Shown: positions 1 to 46,506 of the stretch, one piece after another
Numbering within the stretch: position 1 is the stretch's first letter
Layout: each line of letters begins with the position of its first letter
Assembly (NCBI GenBank): GCA_029858965.1
Contig: JAOUDZ010000028.1
Coordinates: 1 to 46,506 of the forward strand
Source: Cyclobacteriaceae bacterium
GTDB taxonomy: Bacteria; Bacteroidota; Bacteroidia; Cytophagales; Cyclobacteriaceae
Length of the DNA: 46,506 nucleotides
Direction of reading: 5' to 3'
Made by a program: the position numbers and the translations under genes
The notes under the pieces: generated by a model
Databases searched by the model: none
Told to the model about the DNA's origin: nothing
Seen by the model: the letters and a program-made list of their open reading frames with translations, nothing else

Positions 1-1
1 C

Positions 2-271
2 AACGATGACATGAGCCACAATGTAGTCTTCGTCAAACCTGGCGCTGCGCGCGTGGTGGGTGATGCTGCATTCAACATGGGACTTAAGGGTGCTGAATTA
101 AATTACATTCCGTCTACTGCTGACGTCTTATATCACACCAACCTTTTGCAACCCGGTACTTCGGAGGCGATTTACTTCATAGCGCCTGCTGCAACCGGAG
201 ATTATACGTATCTCTGCTCATACCCGGGTCATGCCATGATTATGCAGGGTGTCATGAAGGTGGTAAAGTGA
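2..271 (+). CDS. Azurin/plastocyanin-like cupredoxin domain (5'-truncated gene)
   Basis: The reading frame is open to the left edge of the window, so this is the C-terminal end of a larger protein and the ATG at 11 is probably internal. It carries the ligands of a type 1 copper site: a His in the MSHN motif, then CSYPGHAMIM, in which Cys, His (+5) and Met (+9) have the spacing of azurin Cys112, His117 and Met121. The protein should bind copper and pass electrons in the periplasm. In Bacteroidota such domains often end large membrane-anchored dehydrogenases or heme proteins, so a fusion is likely, but the N-terminal part is outside the window. It converges with the membrane acetyltransferase gene, with a 35 bp gap. 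The cupredoxin call is firm; the full protein is unknown. Confidence 0.85.
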   Translation, partial: NDDMSHNVVFVKPGAARVVGDAAFNMGLKGAELNYIPSTADVLYHTNLLQPGTSEAIYFIAPAATGDYTYLCSYPGHAMIMQGVMKVVK

Positions 272-306
272 AATTGTTTTACGCAAATCTAAAACCGGAT
301 GCATGG

Positions 307-1506
307 TTATAATTTTAGCCGGATACCGATTTTGCTTAAACCTCCCGTAACGAATACGCACAGCATAGCAAAGAAAAAGGATTTGATTAGCCCGACACGA
401 CCGGCCAAAATTACTTCCGGCAAGTGAATGTGTAGCACGCGTGTTGTGGCATAGGCGAAATATGGAATTAAGTAACAGAGCAAAGTGTCTGTCCCCGCCG
501 GCTTTACGAGTGTGAACCAATTTGTTTTCTGCATTACATCTGCCAACCAATAAATACCGACAAAAGCAAGTATAGTGAACGCACTGCAGAGAAACAGCCA
601 TGCAGGCGTAGCACCAAGCTTAGCAAGCCCCCAGTAGGGTCGTGTAACCACGGAAAGTAGGATGAGGGCAGCGGAAAATAACACGAGTACGATGGTCAAC
701 GTCTTATTGTCTTGTCGGCTTCTGTAATGATTGAAAATGTACGTGGTCAACACACCCCCCATTGTAAGTCCTGTCAGTGTACCACCAAGAATGGCATCCG
801 GGATAAAATTGAATATCCTGGGGATAAGTCCGGCATGCGATACCATGCTCAACACGCTGAAAAAAGTCCACCCGCCAAGGATGGCGTAGAAATTGTTTTT
901 TGCGAAAATGGTAGTCAAGCCGCTTGCGAGATAGGCCCAGCCAATTAGCCCGAGAATACCCCACCATTGTGGTCTGAAGTACTCTATGTTTCCACTTTCG
1001 CCTCCACGGTAGATGTACGCCAGCACAAGTAGAACGGCGATCCCGACGAGCTTTGCAGCTCCCACCATGTACCTATTCGCAGTCTTGGGGTAATTGTTCC
1101 AGATTAAGATGAAGCACAGGCAGCAAAGTGGATTCCACAAGTATCTTTCCATCCCTGTAGCGTCGGCGTTGAATGTCTCTCCGTTTACCAGAAAGACACC
1201 CATTACCAGCAAGGCCAATGTTCTCAGTAGAACATGCTGCACAAGCTGCCAGTCGGTATCACCCCGCTTTCTTCGGGCATCAAGCGCAAATGGCATGGAC
1301 AGACCAACGATAAACAGAAAAGCAGGAAATACTACGTCGGACAGTCCGATGCCATCAACACCGAATTCGACATGTTCCATCCATTGCGGGACATCCTTCA
1401 GTGACCAAAGGTCATTCACGAAAATCATCAAAATCATTGTAAGCGCACGGAGTATGTCGATGGAAGCAATGCGCTGCGGTAGTTGCTGACTGGAAGGGGA
1501 TTTCAT
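307..1506 (-). CDS. Multipass membrane acetyltransferase, NagX/HGSNAT-like (DUF5009, COG4299)
   Basis: A 399-residue membrane protein with about ten hydrophobic segments. The N-terminal stretch RIASIDILRALTMILMIFVN, followed by WMEHVEFGVDGIGLSDVVFP and an FLFIVGLSMPFAL segment, is characteristic of the DUF5009 / heparan-alpha-glucosaminide N-acetyltransferase family. In lysosomes HGSNAT moves an acetyl group from cytosolic acetyl-CoA across the membrane to terminal glucosamine; bacterial NagX relatives sit in chitin/GlcNAc loci. By inference this one N-acetylates periplasmic glucosamine-containing sugars. It is the last gene of a leftward operon, 20 bp after the polysaccharide deacetylase, and that context fits an amino-sugar substrate. 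The substrate itself cannot be read from the sequence. Confidence 0.8.
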   Translation of the reverse strand: MKSPSSQQLPQRIASIDILRALTMILMIFVNDLWSLKDVPQWMEHVEFGVDGIGLSDVVFPAFLFIVGLSMPFALDARRKRGDTDWQLVQHVLLRTLALLVMGVFLVNGETFNADATGMERYLWNPLCCLCFILIWNNYPKTANRYMVGAAKLVGIAVLLVLAYIYRGGESGNIEYFRPQWWGILGLIGWAYLASGLTTIFAKNNFYAILGGWTFFSVLSMVSHAGLIPRIFNFIPDAILGGTLTGLTMGGVLTTYIFNHYRSRQDNKTLTIVLVLFSAALILLSVVTRPYWGLAKLGATPAWLFLCSAFTILAFVGIYWLADVMQKTNWFTLVKPAGTDTLLCYLIPYFAYATTRVLHIHLPEVILAGRVGLIKSFFFAMLCVFVTGGLSKIGIRLKL

Positions 1507-1526
1507 TTTATGACCTCGGGTAATGG

Positions 1527-2840
1527 TTATTGATTATTTGAAATTTCTATCGGTGCCAGATTAGGAATGGCCTGGTATTGTACAAAGGATCCCAGATTGT
1601 CTTTCTTTACCACTGCATGTACTGAATTTGTTCCCTGTTTAATATTTGCGTTTTTCCAATCCGGTGACACATAAGATTTGAGCGTGAGCGGAAGGTTGTA
1701 CATACGCTGGTCAAGGTTGTGATTTAACATAACGGTGATCCCATTCTTATTTTCAGTCACCTTAACCGTTGACCCCATACGTTCTCGCATATACTTCGTT
1801 GCATCTCCGAACGTGGCAACCCAAATGTCGTCTTCGTTTTGCTTAATGTATTGAAAATACTCATCCAGCAATTCATGTGGCAGTGCTTCATATCCAATTC
1901 CGTCAACGCCGTGAAATACGAGTACCAGCCAGTTATTATTGTTGGATGCAACAGTATCCACCCAGGATTTCATCAGGGGCAAGGGTGTGCTGGTTGTAGC
2001 GCCACGCTGCCACTGAACGTATGGCTTGTCGGAGGCACCGGGATTCATTTTATGCCAACGATTCAGTTCCTCCAGAAATGGTTCCGGCATTCTGTTGCGC
2101 AAGGCAGGATAAATAGGATACATGTATTTCATGGCTCTTTCATTCTCTGTGCCATACGGGCCTTCTGCTGAGAAGGTATGCTTTGGCCCAAGCTGTTCCA
2201 GAATTTCAGCTTTGCTTTTTTCAAGTTCGTACAGCATGTTGGGTTCGTCGAGTACTGCTAGTCTCGGGTGGGTTACTGTATGGCTCGCAAATTCATGCCC
2301 CTGGGATGCATACGCTCGGATTTGATCCCAGGTAACACCGCTTCTATTGTCTCCATCAGTCTTGCGTTTGAAGGCGCCATGCCGCACTTGATTATAGGCA
2401 TCATCGAGGATTGCATACACCTCATCAGATTTTGATTCTTTTTCTTCATCATAGAGTCCCCCGGCCAGCGTGTGATATTGCAAAGTACCTTCATAGCCCA
2501 GGAACCCGATTGCGGAGGCGCGTTCAAATAAGTTTTCCGAATTGGTTGGCGTTTCTGCCGTTTCAGCAATAATCTGTTCAACAGGTCTTCCAATAAATCT
2601 GCCCTGATACCGGGAGCCTGGTATCTGGCCGGTAATGATGAAAAAAGTAGCGGGCAGTGAAAGGCTATTGAGTATTGGTAGGGCTACTGTGAATTGATTG
2701 ATTGAACCATCATCGAATGTCAGGGAAACGGCGGCATTCTTCCCATATTGCCACGTTGTGATTTCTGTTTTAGCGATCTTCTGACTCCGCGCAGGTGATA
2801 TGATGAGCAGCATGAAAAGAAGAAGTAGTATTTTTCGCAT
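1527..2840 (-). CDS. Exported polysaccharide deacetylase (NodB homology domain)
   Basis: 437 residues with a signal peptide ending near ARSQ (residues 17-20). The NodB fold is shown by motif 1, SLTFDDGS with D43/D44 (catalytic base and metal ligand), and motif 2, SHTVTH with H187 and H191 as metal ligands; a later LVLVFHG segment fits the histidine of motif 5. Carbohydrate esterase family 4 members use Zn or Co to remove N- or O-acetyl groups from chitin, peptidoglycan or xylan. Roughly 110 residues separate the first two motifs, longer than in compact NodB enzymes, suggesting an insertion. The last ~80 residues look like a beta-rich accessory domain. Gap to the upstream DUF4838 gene is 80 bp, to the downstream acetyltransferase 20 bp, so the three are probably one operon. 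Substrate not determinable. Confidence 0.88.
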   Translation of the reverse strand: MRKILLLLFMLLIISPARSQKIAKTEITTWQYGKNAAVSLTFDDGSINQFTVALPILNSLSLPATFFIITGQIPGSRYQGRFIGRPVEQIIAETAETPTNSENLFERASAIGFLGYEGTLQYHTLAGGLYDEEKESKSDEVYAILDDAYNQVRHGAFKRKTDGDNRSGVTWDQIRAYASQGHEFASHTVTHPRLAVLDEPNMLYELEKSKAEILEQLGPKHTFSAEGPYGTENERAMKYMYPIYPALRNRMPEPFLEELNRWHKMNPGASDKPYVQWQRGATTSTPLPLMKSWVDTVASNNNNWLVLVFHGVDGIGYEALPHELLDEYFQYIKQNEDDIWVATFGDATKYMRERMGSTVKVTENKNGITVMLNHNLDQRMYNLPLTLKSYVSPDWKNANIKQGTNSVHAVVKKDNLGSFVQYQAIPNLAPIEISNNQ

Positions 2841-2920
2841 CGTATAGTTAGTTGTGAATTAAATTTTGTTATGGGGTCACAAGGTGTAATTGATTTTTCG
2901 ATTTCATTTCTGTTGCCGAT

Positions 2921-5263
2921 CTACTCTACCACTATTTCGTCAACGAGCATATTGGCTGGACGTCCGGCACCCGGATGCCATTCGGGTGTATTTCCAATAC
3001 TTTGCGCTTTTACTTTGATATAGCGCGCGCGTTTGGGTGCAAACTCAGCCACAAAATCACGCTGGTGACCACCATACTGATCAATTGGCAACGTATTGTC
3101 TATGCGCCCTACCAGCTCGAAGTGATCTTCATCTGCTGAAATGAAGTACTCCACTTTTTTTGGCAGCAACCGAAGCCAGAAGCCATATTGAAAATATGCA
3201 GATTCAATGCGTTTCACGGTTTTCATTTCTTCCAGGTCAATAACAACTTCCAAATCTTGTCCGGAGAATGCTAGCCAATTGTAGTCATAATCGTGACTTC
3301 CACGAATGCCATCTGTAAGCAGAAGGCCGGCGTTGGCAGGCAGATGCGTTGTGTCAGGACTGAGGAACTTAACCTTTTTGCCATAGGCTAGATGTTCGTT
3401 CATGCCTTGAGAAAAAAGGCGATACATCGCAGCACGATATTCTTCGGGGGAAGTACTCCATTCTTTTACCTGTGTTACACCTTCTCGGATGCACAAGTCC
3501 GTGAAGGGGTCAATCCGCGTCCGGATATCGGTTCGAATTTTCCATTGACCGTCAATTTTTTCGAATACCCCACGCGCACCGGTAAAGGATTTCTTTGCCT
3601 GTTCCATCGTCGCGTAAGCGAGCGGAAGACGCGCGATCCTGACGCGTTCAAGAACTGCCGGAGACGCAGAAACTGCTTTTTCTGCTTCATCGAATAACGA
3701 TTCATACCTTGCGATAAGCGCTGGTGTCAGATAACTGGAAGCGGCCTCGTTCGGCGATCCAAAGATACGCAGCGGTTGACCGGACGCCAGGAGTGCTTCA
3801 CGCATCATGTCTATGTACTGGCGGATAGGCTTAGCCGCCTCGCCATAATAACCTTGCAGAAAATCGTTCATCAGTTCTTCAACATTTGCGTTGGGGTCCC
3901 ACATGAGTTTTGAGATCAGGTAGGCGCGAAGCGCTGCGAATTCTCCACCGACTTCACGGTTGCCTTGTTCAAAAAGGGCATTTACGCCGTGCTGTGCAAA
4001 AAACTGAATATTTGGTTTTAACACGTGCAGGTTTGGAAAAGGGCTGACGAGGTGATTGAATTGGATCACATAATCCCAAACGATAATGTCTTTCGCGATT
4101 TTACCCCAATCCACAACATCGCGAACAAAATCCGCACTCGTGGGGTCTTCAGCTATGGGCTTGTCGCGGGGCGCTTCAATACTGCAAAGCATGATGTTTA
4201 CATTCTCAAGCGGACGTAATGTCTTTGGCGCCCGCCTGCCGTATTCATAGGCGAGCGTAGAAATGATTTTGTCTGGAAAGGCCTGCGCAATTTGATTGAC
4301 GAACTGGATAATAGCGCCTGACGGTGATCCTTCCCGTTCATCAATTTCACGACAGTTGCTACATGTGCAATAGTTCCGGTTGTCGTTCTGACTTACTGAC
4401 CAATAAAGTGCAGTTGGGTTTTGAGCGATTTTCCGACGCAGACTTTGGATAGTAATCTCCACAACCGCTGGATTCGTAAGACAAAGTTGTGTAGGGATAC
4501 GCTTGCCATTGACCTCAGAAAAATACTCCGGATGATCGCCATAGAATGTCTCAGGCGGAACAAGTTCATTGAACGTGTGAACCCACATGCCCCAGTCAGG
4601 TCGGTCTCCCTTTTCATTATGGTCTAGCTTATGCCATTCGGTGTACTCCGGGTCCCACGCAATGCGATAGTGCGTATCTCGAAATCCAATAACAGGTATC
4701 TGCACATTGTCGATCTTGCTCAGTTCGATCCGCGCTTGTTTTGGAATCACTTTGACTTTCGGACTGTACATCCTGCAGCCCAGATAGTCCTCCAGGAAAG
4801 TATATACGCCGTACAATGTTCCTTTCTCACTTCCCCCGGTAATGATCAGCCGCTGACTATCGGTCTTAATGAAAAAACCATCTTCTTTTAACGTATTAAG
4901 ATTAAAATTGAGCTTCAATTCATCCAGCCGTTCATTTTGCCCAAGCACAATTTCGTAATCGCTTTTTTGATTATCGGATTTGATAATCGGCAGGGCCGCG
5001 CCTGAGATTTCAAGTAGGTAATGCTGGAGCACTGCTGACGCTTTCAACTCAGATGCTGTTGCGGCGGTTGGGACAATGATGCGATATCGGCTAAGCGCAT
5101 TGTCAGCGAGCACAATATTTTGTGTGGCAGCATTAGCCTGTGGCTTCTTTTTGCTTTTTTTCTGGGCGGCAACTGGCAGGAACGCAAAAAGGAAACCAAC
5201 TATCAAGCATGTGGCAGTCCTCGCATACAGCTGGAACTTTGCTTTGTTCAACATTCTGAGCAT
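2921..5263 (-). CDS. Exported DUF4838 glycoside-hydrolase-like protein with C-terminal carbohydrate-binding-like domain
   Basis: 780 residues. A signal peptide (about 1-34, ending PVAAQ) is followed by a Lys-rich linker, an alpha-glucuronidase-like N-terminal domain (about 50-180) with the ITGGSEKGTLYGVYTFLEDY motif, and a TIM-barrel-like DUF4838 domain (about 190-500). The latter has the marks WGMWVHTFNELVPPETFY, HPEYFSEVNGKR, QLCLTNP and YWSVSQND followed by CTCSNC. The C-terminal ~130 residues resemble an F5/8 (discoidin-like) carbohydrate-binding domain. The family is linked to GH67-type alpha-glucuronidases by its N-terminal domain, but activities of DUF4838 proteins are largely undefined. 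First gene of the leftward operon with the deacetylase and acetyltransferase. It should work in the periplasm or on the cell surface on a glycan, possibly uronic-acid- or amino-sugar-containing. Confidence 0.85.
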   Translation of the reverse strand: MLRMLNKAKFQLYARTATCLIVGFLFAFLPVAAQKKSKKKPQANAATQNIVLADNALSRYRIIVPTAATASELKASAVLQHYLLEISGAALPIIKSDNQKSDYEIVLGQNERLDELKLNFNLNTLKEDGFFIKTDSQRLIITGGSEKGTLYGVYTFLEDYLGCRMYSPKVKVIPKQARIELSKIDNVQIPVIGFRDTHYRIAWDPEYTEWHKLDHNEKGDRPDWGMWVHTFNELVPPETFYGDHPEYFSEVNGKRIPTQLCLTNPAVVEITIQSLRRKIAQNPTALYWSVSQNDNRNYCTCSNCREIDEREGSPSGAIIQFVNQIAQAFPDKIISTLAYEYGRRAPKTLRPLENVNIMLCSIEAPRDKPIAEDPTSADFVRDVVDWGKIAKDIIVWDYVIQFNHLVSPFPNLHVLKPNIQFFAQHGVNALFEQGNREVGGEFAALRAYLISKLMWDPNANVEELMNDFLQGYYGEAAKPIRQYIDMMREALLASGQPLRIFGSPNEAASSYLTPALIARYESLFDEAEKAVSASPAVLERVRIARLPLAYATMEQAKKSFTGARGVFEKIDGQWKIRTDIRTRIDPFTDLCIREGVTQVKEWSTSPEEYRAAMYRLFSQGMNEHLAYGKKVKFLSPDTTHLPANAGLLLTDGIRGSHDYDYNWLAFSGQDLEVVIDLEEMKTVKRIESAYFQYGFWLRLLPKKVEYFISADEDHFELVGRIDNTLPIDQYGGHQRDFVAEFAPKRARYIKVKAQSIGNTPEWHPGAGRPANMLVDEIVVE

Positions 5264-5555
5264 GACGTAATATTTCTACCGAAGTTACTGATAAAACAGA
5301 TATCAATATGCCGAATTATTGCAGCGGTTTTTTGCATTGGATACGCTTTGGATCGAAATGCATGGATGATTCTCACTTAATGTGAAAAGCTGAGTCTTTA
5401 ATTGACTGTGGCCCGGCCCGGGTTTCCTACACCGGTGTGCGTGTGTGCACATTTTATGCATTGATATTTTGATAACTTTTCCATGAATGGGCATAATTCG
5501 TTTGAGTTTATGAATAGATTGAAATTATATTTGTTTACCCCTAAAATCAGCCACT
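5264..5555. other. Divergent intergenic promoter region
   Basis: This 292 bp gap lies between two divergent operons, the DUF4838 group (leftward) and the SelA-like group (rightward). It holds a GC-rich patch at about 5411-5425 and a 10 bp perfect palindrome ACACCGGTGT at 5429-5438 followed by a TG-repeat tract, and a good rightward promoter candidate at 5501-5533. No convincing gene is present. A shared regulator could bind the central palindrome, but that is inference. Confidence 0.6.
5501..5533 (+). promoter_or_regulatory. Bacteroidota-type promoter for the SelA-like operon
   Basis: TTTG at 5501-5504 and TATATTTG at 5526-5533, 21 bp apart, match the Bacteroidota sigma-ABfr consensus (-33 TTTG, spacer 19-21, -7 TAnnTTTG). 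A start point near 5540 would leave about 15 nt before the ATG at 5556, which is usual for this phylum. Confidence 0.55.
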
Positions 5556-6779
5556 ATGTTAAATCGAAGAGAACTTATTCAGCGTCTGTCTGCATTTCCG
5601 TTAGTAGGTGGTTTATTGGGCAGCGTTTCGTTCACATCTGCAATGGCTTCTCCGCCGACAAAAGAGGTTCCCAAGCGTGACTTGTTTAAAGAATTTGGTG
5701 TGCGCACCTTCATCAACGCTGCCGGGACTTTGACCTATATGACCGGGTCGCTTATGCATGATGAAGTTTTGGATGCGATCAACAACAGTGCGAAGGATTT
5801 CTGCCTGTTAGATGAGTTGCAGGACAAGGTAGGAGAGAAGATTGCCAAAATGGTGCATTCTGAAGCGGCTGTTGTTACATCTGGAGCGTTTTCGGGTATG
5901 ACGCTAGGCTTGGCTGGTATCCTTACTGGCATGGATGAGAAAAAGGTACGCGAACTCCCACACCTGGAGTACACCGGAATGAAATCTGAAGTCATTTGTC
6001 AGGTGAGTCATGACATTGCCTATAATCAGGCGCTTACAAATACTGGTTGCAGAATTGTTCGTGTTGAAACTGCAGAAGATGTGGCCAGGGCAATCAATGA
6101 AAGAACCGCACTGCTCCATTTTCTCCACATAGAGTCAGACAAAGGCAAAATCCAACATGAGGAGTGGGTAGCCCTTGGCAGGAAACATGGCATTCCAACG
6201 TCGATCGATATTGCTGCTGATGTGCCCCCGGTATCTAATCTTTGGAGATTCAACGATATGGGGTTCGACTTTGTGGTAATATCCGGGGGTAAGGCTATGC
6301 GAGGTCCGCAGAGCGCGGGGATACTCATGGGCAAGAAAGATATTATTGCGGCGGCCAGGTTGTCGATGCCACCGAGAGGGTCTACAATTGGTAGGGGAAT
6401 GAAGATTAACAAGGAAGAAATCCTGGGTATGTATGTGGCACTGGAAAGGTATTTGAATGAGGATCACGATAAGGAATGGAAAGATTGGGAAGACAGGCTT
6501 GCACACATTGAAAAGGCAGTCAACTCCGTGCAGGGAGTGACAACTGAAGTGCATGTACCCCCGCTGGGGAATCATACGCCCACGCTGCGAATATCCTGGG
6601 ATGATGCTAGCGTGAAACTGTCAGATAAGCAGTTGCGTGAGAATTTGCGCAGCGGCAGTCCTTCGATTGAATTAGGAGGTGGAGCCTCCAATAGTGTAAG
6701 CGTTACGGTGTTTATGCTCAAGCCTGGGCAGGAGAAGATTGTTGCTTCGCGGCTTAAAGAAGAATTGTCGCGCGCTTAG
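5556..6779 (+). CDS. Exported SelA/DgaE-like PLP-dependent enzyme, candidate ammonia-lyase
   Basis: 407 residues. The N-terminus has a twin Arg followed by a hydrophobic core (NRRELIQRLSAFPLVGGLLG), a Tat-like signal ending near residue 31. The rest is a fold-type I PLP enzyme of the SelA-like group: FINAAGTLTYMTG near 52-64, VVTSGAFSGM near 106-115, a candidate PLP-nitrogen Asp in SIDIAAD (D218), and the Schiff-base Lys in SGGKAMRGPQ (K246). Close family members are not selenocysteine synthases but lyases such as DgaE, the D-glucosaminate-6-phosphate ammonia-lyase. The Tat-like signal fits export of a folded cofactor-loaded protein. First gene of a four-gene rightward operon (gap 73 bp to the next); RidA and a deacetylase-type amidohydrolase in the same operon fit a role in removing ammonia from an amino acid or amino-sugar acid. 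Substrate is inferred. Confidence 0.82.
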   Translation: MLNRRELIQRLSAFPLVGGLLGSVSFTSAMASPPTKEVPKRDLFKEFGVRTFINAAGTLTYMTGSLMHDEVLDAINNSAKDFCLLDELQDKVGEKIAKMVHSEAAVVTSGAFSGMTLGLAGILTGMDEKKVRELPHLEYTGMKSEVICQVSHDIAYNQALTNTGCRIVRVETAEDVARAINERTALLHFLHIESDKGKIQHEEWVALGRKHGIPTSIDIAADVPPVSNLWRFNDMGFDFVVISGGKAMRGPQSAGILMGKKDIIAAARLSMPPRGSTIGRGMKINKEEILGMYVALERYLNEDHDKEWKDWEDRLAHIEKAVNSVQGVTTEVHVPPLGNHTPTLRISWDDASVKLSDKQLRENLRSGSPSIELGGGASNSVSVTVFMLKPGQEKIVASRLKEELSRA

Positions 6780-6852
6780 CGACGATGAAAGTGTTTAATA
6801 CAAGACAATTATCCTGGCAAGGATACGTAAGATATGCTTATTCCGACATGAC

Positions 6853-8604
6853 ATGGTAACATCAATTAGCAAGACCTGCTTCACAATTTTTCTATTTGTA
6901 TTGGTGATAGCACACCTCACTGGTTGTAGTAAAAAAAACGAATTGCCGGCCGGTGATCCTGACAATGGCGGCCTTTTTCTTCCCAATGATTTTGAAGCTG
7001 TCGTCGTTGTGGATAGTCTTACAGGACACGCCAGGCATCTTGCCGTCAATGACAATGGTGACATTTATGTAAAGTCAAGACTTTCTGAAAAAGATGGAAG
7101 AAATGTGGCCCTTCGCGATGTTGACAATGACGGTAAAGCAGATATCATTGAAACCTTCAGCCAATATGAAAAAGAGGGAAGCTACGGCACAGCTATGCGG
7201 ATTCATAATGGGTATTTGTACTTTAGTTCGGATTTGGTTGTTTACAGGCAGAAGTTAACCCCGGGAAAACTGATTCCGGAAAGTGAGTTAGAGGAGATCG
7301 TTGTTGACGACCATCCCCATGGTATGCATGAACACATCGGGAAGCCTATTTGCTTTGATAACAAAGGAAATCTGTATGTGCCTTTCGGTGCACCATCAAA
7401 TGCGTGTCAGGAACTTAACAGAACGCCGGCTAGCCCCGGAATGGACCCTTGCCCGCAGTTGGTAGACCATGGCGGTGTTTGGCGGTTTGATGCCAATAAA
7501 AATGGCCAAACTCAAAAAGATGGATACAAATTTTCGACGGGTATAAGGAGCGTTGTGGCGATGGAATGGAATCCGATGGATGAAAATGTATACCTTGTAA
7601 TGCACGGCAGAGACGATCTGCTGAGATTGTGGGCGTCTCGCTTTACACCCTGGCAGAGTGCAATGCTCCCTTCCGAAGAATTCTTAAAAGTCACGGAAGG
7701 ATCAGATTTTGGCTGGCCTTATTGCTATTATGATCAAATTCAGGAGGAGAACGTTCTGGCACCTGAATATGGTGGTGATGGAAATGAAATAGGACGGTGT
7801 GCAGAATTTCAAAAACCGGTAATGGGATTTCCCGGTCATTGGGCACCCAATGACTTGTTTTTCTATCAAGGGGATCAATTTCCAGCGCGATATAAAAATG
7901 GTGCATTTATTGCTTTTCATGGTTCTACAAATCGCGCGCCTTATCCTCAGTCGGGCTACTTTATTTGTTTTGTTCCATTTGAAAATGGAAAACCGACAGG
8001 AAAATGGGAAGTATTTGCTGATGGGTTCGCACAGGTAGATCCGATTGTAAATGTGAGCGACGCTGTGTACAGGCCCATGGGCATTGCGATGGGTCCGGAC
8101 GGATCACTCTATATTGCTGAGACTGAAAAGGGGAAGATATGGAGGATTATGTACAAAGGCGACAAGGGTACATTCGGCTCAGCGCAACTTGCAGCGATGG
8201 AAAAGAGAAAATTGCTGTCGCATTTGAGAACACCGGATAAAATAAATGACAATCTTGACAAGGATGTTGTCGCGGGTGGTGCAAAGATCTTTTCTGTTTA
8301 TTGTGCGACATGCCATCAGCAGGATGGCAAGGGTGCCTCAGGCAGGTTTCCCCCTTTGGCAGGAACCGATTGGGTAACGGGAGATAAGAAACGGTTGATT
8401 GGTATATTATTGAACGGACTGGAGGGTAATATCATGGTAAATGGTGAAGAATATATAAACGCGATGCCGCAGCACAGCTTCCTAAGCAACGAGGAAGCCG
8501 CCAACGTCCTTACTTACATAAGGCAAAATTTCGGCAACAAGGCCAGTGAAATTAGACCCGAAGAGGTGGCTGCAGCAAGAAGCATGGTGCACGCTAAAAA
8601 CTAA
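6853..8604 (+). CDS. Lipoprotein: glucose/sorbosone dehydrogenase-like beta-propeller fused to cytochrome c
   Basis: 583 residues. A lipoprotein signal ends in the lipobox LTGC (C25). Residues ~40-440 look like a six-bladed propeller of the L-sorbosone / soluble glucose dehydrogenase kind (PQQ-using in known members), with blocks such as HPHGMHEHIGKPICF, STGIRSVVAMEWNP and RPMGIAMGPDGSLYIAE. The C-terminal ~110 residues are a mono-heme cytochrome c: CATCH at 484-488 and an axial Met candidate in NAMPQ (M538). It should oxidise a sugar or sugar alcohol outside the inner membrane and pass electrons to its own heme. Lies 73 bp after the PLP enzyme and 48 bp before ridA. PQQ use is inferred from the family; no PQQ biosynthesis genes are in the window. 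Confidence 0.85.
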   Translation: MVTSISKTCFTIFLFVLVIAHLTGCSKKNELPAGDPDNGGLFLPNDFEAVVVVDSLTGHARHLAVNDNGDIYVKSRLSEKDGRNVALRDVDNDGKADIIETFSQYEKEGSYGTAMRIHNGYLYFSSDLVVYRQKLTPGKLIPESELEEIVVDDHPHGMHEHIGKPICFDNKGNLYVPFGAPSNACQELNRTPASPGMDPCPQLVDHGGVWRFDANKNGQTQKDGYKFSTGIRSVVAMEWNPMDENVYLVMHGRDDLLRLWASRFTPWQSAMLPSEEFLKVTEGSDFGWPYCYYDQIQEENVLAPEYGGDGNEIGRCAEFQKPVMGFPGHWAPNDLFFYQGDQFPARYKNGAFIAFHGSTNRAPYPQSGYFICFVPFENGKPTGKWEVFADGFAQVDPIVNVSDAVYRPMGIAMGPDGSLYIAETEKGKIWRIMYKGDKGTFGSAQLAAMEKRKLLSHLRTPDKINDNLDKDVVAGGAKIFSVYCATCHQQDGKGASGRFPPLAGTDWVTGDKKRLIGILLNGLEGNIMVNGEEYINAMPQHSFLSNEEAANVLTYIRQNFGNKASEIRPEEVAAARSMVHAKN

Positions 8605-8652
8605 TCTGGAAAATAACTTAATAAAAATTAACACATCTAAATATTACGTATT

Positions 8653-9114
8653 ATGAAAGAGCAAAGAAGATCAACATTGAAAAAATTATTCGCTTCCCTG
8701 GCCGGTGTCGTTGGACTTGGGGTCGCCACGAATGTAAAAGCTGAGGGCACGCTTCAAAAAGAAGTCTTTAATGTCGTTAAGGATGACCAGGATGTACCCT
8801 TGTTTTCGGGATCGACTAAGCTTGGAAATCTTGTTTTTATAGCCGGGAAAGGGGCGCATTTTGAAGGGGATATATCCTCCCACACAAAGCACGTACTGGA
8901 TGAACTTGAGAAGGAATTGATTAAAGCAGGATCATCTATGGATAAGGTTCTGAAGTGCAGTGTTTTCCTGCACGATCTGAATGACTATAAAGGGATGAAT
9001 GAGGCATACAAAGGTCGGTTCGGAAGTAAGCCTCCCGTACGTACAACTGTGGCTGTCTATGGTGGCGTTCCCGGAGATTCGCTGGTAGAAATTGACTGTA
9101 TTGCCTATATCTAA
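8653..9114 (+). CDS. Exported RidA/YjgF family enamine/imine deaminase
   Basis: 153 residues. Residues 1-30 form an export signal with a twin Arg (EQRRSTLKKLF, hydrophobic core, cut near VKA). The remainder is a RidA domain: an FIAGKGAHF block near 63-70 and the C-terminal VRTTVAVYGGVPGDSLVEID, containing the conserved substrate-binding Arg (R130) and Glu (E146) that match RidA Arg105 and Glu120. RidA speeds hydrolysis of reactive enamine/imine intermediates released by PLP enzymes. Cytosolic RidA has no signal peptide, so the leader is unusual; a PLP lyase with a similar leader two genes upstream is the obvious partner. Gaps are 48 bp upstream and 54 bp downstream. Confidence 0.88.
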   Translation: MKEQRRSTLKKLFASLAGVVGLGVATNVKAEGTLQKEVFNVVKDDQDVPLFSGSTKLGNLVFIAGKGAHFEGDISSHTKHVLDELEKELIKAGSSMDKVLKCSVFLHDLNDYKGMNEAYKGRFGSKPPVRTTVAVYGGVPGDSLVEIDCIAYI

Positions 9115-9168
9115 AAATGATATTCTCGAGAGAGCGACCTGTATTTTAAAATCCTAAAACCCTGAGTT

Positions 9169-10410
9169 ATGCATCAAAAAACATTTCTAATTATATTCTT
9201 TATGCTTTGTAGCCTTCTGCGCCCTGCCTGGGCACAAGACTACACCATCGTTATTAAAGGCGGACATCTCATCGATCCTAAAAATAATATCAATGAGGTT
9301 ATGGATGTCGCAATTCAGGATGATAAAATCGTCTTGGTTGCAAAGAACATTGACGCCAAACAGGCAAGGGTAATTGATGCAAAAGGTCTTTATGTAACGC
9401 CAGGATTTATCGACATCCATTCTCATAATTTTCATGGAACAAAGGAGGATCACTACCTGGGTGATGGGCTTGAAGCCCTTCCGCCGGATGGATTTACATT
9501 TCGCAGTGGTGTTACGACTGTTGTCGACGCGGGAGGAGCAGGATGGAAAACCTTTTCAACCTTCAAGGAACAAACCATTGACCATTCTAAAACAAGGGTG
9601 TTGTCATTTCTGAATATAGTTGGCGAAGGAATGCGCGGTGGTGCTTATGAACAAAACATGAGCGATATGGACGCGAAAATGACAGCCATGGTTGTAGGCC
9701 AGCATAAAGAAGAAATAGTGGGTATCAAAGTGGCTCACTATAGTGGGCCGGAATGGGATCCTGTTGATCGTGCAGTAGCGGCCGGAAAAATCGCAAATGT
9801 TCCGGTGATGGTGGACTTTGGCGGAACGACACCACCGCTTTCTATTCAAGACTTGTTTATGAAACACCTGCGGCCGGGTGACATCTTTACGCATACTTTC
9901 GCGCAACTGGAGTCAAGAATTGCAATTGTAGATGGTCAGGGTAAATTGCGGCCTTATGTGACAGAAGCGCAGAAGAGAGGTATTGTCTTCGATGTAGGTC
10001 ACGGCGGTGGAAGTTTTCGCTTTTCTCAAGCAATTCCCGCACTCAAGAGCGGGTTTATACCGAATACGATCAGCACAGACTATCATACGGGAAGTATGAA
10101 TGGTGGTATGAAGGATCAGTCGAATGTAATGTCCAAGTTCTTAAATATGGGCATGAGCATCCAGCAAGTTGCAGCTGCTTCCACCTGGATACCTGCTCAG
10201 GTTATTCACCGTGAAGATCTTGGACATTTATCGGCAGGTGCGGGTGCTGACGTGGCTATTTTTGGTATTCGGAAAGGGAAGTTTGGCTTTGTTGACTCCT
10301 CAGGTTTCAAGATGGATGGTGATCAGAAACTGGAATGCGAATTAACCATTCGCGATGGAAAAGTGGTATACGACTTGAATGGAATTTCAAGTCCATATTG
10401 GGATAAGTAA
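9169..10410 (+). CDS. Exported amidohydrolase/deacetylase-type metallohydrolase (COG3964-like)
   Basis: 413 residues with a signal peptide (about 1-22, ending PAWAQ). Amidohydrolase superfamily: small beta domain, then GFIDIHSH with metal ligands H84 and H86, GIKVAHYSG with the candidate carboxylated Lys K187, GDIFTHTFA with H242, and the distal Asp in ISTDYHTGS (D304). The block VPVMVDFGG has Asp (D216) where I recall a metal-binding His in the EF0837/Atu3266 group. Members of this group were long misannotated as dihydroorotases; characterised ones remove acetyl groups from N- or O-acetylated alpha-substituted carboxylates, and homologues often neighbour SelA-like genes. Last gene of the rightward operon. 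Deacetylation of a 2-acetamido acid is the favoured inference. Confidence 0.82.
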   Translation: MHQKTFLIIFFMLCSLLRPAWAQDYTIVIKGGHLIDPKNNINEVMDVAIQDDKIVLVAKNIDAKQARVIDAKGLYVTPGFIDIHSHNFHGTKEDHYLGDGLEALPPDGFTFRSGVTTVVDAGGAGWKTFSTFKEQTIDHSKTRVLSFLNIVGEGMRGGAYEQNMSDMDAKMTAMVVGQHKEEIVGIKVAHYSGPEWDPVDRAVAAGKIANVPVMVDFGGTTPPLSIQDLFMKHLRPGDIFTHTFAQLESRIAIVDGQGKLRPYVTEAQKRGIVFDVGHGGGSFRFSQAIPALKSGFIPNTISTDYHTGSMNGGMKDQSNVMSKFLNMGMSIQQVAAASTWIPAQVIHREDLGHLSAGAGADVAIFGIRKGKFGFVDSSGFKMDGDQKLECELTIRDGKVVYDLNGISSPYWDK

Positions 10411-10449
10411 GGCTTCACCGGGTCTCCTGCTTTCGGACATCAGGGCTTC

Positions 10450-12078
10450 TTACCAAAAAACCGTATACAACGCCGCTAAAATTCCTACAATTATCACAGC
10501 GCCTATGGTAAAGGCAGGCGTCACGATAAACATTTTCTTATCGATAATGATTTCGTGATGCTTGTCCTTTTCAGGAACCGCAATGCTCATGACAACCATA
10601 ACAAAGACGATGAACAGGAAGGTTATGGACATCCTATCGATGAAAGGATAGTCCGGAAATGTACCATTCGTAATACCCGGCAGAAATTTCAAAATTGTGG
10701 AAATCGGAATGGTAAGCAGTGCACCTGTTAGTGCAGCACTTGAAGTCGTCTTTTTCCAAAATAGCCCCATCAAGAAAATCGCCAGTACTCCAGGCGCAAT
10801 AAATCCGATGTATTCCTGGATAAACTGGTATGCCTGATCCAGGGTTTGCAACGCTGGTGCTACTAATCCGGCAATCACCATGGAAATTATAACAGCCCAT
10901 CTGCCTGTTCGTACGATACTGCGTTCACTGGCATTTTTATTAATAAATTTCTTGTACAGGTCCAGCGAGAAGATAGTTGATATACTATTGGCTTTGCCGG
11001 CCAGGGATGCGACAATTGCTGCCGTTAGTGCTGCAAACGCAACACCCTTTAAGCCAACGGGCAACAGGTTCATGAGGATAGGATAGGCATGATCAGGTTT
11101 CACTGTTCCATGGCTGTCCATCATTTCCTGCTGGAACATTCCCTCCTGATGCAATACAAACATGGCAATGCCGGGCAGCACGGCTATAACGGGTATAAGC
11201 AATTTCAGGAACGCGGCAAACAGAATTCCATTTCGTGCCGTCTTTAGGTCCGCGCCCAATGCGCGTTGTACGATATACTGGTTGCAACCCCAATAATTAA
11301 GTTGATTAATCCACATACCGCCTATCAATACTGACAAGCCGGGCAGATCTTTGTAATAGGGGTGATCGCTGGCAAAGATCATGTGAAAGTGGGAGTCCGC
11401 TTTGGCGCGAAGTATCGACAGACCTTTCAGTACATCACTTCCAAAACCAAAATTTTCTGATACCAGGCTCAGTGAGAGGTAGGCTGTTACAAGACCACCA
11501 ATCATGAGTACCAAGACCTGGATCACGTCTGTATACCCGATTACTTTCATTCCACCAAGTGTAACGATTACAGAAAATACGATCAGTCCGGTGACGCACC
11601 ACCCGAAGCTGATTGTTGAGATGGAAGTTATGGCTATCGCTCCGAGGTAAATAATAGAAGTAAGGTTGACAAAAACATACACCAGCAGCCAGAAAACAGT
11701 CATGGTAGTACTCACGCTATTGTTGTAGCGCGTGGCCAGAAACTGGGGCATGGTGTATATTTTGTTTCTAAGGTAAACCGGTATAAAAAAAATGGCAACG
11801 ACTATAAGTGTGGCGGCCGCCATCCATTCGTAAGTGGCAATCGCGAGTCCAAGTGCAAAGCCGGAGCCAGACATACCAATAAAATGCTCTGCGGAGATAT
11901 TGGATGCAATCAGCGATGCGCCGATTGCCCACCAGGTGAGGGAGCCTTCAGCCAGAAAGAAGGCCTTCGAGTCTGAAGAACTGCTTTTCTTTTTTTTATA
12001 GATGTAATAGCCATACCCGGAGACTATGATGAAGTACAAAAGGAATACTATATAATCTTCCGTGTAAAGTTTATTCAT
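10450..12078 (-). CDS. Sodium:solute symporter (SSS family, SGLT-like)
   Basis: 542 residues with about 14 membrane segments. The N-terminal third contains SLIASNISAEHFIGMSGSGF, the hallmark of the SGLT-type branch that includes vSGLT, followed by an EWMAA motif. The middle has GGMWINQLNYWGCNQYIVQR, also typical of sugar/polyol members. It should import a neutral sugar or polyol with Na+ across the inner membrane. Lies 82 bp after the myo-inositol oxygenase gene in the same direction, so inositol or a related polyol is the most economical substrate, although SSS specificity cannot be read from sequence. Converges with the amidohydrolase gene across a 39 bp gap with no clear terminator. Confidence 0.9.
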   Translation of the reverse strand: MNKLYTEDYIVFLLYFIIVSGYGYYIYKKKKSSSSDSKAFFLAEGSLTWWAIGASLIASNISAEHFIGMSGSGFALGLAIATYEWMAAATLIVVAIFFIPVYLRNKIYTMPQFLATRYNNSVSTTMTVFWLLVYVFVNLTSIIYLGAIAITSISTISFGWCVTGLIVFSVIVTLGGMKVIGYTDVIQVLVLMIGGLVTAYLSLSLVSENFGFGSDVLKGLSILRAKADSHFHMIFASDHPYYKDLPGLSVLIGGMWINQLNYWGCNQYIVQRALGADLKTARNGILFAAFLKLLIPVIAVLPGIAMFVLHQEGMFQQEMMDSHGTVKPDHAYPILMNLLPVGLKGVAFAALTAAIVASLAGKANSISTIFSLDLYKKFINKNASERSIVRTGRWAVIISMVIAGLVAPALQTLDQAYQFIQEYIGFIAPGVLAIFLMGLFWKKTTSSAALTGALLTIPISTILKFLPGITNGTFPDYPFIDRMSITFLFIVFVMVVMSIAVPEKDKHHEIIIDKKMFIVTPAFTIGAVIIVGILAALYTVFW

Positions 12079-12160
12079 TGTCTGTTACAGCGTTTCACAC
12101 GGGGACAACATTAAACATAGCCATAATGCTGTCTCCTATGAATTTTATATAGTGTCCCTA

Positions 12161-13033
12161 TTAAAATTTTAGCGTAGGCGGAAGATATTTGGCAACAAGG
12201 TCCTCATAGTAAGGACGCAATGCTTTCCAGTCTGGCGGATTAGGGTTCTTGGAGTACAAATCATATGGATTAAATAGTTTAACCCATTTGAACATTTCAC
12301 GGTCATGATCATCTAACAAATGATCATATGCATTTTCCCTATGCTGGGCATAAAAGGAATGGTATCGCAACATATAAAGTCCGGATTCAGGCACATAGTC
12401 TTTTACCATGTGATATACATATTCATCATGTCCCCACGACATTTGAACATTTCTTAACCCGCAATTTTGCGAATAGACACCGTACTTTGTATTGTATGCA
12501 GGGTTCTCGCTGTCCGGGTTCTGCTTAAAAAATTCAGGATAAACGATTTTATCCGAATGGGCACAACCTACCGGGAACGTGTCACCAACAACAGCCCATT
12601 GAGGCTCACCGAATAAACAAAGCACTTTGCCCATGTCATGCAGGAGACCTACGAGAACCATCCAATCCGGATGACCATCTTTTCGGATGGCCTCTGCAGT
12701 CTGCAGCAAATGCTGCAGCTGGTCAAGGTCTGTATCGGGATCAGAATCATCCACAAGTTGATTCAGAAAATCATAGGCTTCCCAAATGGGCATTTCTTTT
12801 TTGTCGAATGCGAGAAACGTTGCCCGCTTGTTTAACACAAAATCATACGTTTGGTATGTATGATTCAGTCGGTAGAATTCGCGGACGGAATCGCGCTCAG
12901 GACTGTCATAATTCCTGAATGCTTCCGTAGATTTTCCCTCAGCAATTGAATCCGGATCAGGATATCTTCGCAACAAATCTTCTTCCCATTCGTCTAAGTC
13001 CTTAAAAACTATGGGCTCGAAAGTTTTCTTCAT
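12161..13033 (-). CDS. myo-Inositol oxygenase (MIOX)
   Basis: 290 residues, close in length and motif order to animal MIOX (about 285). The enzyme uses a di-iron centre and O2 to cleave myo-inositol to D-glucuronate. All six iron ligands of the human enzyme have counterparts: H108, H132 and D133 (LLHDMGK), H202 (SWGHDEY), H225 (RYHSFY) and D258 (NPYDLY). Substrate-side blocks [17 protein letters not shown] and the [20 protein letters not shown] region are also conserved. It has no signal peptide, so it acts in the cytoplasm. The SSS transporter lies directly downstream; the GMC/subunit 3 pair is upstream with a 99 bp gap. MIOX is best known from eukaryotes but occurs in Bacteroidota. Glucuronate-using genes are not in the window. 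Confidence 0.95.
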
Positions 13034-13132
13034 CTTTCAGGGGGTAATATCTTTTTATGAATTTAACATCATTTTTCAACAAAAGCATGATATAATCTGG
13101 ATCCATCAAACAAAGGCAGAAAATTGTGAGTG

Positions 13133-13789
13133 TTAAGCGTCAAATTTTACGCTAATCTCCAATGTGCGCGCATCGTATTTGACACCGTATTGTGCCAGCA
13201 CATCCGCGGGTACGCCATCCCATTGATTCGGTTTGTTGCCTGTATACCCAAGATCGGCAATGCCAATCTTACTCGTGAAGAAACCGCAGGCTGTCAGGTC
13301 GCGCATCATATTGAAAAAAGCAACGCCTTGCAGCATTTCAGGTTTGGCTTTTTCGGGGAAGGCAATTTCGTCAACAATCTCTATTTGCTGCTGGGCTGAA
13401 GTAGCGGCAAAATCAGCATTGTATCGCTTCATGCATTGAATGTCCAGCCATTTTAGTCCGCCACGCAGTGGCGTTTGATAATGGGGCATATCCTTAGCGA
13501 TAAACTCGATAAACGCCGGAACACCTGCATCGGTTGCGCTTCCGGAAGTTTCATCCTTTGGAATAATAATGTCAGCGAGCAAGGCTATCGTCTCCATTTC
13601 GTGCGTATCGAAGAACTTTTCACCTGCAAGCTTACGCTCGCGTTTCAATTCTTCAGGTGTACGATCAATAGCAAACGATTGAGGTGAATCGGCAATCCCC
13701 TTACCTTCTTCAGGACCGCACGCATGGAGCATCAAACCGGCGCCGACAGAACCTGCCGCAAGTGTTTTTAAGTATTTCCGTCTGTCCAT
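13133..13789 (-). CDS. Gluconate 2-dehydrogenase subunit 3-like protein, exported
   Basis: I place the start at the ATG at 13789 (MDRRKYLKTLAAGS), 4 bp after the upstream stop, rather than the in-frame TTG at 13822. This gives 218 residues beginning with a twin-Arg leader and a lipobox-like HACG. The family (PF13618) is the small subunit of membrane-bound gluconate 2-dehydrogenase and of GMC-type sugar dehydrogenases such as glucoside 3-dehydrogenase; its twin-Arg signal carries the FAD-bound large subunit across the membrane. Recognisable blocks are HEMETIALLADIIIPKDETSG and AGVPAFIEFIAKDMPHY. The tight spacing to the GMC gene supports a two-subunit enzyme. No multiheme cytochrome subunit lies next to it. 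Confidence 0.88.
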   Translation of the reverse strand: MDRRKYLKTLAAGSVGAGLMLHACGPEEGKGIADSPQSFAIDRTPEELKRERKLAGEKFFDTHEMETIALLADIIIPKDETSGSATDAGVPAFIEFIAKDMPHYQTPLRGGLKWLDIQCMKRYNADFAATSAQQQIEIVDEIAFPEKAKPEMLQGVAFFNMMRDLTACGFFTSKIGIADLGYTGNKPNQWDGVPADVLAQYGVKYDARTLEISVKFDA

Positions 13790-13793
13790 AATG

Positions 13794-15533
13794 CTAAATA
13801 TTTTGTTTCTTAAGTTGATCAATAATGTACTCTGAAGCCCTCATTGATAACGCAAGGATGGTCCAAGTAGGATTTTTATCTGCTTGTGATACGAAAGGTC
13901 CGCCATCAACCACAAAAAGATTTTTACATTCGTGCGCCTGGTTAAACTTATTTACAGCCGATTTATTTGGATCGTCACCCATGCGCGTGGTACCGACCTC
14001 GTGGATGATTCGTCCAGGGGCTGCGAGACCATAATTATTTTCTGGTCCATCTTTCCCGAAAGTTACGACTCCCCCCATTTTGAAGATAATTTCCTCAAAT
14101 GTCTGCTTCATGTGACGTGCCTGTTTCACCTCGTGATCGCTCCAATTATAGTGGAAACGTAAAACCGGGATTCCATATTTATCCACTGTATTTGGGTCGA
14201 TTTCGCAGTAGTTATCTTCCCGGGCTATAGCTTCACCTCTTCCCGACATGCCGAAAGTAGAGCCATAGAAATACCGGTAATCGTCCTTCAGCGATGCACC
14301 ATACCCGCCGGCATCTTTTTGGCTGCCATCCCTGCCAGGGTATTTTCCGTTAAGCCCCTGCATACCGAATCCAAAACCATAGGAAGGCATGCCCATACCG
14401 CCCCAGTATTCGATGTGATATCCGCGCGGAAAATCGAGGTTCTTATTGTCAAGCCACCAGGGTGAATAAACGTGCATACCCCCAACGCCGTCTTCGTTGT
14501 AGCGTTTGCGTCCGACAAGTTTAGGAAGGATTCCTCCCATGTCGGCTCCGGTAGAGTCGTGAAGATATTTTCCAACAATACCACTTGCATTGGCCAGTCC
14601 ATTTGGATGGCGGGATGATTTTGAATTCAATAACAAGCGTGATGATTCGCATGCGCTGGCAGCGAGAATGACAACCTTTGCATTTACGGTGTACTCCTGC
14701 ATGTCATCTTTGTTGACAAACGAAACGCCGGTAGCCATACCTTTGTCATCCGTCAGTACTTCACGCACCATCGCGTTTGGAATAATATCCACATTTCCTG
14801 TTTCGATGGCAGGTTTTACCAAAACGGAGGAAGAAGAGAAATCACCGTATACCGTACATCCTCTGTTGCACTGGGAGCAATAGAAACATTTACCACGTGA
14901 ATCATTAATTTTTTGGGTAAGAATAGAAAGTCTGGACGGAATCACGGGAACGCCTATTGACGTGGCTGCGTCTTGGATAAAGAGCTCATGAAGTCTTGGC
15001 TTCGGAGGAGGAAGAAATATTCCATCGGGTTCATTTAATATTCCCTCTTTTGAACCAAACACACCGATGAGTTTGTCAATCTTATCATAATAAGGTGCAA
15101 CATCATCGTACCCAATTGGCCAGTCGTCGCCTAATCCATCAATGCTTTTACGCTTGAAATCTTTGGGCCCAAAACGCAAGGAAATTCTTCCCCAGTGATT
15201 GGTACGTCCGCCTACCATACGTGACCGGAACCAATCGAATTTAGTGCCGTCTTTATGGGTATAGGGCTCGCCTTCCAGTTCCCATCCACCATAGGCTGCG
15301 TCAAAGTCTCCGAAGTTTCGGTAAGGTGTGCTGGCACCACGGCGAGGTGATTCCCATGGCCATTTTAATTGGGTAACATTTTTTGCAGGATCATACAGTG
15401 GGCCGGCTTCCAACAAAACTACTTTAATCCCCGCATTGGCGAGTACATAAGCAGCCATCCCACCTCCGGCACCAGATCCTACTACGCATACATCGTAAGC
15501 TTTCGATGTCTTCTTTATTTGAAAATCAGCCAT
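13794..15533 (-). CDS. GMC family FAD-dependent oxidoreductase, catalytic subunit (sugar/polyol dehydrogenase)
   Basis: 579 residues. N-terminal dinucleotide-binding motif VVGSGAGGGMAAYVLANAG, the GMC signature region GGRTNHWGR near 109-116, and the C-terminal active site with H511 (IIHEVGTTRMG) and N554 (KNPTWTI). A cluster C216, C219, C222, C226 (C-x2-C-x2-C-x3-C) recalls the iron-sulfur cluster reported in bacterial FAD-dependent glucose dehydrogenase; cluster type here is inferred. It has no signal peptide of its own, as expected if it is co-exported with the twin-Arg small subunit 4 bp downstream. Likely oxidises a sugar, glycoside or polyol in the periplasm. With MIOX and a symporter downstream an inositol-type substrate is possible; glycoside 3-oxidation is the other good option. 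Confidence 0.9.
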   Translation of the reverse strand: MADFQIKKTSKAYDVCVVGSGAGGGMAAYVLANAGIKVVLLEAGPLYDPAKNVTQLKWPWESPRRGASTPYRNFGDFDAAYGGWELEGEPYTHKDGTKFDWFRSRMVGGRTNHWGRISLRFGPKDFKRKSIDGLGDDWPIGYDDVAPYYDKIDKLIGVFGSKEGILNEPDGIFLPPPKPRLHELFIQDAATSIGVPVIPSRLSILTQKINDSRGKCFYCSQCNRGCTVYGDFSSSSVLVKPAIETGNVDIIPNAMVREVLTDDKGMATGVSFVNKDDMQEYTVNAKVVILAASACESSRLLLNSKSSRHPNGLANASGIVGKYLHDSTGADMGGILPKLVGRKRYNEDGVGGMHVYSPWWLDNKNLDFPRGYHIEYWGGMGMPSYGFGFGMQGLNGKYPGRDGSQKDAGGYGASLKDDYRYFYGSTFGMSGRGEAIAREDNYCEIDPNTVDKYGIPVLRFHYNWSDHEVKQARHMKQTFEEIIFKMGGVVTFGKDGPENNYGLAAPGRIIHEVGTTRMGDDPNKSAVNKFNQAHECKNLFVVDGGPFVSQADKNPTWTILALSMRASEYIIDQLKKQNI

Positions 15534-15801
15534 AGGGTATAAGTTAACAAGTGATTTCTCAATTTGAAAGTAAAGATTCTAATATGGGGGCTGAAGATAA
15601 GTTCATTATTATTCTAATAAAATAGTACGCTTCAAAATGTTCTTACGTTTCAATATTTCAGGATGTCGATGCACGTTGGGCAAACTGATACTTTAGGACA
15701 GTCAGTGATCACAAAGTTCTGCGCCTCAGTTTAAACCCTTGGCCTGATTCAGCTCAATCCGGCAGTATTGTTCAGCGGGAAAGAATTGAAATTCAACATG
15801 T
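15534..15801. other. Upstream region of the GMC cluster; no gene seen
   Basis: This 268 bp gap lies between the start of the GMC gene and the end of crtZ, both leftward. It should contain the GMC promoter, but I found no exact TAnnTTTG box on the minus strand. No ORF of interest or strong hairpin was noticed. Confidence 0.4.
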
Positions 15802-16302
15802 TCACTTGAAAGTATCAACAGGGCTGTCTTTCTTATCGTGCTTGTTTGTTACCTCGTATTTTTTGGGGACGATCAGGAAGCCAAATGCTTCACCATTTTC
15901 TTTTGAATGCTTGCTGTGATGTATGTAGTGGGCATTAATCATGCGGCTCAAATATTTGCTTCTTTTCTTTGGTCTCCACTTTAACCGCTGATGAACGATG
16001 ACGTCGTGAAAAATCAAATAGAACAGACCATAGCAAACGATACCAATCGCGACAGAAAACAGATAGGCACTTTTGAAAACCGTAGTTGAAATAATAAACA
16101 GCGCAATAGCAGGGACACTGAACACAACGGCAAACCAATCATTTTTCTCCAGCAGATGGTTGTGGACGGAATGATGTGACTTGTGCCATACCCATAGAAA
16201 ACCATGCATGACATACTTATGTGTAAACCATGCCACAAACTCCCAAAACAGGAACGTGCTTATCGCTATCAGTGAGCAGATTAATATTTCGCTAGCATCC
16301 AT
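15802..16302 (-). CDS. crtZ: Beta-carotene 3-hydroxylase (CrtZ), fatty-acid-hydroxylase superfamily
   Basis: The ATG at 16302 is chosen over a TTG 9 bp upstream, giving 166 residues, the usual CrtZ size. Four membrane segments and the di-iron histidine boxes of the family are present: HKYVMH (H28-H33), HKSHH (H40, H43, H44), HDVIVH and HYIHHSKH. CrtZ adds hydroxyl groups at C3 of beta-ionone rings, giving zeaxanthin-type ends. The divergent crtD and cruF genes act on the acyclic end of monocyclic carotenoids, so a product with one hydroxylated ring is expected. Confidence 0.93.
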   Translation of the reverse strand: MDASEILICSLIAISTFLFWEFVAWFTHKYVMHGFLWVWHKSHHSVHNHLLEKNDWFAVVFSVPAIALFIISTTVFKSAYLFSVAIGIVCYGLFYLIFHDVIVHQRLKWRPKKRSKYLSRMINAHYIHHSKHSKENGEAFGFLIVPKKYEVTNKHDKKDSPVDTFK

Positions 16303-18895
<2,593 letters not shown>

Positions 18896-18922
18896 TGGTG
18901 ACGTTATTATCTGCAATCACTC

Positions 18923-19762
18923 TCATCTAACAGAACGCTTGCTTAATTTCCTGATCATCGATTTAAGTTTCTGTGAATCCCGGACATAAGGTTCAAGGTC
19001 GAAGAGTTCAACCTTGCGAAATTGTACCGGATGACTTTCGCTCTGCAGCGAGATATAACCCCCTTTCAATGGCTTGCCATCGACTTTCTCCTTTGGGTCA
19101 TAATTTGATACGGCTCCCCCGCCGATCTGCGGTTTGCTGTATACTAAAACAGTGTCTCCCTCCACGATGTGTCTGATGATAGAATCACCTAAAACAAGGA
19201 CATCTACCCGAACCCATTGATCGCCGTGATATGTTTTGGAGCTTGAATTTATACAGTGGTCTGTAAAAAGTTTGCCATTCAACATAACATTCGTTCCAGG
19301 TGTGCAGAGATTAGCCGTCGGGCGATCTTCATTACCGTTTCCTCCCAGGAGTTGTACTTCGATGGATATGGGAAAATCCTGGTTTAGCCCCATGGTTTCT
19401 GGAGCCGGGGAATGAATCATCGCCCCGCTATTGCGATAAGCCCATGCAGGGCCACCCTTGGCCTGGTCACCAATGAAACGGTACTCCATCGTCAGCAGGT
19501 AAGATGAATACTTTTTAGCGTAAAATATATGACCGAATTGTTCGTTGAAATCTGTGTACTCCTCGTAACCAACCGTTAAGTTTCCGTCGGTTACCCTGAA
19601 TGTATTGGCGAAATTATCCCCAAGCGGATGATCTTTAATTTTAATTTTCCAATTGCTCAGATCTTTCCCATTAAAAAGTTTTATCCATTGAGGAGAGGCA
19701 TTTTTCTCCGGAGACTCAGCAATAAATGCCAATAAGATCAAAAGCAACAATGAACGTATCAT
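18923..19762 (-). CDS. DUF1080 / 3-keto-disaccharide hydrolase domain protein, exported
   Basis: 279 residues with an N-terminal hydrophobic leader (about 1-20), then a concanavalin-like jelly-roll typical of PF06439: WIKLFNGKDLSNWKIK near 26-41, FRVTDGNLTVGYE, YLLTMEYRF, YRNSGAMIH, ISIEVQLLGGNG and a terminal GGYISLQSESHPVQFRKVEL. These are the conserved blocks of the family. Pfam names it after enzymes acting on 3-keto-glycosides, and recent work on Bacteroides ties several members to 3-keto-sugar glycosidic cleavage. The GMC/subunit 3 pair 3.4 kb away could supply such 3-keto substrates, though the genes are not in one operon. Cleavage activity is inferred. Confidence 0.85.
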   Translation of the reverse strand: MIRSLLLLILLAFIAESPEKNASPQWIKLFNGKDLSNWKIKIKDHPLGDNFANTFRVTDGNLTVGYEEYTDFNEQFGHIFYAKKYSSYLLTMEYRFIGDQAKGGPAWAYRNSGAMIHSPAPETMGLNQDFPISIEVQLLGGNGNEDRPTANLCTPGTNVMLNGKLFTDHCINSSSKTYHGDQWVRVDVLVLGDSIIRHIVEGDTVLVYSKPQIGGGAVSNYDPKEKVDGKPLKGGYISLQSESHPVQFRKVELFDLEPYVRDSQKLKSMIRKLSKRSVR

Positions 19763-19893
19763 AATTTTTTGGAAGGCCCTGGCCTAATAAATGTTTTTCA
19801 ATTTAGCCAAAAGTGCAAGCAATAATGATCTTGTGCATTACCTTTTTTTCTCACCGCTAAAGGGTTTCAAGTTGTTTGCAGTATACACAGTAT

Positions 19894-20190
19894 TTAATGC
19901 TTCCTGACAATATAGATCAGCATATTCCCCCAGGTATTATGATGTTCCTGTCGTTTTAAAATCCTATTTAATACCGGGTTAATAAAGGCGGCTCCGAATT
20001 CAACGAATGCTTCCTGCTCAGAGACACTGTGCGGCTGTTTTTGGTAGAACAGCTTATACTCCTGCTTCCAGACCTTTACATTAAAACAAAATTTTTCTTC
20101 CAGTAACTCCCAGGTTTTTTCGATGTGTATTGGCGAAAGTTCGTCCTCCACATCGCGGGGCATCTTGCCGTATAATAATCTACTTCGCAT
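19894..20190 (-). CDS. Hypothetical protein, second gene of a two-gene cassette
   Basis: 98 residues from the ATG at 20190; the longer frame would start at a TTG at 20202. It is basic and mixed in character, with no signal peptide, membrane segment or motif I recognise. Aromatic-rich central stretch (WELLEEKFCFNVKVWKQEY). It follows the other unknown gene by 19 bp in the same direction and probably shares its palindrome-bearing promoter. Nothing in the sequence assigns a function. Confidence 0.6.
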   Translation of the reverse strand: MRSRLLYGKMPRDVEDELSPIHIEKTWELLEEKFCFNVKVWKQEYKLFYQKQPHSVSEQEAFVEFGAAFINPVLNRILKRQEHHNTWGNMLIYIVRKH

Positions 20191-20209
20191 ATTCTTTCCC
20201 AAACCAATA

Positions 20210-20578
20210 TTACTTTACAAGTTTTAGCTGAGATTCGTTTAAGTAACCGCTTATATTGTCGTCTATCTCTTTGTAGAAAGGTTCAGTAGCAACATAAGTT
20301 GTCTCTTGCGACATGGCATTTTGAAATATGAACCCATACTTATCCATGTCGACAGATGAATTTTTTAAGAAGGATAGTTTTTCTTTAATGTCCTCCACCT
20401 GCTTCGAATTTACTTTGGTATTGAATTTATAATCAATGTAGGTGGGTAAATCCGCCAATAATCTATTGATCAATTTACTGCGATGTGCATCCAGGATTTC
20501 GCGTAACTGAATAAGGGCAACCGGATAATCATTGTCCTCTATTTTTTTGTTTCCCAGAACGGTCCTTATTGTTTTCAT
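20210..20578 (-). CDS. Hypothetical protein, first gene of a palindrome-controlled cassette
   Basis: 122 residues, Lys-rich and apparently helical, with no export signal, membrane segment or known motif. The ATG at 20578 lies 2 bp from a nested palindrome that covers a promoter-like -7 box. Autoregulation is therefore plausible, with this protein or its partner as the repressor, but no helix-turn-helix is obvious to me. A small regulator or toxin-antitoxin-like pair cannot be excluded or supported further. Confidence 0.7.
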   Translation of the reverse strand: MKTIRTVLGNKKIEDNDYPVALIQLREILDAHRSKLINRLLADLPTYIDYKFNTKVNSKQVEDIKEKLSFLKNSSVDMDKYGFIFQNAMSQETTYVATEPFYKEIDDNISGYLNESQLKLVK

Positions 20579-20580
20579 AA

Positions 20581-20636
20581 TACTAATATAGTTAGTTAAT
20601 ACAAATGTATTAAAACTAATAATATTAGTATACTAA
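20581..20636 (-). promoter_or_regulatory. Nested palindromic operator over a -7 promoter box
   Basis: Arms at 20581-20603 and 20606-20630 mirror each other around AA at 20604-20605, differing by two substitutions and a 2 bp insertion. The core TAATACA-AA-TGTATTA is perfect, the outer arms TACTAATAT/ATATTAGTA are perfect, and a further palindrome TTAGTATACTAA lies at 20625-20636. TACATTTG on the minus strand (20602-20609) fits the -7 consensus and sits in the core, so a bound protein would block transcription of the cassette. Confidence 0.6.
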
Positions 20637-20693
20637 ATCCTGATATTTTAATGAATGGTTGTATCAGGCCTAGTCAGGCACGGAATTCGATCT

Positions 20694-21305
20694 TTACTGT
20701 AGGACTAAAGCTTCAAGAAACGCCTTGAATTCAGGCGTGTCAAAGTTAGTGGCACCAGTTTCGTTACTTACAATCTTTCCGTCCGGACTGATTATAAAAG
20801 TTGTGGGGATGGTTTTTACCTGAAGTTGATTAGGAAGGTAGTCTGCCGGGGTATATACAGGAAATGTAAATTCCTTCTCGCCAATATAGTTCTTCACTTT
20901 ATTGAGGTCCTGGGGACGATCAACAGACAACATGATAAATACAATTTTTTCAGTATCAACCTGTTGATACAGCTTCTGAATTGAAGGCATCTCCAGCCTG
21001 CAAGGTCCGCACCAGGTAGCCCAGATATTCAAAAAGACAGTTTTTCCTTTAAATTGATCTGCATGAATAGCATTTCCAGCTAAATCTTTAATGCTGAAGT
21101 TGTAGTTGAATTTCTTGGTTACTGCTACTTCCTTCGGGCTGGCATCCATCACACCAGTACGCATTATTACATTGCCGGTTAGATATGAAATACCTGCCAG
21201 TATGCCGCTATAACGCAAAACTAGAAACAATGTAATAAAAATGAGCCACGGCTTAACCGCCTTCCAGGCTTGCATAACAGTTTTATGACGAAACACTTTT
21301 TCCAT
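20694..21305 (-). CDS. TlpA-like membrane-anchored thioredoxin-fold protein
   Basis: 203 residues. One N-terminal membrane segment (about 18-40) anchors a periplasmic thioredoxin domain with the active site WATWCGPC (C99, C102) followed by RLEMPSIQ. The cis-Pro region TIPTTFIISPDGKIV is present near 165-180. Such proteins reduce disulfides outside the membrane, for example during cytochrome c maturation or oxidative stress. Divergent from the 596-residue unknown gene with about 78 bp between starts. Whether it serves a particular cytochrome, such as the fusion protein at 6853, cannot be seen. Confidence 0.9.
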   Translation of the reverse strand: MEKVFRHKTVMQAWKAVKPWLIFITLFLVLRYSGILAGISYLTGNVIMRTGVMDASPKEVAVTKKFNYNFSIKDLAGNAIHADQFKGKTVFLNIWATWCGPCRLEMPSIQKLYQQVDTEKIVFIMLSVDRPQDLNKVKNYIGEKEFTFPVYTPADYLPNQLQVKTIPTTFIISPDGKIVSNETGATNFDTPEFKAFLEALVLQ

Positions 21306-21383
21306 TTATGGCTTTGTTCTTTGGCAAGTGGTTACCCAAATGTCGCTATTTTAATTAATTTCGAAAGATAATCTGGCTTTAAG

Positions 21384-23174
21384 ATGACAAAACTTGCCTC
21401 AATCAAGTTCCTTATACTTTTTTTTATTGTTTCCTCTGCCTGTGGACAGAAGGTTAAGTATAAGGACATTTGGGGCTTGCTCAGCACTAAACAGTACGAT
21501 GCAGCCGAGCCATTTCTCAAAAAATATCTCCAGGAAGAAAAGAGTGACAATCCGAATGCCCTGCTTTATATGGGTATTATTTTCCAGGAGAAATCCTTGA
21601 AGGGCGACCTGCTCAAGCAAACCAGCCAGACTATCGCATATATGGACTCCGCGGTCATTTTCTATGATAGGGCATATAAAACAATTACGGAGAAGGAGAT
21701 TAAAAGGAATGATGAGTATTACCAGGCCTATAACCGCAGAGATTTACGTACAGGGGAGTTTGGCGTTAAGCTTTCGGATATACAGTTCGATCTGGAGAAG
21801 AAAATGGAAGGGCTGCGGGAGCGTATTGATCGGGTGAAAATGGTAAAACACTATTTTTCATTATCCGATAGTTTATACGTGAAATCGAATGAATTATTCA
21901 AGACTATTCAAGCCGCTTTTCCGGGAGAGAAAGAATTATACCTGCGGGCAGAGGAGAATACGGTTAAAGACCTCTCCTTGCTGTCCGTCCGTTTTGATTC
22001 ATGCCTGAAAGCATTTGATCTTTACAAATCAAGTTCTTCCACGATTGGCCGTATGGGATATAATCAGACACTTTCGCTTCAGGAAATAGTGGACTTCAAA
22101 AAGGATGGTACGTCGGTTGCCGACTTTTACAAAGATGATTTGCAGATTTGGGACTACAAGAAATTCACAGCTAAGGCGAAGCAAACCATTGAAGGCGAGA
22201 TTTTTCCAATGCGGGAACAATTGGTCTCTTATGACATAGAAATTAATAAACTGCGTGAGAAACTTAACCATGACTCCGTTTCAGTCAAGACTGACCTTGC
22301 TGCTTTGATTGATCGCCAGTTATTGGAGAAACTGAGAAAGTATGATGCGGAGCCGTTGCCCGTCGCAGTTTTTGCCCTCAAGATTTCGGATCTGGAGTAT
22401 CGTTCTACGGTTTTTGAAAACAGACGTCACGCTGATTCAGCAGACGTTCATCTTCAGCTTAGCTTGTTGCGTAAGGAGTTTATGTACTTGAATACTTTGG
22501 ATAGCATAACAACAAAACTTTCCGGTGATTATTTCGATAGCAATGCAGCAAACTATGAGTACTTCGTTAAGAACACCTATGATACAATCACCTTGTTAAA
22601 AAGTTATATTGTAGGCCTTAAAGATTACGCCCAAAGTGAGAAAAAAATAAAGGAGGAGGAACTTGCCAGGCGTATGGAATCGCTGCGCTGGCTTATTAAT
22701 GGCGCTGACTCCATACCTTTATTTCAGGGAGGTTCAGACTCCCGATACAAGGCCTTAGTCGTCGTCGATGAGAAATATACCGTAGGGCTTCATTACACAG
22801 ATTCACTGGACCCGGCTGGATACCTATTTAACATCAACTCTTCGAGGGTTCCTACAGTTAAGGTTTCCTTTCCCGTAGAAAAGCAATATTTCGAACTCTC
22901 CAGTTTAGACGATTCAAAAGCGATTTCCTATTCTGACGCCGCAGGTCAGATTTACTTCATTTTGATTTTCTCTGAACACAAAGATGATGAGAGCAAGGTT
23001 GGTGCAACGTTGGCAAAGATTTATAGGTCTGACGGATTGTCGTGGAGCATGAACTATAAACTTGATTTTGTTCCGCGGAAAATCTTGTTTGATTCTGCAT
23101 CCGGAGAACTCGCTATACACGGAGATGACAACCAACTCAGCACAATGGACAAAAATGGGAAGCTGATAAATTAA
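21384..23174 (+). CDS. Hypothetical exported helical protein
   Basis: 596 residues. The leader (about 1-21, ending VSSACGQ) could be cleaved by either signal peptidase; the Cys is not preceded by a standard lipobox. Residues ~25-110 resemble TPR-type helices (one possible repeat around ALLYMGIIFQEKSL and AYMDSAVIFYDRAY), followed by long charged coiled-coil-like stretches to about 420 (for example SYDIEINKLREKL and YAQSEKKIKEEELARRMESL). The last ~150 residues look beta-rich with a VDEKYTVGLHYTDS block. I do not recognise the family. It ends 1 bp before a convergent gene. Confidence 0.75.
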   Translation: MTKLASIKFLILFFIVSSACGQKVKYKDIWGLLSTKQYDAAEPFLKKYLQEEKSDNPNALLYMGIIFQEKSLKGDLLKQTSQTIAYMDSAVIFYDRAYKTITEKEIKRNDEYYQAYNRRDLRTGEFGVKLSDIQFDLEKKMEGLRERIDRVKMVKHYFSLSDSLYVKSNELFKTIQAAFPGEKELYLRAEENTVKDLSLLSVRFDSCLKAFDLYKSSSSTIGRMGYNQTLSLQEIVDFKKDGTSVADFYKDDLQIWDYKKFTAKAKQTIEGEIFPMREQLVSYDIEINKLREKLNHDSVSVKTDLAALIDRQLLEKLRKYDAEPLPVAVFALKISDLEYRSTVFENRRHADSADVHLQLSLLRKEFMYLNTLDSITTKLSGDYFDSNAANYEYFVKNTYDTITLLKSYIVGLKDYAQSEKKIKEEELARRMESLRWLINGADSIPLFQGGSDSRYKALVVVDEKYTVGLHYTDSLDPAGYLFNINSSRVPTVKVSFPVEKQYFELSSLDDSKAISYSDAAGQIYFILIFSEHKDDESKVGATLAKIYRSDGLSWSMNYKLDFVPRKILFDSASGELAIHGDDNQLSTMDKNGKLIN

Positions 23175-23175
23175 A

Positions 23176-23625
23176 TCAGACGCCAACAAGCCTTTTCCAG
23201 TCACTGAATCGCATCGAGATCCTGTTTTTAATTTTTTGATAGTTCTCCCAGCTATCCGTTACGTGATAAATAGAGGGAAGCGTTTTCACGAGAATTTCAT
23301 CATAGTCATTGCGGTACAAACCGCCACCATAATAGTAGTATGTGAACATATTACCATGGCGACTAAATAGTTCATAACCAAGGTATCCATCCCAGATCTC
23401 ACTGAGAATTGTACAAGAAATTTCCCGGCGCTTAAATCGAAAAATCTGGTTTGAAGCTTCCTCTTCAAAATACTCAGAATACAAACCGGTTTCTATGATC
23501 CACCCCAGGTAAATGCCGATGTGTACGTATGCCTGTTCAATAGGCAATGAATCAGGAAAGTTCCCAAGAAAGTGGGTCTTCGCGTTATCGTATATGGTTT
23601 TTTGGATATCCGCCTTTTTTTCCAT
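23176..23625 (-). CDS. Conserved hypothetical protein (DUF7832-like)
   Basis: 149 residues, cytoplasmic, no signal. The block FPDSLPIEQAYVHIGIYLGW followed by IIETGLYSEYF recalls DUF7832 proteins, whose role is unknown and which resemble some immunity-type proteins in having an HIGxYLxW core. Tyr-rich centre (MFTYYYYGGGLY). No toxin gene is next to it. Upstream lies SpmAB reading the same direction but ending 57 bp before this one begins. The family match is from memory and moderate. Confidence 0.7.
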   Translation of the reverse strand: MEKKADIQKTIYDNAKTHFLGNFPDSLPIEQAYVHIGIYLGWIIETGLYSEYFEEEASNQIFRFKRREISCTILSEIWDGYLGYELFSRHGNMFTYYYYGGGLYRNDYDEILVKTLPSIYHVTDSWENYQKIKNRISMRFSDWKRLVGV

Positions 23626-23681
23626 ACAACAATGTTAAACCTGATTGTCAACCTAAACAAACCAAATATCGCTTTTATCGG

Positions 23682-24920
23682 TCAATGAAAGAAAAGGTAG
23701 CCCACTAAAATTCCGGCAATAACACCGGCGACATCTGCAATTAATCCGCCAGTCAGCGCATATCTGGTTTTCTTAATATTCACAGAACCAAAATAAAGCG
23801 CAACGATAAAAAAAGTCGTTTCGGCGCAGCCGCGAAATATTGCTGCAAGATTTGCGACGAATGAGTCGGGACCACCTGGTGTACTTTTTGAAATGTCGAT
23901 CATCATGCCTCTTGCTGCCTGCCCGCTGAGTGGTTTAAGAAAGGCTACCGGCAGCGCTTCAACGAAGTCCGTATTGATAGCTGCCTGGCTTAACATCCAT
24001 TGGATACCTGTTTTAATGTAGGGCAGAGTTCCCGACGTGCGGAAAAGACCAATACCTACCAATATGGCAATTAAGAAAGGTATAATCTTAATAGAAATGG
24101 CAAAGCCTTCTTTAGCGCCCTCTATGAAAGTCTCAAATAGATGAATTTTCTTAATAAGCCCCAAAACAAAAAAGAAGATAATGATCGACAGAATGCTCAC
24201 GCTGGTAAACAATGTTGATTGCACTTGGAGTGCTTGCGGAGACAACGATGCAAAATACCAAATACCAAGTCCTACAAAACTCGTCATGCCAACGAGGTAT
24301 AAAATAACGACAGGATCCAACAAATTTATTTTTTGCCTAATACTCACGTAGGTCAGTCCAACAACCGTGGAGCAAAATGTTGCAATGAGGGTAGGGAGGA
24401 ATATGCTGGTAGGGTGGAGTGCACCCATTGTGGCACGATCTGCGATGACCGATAGGGGGATAATGGTTAGTCCGGAAGCATTCAATACCAGAAACATAAT
24501 CTGTGCATTGGATGCAGTGTCTTTGTTTGGGTTAATATCTTGCAGTTCCTTCATTGCTTTTAAACCCAGCGGTGTAGCAGCGTTATCCAGGCCCAGGATG
24601 TTGGCGCTGAAGTTCATTATGATTGATCCGGTGGCAGGATGATTTTTGGGTATCTCCGGAAATAACCTGGAGAAAAATGGACCAACTAATTTGGATAATA
24701 TGGGAACGATTCCTCCTTTTTCTCCAATCTTCATTAGCCCAAGCCAAAGCGACATTACACCGGTGAGTGCAATGGAGATTTCAAATCCCGTTTTGGCCAT
24801 ATCAAAAGTAGACTGAAGCATTTGCGGAAAGACTTCGGTATCCTGAAAGACTATCAGTTTCACTAGTGCGACAACAAAAGCAATCAGGAAAAAAGAAACC
24901 CAGATGTAGTTTAAAATCAT
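23682..24920 (-). CDS. Fused SpmA/SpmB (spore maturation-type) membrane protein, Gate domains
   Basis: The ATG at 24920 (MILNYIWVSFF) is chosen over a TTG at 24929, giving 412 residues with about ten membrane segments. The N-terminal half has the SpmA marks ISIALTGVMSLWLGLMKIGE and MNFSANILGLDNAATPLG; the C-terminal half has the SpmB-type segment IKIIPFLIAILVGIGLFRTS and the FRGCAETTFFIVALYFGSV block. SpmA and SpmB are separate proteins in spore formers; Bacteroidota carry them fused although they do not sporulate. Nucleoside-recognition (Gate) domains suggest transport, but the substrate is unknown. Lies 33 bp after rsmE, so last of a gltA-acbP-rsmE-spmAB row. Confidence 0.9.
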   Translation of the reverse strand: MILNYIWVSFFLIAFVVALVKLIVFQDTEVFPQMLQSTFDMAKTGFEISIALTGVMSLWLGLMKIGEKGGIVPILSKLVGPFFSRLFPEIPKNHPATGSIIMNFSANILGLDNAATPLGLKAMKELQDINPNKDTASNAQIMFLVLNASGLTIIPLSVIADRATMGALHPTSIFLPTLIATFCSTVVGLTYVSIRQKINLLDPVVILYLVGMTSFVGLGIWYFASLSPQALQVQSTLFTSVSILSIIIFFFVLGLIKKIHLFETFIEGAKEGFAISIKIIPFLIAILVGIGLFRTSGTLPYIKTGIQWMLSQAAINTDFVEALPVAFLKPLSGQAARGMMIDISKSTPGGPDSFVANLAAIFRGCAETTFFIVALYFGSVNIKKTRYALTGGLIADVAGVIAGILVGYLFFH

Positions 24921-24953
24921 GCCAATCAATTAACAAGCAACAATGTACAATGA

Positions 24954-25655
24954 TCAGGGCGTGTTTACCAAATTCAAAATATGGCATGCTACAAGGCCTG
25001 CTGTTTCAGTCCTTAATCGAATGGAGCCAAGACTTACCCGTTGAAAATTATACGCTGAGGCCATCTGCAATTCATTCTTTGAAAAGTCTCCTTCAGGCCC
25101 GATGAGCACCATGTATTTTGAATTTGCGGCTGCAATATCTTTCAGGTGATCCGGATTATTAGGGTCTACACAAGCGATAAACTTCGCCGACGCCGACGTG
25201 TCATGCATGATTTCTGAAAATGCAACAGGACCGGAAATAGATGGCAGTGTTGATCTCAACGACTGCTTCATTGCACTGATGGCTATTTTTTGCAACCGTT
25301 CGAATTTCAGATGGGTTCGTTCTGAGTGCTCACAATTGATGAGTGTTATTTCATCAACGCCAAGCTCTACTGCTTTTTCAACAAACCACTCAAGACGATC
25401 TGCGTTTTTCGTGGGTGCGATGCCTATATGAATGTGGTAATTCCGAAGTGGTTCCTGCACAGTTTCCTGGATGACAAAAAGGCACTGGGTTGCATCCGCT
25501 TTTGTGATCAGCGCGTTGTATAGAAATCCTTTCCCATCGGTGATTTGAATCCTGTCGCCTACTTTCATGCGCAATACCTTGGTACTGTGTCTGGATTCTT
25601 CAGGTTCGAGGTAATGAACGCCCTCCTGTATGCGTGGTTGGTAGAATAGATTCAC
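24954..25655 (-). CDS. rsmE: 16S rRNA m3U1498 methyltransferase RsmE
   Basis: RsmE N-termini normally begin M-N-L-F-Y; here the matching codons start with GTG at 25655, so I place the start there (233 residues), 4 bp after the stop of the acyl-CoA-binding protein. The longer frame starts from a TTG inside that gene and is unlikely. SPOUT-fold evidence: SRHSTKVLRMKVGD in the PUA-like N-terminal domain, GIAPTKNADRLEWFVEKAVELG, then the knot motifs VLIGPEGDFSKNE and SLGSIRLRTETAG. It methylates U1498 of 16S rRNA with SAM in the decoding region. Confidence 0.95.
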   Translation of the reverse strand: MNLFYQPRIQEGVHYLEPEESRHSTKVLRMKVGDRIQITDGKGFLYNALITKADATQCLFVIQETVQEPLRNYHIHIGIAPTKNADRLEWFVEKAVELGVDEITLINCEHSERTHLKFERLQKIAISAMKQSLRSTLPSISGPVAFSEIMHDTSASAKFIACVDPNNPDHLKDIAAANSKYMVLIGPEGDFSKNELQMASAYNFQRVSLGSIRLRTETAGLVACHILNLVNTP

Positions 25656-25659
25656 GCTA

Positions 25660-25920
25660 TTACGCGTATTGTTGATGGAGTTTATCAACCAAGGTCACAT
25701 ATTCGCGCATAGCCTCCTCTTTGGGCATTCCTTTTAGTGCCTCCCAGGCTTCAAACTTAGCAATTGCCTTAAAATCAAATCCACCTGGTCTTTCGCCGCT
25801 GACATCTCCGGCCGTGGCTTGTTTGTATAGTGCATAAAGCTGCAGGAGTTCTTCATTGCTGGGGCGGCTGGTAAATTGCTTTGATCGTTGTACAGCGCCA
25901 TCAAATTGTCGTACATCCAT
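25660..25920 (-). CDS. Acyl-CoA-binding protein (ACBP)
   Basis: 86 residues, the canonical size. The four-helix family pattern is complete: LYALYKQATAGDV, then ERPGGFDFKAIAKFEAW and a C-terminal KEEAMREYVTLVDKL helix. The Tyr and Lys positions that hold the CoA phosphate and adenine (Y in LYKQAT; K in FKAIAKFEAW) are present. It should buffer long-chain acyl-CoA esters in the cytosol. ACBP is mainly eukaryotic but found in some bacteria including Bacteroidota. Tight 4 bp spacing to rsmE implies co-translation; gltA lies 102 bp upstream. Confidence 0.95.
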   Translation of the reverse strand: MDVRQFDGAVQRSKQFTSRPSNEELLQLYALYKQATAGDVSGERPGGFDFKAIAKFEAWEALKGMPKEEAMREYVTLVDKLHQQYA

Positions 25921-26022
25921 TGCTGAAGTTGTTATTAAGCGGCAATCAAATCTCCAAACCAGAAGGAATATAGGTGCAAGCGCGAAATGATTAAGTAATC
26001 GCTTTACCCTTTATCAGTTTTA

Positions 26023-27309
26023 TCAACGACTTCCAATTGCTTTGTATGGTCTGAGGGTGGCGCCAGTATAAATTTGCCTTGGTCTGCCGATTGGCTCTTT
26101 ATTTTCACGCATTTCCATCCATTGCGCAATCCAGCCAGGAAGCCTGCCCATGGCAAACATTACGGTAAACATTTCAACGGGAATGCCAAGCGCACGGTAG
26201 ATGATGCCTGAATAAAAATCGACGTTGGGATACAGCTTTCTTTCTACAAAATATGGATCTTTCAATGCTGCTTCTTCTAGTTTTAGGGCAATTTCAAGCA
26301 CCGGGTCATTAACACCAAGTTTTTTCAACACATCGTCGGCAGCTTTCTTGATGATCTTTGCGCGCGGATCAAAGTTTTTGTAAACACGGTGCCCAAAACC
26401 CATCAGGCGGAACCCGCTATTCTTATCCTTCGCTTTGTTGATCCATTTCTCAGTATCCCCTCCGTCGTTCTTGATATTTTCCAGCATGACGATAACTTCC
26501 TGATTGGCGCCACCGTGAAGCGGACCCCAAAGCGCATTTACACCGGCTGAAATAGAGGAATATATACTTGCTTTCGATGATCCGACAATTCTCACAGTCG
26601 ACGTCGAGCAGTTTTGTTCATGATCAGCATGAAGGATAAGAAGTTTATCCAGGGCTTCCGTGATAACCGGATCCACTTCATAATCCTGGCCCGGGAGGGC
26701 AAAGGTCATTTTCAGGAACCGTGCTGTGAATTCCAGCTTGTTATCTGGATAGTTTACCGGATGACCTGCTGCATTTTTATAAGCCCACGCCGCAAATGTC
26801 GGCATTTTTGCCAATGAGCGTATGATGCTCAGGTATACTGCATTATTCGCACGATTTGGATCAAGCGATTCAGGATAGAAGGCTGTCTGAGAGCAGAACA
26901 AGGATGCTAGTACACCCATGGGATGAGCTGTTGACGGGAATCCATCCAGCATCTTCTTAATATCCTCATGAACTAGCGTATGTGTTCTGATGTCATCGCT
27001 GAACTTAATATACTGCTCTTGCGTAGGAAGCTCACCAAAAATAAGGAGGTAAGCAACTTCGATGAAGTTAGACTTTTCTGCCAGGTCTTCAATCGAATAC
27101 CCGCGGTATCGCAGTATACCTTTATCACCATCCAGGAAAGTTATAGCACTTTTCGTAGAGCCAGTGTTCTTGAAGCCAAGATCCAGCGTGACGGCCCCCG
27201 TCTTTTCCATAAGTTGGCTAATATCAACAGCGACCTCATTTTCGCTCCCAACAACAAGCGGAAATACATAGGACTTACCATCGATAATCAGTTCAGCAGT
27301 TTTAGACAT
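26023..27309 (-). CDS. gltA: Citrate synthase
   Basis: 428 residues, the size of the hexameric Gram-negative type. It condenses acetyl-CoA and oxaloacetate to citrate at the entry of the TCA cycle. Active-site blocks are present: LHADHEQNCSTSTVRIVGSS, GPLHGGANQEV with the substrate-binding His, MGFGHRVYKNFDPRA with His and Arg, and LYPNVDFYSGIIYRALGIP containing the catalytic Asp. First gene of a leftward row. SucC lies 3.5 kb further upstream but in a different unit. Confidence 0.97.
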   Translation of the reverse strand: MSKTAELIIDGKSYVFPLVVGSENEVAVDISQLMEKTGAVTLDLGFKNTGSTKSAITFLDGDKGILRYRGYSIEDLAEKSNFIEVAYLLIFGELPTQEQYIKFSDDIRTHTLVHEDIKKMLDGFPSTAHPMGVLASLFCSQTAFYPESLDPNRANNAVYLSIIRSLAKMPTFAAWAYKNAAGHPVNYPDNKLEFTARFLKMTFALPGQDYEVDPVITEALDKLLILHADHEQNCSTSTVRIVGSSKASIYSSISAGVNALWGPLHGGANQEVIVMLENIKNDGGDTEKWINKAKDKNSGFRLMGFGHRVYKNFDPRAKIIKKAADDVLKKLGVNDPVLEIALKLEEAALKDPYFVERKLYPNVDFYSGIIYRALGIPVEMFTVMFAMGRLPGWIAQWMEMRENKEPIGRPRQIYTGATLRPYKAIGSR

Positions 27310-27391
27310 GTTCGGATAAATTTAGCATAGGTTTTAAATATACGGGGTTATGCGATGATTAGAAAAGAATGAGATAAATAATGTGCTAATG

Positions 27392-28210
27392 TTAATTATT
27401 ACCCAGTATCAGTGGCATTCCATCTCCACCAGAGCCAATTACGATTACCTTGGCATTAGGTGATTTAGACAACTCCAGCGTTGCCTCTATCCCCCTCATT
27501 TTCAATAGATTATTTGTTAAGCTATTGTTAATGATGTTGTTCGCACGAGACTCGCCTTCAGCAGCAATTCGTTTTCTTTCCGCTTCGCTTTTTTCTTTGT
27601 CTAACCGAAATTGATAGGCAAGCGCCTCTTGTTCCTGTTGGAGTTTGTTTTCAATCGCCCCTTTTATTTGCTCAGGAAGCAAAATTGACCGTATCAGCAC
27701 AGCGGGTGAGTTGACATAATTTTTTTGAAGGACCGTTTCAGTTTCGGTGCGTATAGCGGTTTCTACTTCAGCCCTTTTGGTGGAGTAAATCTCTTCCGCA
27801 GTATAGCGGCCCATAACCTGCCGGACTGTTGAACGAACCTCTGGAATGACCAGTACATTAACGTAATTCCGCGTGAACTTCTCATGGATGTACCCGATTT
27901 TTTCAGGAATTGGGTAGTAACGGATGGTGATGTCTACGTGTATTGAAAGACCACTCTTGTCCAGCACGTCCATGTTTTCCTCCGATGAAGTTTCATTAAC
28001 GGCATAGATATAAAGGTCATTCCATGGCGCCTTGAAATGAAATCCTTGGGGGATTATGTTATCCTTATCAAGGCCTTTTCCGAATTTATAGAATATAATG
28101 GCCCGTTCTGTAGGGCCCACGGTATAAAAGATGCTGGACGAAATGCCCATAATTACGAAAAGGGCTATGATACCCAATATGATGTAGGGTAGAAATCTTC
28201 GATTATTCAT
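27392..28210 (-). CDS. Prohibitin-like SPFH/Band 7 membrane protein
   Basis: 272 residues. A single N-terminal membrane segment (about 8-28) is followed by an SPFH domain with VGPTERAIIFYKFGKGLD near 31-48, IHVDITIRYYPIPEKIG and VVIPEVRSTVRQVMGRYTAEE-type blocks, then a coiled coil (about 180-230) rich in Glu/Lys/Arg. HflC and prohibitin relatives assemble into rings that scaffold membrane proteases such as FtsH. No protease gene is adjacent. The 430 bp upstream region is unusually long and gene-free. Confidence 0.9.
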   Translation of the reverse strand: MNNRRFLPYIILGIIALFVIMGISSSIFYTVGPTERAIIFYKFGKGLDKDNIIPQGFHFKAPWNDLYIYAVNETSSEENMDVLDKSGLSIHVDITIRYYPIPEKIGYIHEKFTRNYVNVLVIPEVRSTVRQVMGRYTAEEIYSTKRAEVETAIRTETETVLQKNYVNSPAVLIRSILLPEQIKGAIENKLQQEQEALAYQFRLDKEKSEAERKRIAAEGESRANNIINNSLTNNLLKMRGIEATLELSKSPNAKVIVIGSGGDGMPLILGNN

Positions 28211-28640
28211 AAAGCATGAGGGTTTTAGGGTGAAGTGTTATTTATTATGCTGGATTCAGATGTGGCGTGTTGAATCACATGTCAAGGATCAAAACTACAA
28301 TAATTTATGCCATACTGCCCGATTCTGAAGCGCTTAAGTTTCAGTTTCAGGAGTTTGCCAATTCCTCGTGCCCAGGATCATGCTGATTCTACCTTGTGGA
28401 GAACCTGACAGTGAATCAGTTTAGCATTGTATTCAAGCTATTACCAGATGAATGCTCATTGCCGTGTCTTGGCTGTAAATTATGACCCACAATGATGTTG
28501 GGCCAAATACGATTCCCAGGCTGATTTTCTGCATGCAGGAAGGCCGTAGTGATATCTATTGATCGCAAGGATACGGGTATAGGGGTACAGGGGTATACTT
28601 TTTCATAAGGCGATGAAAAACGCCTGATTGAATTGCAAAA
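28211..28640. other. 430 bp gene-free region upstream of the prohibitin-like gene
   Basis: No supported gene. A minus-strand -7 candidate TAGTTTTG at 28290-28297 lies about 80 bp from the start of the prohibitin-like gene, with no clear -33 element. A short tandem repeat sits at 28574-28597. A small open stretch at 28387-28485 has a Cys-x3-Cys-x2-Cys pattern but no start, length or match that supports a gene. Confidence 0.4.
28574..28597. repeat. Three tandem 8 bp units GGGTAYAG
   Basis: Units GGGTATAG, GGGTACAG and GGGTATAC run head to tail from 28575, preceded by C. The outer GTATA and TATAC could also pair as a small hairpin. It lies about 45 bp downstream of the end of the first... beta-barrel gene's stop side, in non-coding DNA; function unknown. 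Confidence 0.5.
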
Positions 28641-29531
28641 TCACGAGCCTTTCGGCCTTCTGTAATAATACTTTCTCTTGGCATTATAAAGCTTATTATG
28701 CCAGGACATGAACATCATCTTAGGTATATAATATTGCAGTGTAATGTTGGTAATGAAATAACCGTCATTTTTCGCGGGGTTTCCGCGCTTGCCGATGGTC
28801 TGAGGATTCTTGGGTTGTGTGCCTATTTCAACGCGCCTGTCAGACAAAGCCCTGGAAAGATCACTCTTTAACAGCGAGGGATCCGGGTACCTGGTGACAC
28901 TGGCATCGTCCAGATAATCGGTAAATGTAATCCTGTAACCAGCTTCAACCAATATATTGAAAAAGGGATCTAGTTTTATGCGCGCGCCAAGACCAAAGGG
29001 TATAACAGCCTGTATGCGACTGTATTTCTTGTTTTCTGTCTGCAGTGGCTGGAGGGCATACCATTTGCCCTGATACTGTGCCTTAGGATTAAAGTAAAGC
29101 ATGCCAATCCCCGCAAAAGCATGAAAGTTTAACTTCGAACGCTGATAGAATCTTAAGCCCATAGGGGTTAGATTAACTGCCCCCAGCACGCTTAATTCGA
29201 TATTATTGGACCTGAACGAAAGATTTCTTTCCTGGCGGTCATCGTCGGCTTTCTTATCATCTCCGGAAAGCTGGAACCAGGTTAGCTCGGATCTGATACT
29301 TATGCGATTCGTTATATAGTACTCAGCTCCGGCTGCGACGTTTGGCTTTAGAATTCCAAACTCCCCCGGGTTGACCATTTCCCCATAGTAATTAGCAGTT
29401 CCTGAACCAAGACTCACCAAGAAATTTCTATCCTGCCGAAGGGCATAGAAACTTTGAGAATTCCCGATCATCGGAAATCCGGTAATAATGCCCAAAACAA
29501 CGATTGCTAACGTTTTCATGCGTTTCTTCAT
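28641..29531 (-). CDS. Outer-membrane beta-barrel protein, DUF6089-like (tandem copy 1)
   Basis: 296 residues with a signal peptide (about 1-26, ending IGNSQ). The rest alternates hydrophobic and polar residues with aromatic belts as in an eight- to ten-strand barrel: RNFLVSLGSGTANYYGEMVN, AAGAEYYITNRISIRSELTW and ILVEAGYRITFTDYLDD. Bacteroidota DUF6089 proteins share this pattern and the YGEM motif. It is closely similar over its whole mature length to the neighbour at 29867-30763, so the pair arose by tandem duplication. The C-terminus is basic (KRKYYYRRPKGS) instead of ending in a terminal aromatic strand. Function unknown. Confidence 0.85.
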   Translation of the reverse strand: MKKRMKTLAIVVLGIITGFPMIGNSQSFYALRQDRNFLVSLGSGTANYYGEMVNPGEFGILKPNVAAGAEYYITNRISIRSELTWFQLSGDDKKADDDRQERNLSFRSNNIELSVLGAVNLTPMGLRFYQRSKLNFHAFAGIGMLYFNPKAQYQGKWYALQPLQTENKKYSRIQAVIPFGLGARIKLDPFFNILVEAGYRITFTDYLDDASVTRYPDPSLLKSDLSRALSDRRVEIGTQPKNPQTIGKRGNPAKNDGYFITNITLQYYIPKMMFMSWHNKLYNAKRKYYYRRPKGS

Positions 29532-29866
29532 AGGCTTAAGTTGTCTAAATATAGAAAATTTAGACTATTCTTGAAAAAAGGATCAAGCCAGACCCTCCTT
29601 ATTATCCACCGCTGAGCAAGATTAGCGCAATGCATTCAGCGACAATTTTACCGTTGCTTACCATTGGGACTGTTTCTGGCCAAGCTTTTCTTGATAATTG
29701 TTGATAAGAATGGTGTTACATCTTGTGATAGGAGATCATTGGAAAGCCAGGCGTTTAACAGTCGTTCTGTGGTATCTTCTAGCAGCTAAGTAAGGACAAG
29801 AGACTTTTGCTGAATTCCAGTAAGTTGCAGGATTTGAGCTGGTTGATGAGCCGAAGCGAATAGAAA
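29532..29866. other. 335 bp region between the two barrel paralogues
   Basis: No gene is seen. An 8 bp inverted repeat GTCTAAAT/ATTTAGAC (29543-29550 and 29558-29565, 7 nt loop) lies 12 bp upstream of the start of copy 1; the minus strand there reads TATATTTA, one base off the -7 consensus. The remainder shows no similarity to the region beyond copy 1 that I could recognise. Confidence 0.45.
29543..29565 (-). promoter_or_regulatory. Inverted repeat at the promoter of barrel copy 1
   Basis: Perfect 8 bp arms with a 7 nt centre, 12 bp before the ATG. It may be an operator or a 5' UTR hairpin. Copy 2 has no equivalent in front of it, so the two copies are probably controlled differently. Confidence 0.4.
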
Positions 29867-30763
29867 TCAGCGGCCCTTCGGCCTTCTGTAGTACCACTTT
29901 CTTTTGGTATTGTAAAGCTTGTTGCGCCTGTTAAAAAAGAACGTCTCAGGGAGGTAATATTGAAGTGTAATGTTGGTGATCAGATAACCGTCGTTCTTTC
30001 CTGGGTTCCCCCTTTTACCCACAAGCGTGGGTTTGCTGGGCTGTGTGCCTATTTCAACTCGCCGGTCTGATAAGGCCCTGGCAAGGTCACTTTTTAACAA
30101 GGCACCATCTGGGTATCTTGTGCTGCTCGCATCATCCAGATAATCGGTGAAAGTTATCCGATAACCAGCTTCAATCAATATGTTATAAAAGGGATTTACT
30201 TTTATGCGAGCCCCAAGACCTATGGGTATTACGGCCTGTATTCGACTATACTTCCTGTTTTCGGTCTGCAGTGGTTGAAGGGCATGCCACTTGCCCTGAT
30301 ATTCAGCCTTGGGATTGAAGTACAATGCACCAATTCCAGCAAAGGCATGAAGGTTCAATAGTGAACGTTGGTAGAAGCGCATGCCCATGGGAGTTAGATT
30401 AATAGCCCCCAGCACACTTAATTCGATATTGTTCGACCTAAAGGAAAGGTTCCTTTCCTGTCGGTCATCATCAGCTTTCGCATCATCTCCGGAAAGTTGA
30501 AACCAAGTTAGTTCTGATCTTACACTTATGCGATTCGTTAAATAATACTCGGCTCCTGCTGCAATGTTTGGTTTAAGAATTCCAGACTCTCCGGGGTTCA
30601 CCATTTCCCCGTAATAATTTGCAGTTCCTGTACCCAGGCTTACCAGGAAATTCCGATCCCTTTGGAATGCATAGAAACTTTGGGAATTCCCGATCAGGGG
30701 AATTCCCATATTAAAGACAAGAGCAAGGATTATTAATCTTTTAACGCGTTTCTTGGAATGCAT
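29867..30763 (-). CDS. Outer-membrane beta-barrel protein, DUF6089-like (tandem copy 2)
   Basis: The ATG at 30763 is preferred over the ATG at 30790: it gives 298 residues and a leader that starts MHSKKRVKRLIILALVF, like copy 1 (296 residues). The mature part begins SQSFYAF and is near-identical in many blocks to copy 1, including GEMVNPGE, FQLSGDD, ADDDRQERNLSFRSNNIELS and the C-terminal YYRRPKG. Differences cluster in the leader, around SKPTLVG, and in the FFFNRR loop near the C-terminus. It lies about 50 bp downstream of sucC in the same direction and may be read through from it. Function unknown. Confidence 0.85.
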   Translation of the reverse strand: MHSKKRVKRLIILALVFNMGIPLIGNSQSFYAFQRDRNFLVSLGTGTANYYGEMVNPGESGILKPNIAAGAEYYLTNRISVRSELTWFQLSGDDAKADDDRQERNLSFRSNNIELSVLGAINLTPMGMRFYQRSLLNLHAFAGIGALYFNPKAEYQGKWHALQPLQTENRKYSRIQAVIPIGLGARIKVNPFYNILIEAGYRITFTDYLDDASSTRYPDGALLKSDLARALSDRRVEIGTQPSKPTLVGKRGNPGKNDGYLITNITLQYYLPETFFFNRRNKLYNTKRKWYYRRPKGR

Positions 30764-30790
30764 ACGTTGACTTATATTACAGAAAACCAT

Positions 30791-30819
30791 GACTTGGCCA
30801 AAAAATATTCGGTCAAGCC
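30791..30819 (-). other. Imperfect hairpin between sucC and barrel copy 2
   Basis: Arms at 30811-30819 and 30791-30799 pair in the minus-strand RNA at eight of nine positions (one G-U, one mismatch) around an 11 nt U-rich loop. It covers the sucC stop codon. The U-run is in the loop rather than after the stem, so it is not a classic terminator. Confidence 0.35.
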
Positions 30820-32024
30820 AAAACTTCCTTCACCTTTTGTGCTGCGTCTTTCAGTACAATTGCCGAGAATACCTGCAGACCGGATTGTTCAATAATCTTA
30901 GCCCCCTCTTCAGCATTTGTTCCTTGCAATCGCACAATAATCGGAACGTGAATATCACCAATCTTTTTATAGGCCTCAACAACTCCGTTAGCGACGCGGT
31001 CGCATCGAACAATTCCGCCAAAGATGTTAATAAGAATCGCTTTTACGTTAGGGTCCTTTAGGATAATCCTGAAGCCGGCTTCAACTGTTTCCGCATTTGC
31101 CCCACCGCCAACGTCGAGGAAATTGGCAGGCTCACCGCCAGATAGCTTAATAATATCCATCGTTGCCATTGCAAGGCCGGCACCATTTACCATGCATCCA
31201 ACGTTGCCGTCCAGTTTTACATAGTTGAGGCCTGCTTTGCCAGCTTCAACCTCAAGGGGATCTTCTTCGGTGATGTCTCTGAGTTCTGCCAGATCTTTGT
31301 GTCTGAAAAGGGCATTATCATCCAGATTAACCTTCGCATCAACGGCTAATATTCTATTGTCGGATGTTTTGAGCAACGGGTTGATTTCAAACATAGAGGC
31401 ATCTAGTCCAAGGTAAGCGTTATACAATGAATGTATAAATCTTACGCCTTCTTTGAAAGCATTTCCTTCCCATCCCAGTGCAAAAGCAAGCTTACGCGCC
31501 TGAAAAGGTTGTAGTCCAATGGCTGGATCAATCCACTCTTTTATAATTTTTTCAGGATTTGTCTCGGCTACCTCTTCAATGTTCATCCCACCTTCAACGG
31601 AAGCCATTATCACCGGACATGCTTTTGAACGATCCAGCAAGATGCTCATATAATACTCTTTGGGCTCGTTTTCTCCCGGATAGTATACATCCTCGGCAAT
31701 CAATACTTTATTTACTTTTTTTCCCTCAGGTCCGGTTTGATGTGTTATCAATGTTCCCCCCAGAATAGCTTTTACTTTCTCTGGCACTTCTGTTATACTT
31801 TTTGCGAGTACCACGCCGTTAGACCCGGTTTCCTTCACTTTACCCTTGCCTCTACCACCGGCATGAATCTGAGATTTGATCACAAACCATTTTGTCCCGG
31901 TTTCTGCCTGCAATTCCTTGGCTGCACTAATGGCGCTGTCGGGCGTATCGGCCACGATTCCGCGTTGAATGGATACTCCGTATTTTTTGAGAATCTCTTT
32001 GCCCTGATATTCGTGGATGTTCAT
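30813..32024 (-). CDS. sucC: Succinate-CoA ligase (ADP-forming), beta subunit
   Basis: 403 residues, near the usual 388-400. Starts with the canonical [16 protein letters not shown]. The ATP-grasp region contains [14 protein letters not shown], the substrate and CoA part has [30 protein letters not shown] and [19 protein letters not shown]. With SucD it interconverts succinyl-CoA and succinate with ATP formation in the TCA cycle. No sucD is adjacent in the window, which is common in Bacteroidota. Divergent from the LolD-like gene with 68 bp between starts. Confidence 0.97.
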
Positions 32025-32092
32025 GAATTTTTTCTTTGGGGCGAAACTACTTTATTTACAGCTTTATTTCAAGGAATCAGATCAATTCAACA

Positions 32093-32755
32093 ATGCTTCG
32101 CGCCACAAATCTAGAAAAGTCATACGGAGAGTTGCCCGTTTTAAAGGGAATTGATCTGGAGATTAACAAGGGCGAGGTGGTGGCCATAGTAGGTGCTTCA
32201 GGTGCGGGAAAGAGCACCTTACTCCACATCTTGGGGACCCTCGATATGCCAGATAGAGGTAAAGTTTTTATTCAGGATATTGATGTCTTTGGCCAATCGG
32301 CCAAAAATCTCGCCGCCTTTCGGAATAAATCCATTGGTTTTGTTTTTCAGTTCCACAACCTGCTTCCGGAATTTTCTGCCCTTGAGAATGTGATGATCCC
32401 GGGATTGATTGGTCGGAGGGATGATAAGGCGGTTAAACAGCGTGCAACGGAACTTCTGGAAATGCTTGGCCTGTTTGATAGAATTACGCATAAGCCCGCT
32501 GAGCTTTCAGGCGGAGAGCAGCAGCGCGTTGCAGTAGCGCGGGCGATGATTAATTCTCCGCAGTTAATTCTAGCCGATGAGCCCAGTGGGAATTTAGATT
32601 CTAAGAATGCGGTCGACTTGCACAACTTGTTTTTTCAATTGAGAAAAGAGTTGGGGCAAACGTTCATTATCGTAACGCATAATGCCGAACTAGCTGGAAT
32701 GTCTGACAGAAAGATAGAGCTTAAGGATGGCAGAATAAAAAAGACGACTGCATAG
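32093..32755 (+). CDS. ABC transporter ATP-binding protein, LolD/MacB type
   Basis: I start at the ATG at 32093 ([12 protein letters not shown]); the longer frame runs into sucC's leader region without a good start. 220 residues: Walker [11 protein letters not shown]-loop [19 protein letters not shown], signature [15 protein letters not shown], Walker [13 protein letters not shown] and H-loop [16 protein letters not shown] and the short length are typical of the LolD/FtsE/MacB group. It probably energises a lipoprotein-release or efflux permease encoded elsewhere, since no permease is adjacent. Ends 6 bp before the convergent mtaB gene. Confidence 0.93.
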
Positions 32756-32761
32756 AAAGGC

Positions 32762-34081
32762 TTAATGTGTCACAATCTCCAGGGAAGGTTCATCAATTGA
32801 AATCAAGCCATTCTCATTCATTTCCAAAAGTTTGACGCTCTTCAGTTCATTGACAAGCATCGGGTCAAACTTTGCGGCTACCCGTATGTAGTTTTCGGTG
32901 AAACCATGCATCAAACCATTTTCAATATCATTTTCAAAAAGGACAGTATAGACTTTTCCCAGGTTTTCATGGTAAAACTTTCTCCGTTTTTTGTCCGAAA
33001 GATTGTGGAGCATTTTTGATCGCTCAGCGCGTTTCTTTTTGGAGACAGTACCTTCCATTAATGCAGCGGGCGTGTTTTCTCTTTCGGAGTATGTAAATAC
33101 ATGCAGGTATGCAATATCAAGTTCATTTAAGAACTGATATGTTTCCAAAAAGTCCTCATCAGATTCGCCTGGAAATCCTACAATAATATCTACGCCTATG
33201 CAACAATGCGGCATCATTGATTTTATCACATCCACGCGTGCTGCATATAACTCCCGGAGGTAACGCCGTTTCATCAGTCGCAAGATTTTGTTTGACCCGG
33301 ATTGAAGGGGGATATGAAAATGGGGTACAAATCTTTTTGATGTTGTAACAAACGAAATGATTTCATCCGTCAAAAGGTTTGGTTCAATAGATGAAATTCT
33401 GAAGCGATCAATTCCATTAACTTCGTCCAAAGCTTTGATTAAATCAATAAAGCGTTCTTCACGTTTGCCATCACGCATGCCGAAATCTCCGGTATTTACG
33501 CCGGTCAACACAATTTCCCTGACTTCTGTTCGTGCCAGTTCTTCAGCCGTCTTCACAACCTTAGAAATACTGTCGCTTCGACTATTGCCGCGAGCTAATG
33601 GGATTGTACAAAACGTGCAGGCGTAATCGCAGCCATCCTGGACTTTTAGAAATGTGCGCGTTCGATCGTACAGCGAATAGGCAGTGTTAAAACGATTGGC
33701 TGTTTCAATAGGCGATGCAAATACTTGTGTGTGAGGTTTACGCACAAATCCATCCAGTAACTCTACAAGCCTGAATTTCTCAGCTGCGCCCAGCACTGCG
33801 TCAACGCCTGGTATTTCTGCAATTTCCGCAGGCTTTAGTTGGGCATAACACCCAACGATAGCAATATATGCTTCCGGAGAAATTCCCCGGGCCTCTCTAA
33901 CAATTTTGTGACACTTTTTGTCAGCGTTTTCAGTCACTGAACACGTGTTGATAATGAAAATATCGGGCGTATCAGTAAAGTCAACTTTTTTATAGCCTTT
34001 TTTCTCAAGCATTCGGGAGATCGTTGAGGTCTCAGAATAATTGAGTTTGCATCCAAGTGTATAGAAAGCGACTTTTCTCAT
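32762..34081 (-). CDS. mtaB: tRNA t6A37 methylthiotransferase MtaB
   Basis: 439 residues. N-terminal MTTase domain opens with VAFYTLGCKLNYSE and carries NTCSVTENADKKC and GCYAQLKP, giving the three cluster-binding Cys. The radical SAM motif is CDYACTFC (CxxxCxxC), followed by PLARGNSRS. A TRAM-like C-terminal part follows. MtaB adds a methylthio group to t6A at position 37 of tRNAs reading ANN codons; LGCKLN distinguishes it from MiaB and RimO. Lies 73 bp after the DinB-like gene. A -7-like TACATTTG at 34093-34100 sits very near the start. Confidence 0.94.
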   Translation of the reverse strand: MRKVAFYTLGCKLNYSETSTISRMLEKKGYKKVDFTDTPDIFIINTCSVTENADKKCHKIVREARGISPEAYIAIVGCYAQLKPAEIAEIPGVDAVLGAAEKFRLVELLDGFVRKPHTQVFASPIETANRFNTAYSLYDRTRTFLKVQDGCDYACTFCTIPLARGNSRSDSISKVVKTAEELARTEVREIVLTGVNTGDFGMRDGKREERFIDLIKALDEVNGIDRFRISSIEPNLLTDEIISFVTTSKRFVPHFHIPLQSGSNKILRLMKRRYLRELYAARVDVIKSMMPHCCIGVDIIVGFPGESDEDFLETYQFLNELDIAYLHVFTYSERENTPAALMEGTVSKKKRAERSKMLHNLSDKKRRKFYHENLGKVYTVLFENDIENGLMHGFTENYIRVAAKFDPMLVNELKSVKLLEMNENGLISIDEPSLEIVTH

Positions 34082-34154
34082 AAAGCAGAACGCAAATGTA
34101 AGAAGGATTTTATGGTTTTAAAGGAAGTCAGTATTTGCCTGCATGAACGAAATA

Positions 34155-34601
34155 CTACAATAGTCTTCGATGATAATTGACTTGCCCCAAGTGATATGAT
34201 AAATGGGAGGCCAGGTGAATCAAAAAGAACGTTGTTGTCATGGCATATCCAAAGACCTGTAACGGATATTCTTTCTCCAGCGTCAGGACGTCAAGTTTGT
34301 TTAAGGTTGCTTTAACGTCTTCTTTTGTTGCCTGAATTTCTGCGCGCAAATCCTTCTTGAGAACGCCCCGTGCAGAGAACTCATAGTCACGGTTTCGTTC
34401 ATAGTTCGTATGCCCCAAAACTGTGCCGACAAAGTATCGAAGCCCCCCGCAAACATGGAGACTCAGATTCCCTCCGGAATTCTTTATTGCGCCAGCAACT
34501 ATCCACAATGATTCCTCCGATTGATAAAGTTTTATCTCTTCCTCAAGCTTTGTTAAGTCCCGCTCGAAGATCGCGGCGAGTGATTGGGTCAGATCGTTCA
34601 T
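34155..34601 (-). CDS. DinB-like protein (DUF1572 type)
   Basis: 148 residues forming a predicted four-helix bundle. Blocks NLSLHVCGGLRYFVGTVLGH and HLASHLSYHLGQVNYHRRL supply spaced histidines as in DinB/YfiT metal-binding proteins. Members include thiol-S-transferases and proteins of unknown role, so no substrate is assigned. It follows the phosphohexomutase by 11 bp and probably shares its transcript. Confidence 0.85.
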   Translation of the reverse strand: MNDLTQSLAAIFERDLTKLEEEIKLYQSEESLWIVAGAIKNSGGNLSLHVCGGLRYFVGTVLGHTNYERNRDYEFSARGVLKKDLRAEIQATKEDVKATLNKLDVLTLEKEYPLQVFGYAMTTTFFLIHLASHLSYHLGQVNYHRRLL

Positions 34602-34612
34602 GCCTTGTGGAG

Positions 34613-36343
34613 TTATACTGAAAGTAGATATTGTTCTATGCCTTTTATTCGCTTATCCAGTTCATCACCTGCGCTCGTGAATGCTTCTTTCGATGCAAGT
34701 TTTGCATGAACGCTGATGTAGAATTTTATTTTGGGTTCCGTACCCGATGGACGTACTGATACTTTGCTGCCATCCTCAAGATAGAATTGCAGAACATCCG
34801 ATGATGGAAAGTCAAGTGTTGATTCCTTTCCATTCAGAAGATTTCTTTCTTTCTGCACTTTATAGTCCAACAAGCGCGTAACACGAATTCCGGTAATTTC
34901 TGCAGGAGGATTATTCCTGAATTTCTCCATCATCGCCTTAATTTCCTGCTCCCCCTGCTGACCTTTTTTCGTTATGTTAAGCAGGTACTCCTTGTAATAA
35001 CCAAATTCCACATACATGTCAATCAACCAATCGTACATAGACTTACCTTCATCCGTAGCACTTGCCGCCATGGCCGCAAAAAACGCACAGGCAGAGACGG
35101 CATCTTTATCACGCACAAAATCGCCCACCATGTAACCATAGCTTTCTTCTCCGGCTGCGATGAATTGTTTCTGGCCATCCAATTCTCCTATCAGCGCAGC
35201 GATGTATTTGAAGCCAGTAAGTGTGTTGTAGCAGCCAACCCCAAGCTTAGCTGCCATGGTGTCCACCAACTCGGAAGTCACGATCGTTTTTGCGATATAG
35301 GTGTTTTCCTTGTCTTTCAGATTTTTTAAAATGAAATACATCATGAGGCAGAATGCCTGGTTGCCATTGAGCAAGATAAACTCTCCATCTGCCTTTCGCA
35401 CGCCGATGCCTACCCGATCCGCATCAGGGTCTGTTGCCATAATCAAAGCTGCACCGACTTCTTTTCCCTTTTTTATTGCCAGTTCCATCGCTGATTTCTC
35501 TTCCGGATTGGGTGACTTGACAGTTGGAAAATTCCCATCTGGCGTGTTCTGTTCTTCAACGATTTGAATGTTCGTAAATCCGATCTGTTTAAGGCACTTC
35601 GGAACCATGGTTATACCTGTGCCATGGATGCCAGTGAATACGAGGGGAATACCGTGATGCCTGGAAATCACTGACTTGTTTGGGATAAGTTTCTTGACCT
35701 CCTCGTAATATGCAGCTTCTACATCAGGACCAATGGTGTGAATCTTTGAGGGATCTCCGGCGAACCTGACCTGCCCGAAGGACGTGATTGACTTCACCTC
35801 AGTGATGATGTTCTTGTCGTGTGGAGGAACCACCTGCGCACCATCATTCCAGTAGGCTTTGTACCCATTGTATTCCTTTGGATTGTGCGAAGCCGTGACA
35901 ACGATTCCGGAATCACATTGCAGGTGCCGAATCGCAAACGATAATAGGGGGGTTGGTCTGAGCTCCGGGAACATGTATACTTCGATCCCGTTGGCAGATA
36001 GCACATCGGCAACGACCTGAGCAAAAAGACGGCCGTTGTTCCGACTGTCGTGTGCGATAGCAACTTTGATTTTTTTATTGGGAAAGGATTTGATTAAATA
36101 ATTTGCAAGGCCTTGTGTGGCCACCCCTATGGTATACCGGTTCATGCAATTTGAACCCGCGCCCATAATACCCCGAAGGCCACCAGTTCCGAATTCAAGA
36201 TCTTTATAGAAGTTGTCGATAAGCTCTTTTGAATCTGGATTGGCCAACAGTGACTTTACTTCCGCTTTAGTAACATCATCTATAACAGGACTTTCGAGCC
36301 ATGTTTGTGCTTTCGCCTGAACGCTTTGCAATAGGTCTTTCAT
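34613..36343 (-). CDS. Phosphoglucomutase/phosphomannomutase family phosphohexomutase
   Basis: 576 residues, the long form seen in PgcA-like enzymes. All four domains are marked: GTGGLRGIMGAGSN near 51-64, the phosphoserine loop VVTASHNPKEYNGYK, the Mg-binding DPDADRVGIG, the sugar loop GEESYGYM and the phosphate-binding RPSGTEPKIKFY. It interconverts hexose 1- and 6-phosphates, most likely glucose, for polysaccharide synthesis and storage. First gene of a unit with the DinB-like gene and perhaps mtaB. Phosphoglucomutase versus phosphomannomutase cannot be told from sequence. Confidence 0.95.
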   Translation of the reverse strand: MKDLLQSVQAKAQTWLESPVIDDVTKAEVKSLLANPDSKELIDNFYKDLEFGTGGLRGIMGAGSNCMNRYTIGVATQGLANYLIKSFPNKKIKVAIAHDSRNNGRLFAQVVADVLSANGIEVYMFPELRPTPLLSFAIRHLQCDSGIVVTASHNPKEYNGYKAYWNDGAQVVPPHDKNIITEVKSITSFGQVRFAGDPSKIHTIGPDVEAAYYEEVKKLIPNKSVISRHHGIPLVFTGIHGTGITMVPKCLKQIGFTNIQIVEEQNTPDGNFPTVKSPNPEEKSAMELAIKKGKEVGAALIMATDPDADRVGIGVRKADGEFILLNGNQAFCLMMYFILKNLKDKENTYIAKTIVTSELVDTMAAKLGVGCYNTLTGFKYIAALIGELDGQKQFIAAGEESYGYMVGDFVRDKDAVSACAFFAAMAASATDEGKSMYDWLIDMYVEFGYYKEYLLNITKKGQQGEQEIKAMMEKFRNNPPAEITGIRVTRLLDYKVQKERNLLNGKESTLDFPSSDVLQFYLEDGSKVSVRPSGTEPKIKFYISVHAKLASKEAFTSAGDELDKRIKGIEQYLLSV

Positions 36344-36425
36344 CTTTTCTTAGTAGTAAATCGGTCCAAAAATAGAAAAGGCAGTGCAATTTGACTTAGC
36401 CTACGAAATTTTTTCCAAATATTGT

Positions 36426-37520
36426 TCAAAGATTGCCCCGCAGTGCCTGCTCTCGCTCGATGGATTCGAAAAGTGCTTTGAAGTTTCCTTTTCCAAAAGA
36501 TTTGGCGCCGTTCCTTTCAATAATTTCGAAGAATAGGGTAGGGCGATCTTGAATTGGCTTCGTAAAGATTTGAAGAAGATACCCCTCCTCATCCCGATCG
36601 ATCAGGATGTTCAACTCCTTGAGTTCAGCCAGGTCCTCCTGTATCGACCCAACACGATTGGATACTTCGGCGTAATAGATCTCAGGAACATGCAGGAACG
36701 CTATACCTCGCCTGCGCAACTCACGAACGGTAAAAATGATATCATCGGTAGCCAATGCAACATGTTGAACCCCCGGTCCATGATAGAAATCAAGATACTC
36801 TTCAATTTGAGATTTCTTTTTGCCTTTAGCGGGTTCATTGATCGGGAATTTGACGTAGCCGTTTCCGTTGGAAACTACTTTTGACATTAAAGCACTGTAC
36901 GCTGTGGAGATGTCTGCATCATCAAATGTAACGAGGAGCTTAAAGCCCATTACCTTTTCATAAAAATCCACCCATCTGTTCATCTGGCCGAGTTCCACGT
37001 TGCCTACGCAGTGGTCAACATATTGCAGGCCAACGGATTCCACATGAAGGTCACTCTTGATAGGTTGAAATCCCGGCAAGAAAATGCCCCTGTAATTTTT
37101 TCGTTCCACAAAAGTGTGAATGGTTTCTCCGTACGTCTTAATGGAAGCCACTACAACCTCACCAAAGTCGTCTGATAAGACTTTAGGTTCCTGTACTGTT
37201 TCAGCTCCCCGTTTCTTTGTTTCAGCAAAAGACTTTCGCGCATCATCAACGTTTAGGGCCAGCACCTTCACGCCATCACCATGAATCCGCACATGCTCTG
37301 AAATTTCCGAATCGATCGTCAACGCGGTGGTCAAGACAAATCGTATTTTATTCTGTTGGAGCACATAAGAAGCTTGTTCCCGAACACCTGTCTCAGGCCC
37401 TGCATAGGCTACCAACGCAAAGCCGAGGCAATGTTGATAGAACGATGCCGACTGTTTCGCATTACCAACATACAGTTCAATGTAGTCTGTTCCATTGATG
37501 GGCAGAAAATCATCGCTCAT
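36426..37520 (-). CDS. hppD: 4-Hydroxyphenylpyruvate dioxygenase
   Basis: The ATG at 37520 is used; a TTG at 37541 lies within a -7-like box. 364 residues with two vicinal-oxygen-chelate halves. The Fe(II) triad is visible: H170 (QYVDHCVGN), H253 (GPGVQHVALAT) and E332 (LFFEIIERNG). The C-terminal NGAKSFGKGNFKALFESIE helix closes the active site as in known enzymes. It turns 4-hydroxyphenylpyruvate into homogentisate in tyrosine breakdown. No homogentisate dioxygenase or fumarylacetoacetase is adjacent. Confidence 0.96.
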   Translation of the reverse strand: MSDDFLPINGTDYIELYVGNAKQSASFYQHCLGFALVAYAGPETGVREQASYVLQQNKIRFVLTTALTIDSEISEHVRIHGDGVKVLALNVDDARKSFAETKKRGAETVQEPKVLSDDFGEVVVASIKTYGETIHTFVERKNYRGIFLPGFQPIKSDLHVESVGLQYVDHCVGNVELGQMNRWVDFYEKVMGFKLLVTFDDADISTAYSALMSKVVSNGNGYVKFPINEPAKGKKKSQIEEYLDFYHGPGVQHVALATDDIIFTVRELRRRGIAFLHVPEIYYAEVSNRVGSIQEDLAELKELNILIDRDEEGYLLQIFTKPIQDRPTLFFEIIERNGAKSFGKGNFKALFESIEREQALRGNL

Positions 37521-37538
37521 ATGAGTTCGTTTAGTGAA

Positions 37539-37546
37539 CAAAAATA
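37539..37546 (-). promoter_or_regulatory. Possible -7 box for hppD
   Basis: TATTTTTG on the minus strand fits TAnnTTTG, about 19 bp from the ATG. A -33 element at the usual spacing is not clear. Confidence 0.3.
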
Positions 37547-37816
37547 GACTTTCTGTTGCAATGATTGCGTCGTGCGCAGGAGATTCTGTCGATTCCGGTT
37601 TTGTGAATTATTATTTGCCAGGACATGAGAAAAACGAAGTCTGACAGAATTTTATGCATGTCAACTTTGACGCCTTCAATCATAATGGTTGTTTGGATGC
37701 CCGTTTCGCAACATCCTGATCTTGGTTTTTTTCAGGGCCACACCTCCAAATCATTTAAAAACGAACGAATTTTTCTAATTCACTGATTTCTTTAATATTT
37801 ACACAAAAAAGCGGTT

Positions 37817-38179
37817 ATGGACACAAATGCACTTGAGCAGGCTCTTTTGAAAATCGTTGGCAAGAGAGAGGAATTAAGTAAAATTGACTACAGTAATCCC
37901 AAGTATGATGACCTGGAGGAGGAATTGCACGATCTTGAGGATGAATTACAGGACAAATACGGTGATTTTCTGGAGGAAGCCTTGCAGCACGTACACGATG
38001 AGTATTGCCCGGATAATGATGTTTTGATGCCGATTGGCTATATAGGGCAGGGCGTGCCGGTAGAAGTCGACAAACTTCCAGGCAAGGATACGCGTCTTCT
38101 GTTGGCACCAAGTCCGGTCAGGATAATTTTAAGCGTGGGCAAAGATAAGCAACAAGTAGTGTGGTCTTTGGAGAAATAA
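37817..38179 (+). CDS. Conserved hypothetical acidic protein
   Basis: 120 residues, no signal peptide. The N-terminal half is highly acidic and helical (DDLEEELHDLEDELQDKYGD); the C-terminal half has VLMPIGYIGQGVPVEVDKLPG and looks beta-structured. I do not recognise a named family, although similar short proteins seem common in Cytophagales. The 296 bp between it and hppD contain no other gene. Converges with trpS across 28 bp. Confidence 0.75.
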   Translation: MDTNALEQALLKIVGKREELSKIDYSNPKYDDLEEELHDLEDELQDKYGDFLEEALQHVHDEYCPDNDVLMPIGYIGQGVPVEVDKLPGKDTRLLLAPSPVRIILSVGKDKQQVVWSLEK

Positions 38180-38207
38180 GCTATACAAGATAATAGGGTG
38201 TCCCATT

Positions 38208-39179
38208 TTACAGGAAGCCTACTGTCTTTCTCACACGGTTCAGGACATCCTGCGCAACCACCCTGGCTTTCGCTTCGCCTCGCAGCATTTTTTTCTCCAG
38301 TTCTTGTGGATTGCTCATGTAATAATCAAAGGCCTCTCGTTCTTTGCTAAATTTCTGTAAAATCAATTCGAACAATTCCTGTTTGGCATGGCCGTATCCA
38401 TAATTGCCTGCAAGATATTTATCACGTATGGCTTGTTGTTGGCCCGGTGTTGCCAGTAAGCTATAGATAGCGTATACATTATCGCCATCCGGATTCTTTG
38501 GCGATTCCATTGGGGTGCTATCTGTTTTAATCGATTTGATTTGTTTTAACAACTCTTTCTCAGGAAGAAATATATCAATGATATTACCATACGATTTACT
38601 CATCTTCTGACCATCCGTTCCGGGTATAGTCATCACATTCTCCTGAATCTTGGCTTCTGGCACAACGAAGGTATCGCCATAGGTTGCATTGAATGAGGTA
38701 GCAATATCACGTGCGATTTCAAGGTGCTGACGCTGATCTTTTCCTACCGGCACGTAGTTTGCATCGTAAAGTATGATGTCGGCCGTCATTAAAACGGGGT
38801 AGATAAAAAGGCCCGCATTAACATCCGCAAGTTTTTCCGACTTGTCCTTAAAGGAGTGTGCGTTTGCCAGCATCGGAAATGGTGTCAGGCAGCTGAGATA
38901 CCAGGTTAGTTCACAAACCTCCGGAATTCTGGATTGACGGTACAAGTAGTTCTTTTCAATGTCAAAACCGAACGCAAGCCAGGCAGCGGCAACGGCGCGA
39001 ACGTGATCTATGCGAGTCTGAGAGTCCTTTATTGTGGTTAGAGAGTGAAGATCGGCAATAAAAAAGAAGGATTCGTTGCCAGGCTGCTGGGATAGCTGAA
39101 TAGCTGGTATGATGGCACCCAACAAATTTCCCAAATGCGGTTTGCCGCTACTCTGAATGCCTGTAAGAATTCTAGCCAT
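38208..39179 (-). CDS. trpS: Tryptophanyl-tRNA synthetase
   Basis: 323 residues, normal for bacterial TrpRS. Class I motifs: the HIGH equivalent GKPHLGNLLGA near 12-22 and KMSKSYGN near 195. Also VGKDQRQHLEIARDIA and VLMTADIILYDANYVPV typical of TrpS. Charges tRNA-Trp in the cytoplasm. It sits between two aromatic-acid catabolic genes (hppD, and the tryptophan dioxygenase 2.5 kb away), which may be chance. Divergent from the DUF1573 gene. Confidence 0.97.
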   Translation of the reverse strand: MARILTGIQSSGKPHLGNLLGAIIPAIQLSQQPGNESFFFIADLHSLTTIKDSQTRIDHVRAVAAAWLAFGFDIEKNYLYRQSRIPEVCELTWYLSCLTPFPMLANAHSFKDKSEKLADVNAGLFIYPVLMTADIILYDANYVPVGKDQRQHLEIARDIATSFNATYGDTFVVPEAKIQENVMTIPGTDGQKMSKSYGNIIDIFLPEKELLKQIKSIKTDSTPMESPKNPDGDNVYAIYSLLATPGQQQAIRDKYLAGNYGYGHAKQELFELILQKFSKEREAFDYYMSNPQELEKKMLRGEAKARVVAQDVLNRVRKTVGFL

Positions 39180-39222
39180 AGTTTTGCAAATAAATAAAAT
39201 TAAAGCTGAACTGAATTAGTTT

Positions 39223-39230
39223 TAACTTTG
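39223..39230 (+). promoter_or_regulatory. -7 box for the DUF1573 gene
   Basis: TAACTTTG fits TAnnTTTG. It overlaps the in-frame GTG at 39230, which argues that translation begins at the ATG at 39245 or 39251 instead. No strong -33 element is seen. Confidence 0.4.
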
Positions 39231-39244
39231 TGCTGGTAAATAAA

Positions 39245-40342
39245 ATGACAATGAGGGTATTGATTTCAATCTGTTTTGTATTGCTAACGACGCTTGCGAC
39301 GCCTGTTTTTGGGCAGGTAGCAAAACCACTCGAGTTTCGGGAAGAGTCATTTGATTTTGGATTTGTAAAAGAGGAAGGCGGACCCGTGGTTCATGAGTTT
39401 TTGTTCACGAACAATAGTGCCAGGTATGTTAAGATCCTGTCAGTTAAGGCCTCATGCGGCTGCACGACGCCCGCCTGGACGCACGAGCCGATTGGTCCGG
39501 GCAAAACCGGTTTTGTTCAAGCCAGCTATAATCCTAATGGGAGGCCTGGATATTTTAACAAGTCGCTGACTGTAGCAACTGATTTAGAGACTAATCCGGT
39601 AGTTCTTCAAATAAAAGGTCATGTGACCTCAGACGTCCAGCCCCTGGCCAATGCTGATTTTCAGTCGGCAAATGGAAATTGGAGATTGCGGACAGCATCA
39701 TTTAACATGGGCAAAGTCTATTTAACGGATGAATATACCGTGCGTGATTTTCAAATTTTAAATGGGGGTAAAAAGGCCATCACCTATTCCGGGACATTTG
39801 CCGGTCCTCCTTACATTGGTGTTGAGGTTCAGCCAAAATCGTTGGGGCCTGGTGAAAAGGGACATATCAAAATAAGTTACAACGGCAAAATGAAGGGGCA
39901 ATATGGATTTCAATCCGATAATATTGAGCTCGCTACAGATGATGAATTGAATCCTTCAAAGTCCTTTACGGTATATGCTACCCTGGAGGATAATTTCAAG
40001 GACCTTTCGCCCGAAGAAATTGCAAAAGCAGCGCAGCTCAGACTTCAGGTACAATCCCTTGATTTTGGAAAAATAAAGTCCAATGCCACTACAGTGAAGG
40101 AAATTCAGTTTTTGAATATTGGAAAAGGCGTATTGGATATCAGGTCGGTGCAAGGGAATTGCACATGCGTCAGGGCCGCTGCCGAAAAGACGTCAATTAA
40201 GCCGGGAGAAAGCAGCACAATCAAAATAGAATTTAACCCATTCGACAGAAAGGGAACTCAGCAAAAAGCCGTTACAGTTTATTCCAATGATCCCAAGAAT
40301 CCGGTTCAGCGCCTTACATTTACGGCGTACGTTGAAGACTAG
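39245..40342 (+). CDS. Exported DUF1573 domain protein
   Basis: The ATG at 39245 is chosen (39251 equally possible); 365 residues with a signal peptide ending near PVFGQ. Two immunoglobulin-like DUF1573 units are clear: FDFGFVKEEGGPVVHEFLFT with VKASCGCTTPAW near the N-terminus, and LDFGKIKSNATTVKEIQFLN with VQGNCTCVRA near the C-terminus. A divergent middle unit lies between. The CGC/CTC motif is a family hallmark. Such proteins are abundant in Bacteroidota and their role is unknown. The stop codon shares CTAG with that of gcdH on the other strand. Confidence 0.9.
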   Translation: MTMRVLISICFVLLTTLATPVFGQVAKPLEFREESFDFGFVKEEGGPVVHEFLFTNNSARYVKILSVKASCGCTTPAWTHEPIGPGKTGFVQASYNPNGRPGYFNKSLTVATDLETNPVVLQIKGHVTSDVQPLANADFQSANGNWRLRTASFNMGKVYLTDEYTVRDFQILNGGKKAITYSGTFAGPPYIGVEVQPKSLGPGEKGHIKISYNGKMKGQYGFQSDNIELATDDELNPSKSFTVYATLEDNFKDLSPEEIAKAAQLRLQVQSLDFGKIKSNATTVKEIQFLNIGKGVLDIRSVQGNCTCVRAAAEKTSIKPGESSTIKIEFNPFDRKGTQQKAVTVYSNDPKNPVQRLTFTAYVED

Positions 40343-41568
40343 ACAAAAGCAGGAATTCCTGTGATCTTGTTTCCGAGGATTAGTAAGTGTATGTCCTGGG
40401 TTCCTTCATAGGTTAGCACTGATTCCAGATTCATCATGTGGCGCATAAGCGGATATTCGCCCGTAATACCCATACCACCATGGATTTGTCTTGCTTCGCG
40501 GGCGATGTCCAGGGCGATTTGAACATTATTTCGTTTCGCCATGGATATCTGGGGAGTAGTTGCTTTCCCTTCATTCATGAGCGTTCCAATTCGCCAGTTG
40601 ATCAGTTGAGCTTTCGTAATTTCTGTAAGCATCTCTGCCAATTTTTTCTGAATAAGCTGAAAGGATGCAATGGGCTTACCAAACTGAATTCGCTCTGCAG
40701 CATATCTGCGGGCGGAATCATAGCAATCCATAGCAGCACCTACAGCACCCCATGCAATGCCATAGCGGGCAGAATCGAGGCACATCATGGGCGCACCTAG
40801 TCCGCTTTTGCCTGGCAGTAGATTTTCCTTTGGCACCTGTACATTGTCAAATACCAATTCTCCCGTTGTGCTTGCCCGCAACGACCACTTACCATGTGTC
40901 TCGGGTGTTGAAAATCCGGGCATACCCCGTTCAACTATTAGCCCATGAATTCTTCCAGATTCATCCTTTGCCCACACGACAGCAACATCTGCGCGCGGGG
41001 AATTTGAGATCCACATTTTGGCGCCATTCAGCTCATAGTGGTCACCCATGTCTTTGAAGTTCGTAACCATTCCTGATGGGTTTGAACCATGGTCAGGTTC
41101 AGTAAGCCCAAAACATCCCAGCCATTCACCTGAAGCCAGCTTGGGCAAATATTTTTTCCGTTGTGCTTCAGATCCAAATTTATATATTGGATACATGACA
41201 AGCGATCCTTGAACAGATGCTGTAGATCGCATGCCGGAATCACCCCGTTCAATTTCTTGCATGATGAGACCATAAGAAATGTAATCAAGTCCACCACCTC
41301 CGTACGCAACAGGAATTGTGGGGCCAAAAGCACCGATTTCTCCAAATTTGCGCACCATATCGTACGGAAAATAAGCTCGCTGTGCCCAGTCTTCCACATA
41401 GGGTGATATCTCACGTTTCACAAAATCGCGCATTGAACTCCGAATAAGTTTATGCTCTTCTGTAAATAGGTCGTCCAGGGAATAGAAATCAGGGTGATCG
41501 AATAAATCCTGCTTTAATGATTTCTTTGCTGGGGATGTTTCGGTGGAAGTATGTTCTGGCATAAGCAT
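40339..41568 (-). CDS. gcdH: Acyl-CoA dehydrogenase, glutaryl-CoA dehydrogenase-like
   Basis: 409 residues. The acyl-CoA dehydrogenase fold follows human GCDH closely: MRSTASVQGSLVMYPIYKFG, CFGLTEPDHGSNPSGM, WISNSPRADVAVVWA, DSARYGIAWGAVGAA and the catalytic Glu in LTYEGTQDIH (E388). GCDH oxidises and decarboxylates glutaryl-CoA to crotonyl-CoA, the end of lysine and tryptophan breakdown. Divergent from tryptophan 2,3-dioxygenase with 153 bp between starts, which supports the pathway call. The N-terminal ~20 residues are Thr/Ser/Lys-rich and extra. A generic acyl-CoA dehydrogenase remains possible. Confidence 0.88.
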   Translation of the reverse strand: MLMPEHTSTETSPAKKSLKQDLFDHPDFYSLDDLFTEEHKLIRSSMRDFVKREISPYVEDWAQRAYFPYDMVRKFGEIGAFGPTIPVAYGGGGLDYISYGLIMQEIERGDSGMRSTASVQGSLVMYPIYKFGSEAQRKKYLPKLASGEWLGCFGLTEPDHGSNPSGMVTNFKDMGDHYELNGAKMWISNSPRADVAVVWAKDESGRIHGLIVERGMPGFSTPETHGKWSLRASTTGELVFDNVQVPKENLLPGKSGLGAPMMCLDSARYGIAWGAVGAAMDCYDSARRYAAERIQFGKPIASFQLIQKKLAEMLTEITKAQLINWRIGTLMNEGKATTPQISMAKRNNVQIALDIAREARQIHGGMGITGEYPLMRHMMNLESVLTYEGTQDIHLLILGNKITGIPAFV

Positions 41569-41721
41569 TTTTTATTTATTTGTACGGAGTGCACTGCATG
41601 CTGAAGCACTCAAGAGGCAATGAAATAAAATTGTTTTGACCGGCTTTGGTTCGCACTGGAGTCTAATTATTTAACTTCGGTCAAATTTACACAAGTAATT
41701 TACATTCTTATTCTGACGCAG

Positions 41722-42666
41722 ATGGAAGAAAACGTCGATCCGGACCTATTGGAGAAGCTAAAAAAGCTTCAGTCGAAATACAGTGCAATGGGGCAGGATA
41801 TTTCGTCCTACCTTGATGGTTTGTTGTATTCTGATTACACTACCTATTGGGACTACATTCACCTTGATACTTTACTGAGCCTTCAGACACCCAAGACGCA
41901 GTTTCGTGACGAGAAGATCTTTATCATTTACCACCAGATTACGGAGTTGTATTTTAACTTGATCCTTTGGGAAATCGATCAAATTGCGTCAACCGAAACA
42001 CTGACTGAGTCTTTTTTTGTGGAGCGCGTCAAGCGGATTAACCGCTATTTTCAGCAATTAACAGATTCGTTTTCCATCATGATCAGCGGAATGGAGCGTG
42101 ACCAGTTTCTGAAATTCAGAATGTCGTTGTTGCCGGCCAGTGGATTTCAGTCTGCCCAATACAGGCTCATTGAAATCTGCTGTACAGATATGATTAATTT
42201 GGTCAATGATGCTGAACGGGAATCCATGGCTGAATACAGTGATCTTGATCAGCAGCTGGATAAGCTTTATTGGAGAAGCGGAGCAACTGAACTTGCCACC
42301 GGAAAACGTACCCTTACGCTGAAGCAATTTGAGGAAAAATACATGCCGAAATTCAAGGCTACTGGTATCCAATATCGCAATAAGAATTTGCGGAAGATTT
42401 ATTTAAAAGAATTTCCCCAATCAAATTCTGTCATTGAATGCCTTCGTGAACTCGACACCTATTCGAATGTGCGGTGGCCACTTGCGCACCTCAAAGCGTC
42501 TGGTCAATACCTTAAGAAGAACCCACGCGACATAAAGGCTACAGGTGGAACAAATTGGCAGCAGTATCTCCCACCACGTTTTCAAAAGATAATCTTCTTC
42601 CCCGAACTATGGAATAGACAGGAGAAGGAAGAATGGGGGAAAGCCGCTTTTACAGGCAGCATATAA
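41722..42666 (+). CDS. kynA: Tryptophan 2,3-dioxygenase
   Basis: 314 residues, slightly longer than most bacterial TDOs. Recognised by YLDGLLYSDYTTYWDYIHLD, FIIYHQITELYFNLIL and LPASGFQSAQYRLIE. H71 and H256 sit where Xanthomonas TDO has the active-site His55 and heme-ligand His240, both shifted by 16. The Thr-containing loop ATGGTNWQQYL is also present. It opens the indole ring of tryptophan to N-formylkynurenine with heme and O2. Divergent from gcdH; later kynurenine genes are not in the window. Confidence 0.94.
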   Translation: MEENVDPDLLEKLKKLQSKYSAMGQDISSYLDGLLYSDYTTYWDYIHLDTLLSLQTPKTQFRDEKIFIIYHQITELYFNLILWEIDQIASTETLTESFFVERVKRINRYFQQLTDSFSIMISGMERDQFLKFRMSLLPASGFQSAQYRLIEICCTDMINLVNDAERESMAEYSDLDQQLDKLYWRSGATELATGKRTLTLKQFEEKYMPKFKATGIQYRNKNLRKIYLKEFPQSNSVIECLRELDTYSNVRWPLAHLKASGQYLKKNPRDIKATGGTNWQQYLPPRFQKIIFFPELWNRQEKEEWGKAAFTGSI

Positions 42667-42694
42667 AAATCGTTTATTGGATCTGATTTATTAT

Positions 42695-42702
42695 TACCTT
42701 TG
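42695..42702 (+). promoter_or_regulatory. -7 box for the MORN-repeat gene
   Basis: TACCTTTG fits TAnnTTTG and lies about 20 bp before the TTG start at 42723. A TTG at 42677-42679 could be part of a -33 element, but the spacing is short. Confidence 0.4.
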
Positions 42703-42722
42703 AGATTGCTAAGTAGCTGATT

Positions 42723-44525
42723 TTGAGATTTTTTGAGCTTATAGTAGTCGTTTTTCTGGCGAGCGTTACTTCTCACGTTTTCGCCCAGGGATTGATGCGC
42801 CAGACCTATCACGATCCTGAAAAGAAAAAATTAAAAGAAGTTTATCAGGTTCAGGATACTATTAGAAACATTCCGCATGGCCGGTATATTTCGTATTACT
42901 TAAATGGTAATGTTGAATCAAAGGGACTTTTCGATAACAATGAAACCTCTGGGATATGGGAATTTTACTATGAGACGGGCAAGCTAAAAATGCGCGGTAT
43001 TCTTTTCAAAGGCGCAAACTATGGCATGTGGGAATATTTTTTTGAAAGTGGTCAAAAAAGTATGGAAGGTATTATCTACGGTAAAATGCGTGAAGGGGAG
43101 TGGAAAACATACTATGAAAATGGACAAGTGAAGGAGGTCGGTACCTATGAAAACAATAAGCACGTTGGACCCTGGAAGACTTTTTTTGAAGATGGTGCGT
43201 TAAAAGGTGAAATTGAATATGCTGATGATTTTGGCCGCCATACGGAGTACTACCATTCCGGTAAGATTCAGGGGGAAGGCCCTCAGGCAGGAACAAAAAA
43301 GGTTGGGTTCTGGCGGTACTTTGCTGAAGATGGGACTTTACAAAGTGAAGGTGAATATACTGATGGCAGGAAAAATGGATACTGGACCGACTATTATCCT
43401 TCCGGAAAACCTTCTTTAAAAGGGAGCTACATAAATGACAAACCTTCCGGAAAATGGGAATACTACTTTGAAGATGGCACGCTGAGTTCTACAGGCGATT
43501 TTGACCAGGGGAAAAAAGATGGTTACTGGAAAGCATTCAGCAGTGGTGGAAAATTAAAAAGCGAAGTGACCTTTGATAGGGGCTCTGGCGAATATCGCGA
43601 GTATTATGAAAGTGGTAAATTGAAATTGAAAGGACTCATTGTTGATGACAGAAGACAGGGTACATGGGAGTTTTTCTTCGAGGATGGCAGAAGAGAAGGG
43701 ACATGCGAATATGATAAGGGTAAGGGTACCTATTACGGATATTATCCTTCAGGCACACTGCAGACGAAGGGAGCACTGGAAGATGACCTCAAAGTAGGTA
43801 CTTGGGAACTATATGAGAATGATGGAAAACTTTCAGGGTACTATCGTCCGTATTATGATAACCGTGAGCTGAGTGCTGAAATATCCGATCTTGCGAATAA
43901 AAGCAATGCAACAAAGAAGAAGGTTACACAGAAAAAGGGATTCACATATTTTGATCCTCGCTTTAATGAGTTTCAGGGTGTAATTTTTGGCACGAACCCG
44001 GTTTGGCTAGCTGCCGGAGAATTGCCTTTGGGAATTGAGTTTTACCTGGAGGAACGCATTGGTCATGAGTTTGAATTCATTGGCATCCGTGACCCCTTTT
44101 TCAAGGCCGATCAGGATATTGCACCCGGTAAGCAATTTCGACGTGGTTACAGCATCGCGATTAAACAAAAATTCTACAATCCGCTTAGGGCCGGAATGTG
44201 GTACTTCGGGCAGGAGATCAGGTTCACTAACCTGGGACATTTTGTAAATCAAAATCAGGTGAATAGCCAAAATCCTGACGACATATTCACATTTAATGCT
44301 GTGGAGCAACGCATTGAATGGGGTGCTTTATTGGGTTATCGCATAATGCGACGCAATGATGCAAAGGGCTTTACAATCGACGTCTTTATTTCCGGCGATA
44401 TTGGGTATCGCGGTTTTGATGTTGATCCTGAATTTGCCATATATTTCAAAGACCTTAATCAGGATAAATTTTCCAGGACGTTTCATTTCGGTTTAAACCT
44501 GGGGAACGTCTTTTCATTTCAGTAG
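42723..44525 (+). CDS. Exported MORN-variant repeat protein with C-terminal barrel-like domain
   Basis: 600 residues. The frame has no ATG before residue 25, while residues 1-22 form a good signal peptide (ELIVVVFLASVTSHVFAQ), so TTG at 42723 is the likely start; the preceding in-frame stop is at 42714. About 14 repeats of 22-24 residues (pattern W-x-x-Y-[YF]-E-[SND]-G-x-L-x-x-x-G) fill residues ~45-395, as in MORN_2/COG2849 (YwqK-like) proteins. After a Lys-rich linker, residues ~410-600 look like membrane beta-strands (GIEFYLEERIGHEFEFIGI, RAGMWYFGQEIRF, WGALLGYRIM, FHFGLNLGNVFSF). The C-terminus Phe-Ser-Phe-Gln suits an outer-membrane anchor. Function unknown. Confidence 0.85.
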   Translation: MRFFELIVVVFLASVTSHVFAQGLMRQTYHDPEKKKLKEVYQVQDTIRNIPHGRYISYYLNGNVESKGLFDNNETSGIWEFYYETGKLKMRGILFKGANYGMWEYFFESGQKSMEGIIYGKMREGEWKTYYENGQVKEVGTYENNKHVGPWKTFFEDGALKGEIEYADDFGRHTEYYHSGKIQGEGPQAGTKKVGFWRYFAEDGTLQSEGEYTDGRKNGYWTDYYPSGKPSLKGSYINDKPSGKWEYYFEDGTLSSTGDFDQGKKDGYWKAFSSGGKLKSEVTFDRGSGEYREYYESGKLKLKGLIVDDRRQGTWEFFFEDGRREGTCEYDKGKGTYYGYYPSGTLQTKGALEDDLKVGTWELYENDGKLSGYYRPYYDNRELSAEISDLANKSNATKKKVTQKKGFTYFDPRFNEFQGVIFGTNPVWLAAGELPLGIEFYLEERIGHEFEFIGIRDPFFKADQDIAPGKQFRRGYSIAIKQKFYNPLRAGMWYFGQEIRFTNLGHFVNQNQVNSQNPDDIFTFNAVEQRIEWGALLGYRIMRRNDAKGFTIDVFISGDIGYRGFDVDPEFAIYFKDLNQDKFSRTFHFGLNLGNVFSFQ

Positions 44526-44605
44526 TATCGATTACAAGTTGGCGAAAATCCAAGTGACTACGCTGACTTTTGAATTCACCTTATTTGAAGGATAAATACC
44601 TTCCT

Positions 44606-46177
44606 ATGCGCACTGTTGAACTTGTATTAAGTCCTGAAAATGCTTTCGATGAAAAGCATTTTATTGAAATCTTGTACAAGAAGGTTGGCCTTGCCAATGA
44701 TGGTAGTGTATATGTCGTTCCCACAAGAAGGTCAATTGATGCGCGTGGACGGAAAGTCGTGGTCCGCGTTCAATGTGAAGTGCTGACGCCTTCCGAGTAT
44801 AAGCCGCTTGTTTCGTCCCCCACAGAATTTCGCGATGTAAGTAGAAACACTGCTGTTATTGTCGTGGGTAGTGGACCTGCGGGTTTGTTTTCCGCGCTTC
44901 GCTTAATAGGGTTAGGAATCAAGCCGATTGTGCTGGAGAGGGGTAAGGATGTACAAGCCAGGAGAAGAGACATAGCGGCAATTAACAAAGACAACATTGT
45001 GAACCCCGAGTCCAACTACTGTTTTGGTGAGGGAGGGGCAGGAACATATTCAGATGGGAAACTTTACACGCGCTCCAAAAAGCGAGGTGATATCCGCAGG
45101 ATTTTGGAAATACTGGTTGCGCATGGCGCGAAAGAAGAAATTTTGTATGATGCGCATCCCCATATTGGAACAAACAAGCTTCCATTGCTCGTGGCTGGAT
45201 TGAGGCAAAGTATTCTGGACGCTGGGGGAGAAATTTATTTCAACACAAAAGTGACGGATTTTATTCTTCACGACAATGTCATCAAAGGTGTTGTAACAGA
45301 GGACAAAAACAAGATTTCGGGCGAAGCAGTAATTCTTGCCACGGGTCACTCTGCCAGGGATATTTTTGAGCTTTTGAACAAAAAAAATATTTCCATAGCG
45401 GTAAAATCCTTTGCGCTGGGCGTGCGTGTTGAGCACCAACAAGATTTCATCGATCAGGTACAATACCATTGTTCTCCCGACCGCGGGGCATACCTGCCGG
45501 CCTCTTCGTACGCGCTAGTTCATCAGGCCCATGTGAATGGGACTGACAGGGGAGTTTTTTCGTTTTGCATGTGCCCTGGAGGATTTGTGGTCCCTGCGGC
45601 TACATCACCTGGGGAGATAGTTGTAAATGGGATGAGTCCATCCAGAAGAGATTCGAAGTTTGCAAATTCTGGTATCGTTGTAACAGTGGGTGAAAATGAT
45701 TTCAAGCATTTTCAGGAGCATGGTCCGTTAGCCGGAATGTATTTTCAAGCTGCAATAGAACAGCGGGCATGCAGTCTGGCCGGGGGTACACAACAGGCAC
45801 CTGCGCAGCGACTGGCAGATTTTGTGCAGGGGAAAGTGTCTTCATCCTTATTGGAGACCTCTTACCAACCTGGGGCGGTATCGGTACAGCTGGAAGAAGT
45901 TCTTCCATCCTTTATTTCGGAATCACTCCGGCAGGGCTTTCGTAACTTTGGACGGAAGATGAAGGGTTATCTGACGAACGATGCTCAAATTATCGGTGTT
46001 GAAAGCAGGACGTCTTCTCCGGTAAAAATACCACGCAATAGTGAAACCCTGGAACATCCCCAAATCAAAGGACTTTTTCCCTGTGGTGAGGGAGCAGGAT
46101 ATGCAGGCGGAATAGTTTCCGCCGCCATGGACGGGGAAAGATGTGCTGAAGCAGTTGTGAAGCTATTAAGACACTAG
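44606..46177 (+). CDS. FAD-dependent dehydrogenase of the COG2509 type
   Basis: The ATG at 44606 is preferred to a TTG at 44570, giving 523 residues. An N-terminal ~85-residue ferredoxin-like region is followed by the FAD motif VVGSGPAGLFSALRLIGLG, LERGKDVQARRRDI, FGEGGAGTYSDGKLYTRSKK and a C-terminal LFPCGEGAGYAGGIVSAAMDG, all typical of this uncharacterised flavoprotein family. It should be a cytosolic FAD enzyme; the substrate is unknown. The next gene starts 8 bp after its stop and may be co-transcribed. Confidence 0.9.
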   Translation: MRTVELVLSPENAFDEKHFIEILYKKVGLANDGSVYVVPTRRSIDARGRKVVVRVQCEVLTPSEYKPLVSSPTEFRDVSRNTAVIVVGSGPAGLFSALRLIGLGIKPIVLERGKDVQARRRDIAAINKDNIVNPESNYCFGEGGAGTYSDGKLYTRSKKRGDIRRILEILVAHGAKEEILYDAHPHIGTNKLPLLVAGLRQSILDAGGEIYFNTKVTDFILHDNVIKGVVTEDKNKISGEAVILATGHSARDIFELLNKKNISIAVKSFALGVRVEHQQDFIDQVQYHCSPDRGAYLPASSYALVHQAHVNGTDRGVFSFCMCPGGFVVPAATSPGEIVVNGMSPSRRDSKFANSGIVVTVGENDFKHFQEHGPLAGMYFQAAIEQRACSLAGGTQQAPAQRLADFVQGKVSSSLLETSYQPGAVSVQLEEVLPSFISESLRQGFRNFGRKMKGYLTNDAQIIGVESRTSSPVKIPRNSETLEHPQIKGLFPCGEGAGYAGGIVSAAMDGERCAEAVVKLLRH

Positions 46178-46184
46178 TAATTCA

Positions 46185-46506
46185 ATGGTGATGAAAAAGA
46201 AAACAGTAGTCATAGGCGCCACGCCAAATTCCGGCAGGTATGCTTATCTGGCAGCCAATATGTTAACGGAATATAAGCACGAAATTGTCCCAATGGGGAT
46301 CAGGGATGGTGAAGTAGCGGGCAACCCAATACTGGATATTCGAAAGCATCCACAGGTTCAGGATGTACATACCGTGACCATGTATATTGCGCCCCGGCAT
46401 CAGCCAGCATGGTATGATTACATCCTGGGACTGCAACCTGAGCGGATTATTTTTAATCCAGGCACAGAAAACGAACAATTCGAAAAGTTGGCTGCAGAAA
46501 AAGGAA
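46185..46506 (+). CDS. CoA-binding domain protein (3'-truncated)
   Basis: The open frame from the ATG at 46185 (alternative ATG 46191) runs off the window at about residue 107. The Rossmann-type opening KTVVIGATPNSGRYAYLAAN and later VMPMG-like turn, DVHTVTMYIAP and ERIIFNPGTEN match the small YccU-like CoA_binding_2 family (usual length about 120-140), so little is missing. Cytoplasmic and of unknown role. Follows the COG2509 gene by 8 bp. Confidence 0.85.
   Translation, partial: MVMKKKTVVIGATPNSGRYAYLAANMLTEYKHEIVPMGIRDGEVAGNPILDIRKHPQVQDVHTVTMYIAPRHQPAWYDYILGLQPERIIFNPGTENEQFEKLAAEKG

Follow-up and report, generated by a model that had tools for sequence, protein, structure and literature searches.

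The D-glucosaminate pathway of Salmonella (DgaE, DgaF) is a cytosolic, phosphorylated route. For haloarchaea that degrade chitin, a comparable route inside the cell has been predicted: in work on a GlcNAc route of Natrarchaeobius, haloarchaeal chitinase clusters contain a DgaE homologue alongside a glucose dehydrogenase, together with a RutC-family protein and a CE14 deacetylase (PMC12343721). NagX is proposed to acetylate glucosamine and to feed the ordinary NagA route (PMC9007349). Amino sugars rank among the major sources of carbon and nitrogen in soils and waters, and their conversion to keto acids is otherwise known from inside the cell. The locus described here apparently places this conversion outside the inner membrane. 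Among the matches listed in searches of the open literature, we found no description of a periplasmic version.

Results

The window is the whole analysed stretch of 46,506 nucleotides. It contains four open reading frames on the same strand, separated by 73, 48 and 54 bases, with the following features in and around the set.

307..1506, minus strand: NagX/HGSNAT-like membrane protein, 4 kb upstream of the set (profile match)
5501..5533, plus strand: predicted promoter, TTTG, 21 nt, TATATTTG, upstream of the PLP gene (read from the sequence)
5556..6779, plus strand: DgaE/SelA-like PLP lyase, predicted exported, 407 aa (family profiles, fold, conserved residues)
6853..8604, plus strand: lipoprotein with an AA12/GSDH-type propeller and a C-terminal cytochrome c, 583 aa (profiles, folds, conserved motifs)
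8653..9114, plus strand: Rid protein with Tat leader, 153 aa (profiles, conserved residues)
9169..10410, plus strand: PRK09237/COG3964-type amidohydrolase, predicted exported, 413 aa (profile, aligned metal-site residues)
10450..12078, minus strand: sodium:solute symporter adjoining the set (profile match)

The predicted promoter fits the Bacteroidota form (TTTG/TAnnTTTG). An earlier note on this DNA had described four adjacent genes of these families with export leaders, and the coordinates, profile scores and leaders all agree with that description.

The PLP enzyme resembles DgaE in fold. Its predicted model (pLDDT 91.1) finds 7lc0, the glucosaminate-6-phosphate ammonia-lyase DgaE, and 8t7j, Cap15, as the nearest solved structures. 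The target-normalised TM score is 0.89 against Cap15 and 0.87 against DgaE, and profile comparison gives 189.6 bits for the DgaE structure versus 159.5 bits for Cap15. The PLP-binding lysine, Lys246 (6291-6293), lies in an SGGK motif present in 135 of 135 homologues. The protein thus shares the fold and the lysine of the DgaE family, but it scores below both curated cut-offs (TIGR01437, 181.8 of 385.3 bits; NF047797, 146.8 of 600 bits) and carries an export leader. A PLP-Rid fusion was suspected for 540-residue paralogues; Pfam detected no such fusion in three of them.

The second protein passes the Pfam cut-off for GSDH (39.6 bits, cut-off 25) and falls below that for TrAA12 (20.6 bits, cut-off 30.9). 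The best PDB folds for its propeller are AA12 and pyranose dehydrogenases, with AA12 structures ranking first, and it shares the motif FHGSTxR with TrAA12. A cytochrome c motif (CATCH) is encoded at 8302-8316; CxxCH and HGST are kept in all 64 homologues. The lipobox LTGC with Cys25 (6925-6927) is not universal, as a simple pattern matches 37 of the 64. An export-like leader was scored in 61 of 63 homologues by a lax rule that also matches 308 of 642 control ORFs. This lipoprotein with its AA12-like propeller is probably a quinoprotein. PqqC was above its cut-off in none of 59 related genomes and in none of 14 controls, so that this search came without a positive control.

The third protein is a Rid protein according to Pfam (Ribonuc_L-PSP, 69.7 bits, cut-off 27.3) and lies below the cut-off of subfamily TIGR00004 (62.8 of 106.25 bits). 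Arg130 (9040-9042), which occupies the place of the catalytic-type arginine of RidA, and Glu146 are kept in 71 of 71 homologues.

The amidohydrolase was expected to be a COG3964-type deacetylase. It does exceed the cut-off of the amidohydrolase/deacetylase equivalog PRK09237 (452.6 bits, cut-off 371), and HxH (84/86), Lys187, His242 and Asp304 are in place, but Asp216 replaces a histidine on strand 5. This position, where the histidine of related enzymes is a metal ligand, is Asp in 101 and Glu in 8 of 109 homologues, and His in all four of the best solved relatives that were aligned. Because of this exchange, the protein is only a putative deacetylase.

The leaders of the PLP enzyme and RidA were read directly as MLNRRELIQRLSAFPLVGG and MKEQRRSTLKKLFASLAG. 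Their arginine pairs are encoded by codons 4-5 (5565-5570) and 5-6 (8665-8670), respectively. The amidohydrolase carries a Sec-type leader that ends in AWA-Q. When 31 PLP homologues are aligned, R4 and R5 are invariant and the next invariant column is G48. Two consecutive arginines occur within the N-terminal 60 residues in all 117 PLP homologues and in 70 of 71 RidA homologues; these sets were assembled by similarity to the window protein and may contain some genes twice. A crude Tat-like rule matches 117/117 PLP and 68/69 RidA proteins versus 41 of 642 unassigned neighbouring ORFs. TatC is present in the source genome. Export of the PLP enzyme had been set as a test beforehand, and the twin-arginine leader in all 117 homologues predicts this location on the strength of leader conservation and the crude rule, both sequence-based. 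By the lax rule, an export-like leader is present in only 26 of the 40 CBM9 proteins of related clusters and in only 13 of their 19 second Rid proteins.

Conservation of the neighbourhood, set as a test in the earlier note, was borne out by comparison with 59 related genomes and with 51 named loci with full flanks. At thresholds of E < 1e-100 for the PLP enzyme, E ≤ 1e-20 for Tat-RidA and E ≤ 1e-60 for the amidohydrolase, these three proteins occur in the identical 17 of the 59 genomes, and the other 42 hold none of them. The probability of this coincidence is 1/C(59,17) = 3.6e-15, uncorrected for kinship. In the related genomes, most copies are encoded no more than 10 kb from a PLP homologue: 15 of 17 for RidA, 31 of 33 for the amidohydrolase and 18 of 22 for the full-length dehydrogenase. 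Since only about 0.7% of a genome is expected to lie this close to a PLP homologue by rough estimate, we can reject chance adjacency. Two or three of the partner genes are present in 42 of the 51 loci and none in 8; partnerless PLP homologues number 5 of 35 in the related genomes. The genes are closely linked but in shuffled order, and a second class of the phylum has the set as well. Many bacteria of soil and water, all within a single large group, carry a linked set of predicted exported enzymes.

The dehydrogenase family also occurs, at the thresholds used, in 6 of the 42 genomes without the other three proteins, and a member lies within 10 kb at only 34 of the 51 PLP loci. Of the 42 rows with a dehydrogenase-like protein (E ≤ 1e-60), only 18 are near a PLP homologue, a count in which 22 full-length rows were tested computationally and the other 20 compared by eye.

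Related clusters contain a wider set of genes: CBM9 proteins (27 of 51 loci), lactonase families (21/51), RraA (12/51), an SBF carrier and SusCD. The lactonases and the RraA-type aldolase of some clusters have export leaders. One operon (L151) adds a 2-keto-3-deoxygalactonokinase (DGOK, 175.6 bits), a KDPG aldolase (TIGR01182, 173.5 bits, cut-off 156) and a carrier similar to the galactonate-type, sugar-acid-type TIGR00893 (255.5 bits, below the cut-off of 395). Counterparts of all three are found in the L138 operon. Kinase and aldolase occur in these two complete loci, which are apparently closely related; a DGOK fragment occurs in L154. The source genome has a DGOK and, in C42, KDPG aldolases beside an apparent KDG kinase and an apparent related carrier. 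The L106 operon encodes a PIG-L-family protein according to a scan, and the L127 operon one according to sequence likeness. GH20 was considered as a pointer to GlcNAc and proved a weak one: only 5 of the 51 loci, including three from Spirosoma, have it close to the PLP gene, and none of the GH20 matches in the 59 related genomes lies near a PLP homologue when the two hit lists are compared by eye.

Discussion

The linked set, together with the lactonases, RraA, KDGal kinase, KDPG aldolase and carrier of its relatives, speaks for a pathway in the periplasm that leads from an amino aldose to a 2-keto-3-deoxy sugar acid. We regard it as fairly probable that these four genes form the core of such an oxidative route. 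What we observe is the gene set, its conserved linkage and leaders, the folds, the conserved catalytic residues in the PLP enzyme and the Rid protein, and the downstream genes of some relatives; from these we infer every reaction, the order of the steps and the identity of the sugar. The lipoprotein dehydrogenase would oxidize C1 of an amino aldose, which is probably an N-acetylhexosamine. The lactone would be opened by a lactonase with an export leader in those relatives that have one, and the amidohydrolase would remove the N-acetyl group. The Tat-exported DgaE-like enzyme could then eliminate water and subsequently ammonia from the 2-amino-3-hydroxy acid, while Tat-exported RidA would speed up hydrolysis of the enamine/imine. 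The resulting 2-keto-3-deoxy-hexonate may be cleaved before uptake by an exported RraA-type aldolase, or be taken up and processed by KDG/KDGal kinase and KDPG aldolase. More tentatively, at slightly less than an even chance, we propose the complete sequence: conversion of N-acetylhexosamine to 2-keto-3-deoxy-hexonate in the periplasm and on to pyruvate and glyceraldehyde where relatives have an exported RraA-type aldolase, with PLP and Rid enzymes moved in folded form by Tat and an acidic-site amidohydrolase, in at least two classes of the phylum.

The pathway sketched in the earlier note is partly supported: its neighbourhood and leaders are conserved and its product class is plausible, GlcNAc is a candidate substrate, the order of steps is tentative, and the altered metal site leaves the deacetylase step putative. 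The product class, a 2-keto-3-deoxy sugar acid, draws independent support from the kinase, KDPG aldolase and carrier of L138 and L151 and from the lactonases and RraA elsewhere. In the window, as in some relatives, a NagX/HGSNAT-like gene lies close to the set, and in L047 and L050 it adjoins the amidohydrolase gene on the same strand. We count it as neutral, because NagX is proposed to acetylate and the present route would require deacetylation.

The altered metal site invites another assignment of the amidohydrolase within the same pathway, as a lactonase or esterase, with deacetylation occurring elsewhere (for example by a PIG-L-type enzyme) or being unneeded because the substrate is free glucosamine. 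The PIG-L-family genes of L106 and L127 would fit, as would the haloarchaeal proposal, which places deacetylation first (PMC12343721). This assignment can coexist with the amino-sugar route, but we consider it less likely than not: the protein passes the deacetylase-family cut-off, and dedicated lactonase families are already present in 21 of the 51 loci.

Less probable still, the set may degrade a different exported beta-hydroxy-alpha-amino acid, such as one derived from peptides or N-acyl amino acids, with the dehydrogenase serving a separate sugar oxidation. The DgaE-like, Rid and COG3964-type folds would suit any such amino acid, and the looser linkage of the dehydrogenase points the same way; its full-length copies, however, accompany the set along with lactonases and CBM9, and two relatives add 2-keto-3-deoxygalactonate kinase and KDPG aldolase. 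It is very improbable that the PLP enzyme is no ammonia lyase but an oxygen-using enzyme like Cap15, which makes an amide from an amino acid. The fold is as close to Cap15 as to DgaE, the title of 8t7j describes an oxygen- and PLP-dependent enzyme, and the host organisms are probably aerobes. Yet the DgaE structure scores higher by profile, and the linked Rid protein and the KDPG aldolase of some relatives fit a keto acid rather than an amide.

If the amino-sugar route is correct, these bacteria would break down amino sugars before uptake, pass electrons directly to the respiratory chain and avoid sugar phosphorylation, with ammonia and acetate released outside the inner membrane. The exported PLP and Rid enzymes would be an unusual pair, and several exported proteins that now bear only generic family names would gain functions.

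Comparison with known systems

Like Salmonella DgaE/DgaF, the set combines a DgaE-family PLP fold and PLP-binding lysine with an expected keto-deoxy product, and in some relatives a KDPG-type aldolase adjoins it. Unlike Salmonella DgaE, the PLP enzyme has a twin-arginine leader, scores below the DgaE cut-offs, implies no phosphorylated substrate and is joined to a dehydrogenase, a Rid protein and an amidohydrolase. For the NagX system, proposed to feed the ordinary NagA route (PMC9007349), the counterpart is a NagX/HGSNAT-like gene near the set that does not belong to the four genes. Periplasmic aldose oxidation by sGDH/Asd and AA12 pyranose dehydrogenase offers the same propeller fold with aligned His, Arg and HGST positions; in contrast to these enzymes, the present dehydrogenase is fused to cytochrome c and linked to an amino-acid lyase. 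The amidohydrolase resembles the COG3964/PRK09237 proteins 2ogj, 2ics, 8wzy and 8je0 in family score and in its HxH, Lys, strand-6 His and Asp, and differs from them in its export leader and in the strand-5 exchange conserved in 109 of 109 homologues. Finally, the predicted Natrarchaeobius route (PMC12343721) likewise clusters a DgaE homologue, a dehydrogenase, a RutC/Rid protein and a de-N-acetylase-type gene, but it is drawn with import of the sugar and a kinase step, and its dehydrogenase and deacetylase belong to other families, whereas the set described here carries export leaders.

Gene Set and Export Leaders

The four genes lie on one strand, separated by gaps of 73, 48, and 54 bases, with promoter-like elements at their 5′ side.

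Open reading frames of the set and upstream elements in the window
5556–6779, same strand as the other three: PLP enzyme
6853–8604, same strand as the other three: dehydrogenase (GSDH propeller and cytochrome c)
8653–9114, same strand as the other three: Rid protein
9169–10410, same strand as the other three: amidohydrolase
5501 (TTTG) and 5526–5533 (TATATTTG), 5′ of the set: promoter-like elements read from the sequence

These elements match the Bacteroidota promoter form and are a putative promoter. Profile searches of all four proteins returned the families named in the earlier note. The PLP enzyme is DgaE-like with a score far under the DgaE cut-offs, the amidohydrolase scores above the PRK09237 amidohydrolase/deacetylase cut-off, and the Rid protein matches the NCBIfam RutC model weakly (48.5 of 169.1).

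All four proteins were also said to be exported, and each does carry a predicted signal. In the window sequence we read twin arginines in the leaders of the PLP enzyme and the Rid protein, a lipobox in that of the dehydrogenase, and a Sec-type leader on the amidohydrolase. The observation of a four-gene set with export signals is confirmed. When 31 PLP homologues are aligned, R4 and R5 never vary, and no further column is invariant until G48. Two consecutive arginines occur within the first 60 residues of 117/117 PLP and 70/71 Rid homologues, in sets collected for their similarity to the window proteins, which may contain some genes twice. A crude Tat-like rule is satisfied by 117/117 PLP and 68/69 Rid proteins versus 41 of 642 unassigned neighboring ORFs. 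TatC is present in the genome from which the window derives. Among 64 dehydrogenase homologues, only 37 have a lipobox in the leader. A laxer export-leader rule is satisfied by amidohydrolases (100/106), dehydrogenases (61/63), RraA (15/15), SGL (13/15), PF10282 lactonases (16/16), CBM9 proteins (26/40), and second Rid proteins (13/19). Taken alone, this rule carries little weight, because 308 of the 642 unassigned neighbors pass it too.

Several other genes surround the set. A myo-inositol oxygenase (12161–13033) and a sodium:solute symporter (10450–12078), both on the minus strand, also adjoin it in another genus of the same family (L057:13868–16497). Further along the minus strand (13133–15533) we recognized by eye a GMC oxidoreductase look-alike and a small subunit with an RR leader, a pair of a kind associated with periplasmic 3-keto-glycoside pathways. 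On the 5′ side, the minus strand codes for a DUF4838 protein whose N-terminal domain is of GH67 type (2921–5263) and for a leader-bearing polysaccharide deacetylase (1527–2840).

Conservation of the Neighborhood

The PLP enzyme (E < 1e-100), the Tat-Rid protein (E ≤ 1e-20), and the amidohydrolase (E ≤ 1e-60) occur in the identical 17 of 59 related genomes, and the remaining 42 contain none of the three at these thresholds. Five further genomes hold a weaker PLP-fold match at E ≤ 1e-3. The dehydrogenase (E ≤ 1e-60) is found in 23 genomes including all 17; in some, such as G017 and G029, the match is limited to the propeller part. Of the partner genes, 15/17 Rid, 31/33 amidohydrolase, and 18/22 full-length dehydrogenase copies are found no farther than 10 kb from a PLP homologue; conversely, 30/35 PLP homologues are accompanied by a partner gene within this distance. 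None of the other 20 of 42 dehydrogenase rows was seen, by eye, near a PLP homologue.

A scan of named genomes returned at least 78 PLP loci, 51 of them with full flanks. Among the matches listed for these 51, an amidohydrolase lies within 10 kb in 43, a Rid protein in 35, and a dehydrogenase in 34; all three partners are present in 27, at least two in 42, and none in 8. These eight are exclusively from Dyadobacter and Larkinella, and several such organisms own another locus with partners among the matches listed. Gene order differs between loci, which speaks for a functional tie between the genes and against common ancestry as the sole cause. A sparse sampling of the phylum (296 genomes) contained seven, including that of the window, that encode the PLP enzyme at E ≤ 1e-90. 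Eight stretches were retrieved from the other six genomes, and seven contain partner genes; in L162, which ends at a contig end, the PLP gene alone is visible. Three of the six, listed under the same phylum, belong to one family of another class. A stretch from one of them (L160) combines dehydrogenase, SGL, Rid, amidohydrolase, RraA, SBF carrier, CBM9, and PLP enzyme. The co-occurrence and linkage counts show a conserved neighborhood.

Two variants of the PLP enzyme were seen along the way. A second exported form of ∼540 residues (L046:4822–6444, L070, L074, and L157) adjoins two amidohydrolase paralogues and has a C-terminal extension of ∼130 residues that lacks a Pfam match in the three proteins scanned. 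In the window's own genome, a Tat-PLP paralogue (L044, C149) without the usual partners lies opposite a DHDPS-family gene, a leaderless Rid protein, a ceramidase-like protein, and a class III aminotransferase.

Accompanying Genes

Among the matches listed for the 51 loci, the set is accompanied by CBM9 (27), SusC (26), a second GSDH (18), SusD (17), an SBF carrier (16), a small cytochrome c (15), a second YjgF-type Rid protein (14), and RraA (12). SGL occurs at 15 loci (six weak, 53–64 bits) and the PF10282 lactonase at 13, so listed; at least one lactonase-family gene is present at 21.

Two stretches, L138 and L151, contain a run of SusC, SusD, PLP enzyme, amidohydrolase, 2-keto-3-deoxygalactonokinase (DGOK), KDPG aldolase, and MFS carrier. 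In L151, family scans identified the kinase (PF05035, 175.6 bits) and the aldolase (PF01081, 139.3; TIGR01182, 173.5, above the cut-off of 156); the best model for the carrier is a galactonate transporter, under its cut-off (255.5 of 395). L138 encodes close relatives of all three, and in L154 a DGOK fragment follows a PLP–amidohydrolase pair. In L138 and L151, neither kinase nor aldolase has a leader that passes the lax export rule, which suggests a split between exported and cytosolic steps where a carrier for the 2-keto-3-deoxy acid would act. The window's own genome contains one DGOK and, at C42, three KDPG-aldolase-family genes adjoining, as judged by eye, a KDG kinase look-alike and a similar carrier. 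About 4.6 kb from this only DGOK gene lies a 733-residue propeller protein with a cytochrome c motif (L168:12742–14943, C188), assigned to its family by eye.

Structures and Conserved Residues

The model of the PLP enzyme (pLDDT 91.1) is closest in fold to glucosaminate-6-phosphate ammonia-lyase (7lc0, target TM 0.87) and Cap15 (8t7j, 0.89). The substrates of both are 2-amino-3-hydroxy acids, for DgaE as judged by its name. The motif SGGK is present in 135/135 homologues. The dehydrogenase model (pLDDT 83.7) most resembles AA12 and pyranose dehydrogenases (target TM 0.74–0.75). Profile alignment with TrAA12 revealed a common FHGSTxR motif and also matched one His and one Arg, residues that presumably bind PQQ; CxxCH and HGST occur in 64/64 homologues. 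Arg130 and Glu146 are conserved in 71/71 Rid homologues.

Lys187, His242, and Asp304 are present in 109/109 amidohydrolases and HxH in 108 (one gap). The strand-5 His of the four best solved relatives is replaced by Asp in 101 and by Glu in 8. Deacetylation by the amidohydrolase is the weakest step of the proposed scheme. Either the metal site may function with an acidic ligand, or the protein may have another activity, such as lactone or ester hydrolysis.

Substrate and Relation to Known Pathways

An amino-sugar substrate is favored by the DgaE fold, the linkage to Rid, the keto-deoxy kinase and aldolase, and the family of the putative deacetylase. Two operons with PIG-L-family genes point the same way. 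We consider an exported pathway of this class somewhat probable. GlcNAc in particular is disfavored, as GH20 is an unreliable neighbor and the kinase family takes its name from the galacto series. GH20 was found near a PLP homologue in none of the 59 relatives (lists compared by eye) and, among the matches listed, at five of the 51 loci (NagX at four). As the main substrate, GlcNAc seems less likely than not. The main line of the earlier interpretation, a periplasmic parallel to the glucosaminate route, finds support; this support does not extend to its substrate or its order of steps.

Among the matches listed, searches of the open literature, with few subscription papers, yielded no description of a periplasmic version of this route. 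In the chitinase clusters of haloarchaea published in PMC12343721, a DgaE homologue occurs together with a glucose dehydrogenase, a RutC-family protein, and a CE14 deacetylase. There, RutC is termed a repressor; NCBIfam describes it as a pyrimidine-utilization protein. These clusters combine enzyme kinds like those of our set, a likeness that we count toward an amino-sugar substrate. On balance, the set is better regarded as the glucosaminate route in a new, exported form than as an unrelated invention.
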